Part shown: piece by piece, positions 1-64,000 of the stretch
How the letters are laid out: every line of letters begins with the position of its first letter
How positions within the stretch are numbered: position 1 is the first letter of the stretch
Origin: Fasciola hepatica
Taxonomy: Eukaryota; Platyhelminthes; Trematoda; Plagiorchiida; Fasciolidae
Direction: 5' to 3'
DNA length: 64,000 nucleotides
Assembly: GCA_948099385.1 (NCBI GenBank)
Contig: CANUEZ040000140.1
Span: 4,402,001-4,466,000, forward strand
Notes under the pieces: generated by a model
Told to the model about the DNA's origin: nothing
The model's input: the letters and a program-made list of their open reading frames with translations, nothing else
The model's database searches: none
Program-made: the position numbers and the translations under genes

Positions 1-2690
1 GGGTCTAGGAAAAAACACTCAAGAAGAACACAAATAAATCCACATTAAAGATTTGCTTTTTCAACCGCGAAATGCTTTTGGATCGATTTTAGTATCCAAA
101 AACAGTAGAAAATTGAGTAAACACATATACGACCAAAGTCTCATGATCAGAAATCCTTTTCCGAGTAATTCAAAAAAGTCTTAAAAAGGAAACAGGAACA
201 AGCAAAAATTTACTAAGAAGAGGGGGCTATCTGAGCGCAAAGATATAGTTTCATATGAGTAAACAAGAAATTATTTCTTTGTGATAGTTTACGTAGTATA
301 CTCCCGCCTAAAATCATTTGTATTCTGAGGACTTGCAAGTTTTTTTCCCACCCGGGTAAATTACATTCCATTTCACATAGCCATTTTTTTCCAGTCAGTT
401 TCTTTTCTGGTCTTGTCCACCTCGTACAACGGAGGTGATGTGGTATAATTAATCAAATCCTCAATTGGTCGTTCACATTATATCGATCAGATGGGAACTC
501 TTGAGACTTCGTATCTATTTTATCTTCATTCAATGTGATTTCCTTCACGTTACCAATCAAGATTAGCCAACATTTTACTCAAAGCCCTCAGTTCTTTCTT
601 TTGCACATTCTCCAAACTTGATTTACCCACTTTCATAGATGATTCGCAACCCAGCAAACAACTTCGTGAATTACACACATTAACCATTATTTGCACTAGC
701 TGTTTCTTAGAAGTTATCTTCATATCACGATGACACTATTTTCGGTATCCAAGCTTTATAGTTAGTTCAAGGCAAAATAACCACATGGGATAATCAATCA
801 ATCTCTGATGAAACGAATACGCATAATTCTACTAACACAAGAAAAGCCACAACTGACTGCCAAACTGGAATAAATGTCAAGTTAATTAGGTGAATAACCA
901 GTTTCCTGCATCACACTCGCTGGAGTTCAGTGACAATGGGAATCAGACTGAAGCTTTCCGTTCAACCTAAACTTTTGGGGGTAAAAGACCAAGGCTGATG
1001 TGCAGAGCAGTGTGGGCACTCATCTATGCTCAAATAGAATTTGCGCAATCGGTGAGAGACCTTCGTCCTAACCTCTATCGTCGAACGTATCGGATATTAA
1101 CGGACAATATAACTCCTCTAATTGCAATCCCTTTTGTTGAAGGAACAAAACAAAATTACGCGTGCAAGCCTAGTTTTAGAGCCATTATCCACACCTAATC
1201 CCTCTTACTTTCCGAACTTATGTAACTCTCATAGGATGTGGTCTAAATGGTGATGAGGAATCAGTGAAAACACATATGTTGGTCACTTTCCATGATTTCT
1301 GATGTACTGTGTGAACCATTGAAAAAACTTTAGATCATGGTTTAACAGCTCGTGAAATTGCATTCCTCGATAAAATCATCATCCAAAGAACACGTCCCAT
1401 TCCAAATCGTAGTCGTATCTTGGCCGAACTGCTATGTAATTCAGAATTTGTTCATCAAAAGTCACCTAGTCCTATAAGCAGAATGAGTGATTTGTATCAT
1501 ATCTGAATACATGGAGAACGGAAACCTTCGGTGAAGCGCTGCCAGTTTTTCTCATTTTCGCCCTTACGTCCAAAGTACTTTCTAGCCGAGCCCTTATCTT
1601 TCAACCCCAAGAGATCTAGCTTTCAGGTCCGCACTCCGTATGACTGCTTCTTGGAGCCCGTGTGACAAGTGAATTCGTGCTAAATCCTGTACGAACCACT
1701 ACTCCGGACTGGCTGACCAAGCCGACTCAAAAGCCGTCAGATCAATATGTCAACCGTCTGAATTGTTTTGCGTTGCCATGTTATTTAGAACTTTAGAACT
1801 TTGCTCGGTGTACCCTTTGAAGCTCCGGCAGCGGAAAACCACATCCAATGGAGATGGAATTACGTGAAATATCTTGTCTTCTCTCAGGTACCTGGTAACC
1901 TCAACGTGGCTTTCAGCTATAAACATTGTATTTTCCAAAATACTCAAGTTAGGCGAAATAGAGACGCATACCACAAGGTTTAGCTCAGATCAAGTCAAGT
2001 CAATTAAATGCTTTACACACCCAAACAGGTGAATATTCTGCTGTCATAAATACATAACATTTTTCAAATAAGGAAATAACGAAAAGTGAAGAAGAATGGT
2101 CTTCAACTCAATGACAGTTCGATCAGAATTGTTAAGGATTCTCACACGGTAAGGGACAGCGGAACACTTAAAGGTTTGCTATGACCAGCGAAGTGAATGT
2201 ACATCTTCGCCTTATATTTGTCCGAATAGTTTTCTACAAACGTTTGAATGCTGTGATTACAAATGCTGCGAAGGAAACACACTCAATGTACTACGGCATC
2301 TCGAAATATGCCTGAGTGACCTCGAGAAAAGTTTCAACTATTTTGCAAACAGTCCGGGGAACCTTACGGGGAATTCATGAGGCCAATGTGGAGTAATGAT
2401 AGCGTAAACAAAATGCTGAATTAACGAAAGTGGTACGGTGAAATCTTTCAAGACGTAGCACATAAAATTTAACCTAGTAAATTTTGCAAAATCGACCGAA
2501 ATATGGTCCGGCAATACAAGATTTCGTGTTACATTAAAAGGCGAGGTACGTTGCCAATGTAGATCGAAGAACTTCATCACCGTTACCATGAACAGGTGTA
2601 GTATATTCTAGAACTAATCATGCACCTACCTCTTTCTGGAAGACAGTAAAGTAAATCCGTAAATCGGAAAGTGGTGATAGCTAGGTTGGA
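1..2690. other. No gene recognised
   Basis: Both strands hold only short open frames without recognisable domains. I see no splice-bounded exon series, RNA gene or long repeat. This reads as intergenic or intronic sequence. Confidence 0.5.
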
Positions 2691-2699
2691 ATTCTAAAT

Positions 2700-3030
2700 C
2701 CCCCGGCTGTGCTTGAGACACCTTGATAAAGAATTTGGAAAACAGAGTCACTAAGGTAGGGTATAACTAATACTGCGTCGTCAGCGTATTCAGTGACCCA
2801 TAAGCAGTCGGAAGTAGATGGGTAAGTACAGAACAAGAGTGATGATAAAATGGAACTTTGTAAAACACAGTTTGGAAACTGCAGGGGAGAAAGCCTCTGC
2901 TACGATAGCTTGTAAATTATCGAAGTCTAAAAAGGTAATTAAATACCAAGACAATGGTAAAAGTTTGGACACCGCCAACAGAATGAAAGTGGTGTAATTT
3001 TCCTCTTTAAACACAAAAGAAAACTTCACT
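2700..3030 (-). pseudogene. LINE reverse transcriptase scrap
   Basis: Read on the minus strand, positions 2791-2777 encode EYADD followed by AVLV, the form the catalytic C motif takes in RTE/CR1-type LINE reverse transcriptases. About 140 bp upstream in the same direction a separate frame reads ITFLDFDN, resembling motif A (FLDFxxAFD). The spacing is too short and the frames differ, so this would be a decayed copy with an internal deletion. Only two motifs support the call, and no endonuclease or 3' tail was found. It could be a chance match, though the A-then-C order and shared strand argue against that. Confidence 0.4.
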
Positions 3031-5112
3031 GCAATCTCAAAGGAGGATTTTGACAGCTTTGCTCTTCTTGTCTAAGGCTGACTGAACCCATTGGGACAAG
3101 TAGGCAACCATATCTACAGTAGAGTAAACTGATAGGCATCAAATGATTTCAGATATGGTGTCATGATTTGAAATAGACCATCCTCAAATGTCTTTAGAAC
3201 GACAGAAATGCAACCTATAGACCAGATCTTGGTATGTGTGGTCGAAGCCACTATTAAATAGTCAGGGATACTGTTCTGAGGCAGGTTTTGGCTTTATGAC
3301 CCACAAAGTCTTTGGATACAAGTGCTGCACAAAAGTATGGGACGAGTTACCATGACTTTCCTTCTTTGACACTTATAAATCACTCTTATGGAGGGTTCAG
3401 TTATTATTGTTAACCAGTTGCGATTCGTGGAAACTTTAGTCCTCCGGCAAGAATATGTCTGGATACATTTATCTGGTTGCCGAATGAATAATTTCCTCCA
3501 TTTCCCAGTGTGTTCATCCGACGCGGGACGATAGAATTTTAGTTGATACTGATCAAGAAAAGCCAACTCTGAAGGAAGGACGAGTGACACTGTTAATCCT
3601 CTGAAACATCGTAGAAAAAGCTTGTTTGCCTAAATACGATTTGCTCTTTTTTGATGCAGGGCTTGATTAAATCGAAACACGAGTCCAGGAACAAATTCAC
3701 TGTGACCTTTACTAGCCAACTTTGTCTGACTGAAGGGGTGCAATATAAATGTAAAAAACTGTTTGCACCTAAGAACCAAGGAATTGAAGCAGCGCAGTTG
3801 ACTTTGAAGTGTGAAGCCTCACATAAGTTTCTATAAACCCACCTCCGAATACGATATGGACTGTGACATTATGGATTCCGTGCTCACTCATGTGAAACAA
3901 CAAACATGATCGAAGAACGACATTTCATGAAGGTAATCAGGATCACAAGTTGACCAATGAGAATTCCTTGTTTCCAGTATTGGTGGTAACTGTATCAAAT
4001 GTCATGTTTTCAAAACATTTCATTTCACCTGTCTGTGGTTTGATTCCAACTTCAGATACCACTCGCGAGGCTGCCTACGGCTGTGACGTGACGTGATTAG
4101 CTGACAATTTTGTATTTCTTAACCTCTTTGGGTAACAAGAAGTGCACTATGGAAAATTAGTTTCTGGATGGACTACTCGATTTTAAACAAACTTACTTGT
4201 AGAGGAGTAATCAAGTCAAATGATAAAATGGGAGTGAATCAAAAACACGAGTGCCCAAAAAAGCAGCATTTACCTATGTTCCAACTTATACCAACCATAA
4301 CTACCCACCAGATTCTGAGTGGAAATGAAACTCGCAAGGATGCAACTGGTAACACCATTGTAACATTGAAGATCATCTTTTAATTATTCTGATGAACTTC
4401 TCGGTAGGGTTTGTTACTTCGGGATCTCGAATATTTATTGTTGTTTGAGTGATTGATTGATTGATCGTCTAATGTAAGTTTCTTCAACAGAAAAGTAATA
4501 AAATTTCGCACACGGTAACGGCTACGCTGCGACTAAAGCTTTTCTGTGACACTTTTTCCATGCATGAACACCTTTAAGTTGTAGAAGGATGTGATTTTGT
4601 CTGTTTGTTGTTAAAACGTGTACGAAAGCATCGAAAAATAGTTGTGCAAAACAAGTAGGAGCCAGACATTTGTTTGTCTCACTTCTCACAATGGTAATTG
4701 CAAGCTTACTAACGTGACATTAAAAACAGTTGCGAAGATGTGATGAAATCTTTGACTGGAAAAACAAAAACGAATCACTTCGCACCAGAAAATTTTGTTT
4801 TTTTACATTAAGTTATTAAAAATGGTATGAATGGTGACTTTTAAATGTCCCGTTTTTTATTCCAGCTGTTTCATTCGTGGACCACAAGGTACTATGCTAT
4901 AATTTGGGTTGTGAACTCGCAACATCCTCCGGTTGAAATCAGAACGAATAAAAGCATAACAAGCAGAAAAGAGGAGAAATTTATAAACACAAATCATGAA
5001 GGCGACGGAGGATTTCGTATGCAGTTTCTTTATGCTTGATGACACTGCATCCAATTTTCTACCATCTAGTAAAAAGTAACATTTTAGGTTAAAAAAAATC
5101 TTTCCTTTTAAA
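3031..5112. other. No gene recognised
   Basis: Only short open frames (up to 98 codons) without recognisable domains. No tandem repeat or RNA gene seen. Confidence 0.45.
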
Positions 5113-5690
5113 TTAGGGTTTTTCCCATAAAGGCGAGGTGTGAATCGAGGTCAGCTTAATCCAGGGGCAGCAATGCACGCTTCGAAGATGCAGAAAGTAC
5201 CTCAAAGTGGCTACATTCTTGTTTAAACTATCTAAAGGAACTTTCAGCCCGGCAAGATCTTCTGTCAGAAGCATAACATGATTAGCATATTCAGAATCAA
5301 ACACTTTGCTGTCTGAACATAGACCCAGGCCGCTATTCTTCCACCAGGGCGAGGCTTCTTTTAGAACCACTTGAATAAGAGAGTTGAAATAGAGGGGTCA
5401 TAAAGGGCAACTTTTACGCCCATCACGTTCCCTGACGAATTTGAGTAAAACATCGCCGTAAACATGAATTCAACTCCAGCTCCTTGCGTACAGTGACAGT
5501 CAAATGTAGAATAATTTATCCTGTACACTCTAGTCGAGTTGAACGGTTCAGATCAAGGAACACTGTAGATGTTGACGTATGGAAGGTGCACTAGTGCTCT
5601 TAGATATATTTCAGGACGAATATTTGATCAATACCCTCTGGCCAGGTCAGAAACCTGCTAAACTGCCGCGCTCACACCTTTCCATAGTGC
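5113..5690 (-). pseudogene. Decayed RTE-like LINE reverse transcriptase
   Basis: On the minus strand, in order, broken frames give a stretch resembling the RTE signature around 'LTRPEGVDQIF' (seen here as TWPEGIDQIFVLKYI near 5630). It is followed by a VFLDL motif-A match near 5570. The final open frame (5370-5113) reads SEYANHVMLLTED in place of the usual EYADDIVLL, followed by a leucine-rich stretch typical of the region after the C motif. The catalytic Asp pair is lost (ADD to ANH) and several stops intervene, so this is a dead fragment. RTE-type LINEs are established residents of fluke genomes; the family call is inference from motif wording. Confidence 0.6.
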
Positions 5691-8600
5691 TGAATAATCA
5701 GCGGAGATTATTGCCGGCAAACAATTTGGATGCGTTTTTATAAAGCCAATTCATGATTTGAATTTTCTCGGTCGCCAATCAAATCATTTCTTGAGAACCA
5801 TTTTATTCCTCAAGATCTTCGTGAAGTCTATCCAGGTGCGCTTTCCGACGCATCTTACTGTCTCTCATGGTTCCTCACGGTTTGCGTATAAACCATAAAG
5901 GCACCTTTGATATGCTGCAAGTTCCCTCGTGCATCTTACCAGCAAAATGTTGAATGACGAATGGAATTCAGTAACCTGTGCGCTTCTTCGTTACTTTTCC
6001 AATTTGGATTCATTTCCACGGTCCCAGCTCTTGGTGAAACAGGTTTCTTTTGGATTTACAAGACAATTGCTTATTTGACTATCAGTAGGTTTTATATTCT
6101 TTGAGCAGATTTGTTGCACCGTTACTGTGCCGTGTAAGATGGTTCTCAGCTATTATAAAATAGAGCGAGCTTGAAACCTGTGAAACTGACCACATGAGAG
6201 GAAACTAGTGGGAGCCACATTTGTTGTCTGAACTAACAACGCGTTGGGAAAACACAGTGACCACTCACTAGCACACAGAAAGTGGCTGTTGTTCTCATGG
6301 AAGCTCACTTTATTCGAGTTTTATTCAAAACTCTGAACATGAACACACGAGATCAAACATTTCGATAGATCAGCTTGACATTTTCATCGTGGATGAGCTT
6401 TACTCCATATTTTCGGGTACCCTCAAAGCTTCCACTTCTTTCTAACCAGGATTTGATCACTACTCTTGGAGCATTAGTTTATTCAGTCCTCCAGACAGTC
6501 GACGTGTTTTGACTGATTGTCATGCTGTTGTGAAACGCAGATTTCATGTGTACAAGCCCTTAACGAAAAAAGTTAGAAATACTACAGAAAGATACACATA
6601 CAATAAAATATCAGCTTCCGGTGAATTCACAAAAACATCAAATCGGATTTCTTAATCACTGTCCACTTCAACAAACCAAAAGGATGAGGCAGGAGAATCA
6701 GCGATGAGGACTGAAAGAGAATACTGACGCAACATGTCCTCTGCGTTTTTGTTTTCCTTGTATCAAACGGTTTTCGACGAAATTGCTGCTTCGAAATGAG
6801 CCTCGTGCGAACTACATGCACTCCCGTTTTGTTGATACATTACAAAAACATGTTTATTTTTCCAAATAAAATCATACCTATTATCTCGCGTGAAACTCTT
6901 CCCCAAACCATGAATAACTGAATCGGTTGGATAGCACTCAGAGCTACGGGTTTATATGATTTCGAACTCGATGTACATATTCACCGAAAATTACCGTATA
7001 TGACTGAGAAACAATGTGACAAAGACGACGAACGATAAGAAACCTTGTAGGCGCTTCACTAAAAATTGCAATGTGTAAGTTGGACGAAAAGGATCCGAAC
7101 CCATGATCAACAACTTGAGAGTACTTCTCCTCAAAAAAATAATTTTGAACTTGCAACATTGATTTTTTTACTCTACTTTCTACTCTGTTTTCTGCTTTTA
7201 TTCCTAAGTACGCCCACAAAAACGTTTCGATTCAAACCATCTGCCGTTCCTCCGATCTCAGTACATTCAGGGAGAATGTGTCAAGTGTTGAAAACTAGTC
7301 CACCTAGTTTGGTCTCACATCGGACACGCTTCAATGCTCGGAGTGATCATTTACCCTTTACCTTCTAATTTCCCCTGCGGAAGATTAAGAATGGGTTCCT
7401 GTGCTAGAGTTGACTCCTTTCACAATCCGGGAATCTCAATATACAGCAACTTCCGGCTGACTTTCGCGTTCAGTTTTGCGTTGAAAAACTTCAACTTTTT
7501 TCATTCTACGTTTGTAATCCTAAACAATTCTAGATATCTCAGTCAAACTTATCTACTAGAGTACATCACTACGTTCTGCTTACCTTGTATATCCTTCTTC
7601 TATGGTATACCTTAAACTTCTGTAGCAAAAGTTCAAATGTCTTATACAAGGTTCGGCGATACTTCGTCGTCTTTCTTTATTCTCTGGTAAGAAAATGGTC
7701 TTTGAACCTATCAAATAACACGTGGAATTTTCTATACTGTTTGGCCACAAGATACTTATGGACATACGCGTCCGTCTCCCACCGATTGGCCTTCCTGCTA
7801 CTCCCGACCGAAAAAGCTGTTTAATTTCCTACGTGGCCTTTTCTCACTGACATTTTTGTGAATTTTCCATTCGGGTACTTGGTAAGCATGTCAAAGAACA
7901 ATGAAAGGGCGGTAACTGTGCTTTGCACTAATCTTTGTACACAACCTCAATTTTATTTATTCACTCTCATCAAAACAGAAAGAAGATACAAAATGTGAGA
8001 TGGGAGCACTTCAGTTAATCTTCCTAATTGTCCAAGTAAAACACACTAGTTCTTGTTCGAATGGGGTAAACAGCCACAGAATAAGAAGAAACGGTGTCAG
8101 ACAAATACGGACACGATTCAGTAAATCATTCAATATTACATTTTCCTTTCATCCCAAAAGTTATCATTATTATGCAGATTATCTTTCACTACTTTGTAAC
8201 CACATGACCTCATTATAACCAATAAAATTGCAATTAAAATATCCTGAGAAGTTTTGTTTACTAGGAAACGAACACTTTGTCTCCATGTTTGAGAAATAAT
8301 GTAGACAACCCATATGATCCTGCAACTTCGTAACTTAGTCACTGGACTATCTCTGAAATGACCTCTGTTTCTTGCATCTCATTGACATCTACCTGCAATA
8401 CTTTGCTCTTCGCCACTGAACTGCTCCCTGAAATGCTCCGCCCAACATTTCAGATGAAGTTCCTCAGATGGAATCAATGACCCGCCGGATTCGTTGTTTA
8501 CCTCCTCTAAACCTGACTTTTATGGATTAGTAATTTTAATTTTAAGTTAGCAACTAATAGAAACGGCTTCAGTCTTGTACATTTTCCTACATTCCATGAT

Positions 8601-11600
8601 ACTCTGATTCTCGCAGTCCCATATCGCGCCGCTAGCAATTTGACGGATCAGAGATTTGCGTAAACCTTGAATGTGGCATCGGCAAGGGTAAGACAGTGGG
8701 TATCTAGCAGAATAATCGATGTAGACGATATCCAGGGTTTTTAATTCTACTTGAAGTGGAATTTTGTGTGATAACGGCAACAGCTTAAAAGTCTTCCTTG
8801 AAATCTTGTCAGTTGCACCGACCATCACCTAGAACTTTCAACCTTGAAAGTGGATTGTCCGTCATTGTCTTGAACAAAGTTTTTGCCGCAGATAGCTTTG
8901 GTGTTGGTTTGAGCACAGACATGACGTAAACAGAAAGGAGCACTGACGAAGGCTTACCTTAGTTCACAGGCGTGGACCAGAATGAGCAACAACCTTCACA
9001 TGATCCATTCAGGCAGAACACAACTACATGAGACGATCTCCGTTGTCAGTGAGAATGACTTGGATAGCAAATACGCTTTCATTTAACCCCTTCCCCACTT
9101 CTCAGCCTCACTCCGAAACAGCTAACTTCGGTGTTGCAATCCCCGGTACTGATCAAATCGTTCGTTAGGCGTACATTTCGAAACACATTAGAATAATTCC
9201 AGCGGAATTTGTTGTTGTCCTCAGGCAAACAGCAATCACTGAAAGCATATACAGACACGACGAAATATTACTGATTTTTCCGTTTCCTGTTGATAACACG
9301 TACAGAAAATTTCAGCCGAAATGCATGCAATGGACTGCTAACTAGGATCCTGCGAAGAGTGAAGCGAGAAACCTAAGTTTTTTTTCTGAGATGGTGATGT
9401 CGATCACATGAGTAGGGTCTAGTATGCGCATTTTGGAGACTGTAAAATTCTGTTTGGAAAATTTAAGGAATTTGACTGATGCAGCTTGTTGTCCGATCTA
9501 ACATAGATTGTGAACAGTGAAGGCAGACAAGTTCAGTAGAGAATTGGGTTTATTCCGCTGTTAAATTTTTAAAACGATCAGACATAACTTCAAAGCCACA
9601 ATAGACCGTCGCATCTTGGAACAGATTAGAGTTGACAGACTGTAGACGGTGAGCAACCCCTGAAAACCTTTACCTGCACACCATCGATGAAGTCATCCTT
9701 TTTGCTTGACTGTGACAACTATCTTTCGTTTTCAGAGGTCAGCGTAGAAGATGTTAAGACTTTTAGGTACGGTGGACAATTTTCCTATTCCGGTAGTTTT
9801 TACCCATAAAACTTTAACGAAAAGCTTTGAAGTATTTGGCACCCAAAATTAGGCATACAAGCTCCTGAGGTTCATTGGATGCTTTATTCAAAGCGAGTAG
9901 TGCTTTTTACTGATGAGAATCTGCTGGATCCGTTGACACGACATTTGACCTGATGACCACATTAAAGTAGATAATGTCATCAGATTGAATCTACTATGCG
10001 GAAAGTCTCTTACGACTCAACCAGGCTCTATTACTTTGTCACTACTGTGTTAAAATAACAAAGAAGTGATTGCAACAATTTAATCCGTGAGGCTCTATCC
10101 CTTCTCGTTTTTAGTGATCTCATCCCCCTTAGTTGAAAGATCAGACCAAAGGCTAAATGCGCGAGAAAGCGCTGGGCAAGGTGGCATTATTCCGCCAATT
10201 ATTTGAAAAAGATTCGGTAATTAAGTAGATACTTGTTAACATAGTGACATTCACTCATACTGGATTGATCATTTATTTTCGCTAATAAATAGAAATCAGT
10301 CTTTTTAAGTGACTGGAATCGTTTTCAAATCTCTCCTTCATTCTGATCTATGAAAGAAAAAAAAAACATGATACGTGCGCTTTAGAATAATGTCCTTAAT
10401 CGCTTGTGCCGCCCACGATCTTAGTCCGTCATGACGGGGTCTATGTAATAAGGTGGCACACTCTGACCTTTTCCAATCGCTCCTATCTTCGATTAGTTAT
10501 TCAATTACCAGAATAGTAAGAATGCAAACAAACGAGCAAATGAAGACTACCTAGAATCTATACTTCCTGAAATTAAATACGATGAGAAACGTTTCACCCA
10601 TCCAGTTCCCTAGATATTCCTTCATCGGCCATTTGTTGCAGCTGTGCTTACCGATTATACCGATGTTTCGAGTGTCATTTCTTTCTGAGAACCTACACGC
10701 AATCGTCTGTACTTCATACCACCCTCAAACAGTTGTATTTTCATGTAGAAAAAACTTCTTTTTCACGCGAAGACAAATTGTGTGCACATATCAACAGATT
10801 TTCTCCTCCCTAATTGACAGGAATATTTAGGGTTCTGTTGTTCCAATATTGTTCGACCACATTTTCACGATTGCGTGATGCGTAAAACACTCGAATGTAC
10901 ACATCTTTCGATAAAAGGAAAAACATAACTCGGTTCAGAACAATTTTCACTGATTATCATCAGTCAGCATTGAGATCTTCCTTCTGTTCGAGTTACTTGT
11001 TTTGATTCATCCTCTCTTTCGAAATTACACGATTGCAAATACTTTCTGTCCAGGACATCAGAAATTGATTCTACGTCAATCTGTTCGCTGTGTGTCTCAT
11101 CCAAACGAACACTTGTTTGTGGTTTACAAACAATTACAATTAGTGTTTAAGTCTGCCAGCATTCCTGGTCCTTTATGCGTTGTGTATAACTACGCTTATT
11201 CGTTCCTCTCGGGGCTACATGACTCCCCTTTAGGATGATGGGTTAGTTGTCCCTTTTCCCTAATTTTGATTCAAAATACTGCTTTGAAATTCTGATAACA
11301 GATGTGGTAGACTTCACTGAGCCAGATAGAGGAGCTGTGTATAGCGAAATTAAGCACAAAGTGCATCTCTTCTGCGAAAAATAATGGTCTGTTACGTGTC
11401 ACTTAGAAGCCCGCTATCTCCATCTCTAGTGAACTTAAACCGGTTTCCGAAAGTCTGGACTGTCTTCCGTGATATCATAAGCAATCACACACAAAATGCT
11501 CGTTTAATGATTTGAAGATCAGAAGCATAACTGGGAAGGTTTTATATAAATTCCAAAGGCGTGTTAGTAAGACCTCAGGGGTAGGTTACCTAAAGTAGCA

Positions 11601-14400
11601 AAATACTCCAGATGAAAATAAGTATCTCAGCTAAATGTATTTACTTCGAACTGCTCCCGTACAGATACAAAAATGCGTAGTACATACTAGCAAAATCGCT
11701 ATTGACAAAACATTTCAGTTGAAGCAGGAAACTGCTCAAAACGAGTGAAAAAGGCAATTCGTAAATGGTAGAATATATTAATTGAACTTATAAGATATTC
11801 AGTAACAAACTTTCGCGTGTACGTGAGAACCAGATTTTGTGAAAACTTCAGTGGGATTCTTCAGTTACTCAGATTCTTTCGGGGAAAGCTGTTAATTAGT
11901 CATAGTTACATGTAAGCATTTCGTCGAAATCGGAGTTAGTAATAACGCTAACAGCTTATAACTACGTCTTCCCTGCGGACAACACACGCACGTAAGCTTG
12001 TATGCTTATTGAAATAGGCATTTTATCTTTGATTTCCGGATTCCATTTGAGGTATCTTTCCCAGGGTCTTCATTCGTCATTCGTGTGGGACAACTCCCAT
12101 ATCCGTTCACCACATGAGCCCTCGAAGACTGATTTCTCGATTGTAGTTATATGACCGTTCCAGTGAACGGAACTTTGTGGATAAGCTCAACAGCTATTCA
12201 ATAACATAAAGTGAGAAGAATTGAGGTAGGTGTATGAAAGAATCGAAAAGATTGGTGCGCAAATCATTATCTACCTGCGAACATCAGTTTGATTTCAATC
12301 GGACAACGCGGTGTGGGTGTTTATGAGAATTACTGTTTTACAAATGCCAGTTAGGGATCATTATTTTCCTCGTAAACTGGGTAACAGTCTGACCATGGCA
12401 CAAAACCAACGGTATAATTATATCCTATTATTAAGAACACCGCAACTGTAAGACTCTAAAAAACAGCTCAGTAACTGAATTTCTCATTAGAGTCATTACT
12501 GGTGGTTCTGTGTCATTTAAATACATGAAAAAAGTATTCCGAAAGGATATTAGTACAACGAGTAGGAATGTAGTGGGTTGAAAAAGGGTAAGTTTGTTGT
12601 GATTTGAATGCCGTCGCACGTAACCCATTAAACTATAACTTCATTTCCGGTATCCAATTAGTAAGGTGAAGCCAGATGTTGACAACCAGATCCGGTGGAT
12701 ACAACAAGTTTGGTTTATGATTGTTCAGTACGTTATCTGTCATTAGTTTTGTGCCTTCTTTCGTATGTAAATACCTTTGCATTACCAAGTCTGGCAAAAT
12801 AGGTACCTGCTGTTCTCGTCTGATCTTGTTAGTTCTTACTAAGAGTAGTACCGGTTTGAGCTACTTCATTAGGCTCGGTATGTCGGGTAAATCCAATCAA
12901 CACAAAAGCTCAAAACTCAATCAGAGCCCACTTCTTATCCGAAGTGAGGGTGATTGAGACCACTGATCAGTCTGATTTCCCACCCGTTTTCAAATTATCT
13001 TTTAAAAATAGTTACATAAAATGATATGTAGGCAGGATTGAGGATCGTCGGAAGCAAACTGGTTCGATACTTTTATTGTACTTAGATTCCATAAGGATGT
13101 TAATTCTGCATGTTTTATTGCATCATCAATGCAGCCTCTGACTAAAGCTGTTCACCGAATCTCACTCGGGACTGTAAAAATCCGTTCACCCTAGGTGAAC
13201 ATGAAGGATATACAGCAGCCCTTTCGTGTATGTTATCAACCTTTCTTCATGGTTTTATCACTTGTTCGGAAAGGAGCATTAGGCAATGACCCAAACCCCA
13301 ATTTCCTCTTCAGTATTTCTTACCAGGCAAGTACAAGGCCCGTACGGGAACGGCAGAGAGTTCACTTGAAACTTTAGAAAGAAAATCGTAATCAGAACTC
13401 TGATTGTGCTTTATTCTTTTATCTTTTTATTTAACTTTCTTTCTATTATGGTACAATATTTCAAGAAGGCGATCACGACCAATTGTAAGCTCCCGATTGG
13501 AGAGTGATTTTCGGCGAAAGCTTCATTGGTATGCGGGACAGGAGGGTCGAAAATCCACCATGATGACCGTTCCACTACCACAGGTCGAATGCGATGTTTT
13601 GGTACTGACAGTTATTAAGTTTATGGTATCCTAACTCTGCCAAGAAATCTTACTTATTCTGTTCAACTGTTCCTTCGTTGTCCCTTTATTTATTTCTGAC
13701 GTATTTCTAGTCACTGTTGAAAGCGATTGGCAGGTTTCCGATTTGCGTAATGACGTTTCTCTGATCAGCAGTTTACAGAACAACCTAGTGTAAATACGTT
13801 CTTTACTGGCATCAACGACGATCCCACGAGCAGTGTTGACTTACATGGTCTTCACTCTGTATTCAGGTCGAGGACTATTTACCGTAATTGGCACAGATGA
13901 ATAGTGAGATTAGTCTGTGGTATTTGGCCAGCAGAACACAGATCCAGGTCCAACGGTCCGTCTGTGACCTATTAATTATCTCCTTCGACGGTTTGTGTAG
14001 ATTTTCCATGAAAAATGTTGGGCTGCTTGCAATCTCTAGTGTGGTTCCTCCTTATTGTTCCTAGAAGCAGGGTCGGTAACTGATCACGATGCAAACCGTT
14101 AAAGATAACATCCTAGTCAAGCTAGAACTATTGTATTTTTGTGATTTGGTAGCAGTAGTTGTTGATTTAGGTTATTATGTTACAGTTTCGTGTCAGATTC
14201 ATGACAAAGCGTCTCACAAAGAGACGCCCCCACCATACTCATCGTCGTGGCAGTTCCCGCCACCCAGACCTAACACGTCACTAGACTCATGAAATATTAT
14301 CAGGCTTGTAGATTGTGTGTCCTCATGACATCGCCCACCTAACTCCCATTGACAAGTCTGCGTGAACCGTCCAAACGCGTGATTCCATTGTGACATCGCC
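5691..14400. other. Long stretch with no recognised gene
   Basis: About 8.7 kb of AT-rich sequence. Open frames are all under about 100 codons and overlap on opposite strands, and none shows a domain I recognise. A weak resemblance to a LINE C-terminal tail at 8547-8828 (minus) was not strong enough to call. The first part of this stretch may include further 5' remains of the LINE at 5.1-5.7 kb, and the last kilobase may include the unrecognised 5' LTR of the element that starts near 14.4 kb. Confidence 0.4.
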
Positions 14401-14479
14401 AAAGCCCGTCCCAGATAACAGATGAACCATTTCTGCTAATCCCGAAGCCACATCCTGAGAGACACCCATTAATAATGAA

Positions 14480-14850
14480 ATGGCTGACCTAAAAACAGTT
14501 CAAACGTTGTCCAACCAAGTAGACACAATCTGTAATGCATTGGCTATTCGTCTACATGCATCACAGGAGGTACCTCATAGACCTAGTTCACGGTTCTGAA
14601 ACAGCCGGTTACGAACATGGTGGTGCAAGTCGCCTATTTTACATCTTCGACTGATCCAATAGCTTCCGGACAGTTACTCTCGATTTAGGTCTGCTGCGAT
14701 ATTTCCAGTGGGTTTTCATCCAATTAGACGTTTAAACTCTTATCACTTATACGGAGTTCTTACTTTTTGCTCTAACAGTGAACCTCAAAAAGGGCAAGCT
14801 GATAGGCACCACAACCAAGCTTTGTGCGATTGGCTTTGACGACCTCACGA
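14480..14850 (+). pseudogene. gag end and protease remnant of copy E
   Basis: A MADLKTVQTLSNQVDTI-like stretch beginning at 14480 resembles the helical end of CsRn1-type Gag. After stops, about 14680-14840 reads TLDLGLLRYFQWVFI and then a TEFL stretch, matching the C-terminal half of the group's retropepsin (TLDLGLRRxFRWxFI ... ADFL). The catalytic DTGA segment is not found, so the protease is truncated. Confidence 0.55.
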
Positions 14851-14854
14851 CTTC

Positions 14855-15780
14855 ATGGGTATTCGGCTGGTGATCCCATCACCGTCATTTGCTGACATCC
14901 TTAGGAAATTTCCATCCCTAACCAAACAGTGTCATTCACTGATCCCGTATCTCATGCGTTGCTTCACCACATCGTCAAAAGACAAACCGCTCATGTTCAA
15001 CGGCGCAGACTCAACCCCGACAAACTACAGTCCGCATGCCCCTAATTCGAACACATGATGAATCTTGGCATCATCAGACCATCTTCAAATCCATGGGCTT
15101 CGCCCTTGCTCATTTTTCCGAAGTCATCTGGAGATTGGGGACCCTTTGGAGACTACCTTGCCCTCAACAACCTCACTGTTCCTGACAAATATCCGATCCC
15201 ACACATACTCGGCTTCTCATGGGATCTTTTCGAAAAAGTAGTCTTTTCTAACATCGACCTTTTGAAGGAGTATCACCAAATCCCCGTGGCCGAAAAAGGT
15301 ATACCCAAGACTGCCATTAAAAAGGCTCTTTCTGATGCTAGTGTGTTACACCATCTCAGTTCAGACTCTAAAGTCGAGCTGATTCTCACCACAGATGCTT
15401 CCACCATGGCTGTTGGTGCCAGAAGATTCATAATTAACTTCAACCGTTAGTCGTCCTCACAGAAACTCCAGAGGGCACAGAAGAGTTAAAGCACTTTCTC
15501 TCGAGAAATCCTTGAAGTTTACTTGGCCATTCGAGGCTTCCGTCATCCTTTGAAAGACCGACAATTTAGTGTGTATACAGGTCCCAAACATTTGACCCAT
15601 GAATTTGATACCAAACCCGATCGATACTCGTCCAGAGAACCGCGACACTTAGGCGTCGTTTCTCATTTCACCACCGACATCCACGACACCGAAGGATCTT
15701 CAAATGTGATAGCAGATGCTCTTTTCCGCTCGAGTGTCTCACACATGTCCAGTTCCCCGTGTTTACCTGGTCAGAGATAG
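14855..15780 (+). pseudogene. RT start fused to RNase H, RT core deleted (copy E)
   Basis: 14855-15058 resembles the linker before RT (ADILRKFPSLTKQ). 15055-15450 opens with the RT N-terminus (LGIIRPSSNPWASPLLIF, then GDYLALNNLTVPDKYPIPHI, then DLLKEYHQIPV). After IPKTAI it runs, still open, into ALSDASVLHHLS and LTTDASTMAVGA, the RNase H start. The usual motif-C region (YxDD) and about 200 codons are absent, so the deletion is close to in-frame. 15523-15780 continues RNase H (FSVYTGPKHLTHEFD), ending with the NVIADALF signature. No active RT can be made from this copy. Confidence 0.75.
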
Positions 15781-15899
15781 CGCAAGCCCAAAAGAATAAG
15801 CAGGAACTAATTCACAGTCGCTCTTCATTCTCCCCAGCACTACAGGAAATTTCTACTCCGAATGGAGATGGATCTGTTTTGCGTGATTTTGCCACCTCC

Positions 15900-16510
15900 A
15901 CCAGCAAATTCCAACCGCTTGTTCCTGTTATGTCCCGTCGTGTAATTTTTCACCTTTTTATTCGAAATCCCACCCTGGCTCACTTGCTATCTTGAAAGTC
16001 ATTTCTGATCGCTAAGTATAGCTCCACATGAACAATGACATTAGCTTTTGGGCTCATATCTGCATTCCTTGCCGACGTTCCAAAGTTCGTCGTCACGCAC
16101 ATTCTTGTCTAACCAAATACCGTTCTGCTTATACACGTAGTTCTCACGTCCACTTAAGTGTAGTTGGTCCTTTACCACCTGCGGATGGATTTCGCTGTCT
16201 ACTCATTTGTGCTGACCGTTTTACGCTTTGGCCAATAGCCATCTTCATTGTTGACGTACCTAGTAAAACTAATTTCAAGACTCTTCTGTATCACTGGATT
16301 TCTACTTTTGACGGTCTCAACGCAATCTCCACTGACAGAGGTGCTTACCTCCAGTCCAAACTTTTCCATGGTCTCACCTCTCTCCTTGGATGCAAACACA
16401 TAGGTATGCCTGCACATCATCCCGCATCAAAGGGACTCGTTGAGAGATTTCGTCTTCAGCTGAAAGCCTCTGTCACATGCACTTCCAACACTAACAGGTG
16501 AACCGATGCC
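15900..16510 (+). pseudogene. Integrase remnant of copy E
   Basis: The end of the zinc domain shows CIPCRRSKVRRH near 16060. The catalytic core follows: HVHLSVVGPLPP (first acidic residue appears as Ser), then ISTDRGAYLQSKLF (second Asp kept), then HPASKGLVERFRLQLKAS (Glu kept). The frame is open from 16028 to 16501. Loss of the first catalytic residue and the broken flanks indicate an inactive copy. Confidence 0.75.
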
Positions 16511-16519
16511 CTTCCTTAA

Positions 16520-17356
16520 ATCATGTAGCACGTTTGCACTACTAAAAAGGAAGACCTTGGACTTTGTCCTGCTGACTTTGTATTTAGCAGCTCTTTCCAA
16601 GTACCCGGTGAGTCTTTCCATTCTACAAACAGCAATATTTGTCCATCTTATTTTGTTTGTCATTTACAATCTTTCATGACTTTTCTCCGTGCTATTCCCG
16701 CTCGTAATCACACTCGTCCAACTCACCCCCGGGCTGAAGTGCATGTTCCCACGTTTTTTCATTGTGATTCTGTTGAAAGCTTACTTCAACCACCTTATTC
16801 GGGACCCAACTGTAGTAACATTCAACTTCGCTCATTTGTTTAACACACTGTTTCAGCCACGGGCCGTGGCCACTTGGCCGTTGCTCGTGCATGCCACGCA
16901 CAAGCTTTTACAGTATACGCTACCCACCCTCTCCCTACCGATAGTGTTCTCCTTCTCACGGTTTTTGGGAAATGTTGCTCTGGTGATCGCAATGACGTAG
17001 TGAATAGTGCCCCATAACGAGCAGGTGTTCCATGAGTAGCGGGAAGGACCAGCGAACGCGCCTAGTAAGGAAGCAGCTTGGTAAGATCTACTAAACCTTG
17101 ATCCACCGCGTCATTTCTCAAAATGACAAATTCTTTGTAATTGAAAGTTGGCATACACGATTCCGTCAGCATAGACCACTTAAGGGTACCTTATCTTGAT
17201 ACAGACTACTTTGATCCCGGATCCTCCGTAAAACCACCCGTTTGTGTACCGAACTCCACTGAGACCAGAAATTCTAGAAATCATGATTCCTCGCAACTGA
17301 CTATCACACTTTCTGGTAGGGGGATCACCAAACCCATTTGCTTTACAATTCCGTAA
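16520..17356 (+). pseudogene. Integrase C-terminal region of copy E
   Basis: Broken frames continue the integrase tail: KEDLGLCPADFVFSSSFQVPGE near 16545, then a LQPPYSGP motif near 16790, then NDKFFVIE near 17120. The open frame 17141-17356 starts SIDHLRVPYLDTDYF and ends GITKPICFTIP, the conserved end of the CsRn1-type polyprotein. The same end in copy D (minus, 25381-25710) supports this reading. Confidence 0.65.
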
Positions 17357-17428
17357 TTCCTTCACTTTTTTCTTTACCCTTCTTCGAACATTTACATATA
17401 GTCGGCCGATGCTCGGGAAGAAGAATAT

Positions 17429-18224
17429 TGTAACGTAGGCAACGATTTTCGCTACAATTTCAACTCTCATTTTTGGCGTTTATTCAATCCATTTTTCCGT
17501 CCACGATTCACGATTGAAACGATTATAATCACGCCAGACCATCCACGCGCCGGCCGCTAAACGATCTCACTTATCCATACAGTACTTCTATTTTTGTCCT
17601 GTGGTATTCACTACCAACAGTCACACGCACTGTCAAATCGTCTCACTCACACACACACAAGTTACTGATAATTGATTCATATCCTGTCTATGCCCAGTCA
17701 AACACATACACACAAACGAGTTTGACGCTAGTCATTCTCCATTACTTACGGCACTGACCAACCAAACACTGGCCTTTTGTGACCTGTTCTAACCGTACGT
17801 TTGCCTTGGATTCCCATCAACGCGTGACCCTCACTTGCGTCTCCTTTTACATGTATATGTCCCTGCTATCACATACGTGCACACGCTTGCGGTACACTTG
17901 TGCTGTACACTTTTGACTGTTGACCGGGCCCAGCAATACACACCACGAAACCGACTCGGCGTCGTTCCGTCCTCTCGACTTAAACGATCAGACACATAAG
18001 GAATACAAGTTCTGTCACACAAAGTGACTGTAAATTACTTTTTTTGCAATTTGTTTTCTCCCTTACTCGGCCTATTCGTGGGTAGTGTGTACATGTAGAA
18101 TGAAGCTCCAGCATCCGTGCCCCAATTTCTCCTTTTCTAATGTCTTCACAAGGTTCGTACTCATGTTTGATGATATATATAGCCTGAACATTCTACGTTC
18201 GTATTCCGTACTCTTGTGTCCTAT
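17429..18224. other. Possible 3' LTR and flank of copy E
   Basis: After a purine-rich run (GGGAAGAAGAATAT) the sequence reads TGTAACG at 17429, about 70 bp past the end of the copy E coding frame, as expected for a polypurine tract and LTR start. No partner LTR was recognised upstream, so the end is unknown. The rest has CA-rich patches and no gene. The intact gypsy element begins at 18225. Confidence 0.35.
18221..18224. repeat. Target-site duplication (left)
   Basis: CTAT directly before the LTR start TGTAAC; matched by CTAT at 22922-22925. Confidence 0.85.
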
Positions 18225-18666
18225 TGTAACAAGAACGACAACGCACGGCAGGATACTTGTATTCCCACGGTCACACAAGTCAAGTCATGGAACACATACA
18301 GTCAATTATATAGGCCTTTTTCCAGACTGCGCAGCACCAAGATTGCTATTGCCGCTGCTTGAGCGATTCGGTTGCGTTCTGTCCAGTTGCCTGTGGCCGA
18401 TGGCTTGCTTCTCTTGACCGTCATTTCCCTTCGGTTGGTCCGACTGTCTCAGTTGACGGCTCAATCGGCAGCCCTTCACTTGAGCTATCTTGCTGGTTGC
18501 CGGAGATCCCGCTGCTTCCTCTCTGGTCGTCGGTATGCCTCCTTTTGCCTGCTTCGGGACGCCTCCGACATATTCGCCACCTGTTCTTTTGTCTGTGGCC
18601 CTCGTTTGGTTCGTTCGTTCGCCTTGATGTTTACGCCGTTCCCTCGCCCCAGCATTCCCTGTTACA
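18225..18666 (-). repeat. 3' LTR of the intact gypsy element
   Basis: 442 bp, aligned by eye with 22480-22921 without a mismatch. Its U3 part encodes the last 119 residues and stop codon of gag-pol. Confidence 0.97.
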
Positions 18667-21600
18667 CTCGCCCTTCCTTTAAAACATTCGGTCCGGACGT
18701 ACCAGGGTGCCAAGTCGCATCCGTTAACCCATTTGCCTTGTGGTCCTTGATCGATTTTGAAACTGGAATTCTTCCTCTCCAATACGGTGTAGGGTCCACT
18801 CCATCGTTTGTGGAACTTGCTAGCCCCCGGACCGGCCACTGCGGGTCTGTTACGATTCCTTACTTTTACCAGCTGTCCGGACATGAACGGATCCCATTTC
18901 TGTGTTTGGTTCCGTCTATCGTACCTTGCCTTGTTACGACTCTGAGCAATTCTCGTCTGTTGTACGGCCACTTTCTCTAGATGCCTCCGCTCGCGGGTTG
19001 TCAGAGGTTTATCATTCTTCATGTTGAGCCACACATCCAGTCGCGTTCTAGGTTCCTGCCCAAAAACCAGTTCAAACGGTGTCGTCCCCGTTGTTGAATG
19101 GTTCGTTGCGCGGTAACTGAGTAATATATCCGACAGTCCTTCTTGCCAATCACTTCCATGGTTATTTAGCCACTCCTTCAGCGTTCTGTTGAATCTTTCC
19201 GTCATTCCGTTTGCCTGGGGGTGGTAAGGCGACGTTCGTATTCGCCGGATCCTCCATTGTTCCAACATGTCTCGAAATTTCTTTGATTCGAAGCATGGAC
19301 CCTGGTCAGTGATGACCGTTTCTGGTACACCAAATCGCGCCACCACATTATCGACAAACACTCGAGAGACCGTATCGCCTGTTTGATCCGGTATCGGGAT
19401 TGCTTCCACCCAGCGAGACACGTGGTCAACCATTGTCATGATGTACCGGTTTCCAGTGACACTCACAGGTAAAGGACCAAAAATGTCCAAACCCCAGCTT
19501 TGAAAGACTCGTTGTGCTTCTATGGGCTGCATTGGCGGTGTAGCTGTTGCGTGCTCCCGGTTCCGTTGACAATCGGGGCAAGTTCGTATGTAGTCGTCAA
19601 CGTCGTGCCGCATCGTGGGCCAGAAGACTCTGCGCCGCAACAATTCGAAGACTCGTTGTTGTCCTATGTGAGCACTGTCGTGCGCTAGCTGTATTGCCTC
19701 CTCACGTACGGCCTCGGGAACAAAAGGCAGTCGTCTGGGTCGCAGACCCTGTCGCACATCAACGTCAACGAACAGCTTGCCATCTTCCGCATGCAATCGC
19801 TCCCAAATTTTCAGTAGGTCGCGCAGTGCAGGTGAGCTCCCTTCTGGTCTTGTTTTGGCTTGAAGATGTGAACAAACCGTCCGCACCAGACTGTCATTTC
19901 TTTGGTGGCTGAAAACGCCCTCATTTGACATTAGCCGATTCACTGGGATCGCCTCCGCCGGCAGTTGGTCGTCTGGGATCGGGCGGGATAATGCGTCAGG
20001 TATTTCGTTTTCTCGTCCGTTAACATGCTCGATTGTAAAGGTGAATTCCTGCAGGCGGTATGCCCACCGCGCCAACCTCCCTCTTGGATCTCTTGTTGTC
20101 ATCAACCACGTCAATGGCTTGTGATCTGTTTTGATACAGAAGTTCGTAGCAATCAGATATGTTCTCCACTTTTCCAGTGCCCACACGATTGCTAAGCATT
20201 CCCTTTCCGTGGTGGAGTATTTCCTCTCGGCACTTGTGAGTAGTCGGCTGGCGTACTCGATCACTCCAGACGGTTGTGACAATACTGCGCCAATTCCGAC
20301 GTCACTGGCATCCACAGCTACGGTGAATTTCTCATGCGGCTTTGGTATTGTCAAACAGTTTCGAGGGTTTGTTGCACTTTCCTTGAGTTTCCTGAACGCC
20401 GCCTCCGTATCTGACGTCCACTCGAATTTCTTATCCTTCCTCAGTAGTTGAAACAAGACACCAGCTTTCTGGGCAAAATTTGGCACAAACTTGGAGTCAT
20501 AGCCGACCAAGCCAAGGAAGGATCTCAGTTGGCGCTTTGATTTTGGCGAGGGGAAGCCCCTAATTGTCTCCGCTTTCTCGGGTAGGGGTTGCAGTTTTCC
20601 TCCTCCAACAATATGTCCCAAACAAACGATTTTGTCACGCGCTATCTGGCACTTCTTTGCACTCAACTTCAAGCCCGCCGATTTGATTCTCTCTAGGACT
20701 GCGCTTAATCTGGACACATGCCCGTCAATTGTCCTTGAAAATACCACAATATCATCCCCATACACCACAACACCATCCAGGTTCTCCAGTACCTGGAGCA
20801 GCAAACGCCTGAAAGTAGCCGGTGCGTTACACAACCCAAAAGGCATCCGCAGGAACTCATACTGCTTCCCGTTGACACAGAACGCTGTTTTCTCTCTGTC
20901 GCTCACGAGCACCGGCAGCTGCCAATAGCCCGACCTCAAGTCGATTAACGACAGCACCTTCGCGTCATGAAGCTGCTCAAATATCTCCTCGGTTAGTGGC
21001 ATTGGGAACGCATCCTTGATTGTGACGCGGTTGAGTTCCCGGAAGTCAACGCAAAATCTATACGTCCCATCCGATTTCCGCGTTAACAACACTGGTGAGG
21101 AATACGGGCTAGTGCTTTCCTGAATTATTCCCTTCGACAGCATGTCACGAACCTGCTTCTCAACTTCCGGTACGACTTTCCGCGGCAGCCTCCGATACAC
21201 TGGTTTGCACACCGCACCCGGCACCAAATTGATCCTGTGTTCTTGCCAATCGCAAAAGCCGTACTCATCATCTGGTGTCGAAAACAACTCCGCATACCTC
21301 TCGAGACACTGTCTGACACACGGGACTGAACAACCTGGAACCGAGGAAGCTTTTACGATACCAACGCGGTTCAGCCGGCCCCAACGGGATTGCAGCTCGA
21401 CATCCTTCTCCCCAACCCGCATTCGATGAGCTTCGAAATCAATTTTTGCTCCTACGCGTTCCAACAGATCAACCCCTACGATTGTCTCGGCGACCCCTTC
21501 AACCAGTAACATCTCATGCGTCACACGAACGTCGCCGATCTGAACCGTTAGCTGCTGCTTTCCCGCTACTCTCAGAGCCTCTCCTCCGACTGCACGCACT

Positions 21601-22454
21601 CGTATTTCGCATGGCCTCACTACGATTCCCTCAACGCGAGGTGTCACAGATACCCCAGCCCCCGTATCTACGACTGCCATTTTACGTTCGCCCCCAATTC
21701 TGATCTCAACCATAGGCACCCCCCTCGACTTGAATTTGGATAAAGAAAAGCAAGACGAGACGCGTTTTTCTGGACAAAATCGGGCGAAATGTCCTACCTT
21801 GCCACATGCAAAACACCTCCTTCGTGTTCCATGCGTCATTGCGTCATTATTGCGTTGTGTTTGTCGATTGAGTTCCAGTTTTAATTGTGCGATTTCCTGG
21901 CTCGTCTTCTGCAACGTGGACTCCAAATCCGATTGCTCTAATCGGGAAACTGTCACTTCTTCTTGGGCTGCACGGACAATCATAAACAGGCGTTCTGTAT
22001 CATTCACGCCGCACGCAATCGCCATTCTCAACCTGCCTTGGACATCCGGGGCCATGCTTTGAACGAAACGATCACGAACAAGGCGTGCCCTAGTTACGCC
22101 ACTTGCCCCGGGCAGCCCGATCGATAGTTGGCGCAACAGGTACTGATAGTGAACGACTGGGTCTTGGGTGCTGTCATAACGGGCCGTATTGAATCGGTCC
22201 ATTGCTTTCTGCCGATCACCTTCCTGTGTGAACTCCTTCACCAGCCCCGCACGGACCTCCCGATAAGTGGGGCTTGTTTTTCCCCCCATCTTCAGATCAT
22301 ACACCGCCTTGGCACGCCCAGTCAGCAGTGCCCCAAGCGCCGCCAACAAAGGTGTGTCTCCTTTTACTCCGTTGCATGCCGCTATCCTTTCAAAATTCGT
22401 GATCCATTCCTCCACATCCCCATCCGCGAACGCAACAGGCCAGGGAAACTTCAT
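18306..22454 (-). CDS. Gag-Pol polyprotein of the intact gypsy element (1382 aa)
   Basis: A single open frame without frameshift. The start is taken at 22454 (MKFPWPVAF), 25 bp after the LTR; an earlier in-frame Met at 22550 lies inside the LTR, too close to the TATA box to be in the transcript. Order: Gag with a CCHC knuckle (residues 214-227, CFACGKVGHFARFC); retropepsin (DTGA at 263-266, IVGVDLL near 325); RT (about 419-623, motif A Asp in LIDLRSGYW, C motif YGDD at 565-568); RNase H (VDASD near 715, KTDHKPL near 777); integrase with an H-x3-H-x29-C-x2-C finger (925-962), catalytic D990, D1050, E1086 (D-x35-E), and a GPY/F module (SGPYTVLERK near 1220). Residues 1264-1382 form a basic, Gln/Ser-rich tail encoded by the 3' LTR. 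No chromodomain or env seen. The glycine in YGDD is unusual for this superfamily. Confidence 0.95.
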   Translation of the reverse strand: MKFPWPVAFADGDVEEWITNFERIAACNGVKGDTPLLAALGALLTGRAKAVYDLKMGGKTSPTYREVRAGLVKEFTQEGDRQKAMDRFNTARYDSTQDPVVHYQYLLRQLSIGLPGASGVTRARLVRDRFVQSMAPDVQGRLRMAIACGVNDTERLFMIVRAAQEEVTVSRLEQSDLESTLQKTSQEIAQLKLELNRQTQRNNDAMTHGTRRRCFACGKVGHFARFCPEKRVSSCFSLSKFKSRGVPMVEIRIGGERKMAVVDTGAGVSVTPRVEGIVVRPCEIRVRAVGGEALRVAGKQQLTVQIGDVRVTHEMLLVEGVAETIVGVDLLERVGAKIDFEAHRMRVGEKDVELQSRWGRLNRVGIVKASSVPGCSVPCVRQCLERYAELFSTPDDEYGFCDWQEHRINLVPGAVCKPVYRRLPRKVVPEVEKQVRDMLSKGIIQESTSPYSSPVLLTRKSDGTYRFCVDFRELNRVTIKDAFPMPLTEEIFEQLHDAKVLSLIDLRSGYWQLPVLVSDREKTAFCVNGKQYEFLRMPFGLCNAPATFRRLLLQVLENLDGVVVYGDDIVVFSRTIDGHVSRLSAVLERIKSAGLKLSAKKCQIARDKIVCLGHIVGGGKLQPLPEKAETIRGFPSPKSKRQLRSFLGLVGYDSKFVPNFAQKAGVLFQLLRKDKKFEWTSDTEAAFRKLKESATNPRNCLTIPKPHEKFTVAVDASDVGIGAVLSQPSGVIEYASRLLTSAERKYSTTERECLAIVWALEKWRTYLIATNFCIKTDHKPLTWLMTTRDPRGRLARWAYRLQEFTFTIEHVNGRENEIPDALSRPIPDDQLPAEAIPVNRLMSNEGVFSHQRNDSLVRTVCSHLQAKTRPEGSSPALRDLLKIWERLHAEDGKLFVDVDVRQGLRPRRLPFVPEAVREEAIQLAHDSAHIGQQRVFELLRRRVFWPTMRHDVDDYIRTCPDCQRNREHATATPPMQPIEAQRVFQSWGLDIFGPLPVSVTGNRYIMTMVDHVSRWVEAIPIPDQTGDTVSRVFVDNVVARFGVPETVITDQGPCFESKKFRDMLEQWRIRRIRTSPYHPQANGMTERFNRTLKEWLNNHGSDWQEGLSDILLSYRATNHSTTGTTPFELVFGQEPRTRLDVWLNMKNDKPLTTRERRHLEKVAVQQTRIAQSRNKARYDRRNQTQKWDPFMSGQLVKVRNRNRPAVAGPGASKFHKRWSGPYTVLERKNSSFKIDQGPQGKWVNGCDLAPWYVRTECFKGRASVTGNAGARERRKHQGERTNQTRATDKRTGGEYVGGVPKQAKGGIPTTREEAAGSPATSKIAQVKGCRLSRQLRQSDQPKGNDGQEKQAIGHRQLDRTQPNRSSSGNSNLGAAQSGKRPI
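18667..18680 (-). other. Polypurine tract
   Basis: In element sense AAAGGAAGGGCGAG lies immediately before the 3' LTR, the expected place for the plus-strand primer. One C interrupts the purines. Confidence 0.6.
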
Positions 22455-22466
22455 CACGTGAGCTTG

Positions 22467-22478
22467 GTCACGGCACCA
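22467..22478 (-). other. Primer-binding site, tRNA-His-like
   Basis: In element sense TGGTGCCGTGAC follows the 5' LTR after one T. It is complementary to the last 12 bases (with CCA) of animal tRNA-His as I remember it (GTCACGGCACCA). The match stops after 12 bases. Confidence 0.65.
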
Positions 22479-22479
22479 A

Positions 22480-22921
22480 TGTAACAAGAACGACAACGCA
22501 CGGCAGGATACTTGTATTCCCACGGTCACACAAGTCAAGTCATGGAACACATACAGTCAATTATATAGGCCTTTTTCCAGACTGCGCAGCACCAAGATTG
22601 CTATTGCCGCTGCTTGAGCGATTCGGTTGCGTTCTGTCCAGTTGCCTGTGGCCGATGGCTTGCTTCTCTTGACCGTCATTTCCCTTCGGTTGGTCCGACT
22701 GTCTCAGTTGACGGCTCAATCGGCAGCCCTTCACTTGAGCTATCTTGCTGGTTGCCGGAGATCCCGCTGCTTCCTCTCTGGTCGTCGGTATGCCTCCTTT
22801 TGCCTGCTTCGGGACGCCTCCGACATATTCGCCACCTGTTCTTTTGTCTGTGGCCCTCGTTTGGTTCGTTCGTTCGCCTTGATGTTTACGCCGTTCCCTC
22901 GCCCCAGCATTCCCTGTTACA
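22480..22921 (-). repeat. 5' LTR of the intact gypsy element
   Basis: 442 bp, ends TGTAAC/GTTACA (perfect 6-bp terminal inverted repeat), same as 18225-18666. In element sense it carries a TATA box near its 3' end, so U3 is long and R plus U5 only about 60 bp. Confidence 0.97.
22561..22567 (-). promoter_or_regulatory. TATA box in the 5' LTR
   Basis: TATATAA on the minus strand, 88 bp before the LTR end, is the likely Pol II core promoter of the element. Transcription would start about 25-30 bp downstream, leaving a leader of well under 100 nt before the gag start at 22454. The matching TATATAA in the 3' LTR (18306-18312) contains the gag-pol stop codon. Confidence 0.6.
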
Positions 22922-22925
22922 CTAT
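22922..22925. repeat. Target-site duplication (right)
   Basis: CTAT directly after the LTR end; pairs with 18221-18224. Four bases are shared; the fifth differs (C versus A). Confidence 0.85.
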
Positions 22926-22929
22926 GACT

Positions 22930-23052
22930 GTACGTTTCCATTGTAAGGAACATTTTCTGAAAGCTTCAGTCATGCGTGAAAAGTGCCTACCAGAGACTCG
23001 AACCACCAACCGCAGGTTCGCTGTCAGAGTACCACATAGTTAAACCACCGAA
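22930..23052 (-). mobile_element. tRNA-related SINE-like repeat
   Basis: Read on the minus strand, GGTTTAACTATGTGGT (near 23046-23031) resembles a Pol III A box and GGTTCGAGTCT (23004-22994) a B box, with tRNA-like spacing. A non-tRNA tail follows towards 22930. The expected cloverleaf is not complete, so a SINE head is more likely than a tRNA gene. It directly flanks the right target duplication of the intact gypsy element. Confidence 0.45.
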
Positions 23053-23189
23053 CACACATGCTGCACAAACAGACCTAAAGCCAGATTTATTCGTTCACGT
23101 TGAGAGTTCTCTTCTGTCGTTTTCCAAGTGCAACTATCTGAACTTTGGCACTGGTAATTTCTTTGCACATTCTGACTATAGCTTATTTT

Positions 23190-23305
<116 letters not shown>

Positions 23306-23502
23306 CTAAGATCTAAGTTTAATAGTCTGGAGTGTGAATGGATACTCTTCATTGAACAGCCCACAAATAAATCACAACTGCAATTTCCCATAGTCATTCG
23401 TGTCTGGGTCACTGGTAACCCAAAGAACAACGAGGCTGTATGTGCAAGCATTCATATTGATAGTAAGCATTATGTTAACGTATGGGCGAGATTTCCCCGG
23501 AA

Positions 23503-23545
23503 GCACACGACCGGTTTCGCGGTTGTTGTCACTCATCAGGTATGC
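23503..23545 (-). ncRNA. Minimal type I hammerhead ribozyme candidate (left arm)
   Basis: On the minus strand: stem I GCATAC (23545-23540) pairs with GTGTGC (23508-23503) at all six positions counting one G-U. Core CTGATGA at 23539-23533, stem II plus loop 23532-23519 (GTG/CGC, three pairs with one G-U), GAAA at 23518-23515, loopless stem III ACC/GGT, and C17 at 23509. All invariant core bases are present. The differences from the right arm are largely CpG-type changes. Confidence 0.65.
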
Positions 23546-23614
23546 GTACCTAGTGAACATATAACATCGGAGTGTACAAGTATGAAGACGAGTGGGCAGA
23601 GGAGTACCGGGTAC

Positions 23615-23657
23615 GCATACCTGATGAGCTGCAACAACCGCGAAACCGGTCGCGTGC
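23615..23657 (+). ncRNA. Minimal type I hammerhead ribozyme candidate (right arm)
   Basis: Contains the conserved core in the right order: CTGATGA (23621-23627), a short stem II with loop (23628-23641), GAAA (23642-23645), a loopless stem III ACC/GGT (23645-23650), and the cleavage nucleotide C at 23651 (GTC). Stem I pairs GCATAC (23615-23620) with GCGTGC (23652-23657), five of six pairs. Hammerheads with a very short stem III are known in schistosome Sm-alpha repeats and in Penelope-like elements (established). Stem II here is weak: GC/GC, one mismatch, then G/C. Confidence 0.65.
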
Positions 23658-23709
23658 TTCCGGGGAAATTTAGTCCACACCTCACCATACTACTTACTAT
23701 CAATATATA

Positions 23710-25290
23710 TGCAGTATTATACGGAAGCACAAAAATGCGATATACACGGTTATTCAGGAGGAATTTGTTCTGCTGCTCGTAGCCTTGTACGGCGCATATC
23801 GTGCCTAAAGCTTGTGAGGCCAGCAAATCATGATTGTTTCTACAGTGACACTCTGCCCTGTCGTAAGTATCCTCTATGGAAATACTCAATTTTCTCTCTT
23901 TGAAATTACGGTAGTTTTGCCTGTTGGATATGTGAAGGTCTGTTTTTGTGTCTTAACTTACAAAAGGTTTTTAATTTTAAGTCGCAGTCTCCTGATTATC
24001 GCTTCGATCATACCGCTAACTAAACCCTACAGGAACATTCCGGTGACCGTCACAGAGGGGCCTGGAAAAGCTCTCAGACCGTAGTACAGTTGCATAGTCA
24101 AACAATAAATATGGGTCTTATCTTTGTGGAGTGCGAAAGTGGGCATTAGTGTTACTCAGTGCGAATCTACTCCAATTTGCTAGGCTTAATCATACACAAA
24201 ATTATAAACAAGTGAGCAGCCCTGGGTTGCCGTTTATTAAAGTTAGAGTGATTGGAAATCAGAAAACATAACTAGAAATAATGCTGACTATGCAATCATG
24301 AGCTAAGTGTACAGACTGCTCGCGTTTTCCGGATGAAACGCTAATTATCGTAGGTGCTTTCGCTTAGTTGCTACAATCGAATTCTTCAAGAAGAGCGAAG
24401 AGAAAAGACCGAGGAGTGCCAGCCGCGTGTTTGCTTGGCTCTTGCAGTTCCTTGAAACTGAGAATCAATTCCTGGGTTCGAACAGCAGCTCCAAAGTTTT
24501 CGGAACTCTAGTGGCATCCATTGTAGAGGGTACCCGGTCACCTGGAGTAAAAAAGGCCTGACTACAAAAAAAGACGTTTAAAGTCCCTTCGAAATAAAGA
24601 AATGATTTTTTAGATAAATGCCTGATTGAAACCACTTTATATGCGTGAAAAATAAATTGATGACAAGATCTCGCCTAGAAAGAAGGTAGAAAATCCGTAT
24701 TAAAGTGCATAAAACAAGAGCAACAAATGTTCGTGATATAACTCGAGAGAGATCGGTCTCTAATGGGAACAAATATGCAAAACGAAATATATGGTTTCAT
24801 GGTGCAGGGTGTGACAGTTTACATTTGAAGCGAGACATTGGGGGAGCTGTTGTATTTGACCTCCCAACCCGAAAAACCGTGAAGGTTCAGCACGAGATGT
24901 AGGGTTTTCCGGTGCTTACGGAGCTGGTATCGGTGGAGTTTTCTTTCCACTCACCCCAGTGAACCACTTAGTTCAAGTTCAGCCAGGTAAAGGGGTGTCT
25001 TGGTCAATCTTTCCAGTGGTTTATGTATCCTTCGTATGGGTAACTAGCTCTCGCTCAGTGAGTCATGAATGCGAAAACTTACCTGAGTGCACTCGGGTTC
25101 CTGTCGTTGGTGAAAGTGTATTTTGATAGCGGTGCTTGCTTTCTCTAAAACTCTGGGATTCTAGTATTGGTGTCAAGAAGGGACAAATGGTCAGAGCATC
25201 AACCAATAGTTGCAAAGCGATAAAATAGGATAGATAAGGGCAGTGTGGAGATAACTTCTGAGTGGGGAGCATAAACTTAGGGACAAATAA
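23710..25290. other. No gene recognised
   Basis: Only short open frames. One box-B-like GGTTCGAAC occurs at 24477, without a convincing A box. Confidence 0.4.
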
Positions 25291-25380
25291 CGGATGAAAA
25301 AAAGGTTTCCATTATTCGTAAGGGTTTTTATTGTTGTGGAACGAAAAATACGGTATGTCAAAAACGGACGGGTTTCTTTT

Positions 25381-26140
25381 TCACTTGGCGCGAATGGAAA
25401 TCCGGGGAGGCGGCTTCGTATTGAGAGTTGTGGCCGGACTGTCCGACGAATGAGTCACCGACTCCGATGTGGTCGGCGTATGAATCACCGATGTTGTGGG
25501 TGGTATCCCCGAAAAGTTCGGTGGAATGGAATCAGAGGGGATGGGTTCCGCCATAAAATCCGATTTAAGTCGGTCTATGGTAACCATATCTTTTCTGCCG
25601 GTATGGTCAATAACGAATGTTTTCTCCGGAGGGCTTAGGAACTTGCAAGGACCGGAGTAGACAGATTGCAAAGCACCATGTGCCTCCATCCTGAGGAAAT
25701 ATGGGCACAATCTTGGAAATGTGGATGTACGTATACCTTTGTTTTTTTGCTCCAGTGCAGCGAAAGGTGTAACTTATCAATTTAGTTCATTAACCTGGCG
25801 GCTTAACCAGCGTAGTTGAAAGTGACAATGGACTCTGGAGCTAAAATATCACCATCAAGGCAGAGCGCGGAGCCTAATATAATTTCGGCCGACGTGGCTT
25901 TCAGATCTGCCTTAAGTGAGTTGCGGCAAACCAGAAGTACTATTTTAGTGACTCACGTCAGTCTGGGTTTCTACAAGTTTCTGAAATAGCTTTAAGTTCT
26001 GGGTGAAGACATTTCACCCCTTGCTGACTGGTAATAGGCTGTGGTAGGAATACGACGAGTACCTAAATATTGCGAAATACTATTGAAGGCACCCTCGAAA
26101 TGAGAGCTGCTTCCTGTGGTAACCACGACTGGACAACCAA
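25381..26140 (-). pseudogene. Integrase remnant and polyprotein end (copy D)
   Basis: About 26140-25860 on the minus strand reads VGCPVVVTTGSSSHFEGAF, in which the second catalytic Asp is Gly, then QYLGTRRIPTTAYY and, later, NSLKADLKATSAEI. This order matches the catalytic core and post-core segment of CsRn1-type integrase. 25710-25381 is the conserved polyprotein end (LQSVYSGPCKFLSPPEKTF, then DRLKSDF) with a Ser/Thr/Pro-rich tail. Inactive. Confidence 0.7.
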
Positions 26141-26599
26141 CTGATGCAAATTAGTGTTTTGAGAAATCTTGGGAAACTGTTTCTCTGGCTGCTCTGTGCA
26201 CAGCTGGAGCTAACGGCTAACTGATGAAGCGATCTACTCAAGGAGGGAGATATGTACTATCTTTTGACGGAGATAGCGGCCTCTTTAGGTCAACGAGCAA
26301 GTGTTGGAAAAGTGAGAAGACCGCCGTAAATTTGAATAGTGGGCTTTTCGTGTGACTGTCCACTTTTCATTGAAGACACTGGATGTAGATGCTGGTCCAT
26401 GCAATGATTTCTCTGCTCACGTTGTGCCAAAGGTGTGGTCACCGATGAGTTTAGTATGAGCACTTACACCTGGATGGGACAAACTAATTTAGGTTTCGAA
26501 AACCTGTCGTCTGAAACCAGACGGTACGACTGACCTTGGTTGGCCTTTGGACATATTGCACAGTATGTGACCCTCGACTGGAGGAATACGAACAGACTG

Positions 26600-27440
26600 G
26601 AACCGCAGTTATGAGGTACTACAGAATTCCTCTACCTCGAGATCAGCTGCTTGCTGGGATGCCAAAGATTTTAGGTTGACTGTGCCGAAGATGTTAAGGT
26701 TCAGGCTGTGGATGTGTGATAATCCGTGTGCGACAGGATTATCGGCAAATGCCATATGATGTACCGCACTCGTGAACTGAGTGAAGTAATCAGGAATTCT
26801 ATGCTCTCTGGGAAAGTATCTGTCCATGGTGGCGCATTTTGTGGATGATTAGTTTACAGTCGCAGAGTACCGTGAATTTGCGTCCCTCTAAGATGTGCCT
26901 GGGGTGACAGATGCCCAAGTAAATAGCAAGGATTTCGAGGCCCGAGGTGCTATACCTGGATTTGGCGAGTCCTACCGGTTACCGTGTATCAGCTAAACAT
27001 TTTTTCAACAACGCGCTTACGGCATTTTCTGATACGTCAGTGAATAGGAAAGTTGGAGCCGTTGGTTTGAAGAGTGAAAACGGTGCTATGTTGCTGAAAG
27101 CCTGCCTCAGAGTAGCGAATGCATCTCACCAGCTAGTAAGCAACGAATTTCTAAAAAAATCTAAACCTAGAATAGCTTGATGCACTTGGGCATCGATGAA
27201 GACCCACTCGAAAGGACTAGCGGTCCAATGTCCAAAGTGTGAAACTGACTGCCACATGTTGGGATGAGAGTGGCATTAGAGGTTTGTAGTGTCAGAGTTG
27301 CGGGAGAGACTGTGGGCCGTTTTAAAACGAATATCATACTGACCTGCGATCCCGAGCCGACTGAGAAAAGCCTATGGGTAGTTCTAACTTTGACGTACAT
27401 GAGGTAAGTAGGAAGCGGGTCTGATCTGTTGAGTTTCATG
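26600..27440 (-). pseudogene. Protease joined to RNase H, RT missing (copy D)
   Basis: The minus strand from 27440 reads a decayed protease (LTLQTSNATLIPTCGSQ) followed by PFEWVFIDAQVHQAIL and LDFF, the end of the group's retropepsin. Within a few codons it becomes DAFATLRQAFSN, then FLFTDVSENAVSALL and SRYSTSGLEILAIYLGICH, typical of RNase H. 26827-26609 gives REHRIPDYFTQFTSAVHHM, the RNase H end. The whole RT (about 250 codons) is missing. The frame is continuous across the junction apart from one stop. Confidence 0.7.
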
Positions 27441-27560
27441 ATTCCCGGTTTGGAGATTGCAGAAATCCGTTTTTAGTGCACATAAAGGCTGTTTACCTGA
27501 GTTGTCGTAAAGTACTTGCCTATTACACTTTTGAGCGTTTCCTCAATCAGTGGATGATTT
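27430..27560 (+). repeat. Dispersed repeat, possibly BEL LTR end
   Basis: Similar in the same orientation to 39800-39930: both contain a match to TTTGGAGATTGCAGAAATCC followed by GTGCAC and an AGTTGTCG/AGCTGCCG stretch. Each copy lies upstream of a BEL/Pao remnant, so it may be the end of a BEL 5' LTR. Inference only. Confidence 0.4.
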
Positions 27561-27813
27561 GGGTCAGTCAATTCACTGTTTCCTTTTTTGGGTATGGTCT
27601 GCTTCTCGAAATTGGATGAACTGAGTAGTTCCTTCCGTAATTGTGCGTTGGTGACTTTAAACCTTTTCCCTTTTAGCTATTTCTTGTTTTATGTTGCAGA
27701 TTTTGCTGTCTCTTCTAACTATCTGCTTCTGAAGATGGAACAATATAATTAGGATAATTTTGATTGAGTCATTAGCTAGAGTGGTTCTTTCATCACCTTC
27801 CGCTAAGTCCCTA

Positions 27814-28015
27814 TGCCAGTTGGTAATAACAGTACTCTATATGGTTTTATTGCATCTGCATGTTCATATACACTAAGATTGCGCGGTATAAGAGTTCGAG
27901 TGTGTGCCCATTCAGCCGGTCTTCTTGATCCTCAATCACACGTAGTTCAGGCAGGAGCTATAATCCGCTCATTACGAATATCATGAGTACTCAACTCCCA
28001 TTCCTAATTATTACA
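27814..28015 (+). repeat. 5' LTR of Mag1
   Basis: Aligns with 31796-31994: shared blocks include TTTTATTGC, GCGCxGTATAxGAG and CCCATTCAG followed by GGT and TTGATCCT. The TATA-like GTATAAGAG sits in the middle. About 200 bp. Confidence 0.75.
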
Positions 28016-28289
28016 TCCGGCTTCGAGGTTATACAACTTGCTATGGATTCCTGTGGCTTGGAACCTCCGAGTATTCGTGTAACTTACCGTGAGGTTGAAA
28101 ATTACCTGGGACTTTTCGACATCTAGCTTTTGACGCGAAAAATGTGGATTCCGAAAATAAAACGGTCCATTTCCTATCTGTCGTCTGAAAAGATCGTTAT
28201 TCTCTTCTGAAAAATCTGGCTTTTTGTAATTCACCAATTTCTCAGTCACGTGAAGTCCTCAGAGATTTGCTTCTTTAACTTTTGCAGCC

Positions 28290-28880
28290 AGTCGATTTCA
28301 AAGTTTCAGAACGAGCAAAACATTTCACTCATTAGTTTGTGAGTATCAGCAGCCCATCCCTCATTTCACCTTGCGACTGCAAACTCAGGCTTCTCAATGC
28401 ACTTTTGGCAACCACCGACAAATTCAGTCCAGTGATCGATTGACAGCCGGAATTCATTGAGTTGATTTACAAAGACGGTTACAGCGGATTCCGGATTGCG
28501 CATTCCAGCCTAATGAACTCTTTCGTGAACGATTTCAAGATGCCAACGTAGCTGTTCTTGAGAAGCCATCCATATTGTCTAATGCTGTCAATGCCCAGGA
28601 GCTAACAGCCCGAAAGCCGCACCGATTCAAACTCCATTGCGAATCGAATAATATGAGAATATGGTCTCTTCCTCAACAGAGAAGTCGTCGGCGATGGGAT
28701 AAGTGCTATTCTTGCAGTGCGAAGCATTCATTGTTGACTTGTCACTTTCTTAACGATGCATGTTATAAATGCGGTGAAGTTGACCATATTCAACCCGCTT
28801 GCCAAAATGCTAGGGTTCGTCTAACTGACATTTCCAGTACTCAGTCTCGTTTTTCTCCCGATTTCAGTTTTCATCTTTAG
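28290..28880 (+). pseudogene. Gag remnant of Mag1 with double zinc knuckle
   Basis: Broken frames from about 28290 resemble the Mag Gag capsid end (SERAKHFT, LRLQTQASQCTFGN, DRLTAGI, then LQRRL). The open frame 28575-28880 carries a Cys-rich nucleocapsid: CYSCSAKHSLLTC, then CYKCGEVDHIQPAC (CCHC complete). The pattern C-x2-C-x-K/R-H...C followed by CCHC is characteristic of this clade. Stops before 28575 make it non-functional. Confidence 0.7.
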
Positions 28881-29182
28881 TCGTTAACAGTTCGTATTCA
28901 TCTTGCCATGTTACTCACACCTATGTTGTTAACCATTCCATTGAACATTCATTATCATGGGATACCCGCAGTATACATTCGTTCTTTTCTAATTCTGTTA
29001 TACAGCTTTTCCAACCCCCTGTAAATAATAAACCTTTTAGCATTTCCGTGAAAAGTACTGCCGGTCATGATGTATATGTATTAAGGGTGTGAGAACTATC
29101 TCTTACCGACTCCAGTTCCACTGCTTGCCAAAGCTCATTCCTGGTCATTGACTCTGAGTTCTCAATTATTCATCTTAATTGA

Positions 29183-30482
29183 GTGAAGAAACCTCACGTT
29201 TCTTTGTCGTTCTCCTCTGACTGTCATCTTTCCCGTCTCCCAGAATTGATTTTTGGTTTTTCCAGGGATTCATGTGGTAACAGGATTGCGCCTGTTGTTC
29301 TCAAAGTATCTGGGCCGCCAGAACTTCCTAAACGTCGGATAATACCTTTGGGATTACGTGAACCAGTGGAAAAAACAATGGACCAGTTGATCACGAAAGC
29401 TGTCCTAAAACCCGTGAGTGTGTCATCCTGGGATACACCAATTGTGACCACATTGAAGGCGAAAGGGATAACTCCGAGAATTTTGAGATTACAGTACTAC
29501 CGTGAATAAACTCCTGAAGCAAACCAGTTGTTCTACGACGGAACCGGACGATATTCTGCATCAGTTTCATGGTCCAAAATTCTGTTCCAAGCTGGATCTT
29601 AAGGGTACATTTTTATAAATACCACTTGATGGAAAATCCTGTGAGTTCACAACAATCACTACACCTTTTTGGACCATTTCAGTAAAACGTTCTACCTTTC
29701 GATCTCAGTGTGTCATCCGAAATTTTTCAAAACGTCACTGACTCTCTCACTTCTCATTTGGAAGGTGTCGTCGCTTATCGAGAGGATATCATTGTTCACG
29801 CATCAACCGGGGCATTACATGACAGATTTCGTGTTTGTTGCTTGAATGGTTCCGTTTACATAATGCTGCTAATAATTCCAAAAAATGTATTTTCCCAATC
29901 ACTCATCCCACAAGTTTACGATATCTGGTAGACGACTATGGTTTTCTACAAGATCCTGGCCGTTTTTCTTCTTTATACCATGCACGCTGACCTACGTATC
30001 TCGAAGAATTTCGTTTGCTATTGGGTTCACTGCTGTACCATTCTACATTCATTCCACACTTTTCTTCTAAAACGGAACCCTTGTTTGAACCTTGTTTACA
30101 AAACTCATTTAAGTGGTCGTCTGTACATGAGCGTGCGCTTCGACAGCCGCTTAGTTTCCTTTCTACTAGTGTCGTCTTACACGCACTTTCACCCAAGTTA
30201 CAATCTACTGTCATCACGGATGTTTTTCTAACTGGCATCGGAGCTGTGCTTGAACAGGATGGTCATCCAAAGTTGTACATTTGGCATCGACCTACTCCAG
30301 CAGAGGATGGATATTCACACACACAATGTGAGGCTCTAGCTGTGTTTTGGGCAGTCGCTCGATTACACAAATACTTGTTCGGGTCACGCTTCACGTTAGT
30401 GACTGATCATGAAGTATTTAAGCTCAATTACTATTCACACACTTCGTTATCGAAGTCATCCGCAGCCATAGATTTGCGGTAG
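29183..30482 (+). pseudogene. RT and RNase H remnant of Mag1
   Basis: 29183-29509 gives the region before RT (VLKVSGPPELPKRRIIPLGL, then WDTPIVTTLKAKG). After a frameshift come FCSKLDLKG and ITTPFGPF. 29710-29931 reads EGVVAYREDIIVHAS where the catalytic YxDD should be: YRED, one Asp lost. 30015-30482 covers the connection (YYSTFIPHFSSKTEPLF-like) and RNase H (VITDVFLTGIGAVLEQDG, QCEALAVFWAVARLHKY, LVTDHEVFKL). Several frameshifts separate the parts. Confidence 0.75.
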
Positions 30483-30596
30483 AATGTTGTTCGCAGCATA
30501 TATTCTTGTGATATTCAGCATCGTAAAGCATAAACTATTCCTCGTGCAGACTATTCATCTCGTTACACCACTTCTGAAGAAATCTCCTCTGACTGT

Positions 30597-31468
30597 TTGT
30601 TAATCCACCCACTTCCTTTAAGTCGATCCGGTCTAGTTCGTGAAACCCGGAAGTATTATCATGCCATTTTGTCTTGCTTTCGACGTGGTTGGAAAGCACA
30701 CGTTGGAAGGCGATTCCCGGAGTTTTACAAGCGTAGAGAAAACATTTGTGTGACTTTTGATGGTATTATGTGTGTCTATAATCTCATTATTATACCACCT
30801 ACCTTACTGTCAGCTGTTCCGATTGGTTTACGTCCTGGATATCTCGGTGTCGAAAGGACGAAATCCTTGGCCCCAACTTGCCTGTTGATGGCCTGAACTG
30901 AACAGTGATTTACATCAATATGCTAAATGCTGTACTGAATGTGTGCATAAAATTCATTTCCAACCCTTCCAGGTGGACTCCGTGGCCCATATCATGCAAT
31001 GCCTGGCAGCGTGTTCATGCCGATTATTACAGACCATTCCTGAACAAGTACTACGCCCTCGTTATCATCGATTCTTATTCCAAGTAAACAGAGGTTTATT
31101 TAACTACCTCACCGAGCTCTGAGTTTACTATTACTGCACTTCGCGATACACTTAGCTGAGAAGGAATACCACGTGCATTGGTTACTGATAACGGGAGTCA
31201 TTTCACTGATCAGAAAAAGGCAGACTGGTTGGAGTCCATGGGTTGTCATCAAGTGTTGGCTCCTCCACGACATCTGCAGTTAAATGGTATTGCTGAAAAT
31301 CTTGTGCAAACAGTAAAGAGTGCTATCAAATCCACAAATGCAGGATTTTTCAGTGAACTTGAAAGAATTGTGGACAGTTTCCTAAAGCATCATCATAATT
31401 CTGTCCATTCATCCACGCGTAGTAGTCCGGCGAAGCTGTTCAAGAGCGGTAAACTACGCGCATATTAA
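30597..31468 (+). pseudogene. Integrase remnant of Mag1
   Basis: 30597-30896 holds the linker and zinc-finger region (FDGIMCVYNLIIIPPTLLSA). 30985-31087 gives WQRVHADYYRPFLNKYYALV with the first catalytic Asp. 31178-31468 gives VTDNGSHFTDQKK (second Asp), then HLQLNGIAENLVQTVKSA (Glu) and the tail LKHHHNSVHSSTRSSPAKL. The three catalytic residues survive but stops at 31085 and 31157 break the frame. Confidence 0.75.
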
Positions 31469-31795
31469 CTTCAGCTCGAGTCCTCGAAAATTGTTTACCA
31501 CAGAGGAAATGTATTGAGACCCGCAACAGGAGTTATAACTAAGCATCTATAGAAAACACGTTGTCAGATTTTGGATTCTACTGATGGTTTCATTCACTGA
31601 TGACAGGTGGAGCAGATTGCCCTCAATCCTGTTTCTGATTGTAATCCGATTGACACTAATTTCCATATTTATAAGTCTTTTCCAGATGTAAATGATCCTA
31701 GTATAAATTCCTGGTCAACAATAGATCTAAACGATTACAGAACAAAGAGCATCGTGATTACCTAAGATTCTGAACTGCATTTAAGCTGCGGTGGA

Positions 31796-31994
31796 TGTGA
31801 TGATTGTTAATGACGGTACTTCATGTTGTTTTATTGCTTCTGAGTGCTTGTGTACATTACGATCGCGCAGTATACGAGTGCGTTCCCATTCAGTCGGTGT
31901 TTTTGATCCTTAATGATGCACATTCCAGGCGGAAGCCATATTGAGTTCATTGCGAGCAGTTCAGGTATTCAAGTCTAGTTTTTCAATTACTACG
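31796..31994 (+). repeat. 3' LTR of Mag1
   Basis: Starts TGTGATGATTG and ends near AATTACTACG. Strongly diverged from, but colinear with, 27814-28015. Confidence 0.75.
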
Positions 31995-32074
31995 TTCCTC
32001 CGCTTGCTTTGTTTGTAATGATAATTTGGATATCCACGACGGAGTAAACTATATTTGGAAAGTACCCAGTTAGA

Positions 32075-33180
32075 GGTGGAAGCCTCCGAAGCTACACGTA
32101 GGGCGGCTGAAGCCAAACGAAGGACAGCTGAGGCGTTTTGACGGCATGCCGGTAAGATTATTAAGGGACACCCATCGAATAGAAATAGGACTTATGGCGA
32201 GGTCCATACAAAACCACCCATCATGCCTACCAACATTTCTGAAGTTGATGGGAGCCGCGATGTCCACTTTCAACACGCTGAAAAATTTGACACGTTGAGT
32301 GAGACAGATGGGCTAAACCAGCGCTTGGGACTGTTCAAATCTGGACTTCTTAGGTTTGAGATTTTCCCTTTACGGTATGTCCCGTTCTTTCGACTACTTG
32401 AGACTCAGATCAAGAGCCCAGATAGAGACGATGATCAGTATTTGAACCGTTTGTTTCAGTGTTATGGAGGGAAGGCGAAGAAATTTAATCCTGTTAATGG
32501 AGGTTATCCGCGGGTAAAGGGCATACAGCAGAAAGTTTTGGTCACAGGCACCATGTCGTACTTTGCATACTAGATGAAATAGCCAGACCAGGATTTATTA
32601 CTAAAGATCCGGGCGTCTTGTCATTTTTTGCTAACCAGTTGACTTGTGGCGCACAAGCACTGGAGCATCTGGGATATTTGAATTATCTCAGTTTGTTTCA
32701 AACTATAGAGGTGGTTTTGAGTAAGTTGCCTCAGTACCTGTTAACTGGTTTGGTTTAAAAGGATCGATAAGGTCTACCAGATGAACAAGGAATCAGGATT
32801 TCTCGATCTCTGTCAGTCCGTTATTGTTGAAGTACGTTTACAATGCAATAAATACAGTTATCTACTCCGTGAATGGAAGAATGCCCTAGGAGCTTATAAG
32901 ATCGATGGTTCGAGTCAAAAACCTTTGCGGAATCTAAAAATGTTTCCAGTTGCATGAAGTGTCGTGACTTAGAGACCTGCCGATTTTCAAGTGTTGTCAC
33001 CCAAAATCAGACTGGAGTTTACGCTTAGAAGAAATGTTTGTTCCGTTTGCTAGCGTCCACGTCATCGTGCTGATAAAATGTCACTTGAAAAATCGGTGTG
33101 AAGAAACGAAATTTCAACCGCCGGCATCATAGTTCGTTGCTTGAGACCAACAAGGATCCGGTCCTCAATGCATCTTGTCA
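32075..33180 (+). pseudogene. BEL1 gag remnant
   Basis: An Ala/Glu/Arg-rich coiled coil near 32080 (SEATRRAAEAKRRTAEA) precedes LLRFEIFPLRYVPFFRLLETQI, QYLNRLFQCYGGKAK and VNGGYPRVKGI, which match the BEL Gag DUF1759 region. 32560-32745 adds DEIARPGFITK and ALEHLGYLNYLSLFQTIEVV. A degraded Cys/His region follows to about 33.15 kb. Frameshifted at 32573 and elsewhere. Confidence 0.7.
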
Positions 33181-33229
33181 ACTATTTTTCCACGGATCTC
33201 TGTGCTAGCTAAGTATTTGCGCTGGCCAT

Positions 33230-33700
33230 TACTGAATGTCTCACAGGGTCGTTTTGCATCAGTGTACTGCTCGACACGGATGCAGATACCTCTCTCACAC
33301 ACGTCCTGATTTAACTGGACGGCTAGGACTAGGAGCACAGACAGTGAATATTATTTTGAACACTACTATTGGGAATACTGTACGGCATTGTGAAAGGGTA
33401 TCGTTCAATCTGAAGTCTTCGGGTTGTGAAGAAGTGATCAGCGTGAATGATACCTTTAGCATTATACCACCTCTGGAGAAGCAGTCCATTGTACCAGCCA
33501 GGAAACGTTGTCCAAATGCGATCATTTGAAAGCAATACAACTTGTTGCTGTTTCAGACCCAGTAATCGGAGTGTTAATCGGTAAATATATTTCTTCGGCG
33601 GGTTCGACTTTGGAACAGATTTCGATGGCAGTGGTCCGTTTTGAAGCTCTCTGTCTATGGAGGCTAAATGTGACATCAAAATTCTGGAGAGATCGTTAAG
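33230..33700 (+). pseudogene. BEL1 A17-type peptidase remnant
   Basis: 33236-33529 reads a decayed aspartic peptidase, with RPDLTGRLGLGAQTVNI and VSFNLKSSGCEEVISVND. 33508-33699, in another frame, reads AIQLVAVSDPVIGVLIG, the conserved end of the BEL peptidase. The catalytic DSG segment is not recognisable. Confidence 0.65.
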
Positions 33701-34029
33701 GTCTCGGAAATTGAGATCTTGGTATTGCTATGCTGTAGGAGGGCAAAAGTCTAGTGAAACTTTGCAATCGACTGGTCGTTCTTCATATTTTGAGATTGGT
33801 GGGAAACAAGTTTCTCAGGAATGTAGAATTCAAAGTTAAATATAGCACAGTAAATTAGCTCCACTTTGAACTAGGTGTCAGAGGAACCCACAGAGGATAA
33901 CCGTGTGAGTTAAATCTGCAGCACCGTGAGGCGTTAAATCCTAAAAAGCTTTAAACGTCTGGGTCGTCTATGACTGCACGGCAGTGTTCAAAGGGAATGA
34001 CCAAATACAAACTTATTGAAAGGGCCCAA

Positions 34030-34720
34030 TTTAGTTCCGATCTTGATGGGTGTACTTGTACGGCTTTGCCAGAAACCCGTGATGCTGTACGCCGGTACTG
34101 AGGATATGTTCCCGCAAATAAAGGTGCTCGAGAAAGACCATATTACCATTCGATTTCTCTAGTGGTCCAAAGGTGATACTTTTTAGCTGAAGGAATTGAG
34201 AATGACGGGGAATCCGTTCGGAGCGGTTTCTCCGAAATTTTGTATGAGTTTAGCCCTGAATAAGACGATTACTTTATTTGGACATCCCTTCCAACTGGCT
34301 GCTTCACAAGTGGTTTAAAAGATTTTTACGTCGCTGATTATTTAATTTCAGTTTTTAAAGCGGCAGAAGCACTGGATTTAGTGTAGGAATTGTTCGGTCT
34401 GTAAAGTCGATGGATTTAGGTTAACCAAGTGGCTGAGCAACGAGCGAGAGGTTTTAAACGCTATTATGTTTGATGAACTGACCGGGGCTGCAAAAAGCTT
34501 TATTGGAGACTGACTGGCAACCATGAGAACTTTGGATTTGGCTTGGAATATTGACCTAGACTCCATTGAATACCATGTTCTCATCAAGGATCGGCCAACT
34601 CTGTGAGCAGCTTTGGGCTATCCTGTTCATTTTACTCATGAAACAAACACTTCGACCTTTGAGCCTGAAGAAACTGGGTTGGGTTGAACCACTGGGCGTG
34701 GATAATGACTCAGAGGGACG
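34030..34720 (+). pseudogene. BEL1 RT remnant
   Basis: Broken frames read LVPILMGVLVRLCQKPVML, AGTEDMFPQIKVLEKD and NPFGAVSPKFCMSLAL, the BEL RT fingers and palm. Near 34330 DFYVADYLIS stands where YVDDCLIS is usual, so a catalytic Asp is replaced by Ala. VDGFRLTKWLSN and KDRPTL follow. A deletion lies just before the YVAD motif. Confidence 0.7.
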
Positions 34721-34929
34721 AAATCAGGAGGACCGGTAAGGGTGTCTGGATGGTATGCGGATGGTGTTTTGAATGCAGCTGCATACTTTGAACTACGCTA
34801 ATTTTGTGGGGCTTTTGAAGTTTGCTACGGTGCAGTGTCCCACCTTGTACTCACTACATCACAATCAGGATGTGTACTTGTGTTTGCTAAGTCGTTTGCA
34901 TTGCTGAAAGATGTCTACACTGCTGTAAA

Positions 34930-35330
34930 TTGGCAGTACACCCTTGTCATCAGCCAATGAGGCCCCTACCTATGGGGCACACAACACGTGTGAGTTACGA
35001 CTTTGCGTACGTATGTTTTGATTGTTTTGGGCCTTTCTATGTGGAACGTGGTAAGTGTGAGGAAAAACGTTGCAAGGGCGTGTTCGCCTGTTTGAATGTA
35101 GGAGTGATGCATATCGAGATTGGGCACATACTTTCCACTGGTTCATTCATGCAAGCTTTAAAACGATTTACCTCCCAAGGCCGCCTTTAGTAATCTTCAG
35201 TGATAACGGAAGTAGTTACAAAGGAGCGTGGCCTGAGGTTCAAACTGCCATCCAAATTGGCTGTTTTTATCGAAACATGAAATCGAACTGCGTTTCGGAC
35301 CACCTGAGAATAGTCATTTAGGTGGTGTGG
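34930..35330 (+). pseudogene. BEL1 integrase remnant
   Basis: 34930-35190 reads FAYVCFDCFGPFYVERGKCE (first Asp in FDCFGP) and VGVMHIEIGHILSTGSFMQA. 35190-35240 in the next frame reads VIFSDNGSSYKGA (second Asp). The region with the third acidic residue is lost in frameshifts near 35320. Confidence 0.75.
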
Positions 35331-35589
35331 AAGCTTGTTATACTTTCAGTACGACGTGATTTTGATGCAATAGCTCCTGGTCAGCGAATGAGGGACGAAA
35401 GTTTGCTGACTATCTTTGACAGATGAAGAAGAAATACTTAACTATCGCCCCTTTACTCCCTTGAAGTAGGGTGCAACGGATCCTGAAGTGTTGACATCGA
35501 TTAGATTGCTACTACTTCGCAGCAGTGGAACCATATTCGATGGACGGTATTTCCAGCGTACCTATGGTAGTCAATGGAGATGAGTGCAA

Positions 35590-35900
35590 CTTTTGGTAGA
35601 TACTTTCTGGAAGCAATGAAGACTTGAGAACATTGTCTTGTTACAAGAAAAACAGACGTTGAAAATGAATGGAGACCTCGAACCAGGCAACTTGCCTCTT
35701 GTGGATACTAAGTGTTCGCACAAAAATCAGTAGTGAGTTAAGTACTCCCTGGAAAGGATGGGCTGTCGAGGGAGAGGATAATTCGTACTGTCCATAAGTT
35801 TTTAAAACAGGATGTGCGTAAGCTGTGTTTGCTGGATGGGAGGTTCGGTTAGAATTCTCTACGTTTACTGTACACATATGATGTTTATTGGTATCTGTCA
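35590..35900 (+). pseudogene. BEL1 C-terminal domain remnant
   Basis: Frames near 35590-35890 recall the BEL DUF5641 tail: FGRYFLEAMKT, TPWKGWAVEGEDN where RGxWPLGRV is expected, and VRLEFSTFTVH. Weak but in the right place after the integrase. Confidence 0.45.
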
Positions 35901-35929
35901 CCTGTTATATTTTCCTTGGCGTTGCTTTT

Positions 35930-38900
35930 ATAGTTAACATTTAGTATATGAATTTATTTCCGTATTTGTGTTGTTACGTTTTCCGTGGCATTTATTAGCG
36001 AAGGTCAGACATGCATTCTTTTATTCGCATTAGTAGCGGAGCTCGTAAGGTAGATGTTTAATTAAAATAGTTATAAGCGCTAAAGCTTTGACGGCCAGTT
36101 CCACAACCGGTCACGCCTGTCCTCACAACACCAGATGTTTGTTGCTTGTTGGTTTGCCAGTCGATTGAATTCAAGCCGTCCACACTGCCTTGGTAGCGCT
36201 TCATGCAGTGGTCCATCGGCTAATGGGTTAGATAAATTCTTGTTCACCATTTGACCAGTATCATCTGATTTGGTGTGAATTTATCTTTCGGGAGCTTCAA
36301 CAGAATGGGTGTAGGTTGAATGCATGGTGAAGCCGTCGGTCCCGTCCACCTAGCTGCAGGAGTGCCCACCGTGTACCTCGTTACCAAGGTGGGTGAACAA
36401 AGGAAAAAATCGACTGGACCTTGTGTTGCAGATATCACCGGTGTGATATACCGTGGGGTAGCACGCTTATAAAAAAAACAGTCACCCTTTGAGCACGAGC
36501 CGGTAAGTGGGAAACTCGGCTCCTCGACATGACTGATTTTTCTCTTGTAACAGTTTCACGGTGCGGAAAGATGACCAGATAAGCCGCCTCTACGTTGTAC
36601 AGTATGCCAACAAACGAAGCTCAAAGAAACTTATGGACATTAACGGCGAACTGTTTGACTACTCCTTGACGTTACAGTTGTTGTTTACCGTAGTTTATTC
36701 ATCAACATATGAAAACTCAATTCATTTGCCTTCTGATCTTTGGCTGGAAATTTCTGATGAAGTTTGTCTTAATGTTGCATAAGTGTACAAGCTATTGGAT
36801 GAAAAGTATGCCACTCAGGCTATTAGAGTTTCCATTCCACATTTTATAGGCAACAATTCCTTAACTGTAGCGGGTGTTGGGTAAAATTCATTGGGATTTC
36901 CTGGGTTAAGGGTTACGGCCGCTGACTCGTTGTAGCAGATGGCATATGGAAAAGCTCACTAAATTCAGTTGGCTCATCGAGAATAGCCATTTCTCCTTCA
37001 TCTTGACTTGTTGTTTAATTGCTTCAGTTTTACCTAGTGTTTGTGAACTTGAACAAAATTTTGGTTCCTGGTCGTTCCCCAAGTAGCACAATAATCAACG
37101 CGGTGGGGCGAACTTTGGGCTAAAATGACTCCTGACATGTGTCTTGAAAGCTTGCATAGAAGTTCATTTAAATTTCATAAGGAATATAATAGTACGAGTA
37201 CCACAATATTTATTATTATATATCTGAGCTACAAAAACATCACATTTCGTTTTACTGAATGCCCGTGTGACCAGGTGGAGCCACACTGGTTTTCTCAATT
37301 CTTTGCTGATTCGATCCACCGTTCGGTTTTACTGTGGAGAAAAGTGAACCATCCCTCACAGAGTTAACTAAAGCGCATTTTTACAGTTTATTTTCACTCT
37401 GGTATATTATTACCTCTCCGTACATGTTATTCCGTCTATATATACGCTTATGCATGTGTGCATACATGTATATCCTTGGACATTGAGGTTGTCGTTTTGT
37501 AGTGTTTTTCTTTTGTGAAATTAGAGCGATATTGAGCCCCAATCGCCAGTTAACGTTGGTAAGTCATCTTCAGATTCTGGGAATCGGATTACTCCGTTTT
37601 GCCTAAAGAGACAAAGAGAGAGAGATTTTCGAGGCGCAAGAAAGTCCTCAGTTCAAAATTCCTCATTTGTGGCGAGTCGACATTATGAAAGCACCGGCTC
37701 CGTGACCTAAGTCACGGTCGACAGGAATGCTGAGAAAAACCATATGTAGTCAAACTTTTCTTCAGTCTTAGTTCATAATAGATACAGTTACTCCTGGTGT
37801 CCATGTTGTTGAAATAGAGCCACAAGAGTTGGGATAGCAGCAGATTTAGGGTCTGTGGATCTTCTAAGCAGCCGTCTATTCACTACCAGCGTATCAAAGT
37901 CGATCATCCATGCAGGTTAGTTTATTCGTATTATTTTTTTTATATAGTCCGTCGAGAAAAACAGCTTAAAAGAACCGTGTGTGCCCAAACCAACATGGAA
38001 TCTCTTTTACAGTCCTAGTTCGATGATTTTATAACCACGAGGCAGCATCGTGATATGTAGCACGCCCTGAGCTATAATTTACCAGGTATTTCGCGTTACC
38101 CAAGGACAATATCTCTCAGCCCGGTTGTGAGATGAAGCTTTGGGCTTCCCTTATGAATCGTATTTGAGAAAACCCAAGTCGTTCATCAACAGACCCGCAA
38201 GACCAGCAGAATAAATATACCGGAGAATTTACGAAGTCAGTCACATGCGTTCCGAGAGGAGAGTATCGTTGCTCTGGATGGTATTTCACTCCCGTTCGTG
38301 CCATACACATTCATCCTGTGTTCTGTATGTTTTTTCCCCTCCACTATGCAACCAGATTAAAATATCATCCTCAGCAAGACCTCCGCAACAATTCCTAATT
38401 GACCGATAGTATATCTTTTCAATGGTTTAATGTTTTAAGTAATTTTTTCTCACGCCTTGCCGTTAAATCTTCTGTCCTTTTATGACGTACTATTGAACTC
38501 ATTCACTGAAACCATTCATGCAATCACTTGCAAATGTGCATCGCTTTCCAATAACTCCTATGACAACACTGTTCCCGTTTCGCCTACGTTTGCATAAGTT
38601 TATATTTTTCTCCATCACTTTTCTAGACGATTTATGTATCTTTGAGTGTGACCACAGACGGCACCCATTGGGCCCGGAGTGGCTTTACCCGGCTGCTGGT
38701 TTGGAAGTGCTCAACGAAAAGCCTTTTAAAAAACACAAGCTCATTGTTACTGTCAAAGGCAATTCAAGGAAATTCGTTGACTCTGACTAAACTCCAGACA
38801 CTGTTCGTTCCATCCAAAGTTGCTCAGAAGAACAGGAGTCTGTCGCTGAATGACAAAGCACTGGTCTATCAAAGCTAGAAATCAAGGCAAGGCAAGACTA

Positions 38901-39360
38901 GAACGGAGATACGTAAATTATCATTTCCTTCAAAAGAAATCTCAAGCTGCTTTTTCTCTTAGAATTATTTTATTCATTTCGTGTAATCAACACCTCTTTT
39001 AGCATTCTGAAGATTAGTAACAATTTATCATAAATCACAACTCTACATGTTCCTCAGTTTTAGTTCACAATTTATTTGATATTTTCCCATTTCGTTGATT
39101 ATAGTTGTTTTGATACACAAATTATCAAATGTAAATCCGTTTTGTTGGAAAGTTTTCAATCACGTTATCCTTGAAACCTACACTCGAAAAGGTTTTGTTG
39201 TCAAACTTTTCCATAAGTTCGATGGTCTCACCTTTCTGCATCTTAGTATTTCAGATTGGCTGACCACGAAACTCAAGAACGATTGACCCCTTCCGAAAAT
39301 TCCGATTGAGGCAGTCTTTGAATTACAAACTTATACTACCTTTCAGTATATCATTTTTAA
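35930..39360. other. Unassigned stretch with two exon-like open frames
   Basis: No transposon domain recognised. 36561-36782 (LPSDLWLEISDEVCLNVA at its end) follows a pyrimidine run and CAG, and 38625-38790 follows a TTTTCTAG acceptor-like site and is open in two frames. Neither protein is recognised, no donor sites or partner exons could be tied to them, and chance is likely. Weak GCCCAA-type repeats occur near 36860-37120. Confidence 0.3.
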
Positions 39361-39371
39361 AATAAACTTAG

Positions 39372-39655
39372 TGATTTTCAGACGTTGTTTCTCTTACCCA
39401 TGATAAATCAGTGATTTCAATCGGAATGATGGATAATGGGCAAACAGACGCAGAAACGGGCAGTTAAGATAGATTGCGAAGGGAAGAGATACCCGTTTCC
39501 AGAAATGCTTTCGAACTTTGAGCTTAACCTAACTCGTTGTCAATGGGGCGCACGCAACGTTGCCCGAAGGTTCTAACGATGTAGTCCAAAGTTAGCCCAA
39601 AGTGAACCAAATCGCGCCTAATTGGGAGCGCTTTGGGCGTGCTACATGGGTTCGT
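39372..39655 (+). repeat. Palindrome-rich dispersed repeat, copy 1
   Basis: Aligns over about 285 bp, at roughly 70 percent by eye, with the reverse complement of 41710-41970. Shared blocks include TCAGTGATTTC, CAAACAGAC, GCAGTTAAGAT and AGAGATACCC. The distal third is full of GCCCAA/TTGGGC words. Confidence 0.75.
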
Positions 39656-39799
39656 TTTCATTGGATCTGTTTCATCCTTACCGTCATCTCGCGATGGAGC
39701 GTAACAAAGTATGAATTGTAAAGTCTAGATTCGTTATTGTTCAATATTTAGAGACCAAGTCAATCACCATGAAGGCTCCAATTCTCAATGGATTTGATT

Positions 39800-39930
39800 C
39801 GTTTAATTTCGTAATTTTCGGGTTTGAAGACTGCGGAAATCCGTTCTTCAGTGCACGTGAATGCTTTTATTCAGAGCTGCCGCGCAATTAGATCGGCTGC
39901 TATGCTTTGAGCATCCGGAGGATTTCGTTG
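39800..39930 (+). repeat. Dispersed repeat, partner of 27430-27560
   Basis: Shares about 75 bp of clear similarity with 27430-27560, upstream of BEL remnant 2. No second LTR was found, so the LTR interpretation is unproven. Confidence 0.4.
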
Positions 39931-40699
39931 CGTCCGTAGGTGACACAGGACTTCATCATCTGTGGACCTTGTACCTATTCATGAATGCACTTTCCGTAAC
40001 TGAAGTGAGGGTTTCATATCGCCCATCTTGAATTTGGAGAGAAATAGCTGGATGCCTTTCTGTTCCGACACCACCTCGGGTTTAATTTTTTTATTACGCA
40101 TAAACTGAATTACGGTATAAGGGTTAAACCCCATAATCACAAGACATATTCTAAAAGTTGTTTGAGGGGGAACTTTCACGTTAGAACCAGTTTATTGATC
40201 CTGCATTTAAAGAGGGAAAAGATGTAAGTGGGAGGGAAGACAGAAAGAGGAAGAGTATTCCATAACTTAAAGGTTCCTCTGCAGTTGGGTAGGCTGAGTA
40301 CGGATGATTCCAAAAACTCAACCAACGGACCGGTAGTGGTACAGCTCCTCTCAGGTCAGAAGGTCAGGCCAGTCCTGGTGTGCTACCAGTACGAGTCAAC
40401 TGACCGAGGGGCCCTGTAGAGATCTGCGCTCTGCTGGATTGCTGGTCCGATGTTACTCTAATAAGAAGACCCTCGGAATGTAATGGGCCTGAGGGCATCT
40501 CATACCCTACTTTCGATTTCGACCGTAAATGGGACGACCACTTGGAATTCGGAAATAATGGAGCTGCAACTGAACTCATTGTTAGGTAGTGGTTTTTTGA
40601 ATATAGAACCAGCCTACTGTGCTGATCGGCTAACTGTTTAAGCTGTTCAATACTGCTTAGACGTGAACGTTTTCTCCTAGCCTTAGCCACTTTTTGTTC

Positions 40700-41705
40700 G
40701 AAAGAGGAATCGGGAAGATTCCAGAGTGCGAATCCTTATAGACGCCCAAGTTCCAGAGGCACACTGAGCACTGGAGCCAAGTTGCGGCAAACGTAAGCAA
40801 CCCTATGCCATTCGGACGTCTTCAGCATGGATTGTTCATGGACGGATAATTCAGAAACCGTCTTTCATGAGAAAGGTAAACCACTCTGAAATGGAAATCG
40901 ATCCCTAAGAGAAACAGACTAATCAACCATGCAACGCTGATTTCTGCGAGAAGGATGGTTTCAAAATGCCCCTTTCGTTAGAAAGTAGACATGCTGTTGA
41001 TTTGGTTCCCGATGTGATAACCATGCTGCACGGGCACTATGAGGTTTCTCTTCCATGGAAGAATCCTGTGATCAGACTCCCAAATAATAATAATGTAGTC
41101 AAAGAGAGATTGAAGGGATTGAGAAAACGGTCTGCGCGTGATCCTGAATTCTTTGGAAGATATTCTACAATAATAGACCAGTATGTGTGAAAGGACAGGC
41201 CCACTTAGTGCCCGATATACAGCTGAGCCTAAGTATTACTTGCCACATCAAGCAGTAACAAACCTTAAGAAGCCTAATAAGTAAGGTAAAGCGTTTGACT
41301 GTGCCACTGAATTCCAAGGAGTCTCTTTAAAGGATCTCTTACCATAGAGACTGAACACGACTGCTGGTCGAGTTGGAGTGCTACTTCGCTTGCAAAAGGT
41401 ATCTAATGCGTTGGCTGTGGACCGTGAAGAAATGTTTATGTAGGCTCGAGTGCCGACAAGAGACAGAGGAGCACTGATATTCTTTTGGTGGGAAAATGGT
41501 CAACTCGGTAATAACTTGGCTGAATATCAATTCAGTGCTCACCCATCTGGTGCCACAACTCCAACATTTTGTGCGAACTTCGTGGTACATCGCACGACAG
41601 ACTACTGGGGAGGACAGAATCAGGATTACGTCTCCAGAACTGTGTCTGATAACTTTAAAGTAGATGACTGTCTTGTATCGTTACCTGATTCAGACCCAAG
41701 CAGTA
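40700..41705 (+). pseudogene. BEL2 peptidase end and RT first half
   Basis: 40725 onward reads ILIDAQVPEAH, QPYAIRTSSAWIVHG and MRKVNHSEMEI, the conserved peptidase-RT linker. 40966-41190 continues LHGHYEVSLPWKN, LKGLRKRSARDPEFF and IIDQYV. 41310 reads FDCATEFQGVSLKDLL. 41450-41705 reads FWWENGQLGNNLAEYQFSAHP, then NFKVDDCLVSLPDSD: the C motif is KVDD instead of YVDD. The remnant is cut off by the inserted repeat. Confidence 0.8.
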
Positions 41706-41709
41706 CACC

Positions 41710-42007
41710 CAAGGCTAGCCCAACTGGGCGCGTGCTGGTCCACTTTGGGTTAACATTGGGCTACGTCATTAGAAACGTTGGGCAGCTCTACCTGCTCTCA
41801 ATTGGGAGCAAGTTGGGCTAGCCTAAAGTTGGAAAAATCGCTAGAAATGGGTATCTCTTATTTTCCTTATCCATCTTAACTGCCTGTATCTTAGTCTGTT
41901 TGCCTGTAACCCACTCTTCCGATCGAAATCACTGACTTATCACTGATAAAAAAACTTTTTTGAAAATCAAACACTTTTAGCCCAGCGTTATTCCAACAGC
42001 GTTGGGC
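41710..42007 (-). repeat. Palindrome-rich dispersed repeat, copy 2
   Basis: Inverted relative to copy 1 and inserted in the BEL2 reverse transcriptase. It is bracketed by GCCCAAC-type ends: GGCTAGCCCAACT at 41713-41725 with its reverse complement at 41811-41823, and TTAGCCCAGCGTT ... AGCGTTGGGC at 41977-42007. It has no coding capacity and resembles a MITE-type or fold-back element. Confidence 0.7.
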
Positions 42008-42039
42008 ACTGTGCAGTTTGGGGATGGGTGAACTACTTC

Positions 42040-42320
42040 CGTTATTTCTTATTTATAACACGCTTGAGCATGAGTGCAGTGGAAGGGGTGTATCCCATAG
42101 CCATGATGGCCAACTGCACAATTAGGGATAACCGGTAACTTAACCTGAGACTTGGAATGGCGAAGAACCACACTGGGTCCCAAAGGGGCAGGTGTGATAA
42201 CTATCCGGACGACAGTGGATGGCTGTCTACCACCAAGGTAACCGGTGGTAGAGGGGATTCGAACCTCGGACCTCCGAGGTGGTAAGCAAACGCTCTAAAC
42301 CACTCGACCGCCACCGGTCA
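42040..42320 (-). mobile_element. tRNA-headed SINE inside BEL2
   Basis: The 72 nt 42315-42244 read on the minus strand resemble a tRNA: acceptor ends GGTGG/CCACC, A-box-like GGCGGTCGAGTGG and a perfect B box GGTTCGAATCC (42265-42255). No proper anticodon stem can be drawn, so it is not a tRNA gene. A unique body of about 200 bp follows, ending near 42045 in GTGTTATAAATAAG. It lies between the palindrome-rich repeat and resumed BEL2 sequence. Confidence 0.7.
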
Positions 42321-42334
42321 ACTGCTGTCACATG

Positions 42335-43440
42335 GTGGCTTTCGGCTTCATAGTTGGATGTATTATCGTAAGGGGGTGCAGGATATTTTGCTGAAATCCG
42401 AGCTGGCGCATCTCACTTTGGAAATCGACGATTACTCGCCAGTACCGAAGAGAACATTGGGATTGGACTGGAACGCCATGGAACACACGTTCCTGTTTTC
42501 ATTTACGATAGGCTGAAAACCTCAAACAAGGCGTGGCTTGTTGTCCATATTGTTGTCGGTGTTCGAATCACTAGGGTTAACTACACCTTCCATTCTGTCA
42601 GGCAAGATGTTATTGCAATCTCTGTGCCGCTTAAATCTTGGTCGAAACGACCCATTTGGAGAAAATCCACTACATTGCTGGAATGAGTGACTTAGGTGTA
42701 TGAAACCACCTTGCGCACCGAAGATTCGGCGTAATGTTCTTAAAGGTGATTCATTGAACGAAGGTATACAGCTACACGTGTTTTGTGACTTTCCTGAAGT
42801 TGGCTATAGGGTGGTGGCGTATTCCAGAATGACTTCAACAAACATTGCCCCTAAAGTACCTACCGTTCTCCAAATCAAGGTTAGCTCCCCTGAAGACAGC
42901 AGCGATCCCACTATTGGAATCAAGCGCAGCAAGACTAGCTGTCTGAATCTCTCAGACTTATATAGAAGAAAGCTGAGACAAATCTGATAAGACTTACTAC
43001 TTACTTACGGACTCTGCTAGAGTTTTGCACTATAGTGTATACATGAGCAACACGTAAACGAGATTCATTATGTACGTTGCAAATGGTTGTCCAAAACTCA
43101 TCTATGGTCTGAACCTTGGAAGTGGCGTCATGTCAGATCGGAGGCTAATTCTGCAGACTTGGCATCGACAGGCGAACCATCACGGAGTGATTTCAGTCTC
43201 TGGGTCAAAGGTCCTCATTTCTCGATGAACGATGAAACCTCATGGCCAACCTGTTCCAAGGTTACTATACCAGCACTGAGAGTGGAGTTGAAGCAGCCTT
43301 CGAGTACATGGACGGATTCACTGTTGGCCAGGTCTTTCAGTTGTTTCACTTGCTGAGATCAGTAGCGTGGCTAACTCCTTTTAAAATATATCGCAGTTAT
43401 GAGATGTAGCTGCGCTGATCTAGGATTGATAACTAGGCTG
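42335..43440 (+). pseudogene. BEL2 RT end and RNase H
   Basis: After the inserts, 42395-42520 reads LTLEIDDYSPVPKRTLGLDW and FLFSFTIG. Broken text follows for the DPLG-type region. 42700-42987 reads QLHVFCDFPEVGYRVVAYSRM, the RNase H start with its Asp. 43087-43356 reads EPWKWRHVRSEANSADLAS and LWVKGPHFSMNDETSWP, the conserved BEL segment after RNase H. Confidence 0.75.
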
Positions 43441-43960
43441 TGAAATTCATCCGATATGGCTAAGGCGGAAGAAATTGTTATTCTCGTTGTGCAAGCCAAG
43501 GCCTATGGCGAAGAAATAAAACCGTTACGAGACGGGAATAATAACTTATGTGCTAATAGATCTCCTATGGAAAGGGTTCTATTGAAACTCAATGGACTGA
43601 CACTAGTGCGTTTCATGCCGAGGAGAGGTACGCCGTTGAAGGTTTTTAGTTATAACGGTACGAACTTTGTTGGAGCTGACAGGAAATTGAAAAACCTAAC
43701 AGGAATCCGGTCTAGTGACAAAATCACTGATAGATTATTGCAGCGGGATGTGCACTGGCACCTCCATGCCCCCGAATGCTAGTCACCGCGGTGGCATATG
43801 GGAGATCATGGTACGTTCGTTTAGAATATGAAGCCACCTGGAGACGACTGAGTTTGAATGTCTGAGTTCATGATCAAAAATTACCGCAGACAAACATAAC
43901 CAATTAGCAGTGAGCTTTAGGCTATTTGTATGTTATTCGATGCCACAGGGCTGTGCTTTG
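43441..43960 (+). pseudogene. BEL2 integrase remnant
   Basis: 43456-43782 carries KAEEIVILVVQAKAYGEEI (N-terminal part). It then jumps to RRGTPLKVFSYNGTNFVGAD, where the second catalytic Asp of SDNGTNF is Tyr, and on to DRLLQRDVHWHLHAPE. After a stop come SHRGG and WEIMVRS. The zinc-finger and first-Asp region is deleted. Confidence 0.75.
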
Positions 43961-43969
43961 TTTCTCTGC

Positions 43970-44383
43970 TTGCAGTAGAGACAATCGGTTTACGCCAATT
44001 GAGAAACACTTTTTTGACTGCTCTGCTTGCATACGGTTGAACGTTTGGCCTCCTTTACCAGTATCGCGTCCGGCGTCACTCCCAAGCGCAAACGTGAAAG
44101 ATATTGTTTCAATACAGACCATCCTTCATCTGTTCCTTCCATTTTTACCGTCTTTAGTCAGGTGTCGGAAATTTTGGCTTGTTACCTGATCCACAGGCCA
44201 TTCTCGGGATCTAGTTAGTACCTGGTATGCGGAGTACTACACTGATGAGTCCTTTGTCTTTCTAATTTTGTTGTGGATCCTCGAGTACAGGTATATCACT
44301 CTGTCAATTTAGGGCGGTATTAACCAAATATTTATAACCAGTTTCTTGCATTTTTCCACTGCGTCGGTTTTCCCACTTTTTGA
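43970..44383. other. Junction between BEL2 and copy A
   Basis: No coding text. This could include the 5' LTR and leader of copy A, but no partner LTR was identified. Contains CTGATGAGTC at 44243 without the rest of a hammerhead. Confidence 0.35.
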
Positions 44384-45230
44384 ATGATTTTAATCCATTG
44401 TACCATTCGCAATATGAGGGACCCCAAGTTTTTCGACGCCGAGGTAAATGCACTTGCAGTTCCCTTAGCATCGTTCATGGAAAGTAACCCTGGTGCTTGG
44501 TTCGCAAAGTTCGACTCAACGTTTGCTCTGCACAATGTGACTATGGAAAGTAGTAGGTTGCACTACGTGGTTGCAGCTCTTCCTCCACACATCGTCGACG
44601 AACAGCAAGATGTGTTGGAATCAGAAGAACCAGTCCCCACGAACGCATCAAAGCAGCAGTCATTAGCTGGATTACTACGTCTGACAAACGGCAAATAGTC
44701 CTTTTTTTGTAGACTCCGAGCTCGAAGCTCGTAGGCTCTCGCCTTTGGTTCAATACACGCGGACTCTTTTAGGAACTACTAAGATCGCTATTGGTCTCCT
44801 GAAAGAGCTTGGGCTCCAAAGTCTTCCCAGCTACATGCGGGTTTTTTTTGCTCCCACGGAGGAAAGTCTCGAAAGGCTTGCCGAGACTGCCGACAAAATT
44901 AGGGAAACCTACGAGCCACAGGTCAGTCAGGCATTTTCCTCACAAACTGGGTCCGTGACTGGCCTTTTTCAGCCAACGCGCACGATCTTGTCAAAAAGGT
45001 AGAGGCACTTAGTGTCTCCTCAGTGGGACACCCAACCCAGGCAGCACCTAACAGACAGAGTCGCCCAAACAGATCTCCCAATAGAAACCGTATAAGAATT
45101 CCAGTTCAGCCAACATCAGCTGAAGCTATTTGTTGGTATCGTCAACGGTATCGTTCAAAGGCGCGTTATAGCACTCCGCCTTGTGACATGGTCCCAGCCA
45201 GCCAGGGAAAGCAGGGCGCCAGTGCGTAGC
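44384..45230 (+). pseudogene. Gag remnant of copy A
   Basis: 44384-44698 matches CsRn1-type capsid: VPLASFMESNPGAWFAKFDS and RLHYVVAALPPHIV. Frames to 45000 add SLPSYMRVFFAPTEESLERL and AETADKIRE. 45120-45200 is the Cys/His region, ICWYRQRYRSKARYSTPPC, in which the His and one Cys of the family's unusual CHCC pattern are replaced. Confidence 0.75.
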
Positions 45231-45284
45231 TGCAACGGAAGCTACTGGCCAGGGCAGTCTCCTATTCTATATAATCGATCATAA

Positions 45285-45590
45285 TTCAGGGACACATTAC
45301 CTGGTAGACACTGGTGCTGGAGTTATTATGCCAGCACCTTCAAGTCAAACTTTGGATAGGTACCCCTCTCTCCAACTTACGTGCCAGTGACAGTACTCCC
45401 ATACAGACTTATGGACAAATTTCAAATACATTGGATTTTAGTCTTCGTCGCACTTTCCGTTGGGTTTTTTGGTTGAAGACCTTCAAAATGCCATACTTGG
45501 TATTGGTTTCCTACATCACTTTGAACTCTTGGTTGATTCTCGCCTCAAACGTCTTGTGGATCATGTCGCCAATCTATTTTTAATACGATT
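45285..45590 (+). pseudogene. Protease remnant of copy A
   Basis: Reads IIDHNSGTHYLVDTGAGV with an intact DTGA motif near 45310. A frameshifted Ile-Leu-Gly region follows near 45490 (AILGIGFLHHFELLVDSRLK). Disrupted by stops. Confidence 0.7.
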
Positions 45591-45779
45591 TCAGTCGACT
45601 CTAACTCGACCAGTCCTGTCGTTCTTTAAATGACCGATTCTCCTTTGTTCAGTGACGTATTAAATGCATATCCAAAAGTGCTGCACCCACTGTCCGTACT
45701 AAATGCCGTAACCAGCTCTGTAGGTCATCATATTAGCACATCAGGCCCTCCGGTTTATGCTAGGGCACTTTGGTTCACA

Positions 45780-46500
45780 CAGGACAAGCCAAAATTCGCC
45801 CCGGCTGAGTTAGAGCACATACTTGAATTGGGTATTACTCGTGCATCAGATAGTCTCTGGGCCTCGTCACCTCATGTTTCCCAAAACGTCAGCTGATTGG
45901 CTACCACGTGGAGACTATAGATTCCTCAATAAAGACACAATCTCAGACAGGTACCTCATCCCACACATTCAGGACATCAACACCCACCTCAATGATGCTC
46001 GTGTTTTCTCCAGAAAAGATCTGGTACATGCTTATCACCAGATTCCTATCGCAGATGAGGACATACCTAAGACGGCGGCAACAACACCCTTTGGTCTTCT
46101 CGAATTCCTTTGAATGTCATTCGGTTGACACAGTGCTGCCATTTTATTGGTCAGATTACCAAAGGTTCCGATTTTTTCGACTACACAGACGATCTTCTAG
46201 TAATTAGTGATTCAGAATGTGCACGCAAGCAACATATACATCAGCTGTTCGAGCCTTTGGTCGCACGTGGTATTGCCAACAATGCGGGCAAAAGTACCTT
46301 CGGCCAAAAATCAGCAGGGATTTTAGACCACATAATCGATGAAAGTGGTATTCGGCCCTTGGAAGAAAAGGTACAAGCCTTTCGTGACTTTTCACCACCT
46401 ACTTCACTAGCCGCCTTTCGTCGTTTCAACGGGATAGTAAGCCAGTACCGGCTTTCCATCACAAACTGTGCTGGCTTGATGCAGCCTTAAACAGACTTAC
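45780..46500 (+). pseudogene. RT remnant of copy A
   Basis: 45823-46113 reads LPRGDYRFLNKDTISDRYLI, HIQDINTHLNDARVFSRKDL and AYHQIPIADEDIPKTAATTP. 46110-46490 reads FFDYTDDLLVISDSE with the C motif YTDD at 46182-46193, then DESGIRPLEEKVQAFRDFSP and the thumb/connection. A frameshift near 46113 separates the halves. Confidence 0.8.
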
Positions 46501-46529
46501 TTCGAGGCGCTAAAGACGGTCCCATAGAA

Positions 46530-47054
46530 TTGCCCGAGGTTGCAAAAACTGCCTTCAATGCAGGTAAAGATGCTTCAGCTCCTGCTACTTCGCTGCTCCA
46601 TTTCAACTCCGGAGCTCAATTCAGTATGGCCACCGATGAATTTGACAAAGCCATTAGCGGCTTGCTACAGCGGTGGTCTACATCACAACGAAAACCACTA
46701 GCCCACTTCTATGGTCGTCTCCTACCAGCCGAGGCTAATTGTTCTGTTTTTAGTCGGGAACTACTTGCCGCTCACAGTACTGTTAGGAGTTCCCGACATG
46801 TTTTCGAAGGCAGACAGTTCTCTATCTTTACCGATAACAAACAATCGACGTATGTGTTTCACAGTCGATCCGATAATCACCCACCACTTGAGTTGTGTCA
46901 CTTAGACTTCGTGGCACAGCCTCCCAGTGATATTCGTCACTTTTCTGGCGCTGACAACGTCGTGACTTATGCTGTTTCTCGGGTAGACGCTATTTCTATC
47001 AGCCACGGGTCATGGTCCTCGAAGCTTTGGCTGCAGCCCAAAGTTCGGAATTAG
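46530..47054 (+). pseudogene. RNase H remnant of copy A
   Basis: One open frame of 174 codons: FSMATDEFDKAISGLLQ (first Asp), QRKPLAHFYGRLLPAEANCS, FSRELLAAHSTVRSSRH (Glu), FSIFTDNKQSTYVFHS (Asp), ending with a HFSGADNVVTYAVSRVD variant of NVVADALSR. Catalytic residues appear kept, but neighbouring parts are broken. Confidence 0.8.
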
Positions 47055-47129
47055 ATTTCACAGACCCAAGCCAGGTCACATCATTTAAACATCATTTAAA
47101 CACTCGGCCACTTCATCGGGCTCTATAAT

Positions 47130-47935
47130 GCATGACACAACTTTGCCTCACCAAAGCTCCCGTCATACACACGTCTTGGTGCCGCAAAACCTTTGACGTT
47201 TACCATAATTTGGCCCATCCTGGCGTCCTAGCCACTACTGTGGTACTACCGATACGAAATGCGATCACAGAGACCGACAAGTTAGTTTATTCTGACAATT
47301 ACCGAATGGGGTGCGCCATTTGCCCCGCCTGTGTTCACCGTCTGCACGCCGTAATGTTCCTCCAATACACACGTTTTCCCGCTCCATAGTTTTCAGTTCT
47401 GCTCTTTTGCGCTGCCGAGTATATTCGCTAACGTGTCACGAACCGAGGACCAGGGGCTGTGCAGCTTGAACCACATGGAATCACAGGCGGACTTTCTCGT
47501 TACTTATGGACTATCGGCCGCCTTCCTCGTGACGTTGCTACCCAGATAAGTGAAGTAATATTCGGTAACTATTCTTACACAGCCATGAGAGACGCGGTAT
47601 GCTCTTGTCTTTTGCTGTTAGAATTGTCCAGAATGAAATGGCTGATCCAAGAGATAGAGTTAGGCAGTAAGAAGCCCTCTGCATAACTGACAGAGGTGCA
47701 ACAGACGGTGGGGCAACCTTTGGAGGCAAAACCCTCAAAGAATTGTGGGTACAGCGATTATCAGTAAACATCTAAGCACCGCTTGATGTTTGTAGCCAGT
47801 TTAAGGTCATAGAAGTGGCAAAACTGGCAAACGGTATTATTGAATGGTACCATCCACAAATTACTGCCGCATTAAAAACTCGATTAGCCCCAGATCTCTC
47901 TAACCTTAGGAATACACTGAGAACACTCTGATAGC
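47130..47935 (+). pseudogene. Integrase remnant of copy A
   Basis: 47132-47389 holds the zinc finger region (VYHNLAHPGVLATTVVL, then MGCAICPACVHR). Later frames give ITDRGATDGGATFGG (second Asp) near 47690 and LANGIIEWYHPQITAALKTRL (Glu) near 47830. The core is frameshifted and ends near 47935. Confidence 0.65.
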
Positions 47936-47949
47936 TGCTTTCTAGCGGG

Positions 47950-48560
47950 CTTACGGAGATTTTTCAACTCCTGGTTGTTCTTATTGTAGAGACCGAAAAT
48001 CTTATCACAACTCTGACCGACGTGAGCGTCTTAGAAGTCCTTCCCCTGGCCGCCCCGTTAGCCCATCTCGATCAAAGTACTGTCGGTATCACAAACGATT
48101 ATAGGAGAACGCTCGGCGCTGTAAATAAGGTTGCATCCTCCCGGGTGCCAAACTCAGAAACTAGTATCCCGACGCGTTCCGATGACTAATGCTGTCGGCA
48201 GCCACAATAGCAGTCGCCTGATGCATGTTCGAGGTTTAGTTTCCAATAGACTGTTCCCAGTTGATACCGGTGCTGCAGTTAGTGCCATTCCAAAGGAAGT
48301 TGGCGATGCAGCAATTTCTTCAATCCAACAAGTCCTTGCTGCCAACGGCACTCTGATTGCAACTTTTAGCTCTAAATCACTCGCGCTCAAATTAGGCCCA
48401 TGTGGCACCTTCCGCTGGGTGTTTATAGTGGCAGACGTCCCCTATCCCGCAAACGGTATTGATTTCCTTGACCACTTCAACTTCCTGGTCAATGCACGAT
48501 TTAGGAGAGCTGTCGACCGACAGACTTCCCTTTACGTAACTGTTCGCATTACTCCATGAC
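47950..48560 (+). pseudogene. Gag zinc region and protease of copy B
   Basis: The basic SPSPGRPVSPSRS stretch leads to CRYHKRF ... ARRCKxGC (48075-48135), the CHCC-type Cys/His box known for the CsRn1 group (C-x2-H-x9-C-x3-C, with stops). 48131-48559 is an open protease: VDTGAAVSAIPKEVG, LKLGPCGTFRWVFIVADVP and NGIDFLDHFNFLV. It is the best-preserved protease among the decayed copies. Confidence 0.75.
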
Positions 48561-48579
48561 TCACATCACTCCCATATAC

Positions 48580-49500
48580 ATTGAACCTCAAGCTGAACAC
48601 CCTTGAGCAGACCTCTCTTCACCCTACCCGACAATGGCAGGGCAATCTTGACCCCTTCCTGTGGAGACCACCAATGTCACCCACCATACTGTCACTGATG
48701 GACCTCCAGAATTTAGACTGCCTCGTCGCTTGGCTCTGGACAAGAGTAGCAAAGGTTGAGTTCGAACACATGCTAGAATCAGGCATAATACGCCCGTCCC
48801 GTGGTCCGAGGGCCTCACCCCTTTACATGGTCCCAAACCTAATGGTGACTGGTGCCCCTGTGGCGACTACAGGGCCCTCAACCAGACTCGTACCCCTACA
48901 GGTATCTCATTCCAAGTATTCAAGAACTTACTCCTTACATACCTGAATGTTCCTTCTTCAGCCGAATCGAACCCGTTAAAGCCAACCACCAAATCCCGGT
49001 AGCTGAGTCTGGCATCCCTTAAACGGCCATCACTGTCACTGGGCTCATCGGTGCAGCCCAAACATTTCAAAGGTTTGCACATGAAGCAACTCGCTCTTTG
49101 AAGAATCTCCACGTGTACTCATACGATGATTTGGTGGAAATTTCTTCAGAAAAAGAGCATAATGTACACCTGCGCAGTTTTTTGAGCTCCTTAGCCAACG
49201 CGGCAAAAACAATAATCCTACCAAATGCGAATTAGGTACAACAACCCTCACGTTCCTAGGCCACGAAATCTCAGCCTCGGGTATACAACCACAACCAGAC
49301 AAGATGGCGGCAATTCGCGACTATCCTGAACCACACTCTTACCGGCAGTTGTGCCAATTTTCTGGCTTGGGTAACTTTTATCGCAGGTTTATCCCACACT
49401 GCACCGAAGTAATACGGCCTCTAAAAGACTTTTACGTAGAGGCGGGCGGAAATTCACTTTCCCGACACGGCATGGACGGCTTTTACCCTGGTCAAGGAGG
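48580..49500 (+). pseudogene. RT remnant of copy B
   Basis: 48581-48946 reads VEFEHMLESGIIRPSRGPRA, then frameshifts to MVPKPNGDWCPCGDYRALNQ. Near 49110 HVYSYDDLVEISSEKEH stands where the YIDD motif belongs; one codon is missing before DD. 49304-49440 gives MAAIRDYPEPHSYRQLCQF and NFYRRFIPHCTEVIRPL, the connection. Confidence 0.7.
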
Positions 49501-49845
49501 CTATCGCCAACATAGAACCCCTTTCACATCCCAATCCTTCAGCTCCCTGGCATCAGGGACAGATGCATCGGACACGGCTGTTGGAGCAGTGTTGCAACAT
49601 TTCGTTAACGATATAATGGCAACCAATTGCTTTCTTTTCCATGCGTCCCCAACCCTTGGTTTCCCGATATAGTACTTCCAGCAGAGGACCACTGGGAATT
49701 TGTTTTTGTATTCGACACTTCCGGCAGATACTCGAGGGCCAAACGTTCACAGTATTCATAGATCATAAACCGCTAGCATGCGCTCTCCAGTCAGCTTCTG
49801 GTCGATATACACCATTCGAGGTTCACCACTTAAACTCTGCCTCCG
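49500..49845 (+). pseudogene. RNase H of copy B, first part
   Basis: GTDASDTAVGAVLQHFVND near 49560 (catalytic Asp), then frameshifted FHASPT, HFRQILEGQTFTVFIDHKPL (last Asp), SGRYTPFEVHHLNSAS. The frame stops at the Mag2 5' LTR. Confidence 0.7.
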
Positions 49846-50011
49846 TGATATTCATGAATCACCGCACATGTGACATTTCAGCTGTATGCACTGACACTCA
49901 CACAGTACACAGCTTTGTGCTATATACGAGATGCTGCGGTACGTCGTGTCCGCATTCTGATCCCGTGATATTTTGCTCGGGATAGTACCACGGTAATCCA
50001 TACAGTATCAC
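49846..50011 (+). repeat. 5' LTR of Mag2
   Basis: Colinear with 63599-63780: shared TTCATGA, ACATGTGAC/ACGTGTGAC, GTACACA, a TATAxGA-type TATA box, GCGGTACGTC/GCCGTACGTC, TTCTGAT and CACGGTAATCCATA. The block order resembles the Mag1 LTRs. Confidence 0.7.
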
Positions 50012-50014
50012 TTT

Positions 50015-50045
50015 TGGAGGTAAGTAAAGGAATTTGAACGTGAAT
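50015..50045 (+). other. Primer-binding site of Mag2
   Basis: TGGAGGTAAGTAAAGG then ATTTGAAC follows the 5' LTR. This resembles the complement of a tRNA 3' end including the T loop (ATTCGAA-type), with one extra base. The tRNA was not identified. Confidence 0.4.
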
Positions 50046-50049
50046 TCAA

Positions 50050-50866
50050 CTGATATGGAACTGTTCAATGCAAATTGTACTGCCGGAGAATGCGAAGACT
50101 ATTTCAAATATTTTGTAATTTGGTGCCTGACTAAAATAGATTGAGTGCTGAGAAGAAAACCGCATTTTTCTAAAGTTTCATCGACAAAGATACGTAAGCA
50201 TTGCTGAGGAATCATGCTTTTTCGAAATTCGCGGTACACTCCTCCTACGATAAACTGAAGACGCCTCCACTTCATCTGAGCGGCATGGTCTCGTGCGGCC
50301 CTAGCGGTTCAAAAATCGCACCGTACGATGCTTGGCAGATTTTTCATGACAGAGTCTTTAGCTTTACTGAAACCAGACGGAATGCCACAAAGCCAAACTT
50401 TCTTCCACTGTCCATCGATCCGTCTTCAAAATCACCGGCTATAGAAAACAAGACATTTTCAAGGTTTGTATTTTCAACCCTACCCCCCCCCCCTCATTGC
50501 CACATTACCTGGTGAACTATCTTCCATCTCACTGGTGGCATTCCGATAACAAGATAATCAAAAGGCCCAAGAACATTTGCGTTGTAGTCCCGCTCCCGTG
50601 CACTACTTAAAGACTTTGCTATGCCATTTTGAACCCATTATCTCATTGAAGCTGAAGGAGCCAGGTCCAATACTCTCCTCCGATCAGAGCGCCAGTCCGT
50701 TCGTGCATTCATTCTTGAACTTGAGACGAAGGCTTCAAAGTGTGATTACGTGGCGCAGTCGATTGACTAACTTTGCGATCGTCTGATAGCTGGAATAAAT
50801 ATGCCAGAATTACAGGAAAGACTACTTATTCGGGGCGATCAAATATCTCAGAGCGTAAGAACACCT
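50050..50866 (+). pseudogene. Gag N-terminal part of Mag2
   Basis: Reads MELFNANCTAGECEDYFKYF, then LRNHAFSKFAVHSSYDKLKT (50201-50265). After frameshifts come RAFILELETKASKCDY and LCDRLIAGINMPELQERLL, ending SQSVRT at 50866. This is the Mag-clade capsid. An 11-C run at 50483-50493 coincides with disruption. The frame is cut by the LINE tail at 50867. Confidence 0.75.
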
Positions 50867-50899
50867 TATTAATAATAACAATAGTAATAATAGTTTATT
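50867..50899 (-). terminator. LINE polyadenylation signal and ATT-rich tail
   Basis: On the minus strand GAAATAAAC is followed by ATT/ACT/GTT triplets and ends AATAAGG, directly against Mag2 gag sequence. This marks the 3' end of the inserted LINE. Confidence 0.6.
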
Positions 50900-50908
50900 T
50901 CTGAGACG

Positions 50909-51538
50909 CTCAAAGCATGCCTTATGCGTGATCAAACATTTTACGAGCGATAGAACTGACGGATAAAATTCATGAATAATTTAGAAATACGCATGACAAA
51001 GGGAGGCAGGAGGAAATAGAGGGAAGATGAGAGGGAGATAAATGTATGCACACGGGGAAGTAATGGAAGGAGTTTGAGTGAACCCAGAGATGAAGTCAAA
51101 TATGGGCCCGGCAAATTTAAAAGCCAAAGTCAGATGGAGCAGCTGGCTGATCCAAGTGAAGGAGAATGGAACATGGGAGTTTTACATGAGTGGGACTGAA
51201 AATCGGCATGAGAAACTATCGTTACGGGAAACGATGAAGAAAAAAGGAAAAAAGAAGAGAAGAAAGGAAAAACAAAATATTACTCTATATGGCTTGAGAC
51301 CAGGTAGCCTTGAGCTATGCTTTATTGCAATAAACGGACTGCTTCAATTTGAAAACAGGGAGCTAGCAAAGCGAGACTTAAAGAGTGAGTCAGATCGCAG
51401 CAATGCCGCGGAGGGACCGAGATACCGCGAATATGAGACACAGATGTAGACAAAATGGACGCACATAATTGGGGGCCGTGGCATGGTGGCTAGAGAACTG
51501 GCCGGCGAAGAACTGGAGGAGGCAGAGAAAATATATGT

Positions 51539-51597
<59 letters not shown>

Positions 51598-53320
51598 GCA
51601 AGGCAGGAGCAAATAGCAGCGAAGAGATGGAAAACGGAAGTAGCAGTGCTTGGAAGGGACAGGTAGAGTTGTGTCAAGTGGTACGGAATTAACTTGAATC
51701 AATCCTGATGAATATGTTTGTGACAGGTGAACATGGGGGATCAGCGGGAGAAAGAGAACCAACTTTGGAAGCACAGAAGTGATGGCTGTGAGCTGAGGTT
51801 GATAAACCAGGTAATCTGGAGGAAAGAATCGACGAACACAGGTGAGAATTAATCTGACAGTCTGATTATTGCAGGTGTGACATGTGATGATGGTCGAGCC
51901 TGGGTGAAGCTTTAATAAATGGAAGTTCATCATGCAGCAAGAAGATCGCCGTGAAAAGAGCTGGAGAGCGCACAGCGAGTGGAAGTAAAGGGTGGTAGGA
52001 GAGGCGTTAAAGATCAGTGGGGAAGAGTAACCTGGAGGTTAGAAGAAATGTGGTGCAAAGATGCATCAGTTGTAACAGCAAATAACACTGGAGAGAAATA
52101 AAGAAGTGGAGGATCAGTAAGATCAGGTAACGGCTGATCACATGGTTTGAAACTGTAGGTGAGGGTGATGACGTTACGATGACTCTACTCTGAGAGGAAC
52201 GTGGAAAAGAAGCGCAGCCTGAAGGGCACAATGAAGATGCCTGTGGCGAGCAACGCACGAAGCAGACGAGAGTGTTGACCAAAGAAAACCCGGTAACAGA
52301 TGATCAACCAGATCGTTTCACTGCAGATGACACAGGATGAAGACCGAGAAGAAGAAAAGAACCCGGACGGGAAAACCTGTGATGGAACAAACGTGCAAGA
52401 GAAATAGTAGTCTGTCGGAGGTGGGAGAATGGAACCGGAGAGTTGCGTGCTTGCGGGCCATTACACAAGTGGATTGAGCCACAAGTTGCTAATCGGTTCA
52501 TTGCCTGTAACGGTTATTCCGACTGTAAGCAACGCGTAGCCAATTCAAAACGAATCCCAAAACCAGAACAAGATTGATTCGTAGTTTCCGCGGTACTGGA
52601 TTAACACGTTATACACATATAAATATGTACAAACCTCAACTGTACGACCAAAACGTATAACAACGCGGACTGGAGTTCAGCAAAGGCCAACAAAGGCAAA
52701 ATGTAAACAAGTTTTGAAGTGTAGTGATTGATGCATGTTGTACTTGTTCCAGGGTCAATAAAATGAAGAGCATAGTATCAAGAATACAAGTATATGACAA
52801 AGGCTGGTGGGGGGGGATTTCCACACATATACTTCATATTGCCTAAGAGTACGATCCACGGAAGAATTACGAATTCAGACATGGAAAATATGGAGGTGGT
52901 AGAAGGATAATAAATCTGGTCGTAAAAGTGTAAAGGATGGAACGGCGGGTTCTTATACCTCGATTGGTCATCGTTGTGGATGTGTTTGATGCTTACTGGT
53001 GGGAGATATGAGATGGACAAAACAGGACATCGCAAAATGGTAGCCAGTGAGGTATGCGATCAGTGAGCCTTACAGGCATTTTAGGGTACCAAGTGAATAC
53101 TAATTAGGAGTCAGCAGGGTCGAAATGTGTGGGGAAGAACATATCTCGTGCTTGGGCAGAGTAAAATGGATAGGGCTAGAGTGACACCGTGCAGCGAAGG
53201 TTGTCGTGGTGAAAAACGAAAGGAACAAAATCGGACTGGATAAATGTGCGTACAGAGGTAGAGCGGAAGGTAGGAGCATGCGGTCCGCAACGGACAGTGA
53301 TAAATGCAATAGGGCAAGGA
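50909..53320. other. Purine-rich stretch without recognised genes
   Basis: The plus strand is strikingly A/G-rich over about 2.4 kb, for example 51210-51280. Minus-strand open frames are correspondingly Ser/Leu/Pro-rich and not recognised. It may be the 3' untranslated part of the LINE or another repeat. Confidence 0.35.
51541..51594. repeat. (TA)n microsatellite, 27 units
   Basis: Uninterrupted AT dinucleotides over 54 bp within the purine-rich stretch. Confidence 0.97.
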
Positions 53321-53690
53321 GGATTAAAGGGTGTAATCCTCAACCTGTTCTAGTGGGTGCTGCTGACCGTGCGCTGGACACCCAACCTGAAGAACACTTT
53401 GTGAAGTGAACGCAGGTGGTGTGGTCCTCCAGCCTGATTGCGCTCGCACATCGTTGCAGACGGCCTGCAAGCCCGATGTGCGCCGGCCAAAGCGGGGGAT
53501 CTGACCGCGCCCCACACTGTTGTGATTGGCGCGAGTGTTCATTGATGGTTGTACAGGAGGCTGAGACACCACGATAAGGGTATATGGCCCAGAACAAACT
53601 AGACAGGTTGTGGGAACTTGGACAACAGAGCCTACGGGAACAGCTAGCGGTAAATGGCCATACGGCATTACTATCCAGGTGCATCAGCCA
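53320..53690. other. GC-rich island of unknown origin
   Basis: About 370 bp clearly richer in GC than the flanks (for example 53455-53520), open in two minus-strand frames of 114 codons. No domain recognised. Probably a piece of another repeat family. Confidence 0.35.
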
Positions 53691-53882
53691 GGGAGGTAAT
53701 CATTATAGTGCTCGAGGTGGTTGAACGGCATTGAGGATCACTAGAAAGGAAAATGAGATAGAGAAACGCCATCTTGGTGTAGCCCAACTGAGGATCAACG
53801 GTTCACTGTGAGGAAAACAAAAGTGAAACACCGGCTCATCGATGCAGCGGACCCTTAAGACAAATTGAAGCCATGGAATGTA

Positions 53883-54008
<126 letters not shown>

Positions 54009-54779
54009 GAGGACCAGGGCGTAGTTGCTGATGCAGTTCCTATAGCGTTGGTGAGTTTGGTATCAGGGTTGCGGACGTGACATAACTAAATAAAGGTAAT
54101 AAATGGTGGAGCTGATAACGCGTATTGACAAACTGCACGGAGTATTACGGTGGCCTCTCTAAAAATGAGAAAGCTTCTGGAAGGACTTATTTTAAAGTGA
54201 AACTGGCAGGATCCTATAAGTTGGCATAAAAAACAATCAGCGGACGCAGACATTCTTTAAGTGGGTCGACGGTGAAGTCTAAGGAGAAGCGGTCAAACAC
54301 AGCATTCAGAATTCAAAACGGTGAAAATATTTTGGGAGTTAAGGTAATGCGAGAAAGCAGAACAATGGCTTAAAAGTCGAGGCCTTTTTCGTAAGCTTAA
54401 CTTTCGGTTATGTGACTGCTGAATAAGCTCAAAACAGCTGGGACAGAAAGGAATTTATCAGTGGCATGCACGAACGCTTACTTTGACGGAGAAGATCTGA
54501 TGTGCAAGAGGAGTTTATTCCAGATTCTGGAGTACGTGAGAAGAAAGAACTCACAGAGTGGAACAGTCCTTGCGGGGGATGTGGTAATAATATACTCTCT
54601 ATTACGGAAACAATATCAAGTACCCGGGAAGAAGCACAACTGGTTGGAGGAACAGGGTTGCTTAGTCAATAGTTCATACAGAAATGCCAGGTTTAGCTTG
54701 ATGCTATGAAGTCACAGTGCTTCGATTTTGAGAAATAAACATCGTTCCCTGTAGTTTAAGTTGAACGACCGACTGACAA

Positions 54780-55440
54780 GCACCTTTGTGAATCTCCTCT
54801 TCTAATTAGCAGGTACGATGCTACCAATAAGTGAAACAGTGAAAAAATTAGGCAGCAAACGGAGGAGATCCGGTCCGCCGTTGACAAGAGCAACTCGTTG
54901 TAGGCCATCGGGGCCTAATCTGCGAGAGGGTTTGCTATTGGATGGTAGCTTATAAATACTCCTAGCATCGAACGGTATCGTAGAAAAGACGGGGTCAGTA
55001 AGTAGTAAGGGTGGGGACAGGCAGTGACAGCAGCAGGAGCCATGGCTGAGGCAAAGTGCATTGAAGGCTTCGGCTATACAAGGCGTGGAGGTGATAGATG
55101 ATTTATTATCCGGCATCAGAAGTTATGAGTCAGCCTTATTATCAGCGTTTCTGGACTTATGCAACATAGAAAGTAGTTGTGACTTGTTGGGATGACTCAA
55201 TGCTTTAGCTTCTTGGTCACAGAATCACGTATTTCCTTGTCGTTGAGTGAGTGCGGAAAGGCGGTTTAAACGAATAAAAATTGAAAGGTCATTAGAATAA
55301 TATAGTTGTCTGAGAAGTTTAGGATATTTCTTATGGAGTGGTGAGACAGAGGACCTCCTTTTATGTACAGCCTGGGAAGTATCGAGGAGTCAATCTATAA
55401 CTGCATCGGTGAACAACGGGGCTTCCTTCAATTCAACCAG
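54780..55440 (-). pseudogene. Non-LTR reverse transcriptase N-terminal part
   Basis: On the minus strand 55300-55120 has decayed text leading to CIAEAFNALCLSHGSCC. 55116-54802 then reads KPSRRLGPDGLQRVALVNGG, DLLRLLPNFFTVSLIGSIVP. The order matches the start of CR1/jockey-type RT (SPGPDGL...L...LxxLFxxSLxxGxVPxxWK). Stop codons follow directly, and motifs A and C were not found further down, so the RT is truncated or too decayed to see. Confidence 0.65.
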
Positions 55441-55479
55441 GCCTCATAAAGAAATACAAGCAAAAGCTCCGCAATAGTT

Positions 55480-56350
55480 CGAACCTTCGGGTGGTTACGT
55501 GCTAGCGGTATTTCTCTTAGGGGTCCGAGCAACCCCAGCAACCCAGGGCAGAAGTCGTTGGGAAAATGTACCTCCTGTTGGGGCGCACTTTCCCGGTTTT
55601 CCTGTCCACACCGAAATTCCCGGTGTTCTTCCTGCTCTAAAGCTGGTCATATACAGAGTATTTGCCGACAACGTAGAGTCTATCGTATGGCCGGCAATCC
55701 AGATTCAACCTTGGCTTCACTTAAAAATGAACAGTTTCCCCTAACCCTAGCTGTTACATGTAACCCTTCTTCTCATGCTACCCAGTTTTTGTTGAGTCTC
55801 AAATGTTACTCCCATAAGCTTATTGTCGACGTGGACAGTATCGAGTCTCGAGTGTATTTCCCTCGGTGCTCACATTCAGCCTACTGATGCCACGATCCAA
55901 AGTATCACTGTTTTTACTCTACCGATTTTAGCTTCATTTATCATTCCGGTCCAGGTTTCCAACTCTTCTTCCGTTCCTTGTGAGTTTCTCTCTTCTGGTT
56001 CTGGTCCGCTTATTCCGGGTTTAAAAATTCTGCTTTCGTTACATGTGAATGTCTCGTTGCTTAGCACTCCGGCTGATTTTTCTGCTCTTTGATACCTTGT
56101 TCTCCAAAGCTCCAAGGTTGCCAGTGTGGTGCATGTACTACTTATTACAATGGGAATGTCTGGGTGTCCTATATTTATCAGACGGCGCATCATGCCATCT
56201 GATCCACTTGAACCACTTCATCTCGCTATACAGTCCCTTTGCGAAAATGGCATTATCACCCCAGTTGAACTTTCCAGTTGAACGACTTCTGTTGTAACTC
56301 CCCTCAAGTCAGATGGAAAAACCCCACGGAAATGTGACGACCATTGGATT
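55480..56350 (+). pseudogene. Nucleocapsid, protease and RT start of Mag2
   Basis: 55558-55680 reads KCTSCWGALSRFSCPHRNSR followed by CSSCSKAGHIQSIC, the Mag double zinc knuckle. 55810 reads LIVDVDSIESRV where a DTGS protease motif would be; DVDS is inactive. 56190-56345 reads IMPSDPLEPLHLAIQSLCEN, then VVTPLKSDGKTPRKCDDH, the RT N-terminus, and is then cut by the CR1-like LINE. Confidence 0.75.
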
Positions 56351-56639
56351 CGAATTTGTGATCTGCCGCATGGTTCGGATTTTTAAGGGCTCTGTTTCAA
56401 CCTCATTTGTATGTCCTGGTAGTGAAGCAATAATAATTAATTCATAAAAACCACGTGCTGTAGTACTAATTAAAGTATACTTTTGTTCGGGGAATTTTTT
56501 CTTCTGACTGGTCCACTTTTGGTAGAGCGACCTCTTTTTTACAAAGCGCCTCATTTTTTTGAGCGCTGGATAATTTCCTTTATTCGCACAAATGCCACAG
56601 CCACCTAGAATGTTTAGATTCTGCTGGTAACGTCTTCTC

Positions 56640-57700
56640 CTGGTGTGTACAATTTTAGCATCTCGGATAGCGTGAAGACGGCTTGTAGCAAAAAATTGTG
56701 TGGGGCTAATATTTGCACGGAATATGTTCAGATACATATACAGTGTGATAGACGCAATGAGTGGGGCCAACGCATGAAGCTCAGTGGAAGAGTGACCAGG
56801 GAGCCCGGTGATAGTAACCCGCACGGTTATCAGGAAAACGAGCAGCAGGCAGAGAGGGACAAACCGGGCAGTATCAAGGCACAAAACAAACCCAGGAAAT
56901 AGATAGAGTTGGAAGCGGTAAACAGAGGGTAGAAAGTCTTAAAGACGAGCTGAAAAATCGGGGTCATCACCGGGGGAGTTGTTGGGAAGAGCAAGCCTCT
57001 TCTGCATAAATGTGCAGAACAGTGATCAAAGAGGCGCAAATCAGAAGGAAAGCAGAACACGGGTTCCCTGTAAAAGTCCTGAGGATGGCGGGGCTACCCA
57101 CCAACATGAAGCATGCCAAGAACCACAGTGTGGAGCTCTAGAAGGCAAACAAAGCATTAAAGCCGAAACCCGTTCTCATAGTCTATGCCAGCACATACAA
57201 GAGGGACCTGCCGCTAGGCCGGGCATCAAGAGTTGAGCACTCCACGCGGAGGTACATAAAGATCATGCCGGATACTCCCTGCATTTCGAAGATGGCACCG
57301 GAACAAAACATGTGGCACCCATCAAAACCGGAACTCAAGCGGCTAAGTCTCATGACAGCATACCTGCAAGTGGATCTGCGCCTAAAACCGTAATTTTTGG
57401 CAACAGCCAAGCCGGACGGCAAATGCTTGGCTTGCGGTTCAGAAAAGCAACGGGCATGGTGCAGTATGTAAAAAAGTGCACACGGATGGTATAAAGCCTG
57501 TGGGCGCTCGGCCACTGAATACCATCAAGGGAGGGGGAGTGACCGAAGTGGAAACGGGAGTGGTGGCGACGTCAGTGCAGTTCATGCGCGGTATCAGTAA
57601 AACCGATGAAAGCTGGGCAACAGTCGTTGCACGAACACCCACACCTATGAACAGGAGCAGGTCTTCAAGGCTCTCGAAGAGGCAACAGAAGGCCGAGTAA
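56640..57700 (+). pseudogene. Possible ORF1 of the CR1-like LINE
   Basis: Frames hold Lys/Arg/Gln-rich stretches (for example ENEQQAERDKPGSIKAQ near 56840 and RVESLKDELKN near 56935). The section 57060-57230 (VLIVYASTYKRDLPLGRA) recalls RNA-binding ORF1 text. No decisive domain; the role is inferred from its position before the endonuclease. Confidence 0.35.
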
Positions 57701-58209
57701 TCAGACAGGAGCCTCAGGTATTTCCTTTTACAGCTTTATAACTTCCATGCCCGCTAATGCGTTGAAAGTTCGGAAGGGTATCGGCCTGCTGACTGTTAGT
57801 GCAAAAAAGTGATTGTCCCCTCCCCCCGGGGATTGCTTCAGAAGGCCCAACGGCTAAAAGAGTATATTGAAGCAGATAACCTAGCAGAAGGTGCCGCCTT
57901 GTGGTGTACAAAAGCTTGCAGCTTGGGAGAAAAGTGGGGGAAATACTGGCTAGAAAGAATGGATCAGCAACTAGAGCTATCGCTTTGATATGGCTGAAAA
58001 AGGACCAGAGTGCTATGAAACTTATTGGCGACACCGACTACAGACAGGAGAGAATGGATGGCAGGCTGGGTAGATGGGTACTCCTTCTCTTTCGCAGTTG
58101 TAACATCCGACGCACGAGCCCCTGCATGTTACTTTCGCCTGGGCCGGTGATCGGTAGGGATAGCCTGTATCAATGGAGCAACGCAAGCAGATGGGAAAGA
58201 AGGCTCTGA

Positions 58210-58560
58210 ACTATTCCAGCTTCCACAGAATGTGTTGAGTAGGACACAGGGTTTTATTGTGTTGGAAGACTTGAACCTCCCAGAAATAAATTGGGAACAT
58301 AAAAGTGCCCCCGGGGGAACAGCCGGAGATGCTCTCGCGATGTGGCCCCACAATTGCGCCCTCGCACAAGACGTAAGAAAAGCAGCACGCTTTCGTGATG
58401 TACAACGGTCATCTACACTGGATTTGCTGGCAACCAGACATTGATCTGACTTCACCTCCCTGGTGATACAGGAGCCACTGCGGAGGAGCGATCACGGAGT
58501 TCTGCTTGCGCTGTTAATTGTAAAGCTCAACGAACGAAACTCTGGGTTGGCTCGGAACTG
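58210..58560 (+). pseudogene. AP endonuclease remnant of the CR1-like LINE
   Basis: 58232-58444 reads FIVLEDLNLPEINWEH, matching the GDFNxPxIDW motif with Gly-Asp-Phe changed, then RFRDVQRSSTLDLLATRH (RxxxxSLLDLVLT). After one stop come EPLRRSDHGVLL, with the catalytic SDH box kept near 58487. Apurinic endonuclease domain of LINEs; inactive here. Confidence 0.75.
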
Positions 58561-59689
58561 CGCCGGAGTGGGTGCGGATCAACTGAGAGTAAGGGCACGA
58601 GGCATATGTTGGTACCCGGAAATGCCGGAGCCATCCTTGAAGCAAAAGTGCAGGGCAATAAAATCTGGCAGACGGACTCGCTCCCTCAAAGCAACGAAGA
58701 AGTAGGTGCCGATTGCCTTGATGGAAGCCAAAAGTTGCAACAACGTTAACTGTTTTCCGATGGCTATGGGCTCCTTGCTAACTCCACAGCAAGCATTACT
58801 CGCGGGGCCGCTTACAAGACGGACAGATACAGCACCCAAGCCCTGCAACGAGGAGCGAAGTACGATTATAGGAAGAAACTCGCCAACGATGTGGGGCAAA
58901 CCATGGGAAGTACTTCGCCTACGTTCAGTCCAAGAAAACGGCACCTTCGGGTGCAAGTACCTAGGAGAGGCCCGGCGGAAGCATTTCTATTAGTGACGAA
59001 GGCAAGGCGGTAACCTAGCTTGTATTCCTTGGGGGCACGAGTCATCGAGGCCAGATGCCTGGTGCGGCGGGATCAGGTAAGGGGGTACGCCAGTGATTCA
59101 GAAGCTAACTGTACGAGAGTACCAGGTGCCACTTGAACTCAAATATTTGCGTGAGCACAAAGCAGCCAAACCAAACGCCATCTACCAGAAAACTGTTCAG
59201 TTTGTTCTGAGTTCTACTTTGCCTATGTGGTATATTAAATTATTGTCAACAATGTCTAAGACGACATTAGCAAACTGAGATGGGCGAGGGAGCGTCCTGT
59301 GATAAAAAGGCCAAGAGGGTATGTGCATTAGGAATTAAAATGAAACAAAAGGTGTGACACATACTCACAGTTGTTCAGTGTTCTTGTGATCAGGAAGTGA
59401 GAGCCGAAGAGCCGATATCCGCCAATGTCTTCAGTTCAGTTCGGTCTGACAGTCGTCCGTTGAACAGAGCAGGATGGTATTGAGCGAAGTGCCAAGAGAC
59501 GCCGTGGAAGCTTGTAAAATGTTTTGTTTCTCACAGTTAGTTCCGACCAATATAACTCCAAGACACTCCAAATCAGAAGATGAGACCAAGCCAGAATGAA
59601 AGATTTATTGATAGCCTTTTTGTATTGTGCGGTGATGACGACCAAAAAGGTGTGTTTGTGTGTGTGTGTTTTACATTAAAACGTGGGTA

Positions 59690-60480
59690 CAACAAAGGAG
59701 CGTTGCACCAAGAGACGTTGGGAATCATGGAAAAGTCGAAAATGTACAGGTACCTACAAGTCTCCTTCGAGTATTTTTGCAGGGGCTATCACCCGGTTGA
59801 ACCAGGCGTTCCTAAGGCAGGGTGGGGTGCCGGATGATTGGCGTAAGGCTCTCGTCGTAGCAATACACAAAACCTGATCCAGGCAGAAAGCTGGGGGTCG
59901 TAGGTCAGTCAGCCTGACATCAGTGTTGTGTAAGGGCCTGGAACGTACAACCGGAAAGCGATTGTGCTTGCATCTTGTTGATAACGACCTATTGGCTCCG
60001 GCACAACAATGGGTTTGCTAACAACTATCTTGTTTGACAAGCCTACTGATAGTCTGAGACGAGACCACAAGACGATTGGAGGAGGGCACAACAGTGGAGG
60101 TTAGTTATTTGGATTTCAGTAGTTTTTGGCTCTTCGAGTCATTGTCCGCTGGAAAATAAGTTGCTAACCTTTGGAATAATCGGGAAAGCAAGCAGTTGTG
60201 TGGCACACTGTCTAGGGAAGCGTAGTTTATGTGTCAAGGTAGGTCATCATCTGTCAAGGCCCGAAAAAGTTACCACTGTTGTGCGACAGGGTTCAGTGTT
60301 AGGGCTTTTGCTTTCCCTCCCGCACATAAGTGACCTAATCAAGGAAGTGGGCAACCCCTTGCTTCATGTTCGCAGATGATGTGGAGATAGCGGGCGGCAT
60401 TTAGCACAAGATATAAATGCTGTTCTCGAATGGGCAGAACAATGGGATCTACATTTGGATCTCGCCAAAAGCTAAATCCT
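59690..60480 (+). pseudogene. Reverse transcriptase remnant of the CR1-like LINE
   Basis: Reads FLRQGGVPDDWRKALVVAIH, then RRSVSLTSVLCKGLERTTGK, NDLLAPAQQW, VEVSYLDFSS (motif A, truncated before AFD), VVRQGSVLGLLLSLPHISDL (PQGSVLGPLLF motif with Pro changed) and FADDVEIAG (C motif FADD at 60369-60380, in a shifted frame). The two palm Asp of FADD survive, but frames are broken. Confidence 0.8.
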
Positions 60481-60829
60481 GGCTGCCAAAGTACACAAAA
60501 GAAACAAGATTCTGCTTCGAAAAACGTCGGAGGTAGACGATCTAGATGTGATAGTCAAACAGGACTTTAAGCCTCCGAGGCAGTGCCAGAGTTTTAACTA
60601 GGGGGTGCAATACCATCACATGCGAAAATCAGAAGCCTTCACTCCTTTTTGCAGGGCTTTGGTGCGACCTCTTTAGGAGAGTTGTGTGCGGGCGTGGGCT
60701 CCCTATCATCTCCAAGATAAGGAGGGCTTGAGGAATGCAGCTACCTGCACCTAGAGTGATCGTCGTTCAGGAGGAACATCTTACACCCAGAGTCTAGAAG
60801 CTCCTAATCCCTTCTCCTTGGGGCGTCGC

Positions 60830-61380
60830 TGAGGCCGAGGTGACCTAACAGAATCATACAAGGTTATGAAAAGCCTGTCAGGTGTAGACATGGGTGAGTT
60901 GTTCGTTTCTGACCCTGAGAGCGGCACCATGTGACATAGCCTTAAGCTACGAAAAAAAACACTCAAGGCTGGAAATGCGAGCCAAATTTTAAAAAATAGG
61001 ACTGTCTCCATGTGGCATAGACTGTCAAAGGATGCTGTTAGATGCCGCAATCCACCAACATTTAAGAAGGCCCTAGATTCACGCTGGAACACAGCTTTCT
61101 CAGAGCCAGCTGTGTGAACGAGGGTTGAAGTAATGAGCCTCTGGCTTTTTCTCGGCGGACTTGCGTCTGTGACGGTGATACTGCGTTGCAAGTTCTGCCT
61201 TTCAGACAAAACATTCGGCCCGCATTGTAGTGAGCCATGGAAACCCACGTGAAACACAACGGTCTGGGGGTATGTTTTATGCCGGTCACTTTTGTCCCGT
61301 ACAAACTGAATTGAACCAAACTGAACCATCATAAAAAAGCTACTCAAAAGCACTTATACTAGCAAAGGACCAAATCACGT
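60830..61380 (+). pseudogene. C-terminal region and 3' UTR of the CR1-like LINE
   Basis: 60866-61113 reads MKSLSGVDMGELFVSDPESG, SLKLRKKTLKAGNASQI, TVSMWHRLSKDAVRCRNPPT, then FKKALDSRWNT, the conserved LINE tail (VVNxWNxLPxxVVxxPSxxxFKxxLD). A stop at 61114 ends it. The last 270 bp before Mag2 resumes are taken as 3' UTR; no clear tail repeat was seen. Confidence 0.7.
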
Positions 61381-61384
61381 GCTC

Positions 61385-62430
61385 TATCTTCTTTTATGTT
61401 CTACAGTCTTTTCCAAGTTCGACCACAAGGGTTCACACTTACAAATGCCACTTGACGATGAATGCAGTTTTTTTGACGGTCATAAATACTCCGTTGGGCC
61501 TTCAAAAGCATAATTTTCTACCTTTTAATTAGCACGTGTCACATCTTTTATTCCCAAACTCTCCTAATTTAGTTATAGACGGTTTCGATGCAATCGGGTC
61601 ACATCATGAAGATGTTGCTACTCGTGGCCCATCTAAAGTTATCCCCGATTAACGGTTCTGTTGTTGATAGAGAATCATCCTTTTTAACGTTACTATTACC
61701 CCAAACAAGTGATTTTGTTTTCATAGTTTTCGTGCCAGGGATATACCGTAAATTTTGATGGCATTTCTCCCGATCCCAAGCGATTATCGCCCTTTTTCGA
61801 CGTACCCTCGCCCACTAGCATCCCCCAACTTCATTCGGTTTTGGGTGCCTTGCAGTACTATTCTTCTTTTACTCCAAACTTTTCTCAGAAGGCGCGCCTT
61901 TTGTTTGATCTTCCCTCTGCCGAGAGTTATCATGGCCTCAGGTGCAAGAGCGCACGCTGCGTAATCCCTTGGCACTCCTGAAGTCGGATGTGGTTCTTAA
62001 ACCCTCTTCACCGACGGCTCATACCACTGTAGTTTAGGAGGCATCTCGTAAGGGCATTGGTGCTATTCTGAAATAATGTGGCCGATCTGCGATTTGCATT
62101 TCCCGGAGACCCACGGAAGTTGAAATGGGTTAATCTCGGCCCGAAAGGGGACATCACTTGTCTATTAAGGAGTGAAATGCCCGCGCAAATTCCTGTTTTG
62201 TACCAAGTTCAACATCGTCATCGACTATGAGACGGCGAAATTTGTTTACCACCCCACGCGGTCACTAGTAAAGTCATCAGCCGTGAATGTTCAACTCTGG
62301 ATCATTGTACTGAGCTCTCACGACTGCCATATTGTTCCCCGAGGAGTTAATCACATTCAGCACGCAGATATTCTATCCCAGTATGCTCCTACATCCACGC
62401 AGTGGCACAGTTCTCATGGCTTGTAGGTAC
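61385..62430 (+). pseudogene. RT and RNase H continuation of Mag2
   Basis: Starts with FSKFDHKGSHLQMPLDDECS, the RT motif-A region that directly follows the part lost at 56350. Near 61585 SHHEDVATRG stands for AYQDDILV, so the C motif is HHED. Then SPDPKRLSPFFDVPSPTSIP and LGALQYYSSFTPNFSQKARL (61755-61900), RNase H pieces GIGAILK and ICISRRPTE, then FCTKFNIVIDYETAKFVYHP and HIQHADILSQYAP (62172-62426). Confidence 0.75.
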
Positions 62431-62559
62431 AGCTTCTTCTTGTGCATAGAGAAAACCTGATTCTTGATACCCGCCAGCTTTTCACATCTGTAATCTTGGC
62501 TTTTGCATCTTGGATGGAAAAAATGAAAGCCATGTTTTCCGGACTCATTTACCCTCGGA

Positions 62560-63540
62560 CAGAGCTTTTCGGCTACTGCAGATAAACTGCTGTAGTTTGA
62601 TGTTCTTATAGGTTTTTCTTTCGCGCTTCTATTAGCTTTGCTTCAAGACTTTTCCTCCGGGCACTCGGGAGGTAACAGAACAAAGTCCTTAGAAACAGTA
62701 ATATGCCGGTTGCTCGAGTTAAAATTAGATGTTATCAATACTGCCCTGAACTGTCAAAGGTGCATATACAAGCCAAATTCAGGGCTCAACAAATGGCTGC
62801 AGTGGTCAGACTACGGTGGTCCATTTCTGAGCAGGCTTTATCCACTAGTGGTTGTTGATGTTTTCCTCGCTGGTCAGAGGTATTCTGGACAACGTCGCCA
62901 ACAGCCAAGTTCAAACGGACTGCATTATGCAAAACTTTCAGTAGGGAAGGAAGGCTTCTAGCTTTCGTTACTGTTAATGGTCCTTTTTCCCTGCTTAGTC
63001 TCCTGACGATTGGTTGAACTGACTTGGTTATTGTCATTTTTATACTGTAGTCCACCATGCAAGGTCTGACGGACTTGCTGAGAACTTTGTCTGCACTCGT
63101 TAAAGTGCTGTACTGTCTGCCACTCCTCAGCTTTTTGTTCAGCCAGACCGAGCTGATGATAATTTGTTGATGCAGTGCCGGAATGCCCGTCAAAGTACAA
63201 CCAGTAAGCATCCAGTACATTTATTCAGACCTCTTCGTTCGAGCGCCAGGTTTGAATGTGCCTCTTCTTCTGGCGTGAGCCTTTTCAGAGGAAGTGATTT
63301 GTGGCCATCTGAAGACGCAACTGTGGCACAGAACTGTAATCAAATAGTAGTGGTACTTGACTGTCATGATTTTTCCTTTCATCGAGGATTTATCCATCGG
63401 GTACAGTTTAACACAGGAGGTCAGTCAGGGGACAATTTCACTGTTATTCTGCTCATCCAGGCTTCTAGTCCAGATACTGACATACAATGTCAATCCAGAG
63501 AATCACCGAAAGAACCTGTGGTCAGACCATCAGCATGAAT
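62560..63540 (+). pseudogene. Integrase of Mag2
   Basis: 62638-62961 holds the zinc region (FSSGHSGGNRTKSLETV, NCQRCIYKP) and the core start SDYGGPFLSRLYPLVVVDVF. Near 62965 FVTVNGPFSLL replaces VTDNG, losing the second Asp. Near 63060 the SDGLAENFV stretch carries the Glu. 63164-63538 is the tail (QCRNARQSTTSKHPVHLF, LRSSARFECASS, HRGFIHRVQFNTG). Confidence 0.75.
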
Positions 63541-63598
63541 TCAAGCAATGCCTGCAGGGAACTAAAAACATCCAGAGCTAAAAACAGCATGTGGTGGT

Positions 63599-63780
63599 TG
63601 TGGGCTTCATGATTGGCCATACGTGTGACTTTGCCACTTTTGTTTCCTACGCTTACACCGGTATTGTACACAATTTTGAGCAGTATAAGAAATACTGCCG
63701 TACGTCATACTCCGTGTCCGGTTTCTGATTCCGCGATATTCTGCGCGGGGTAGTGTCACGGTAATCCATAGAGAAGCACA
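63599..63780 (+). repeat. 3' LTR of Mag2
   Basis: Matches 49846-50011 and lies directly after the Mag2 integrase tail. TATA-like GTATAAGAAA near 63682. Ends near AAGCACA. Confidence 0.7.
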
Positions 63781-64000
63781 GCTCCACAGTTCACTACGGA
63801 TGCCAAACAGGCCTCGGCGGCACAAAGTTCTGTAGCAGATGCCCTATTTCGTGCCCAAAATATCGACTACCCGTCATCACCGAGAATAGATCTGGAAGCA
63901 AACATCGCGGCTCATACAAAAGTTTCTGAAGTTGACCAGCTCAGAAAAGACACCTATCTGGACCTAGTCTCAGTGATTTTTACAACTTCGAACGTAGCCA
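63781..64000 (+). pseudogene. RNase H end of copy B after the insertion
   Basis: From 63786 the sequence reads QFTTDAKQASAAQSSVADALF, the end of CsRn1-type RNase H. It continues open with RIDLEANIAAHTKVSEVDQL, typical of the linker to integrase. It runs off the window. It begins exactly where copy B stops at 49845; CTCC flanks both outer edges of the Mag2 LTRs (49841-49844 and 63782-63785). Confidence 0.7.

Follow-up and report, generated by a model that had tools for sequence, protein, structure and literature searches.

The DNA examined here, a 64,000-nucleotide stretch of the Fasciola hepatica genome that is referred to below as the window, contains two hammerhead ribozyme motifs that lie head to head, one on each strand, in the arms of an inverted repeat. 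This locus raises the question of what kind of element carries the two ribozymes, and by what route its two oppositely oriented halves came to be joined.

Hammerhead motifs in the inverted repeat

The inverted repeat consists of two 103-nt arms (23448-23550 and 23610-23712) with a complementarity of 85%; the preliminary description had recognised the repeat itself, but its figures of 97 bp and about 87% identity do not agree with these measured values. A type I hammerhead with a complete core motif is present in each arm, confirming the head-to-head pair that had been proposed. The plus arm (23602..23674) matches the Rfam model RF02275 (Hammerhead_HH9) with 31.5 bits and the minus arm (23486..23557, minus strand) with 30.8 bits, corresponding to E-values of 2.5e-6 and 4.3e-6, respectively, in a 281-base search, and of 0.00057 and 0.00099 when all of the window is searched. 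The Rfam check that had been suggested at the outset, once run, gives E-value matches in both arms, but both scores lie below the gathering score of 52, and no family passes when the whole window is scanned at gathering scores. The window has two occurrences of the pattern CTGATGA..CGAAAC, one per strand, at 23514-23539 (minus) and 23621-23646 (plus), compared with a chance count of 0.08, and none of 100 shuffles gets to two occurrences. The predicted cleavage sites, after 23651 on the plus strand and after 23509 on the minus strand, are consistent with the sequence, and the loopless 3-bp stem III (ACC/GGT) is present as previously stated. Stem II, which has 4 bp (GCGG/CCGC) in the family unit described below, shows three changes in the window arms; its supposed CpG decay accounts for one of them (279 C>T, a CpG transition), but not for 281 G>A and 280 G>T.

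A direct transcript of the locus is predicted to form the long hairpin that had been anticipated (-155.6 kcal/mol, versus a shuffle mean of -69.5), and the two hammerhead motifs, folded as isolated pieces, do no better than shuffles. A tblastn search of the window with one protein of a Penelope-like element (PLE) of the same genome gave a best E-value of 0.13, in agreement with the earlier view that no PLE-type reverse transcriptase (RT) is present there, and ARAGORN found no tRNA in the window. Exact-core scans of viral and prokaryotic contig collections returned none, as expected for such collections. Weak Rfam matches to mir-297, mir-1277, MIR7533 and a pestivirus element were taken as TA runs or palindromes.

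A 301-bp retrozyme family in arrays and dispersed copies

A search of the genome (1.5 Gb in 656 contigs) with the window element gave 2996 first-look candidates, 40 of which were scored. A DNA search with 141 bases of the unit gave 0 candidates, probably owing to words that are too frequent in the genome, and does not argue for absence. The copies that were fetched define a 301-bp unit bearing a hammerhead with a 4-bp stem II and a loopless stem III; genomic copies conserving the hammerhead core, which the preliminary description had left to a search, are thus present. The unit forms head-to-tail arrays and is also found as insertions in (TA)n tracts elsewhere in the genome. Four of seven 9.9-kb stretches around matches consist of the unit from end to end, each in one orientation, one contains the unit from 2.25 kb on, another has it in the first 3.6 kb, and the seventh holds dispersed copies only. 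The GC content of the unit is 0.46, its longest stop-free run over three joined units is 126 codons, and no LTR was seen in the family alignments. A protein with RT and GIY-YIG domains is absent from the unit and is found in separate elements, for example the PLE L070 considered below. In the copy L088, RF02275 matches with 41.2 and 37.7 bits, which are likewise below the gathering score of 52. The insertions L016, L021, L024 and L058 show no substitutions relative to the majority sequence and are, for this reason, regarded as young.

These dispersed and tandem copies uphold the retroelement origin that had been assigned to the ribozyme arms, and the window element and its relatives are a metazoan-type retrozyme, an element of a known kind. 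In the available text of Cervera and de la Pena 2020 (PMC7229834), metazoan non-LTR retrozymes are described as tandem units of 150-450 bp with type I hammerheads, for which PLEs are proposed as the movers; the present family resembles them in its 301-bp hammerhead unit, its arrays, the apparent lack of an LTR, a GC content below 50%, and the occurrence of PLEs in the genome.

Two fixed outer ends in (TA)n tracts

The outer end of the dispersed copies lies mostly at one of two positions of the unit: site A (..CTTACTATCAATA), close to unit position 55, or site B (..TAGTGAACATAT), close to position 213. In either case (TA)n follows. Patterns of the exact ends detect 345 A ends and 103 B ends genome-wide, with none for the reversed-pattern control. 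The circular unit contains just two occurrences of the tetranucleotide ATAT, at 52 (site A) and 209 (site B); both motifs are predicted to be unpaired in the circle with at least 0.93 per base, an openness equalled by 7-8% of the 4-nt windows. Twenty copies have a single orientation, 10 of them ending at A and 10 at B, with 5' ends that are variable in 20/20. Since TA is present at the 3' end in 20/20 and at the 5' end in 16/20 of these copies, the (TA)n tract probably predates the insertion. Target-site duplications (TSDs), which in metazoan retrozymes exceed 4 bp wherever there are any, are not definable for the 301-bp family inside (TA)n. Multiple insertions with TA between them are found at a single locus in L016, L018 and L025.

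Referred to this unit, the window element is wider than the interval 23454..23706 originally assigned to it, extending over 411 bp from the end of a (TA)n tract at about 23296 to 23706. The arms, which had been interpreted as a pair of terminal repeats, are in fact partial, overlapping copies of one 301-bp unit joined head to head: a minus copy at 23296..23550 (unit 213 -> 260), with site B as its outer end, and a plus copy at 23550..23706 (unit 200 -> 55), with site A as its outer end, which meet at the inner junction (23546..23556) with a 1-nt overlap. The 111-nt (TA)n tract on the left (23192..23302) is the presumed insertion target, as the dispersed copies likewise lie in (TA)n; on the right, at the site A end (..CTTACTATCAATATATAT; 23693..23710, plus strand), the TA stretch is merely short. 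Two other (TA)n tracts of the window (51541-51594 and 53887-54008) have no adjoining retrozyme or PLE and represent unoccupied potential targets.

About 270 bp ahead of the (TA)n tract of the retrozyme ends a Ty3-type LTR element (window 18225-22923, minus strand), whose two 444-bp LTRs are identical and whose open gag-pol frame has 1416 codons. The closest named relatives of its polyprotein are from Dicrocoelium dendriticum (62-68%), which, like the schistosome relative of the PLE protein described below, makes a trematode host probable, and the identity of its LTRs indicates that the element is very young.

Head-to-head copies of the retrozyme

Two samples of copies were analysed, namely, 30 loci ranked by similarity to the window element, from which 4 array edges were dropped, and the first 30 of the 103 exact B ends. 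Without the 4 array edges and with 4 duplicates counted once, the 60 loci give 52 unique dispersed insertions, 32 of which are inverted (16/26 and 20/30 in the two samples, respectively). All 32 inverted insertions have the same orientation, minus-then-plus. Their outer ends are A and B in 26 cases, A-A or B-B in none, and the remaining 6 have one end elsewhere; among the 26 A-B insertions, A is on the left in 13 and B in 13, and TA runs are present at both outer ends in 25. In a coordinate check of 100 of the 345 A ends, 13 are faced by an exact B end within 1 kb and none by an exact A end, and no pair of A/B ends faces away. The 30 B ends in this check are the loci of the second sample, and new data are added only on the A side (100/345); under an independent draw at the listed 100:30 ratio, the probability of 13 mixed pairs out of 13 is about 1e-6. 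A later look at L088, a 2.4-kb pair, revealed one A-A head-to-head insertion, and the A-B rule therefore has exceptions.

The inner arm ends are scattered: across the 24 two-segment A-B copies, their separation follows a uniform distribution (KS p 0.61). The overlap at 24 junctions averages 2.29 nt versus 0.67 by chance, with no value as large in 10,000 simulations; this mean was drawn from 29 two-segment inverted copies after exclusion of the 4 whose junctions contain inserted bases and of one whose overlap is 23 nt. Among 29 two-arm copies, 14 of 107 arm variants are common to both arms, compared with 3.4% in re-paired arms (0/2000 permutations), 5 of the 14 being one common polymorphism, 186A. 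As variants are shared beyond the level of re-paired arms, the two arms of one insertion were probably copied from the same RNA. The arms in L017, L065 and L067 are longer than one unit.

The window copy, preceded by (TA)55, is an A-B insertion like the other copies, but an old one. Its minus copy departs from the family majority sequence at 26 of 255 positions and its plus copy at 6 of 157; in the region present in both arms, 10 changes are found in the left arm only, 6 in the right arm only, and none in common. Taken alone, the window copy is without the shared-template signal.

Penelope-like elements and a second hammerhead family

The genome contains 90 GIY-YIG matches, including intact RT/GIY-YIG frames in 2.75-kb tandems, and neighbouring matches less than 8 kb apart are arranged minus-plus in 10 cases, plus-minus in none, and in the same direction in 7. 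The protein encoded by one such PLE (L070) is 821 aa long and has RVT_1 and GIY-YIG domains; its best named relative is an RT of Schistosoma japonicum (44%). Nine of the 10 minus-plus pairs were examined at their ends; the tenth, a second pair on C8, appears to be a duplicate of the first one, from which it is 15 kb distant. In seven of the nine (C107, C41, C47, C139, C72, C182 and C100), a single TSD of 12-15 bp surrounds the palindrome, and one end is at site 1, the end of the pLTR, with the other at site 2, which lies 66 nt beyond it, some 54 nt inside the ORF. The TSD length is that of the longest shared string and may take in 1-2 element bases; in C47 and C139, where the BLAST end ran into the flank, the TSD decided the end position. 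The single TSD shows each of these palindromes to be the product of one event. In the C67 pair, which is inserted in (TA)n, one terminus is at site 1 and the other 43 nt beyond it. One terminus of the C8 pair is at site 1 as well, and the other stops 170 nt before that site.

Neither covariance models run at E 1 nor a pattern search detected a hammerhead in L070, and none was recognised by pattern search in the C67 PLE (L085). The likeness between the PLE start sites and the retrozyme sites A and B is not significant (p 0.067); ATAACAT is found right at the start point in both site 1 of L070 and site B of the retrozyme. The element L085 (G000:C67:7673650-7679050), together with L083 and L084, is a head-to-head PLE pair with (TA)n on both sides and, being flanked by the retrozyme's own target, is a candidate for the helper family.

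A second hammerhead family consists of a 451-bp unit in tandem (L090, G000:C151:4296150-4297060). One head-to-head copy of this family, with a TSD of 12 bp, ends at two different sites that lie about 40 nt from each other; two of three further loci end near one of those sites, and the third near the other. The SM-alpha repeats of schistosomes are SINE-like and have tRNA-like promoter boxes. Similar A and B boxes of tRNA type are seen, judged by eye, at the border of the 451-bp unit, and ARAGORN run on part of the unit reports no tRNA; the family is perhaps an SM-alpha-like, Pol III-transcribed retrozyme. In another copy of this family, L093 (G000:C116:15218650-15219500), a short hairpin-like piece (CAGTGGTAACA) is situated between the element and the right-hand TSD.

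Discussion

The results described above make it likely that the window locus is an old head-to-head integrant of a 301-nt retrozyme, generated by two-strand priming at sites A and B on one RNA. In the predicted course of events, tandem units would be transcribed and the transcripts cut by their hammerheads, probably acting as dimers in view of the loopless stem III, and the monomers would then be ligated into circles, by analogy with the published retrozyme pathway; the RNA template is probably circular. A Penelope-like RT/GIY-YIG protein may introduce a staggered break into the (TA)n tract, whereupon both DNA 3' ends (..TATAT) would anneal to the sole two AUAU motifs of the RNA, at nt 52-55 (A) and 209-212 (B), each priming its own minus-strand copy. 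The two cDNAs would halt at variable points and subsequently be joined by microhomology. This would place a minus copy and then a plus copy between (TA)n flanks, A forming one outer end of the pair and B the other. Since one RNA circle has a single A and a single B, insertions of the A-A and B-B types would be rare. The link to PLEs drawn in the preliminary description is plausible; the PLEs of this genome show a like head-to-head geometry. We infer that a PLE may move the retrozyme from their presence in the same genome, the same geometry, and the similar TSD in the 451-bp family. Against the proposed mechanism weigh the A-A insertion L088, the 6 inverted copies with an end elsewhere, the deviating PLE pairs on C67 and C8, the failure to recognise a hammerhead in L070 or a significant likeness at its start sites, the lack of common variants in the window copy itself, and the share of 186A among the common variants of the other copies. 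As for the machinery, a single complex of the Penelope class may hold both ends of the staggered break on one RNA and start a cDNA on each strand, using two sites dedicated to this purpose; we regard this proposal as evenly balanced between right and wrong.

Other routes to such a palindrome need to be weighed against two-strand priming. Snap-back or self-priming, with the opposite copy being started from a first cDNA, or from an antisense RNA, that has folded back on itself, would also give a palindromic head-to-head product, and rotifer PLE copies are often head to head, those of Adineta vaga being ascribed to self-priming, probably on antisense RNA, in the accessible part of PMC3846280. However, this route predicts nearly equal inner positions, whereas those of the 24 two-segment A-B copies are scattered uniformly round the circle, and it predicts neither the combination of A and B as outer ends nor TA on both sides; it appears improbable for the family studied here. 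Double insertion into one (TA)n tract, or recombination of opposite copies at TA repeats, might be expected of a target that draws many copies, as at the three loci with several TA-separated insertions, but the arms of the inverted copies abut directly with no TA between them, they are invariably minus-then-plus (32/32), A-A and B-B are missing among the 26 pairs, the PLE and 451-bp copies have one TSD round the whole palindrome, and the arms share variants. We consider an origin from two insertions even more doubtful than snap-back.

In the twin priming of LINE-1, the second target end primes the same RNA, and an inverted arm with microhomology results. Two-strand priming by such other machinery, with the likeness to PLEs being convergent, would therefore yield inverted copies as well, and the tie between PLEs and the retrozyme is indirect here. 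In contrast to LINE-1, both starts are fixed in the present family and inverted copies are the majority in either sample. The PLEs of the same genome follow the same two-site rule and have a TSD length similar to that of the 451-bp family, and a machinery other than that of a PLE, for example of LINE type, is rather unlikely. An origin as a foldback DNA transposon or MITE, with terminal inverted repeats and with hammerheads present by chance, is barely credible: a 14-bp inverted repeat (ATATTGATAGTAAG) does lie at the edges of the interval first delimited, but arms, lengths and inner junctions vary among copies, the single-orientation copies end at A or B in equal numbers with variable 5' ends throughout, and head-to-tail arrays are present. 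Neither constant termini nor a constant palindrome was found, and this class was rejected.

The two-strand priming of the 301-bp retrozyme is worth comparing with what has been described for related systems. The insertion into (TA)n, the two fixed ends and the head-to-head copies distinguish this family from the metazoan retrozymes of PMC7229834, in whose available text a term search found neither 'inverted' nor 'microsatellite'. As far as the open-licence literature was searched, no description of this integration signature was found, and it is new for retrozymes. According to the accessible portion of PMC11167929, the purified PLE of Anolis (Poseidon) cleaves and extends both strands, starting at two internal sites, and its start site does not match the cleaved DNA. 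The PLEs, as far as the same portion and that of PMC3846280 describe them, and the retrozyme are alike in having two start sites, AT-rich targets, and tandem and head-to-head copies, whereas the retrozyme apparently encodes no protein and its start sites match the TA target; the PLE of this genome, L070, is without a recognisable hammerhead. The SM-alpha repeats and W-elements of schistosomes, in the part of PMC8490949 available, are likewise fluke repeats with type I hammerheads but with no head-to-head or two-site pattern.

Both the enzyme that moves retrozymes and the integration mode of PLEs are left open in the available texts of PMC7229834 and PMC11167929. The hundreds of marked ends in this genome provide quantitative in vivo rules, namely, two sites, one per strand, a fixed orientation, and one TSD around the palindrome, which fit the in vitro behaviour of a PLE protein. 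These rules make the integration mechanism testable in a simple reaction that combines a (TA)n duplex with the 301-nt RNA, and they offer for the head-to-head PLE copies an alternative explanation to self-priming. If the proposed mechanism is true, head-to-head insertions would be a regular product of Penelope-class integration, not an accident, and retrozymes would parasitise this paired reaction, to which they need contribute no more than a small RNA circle with two start sites.
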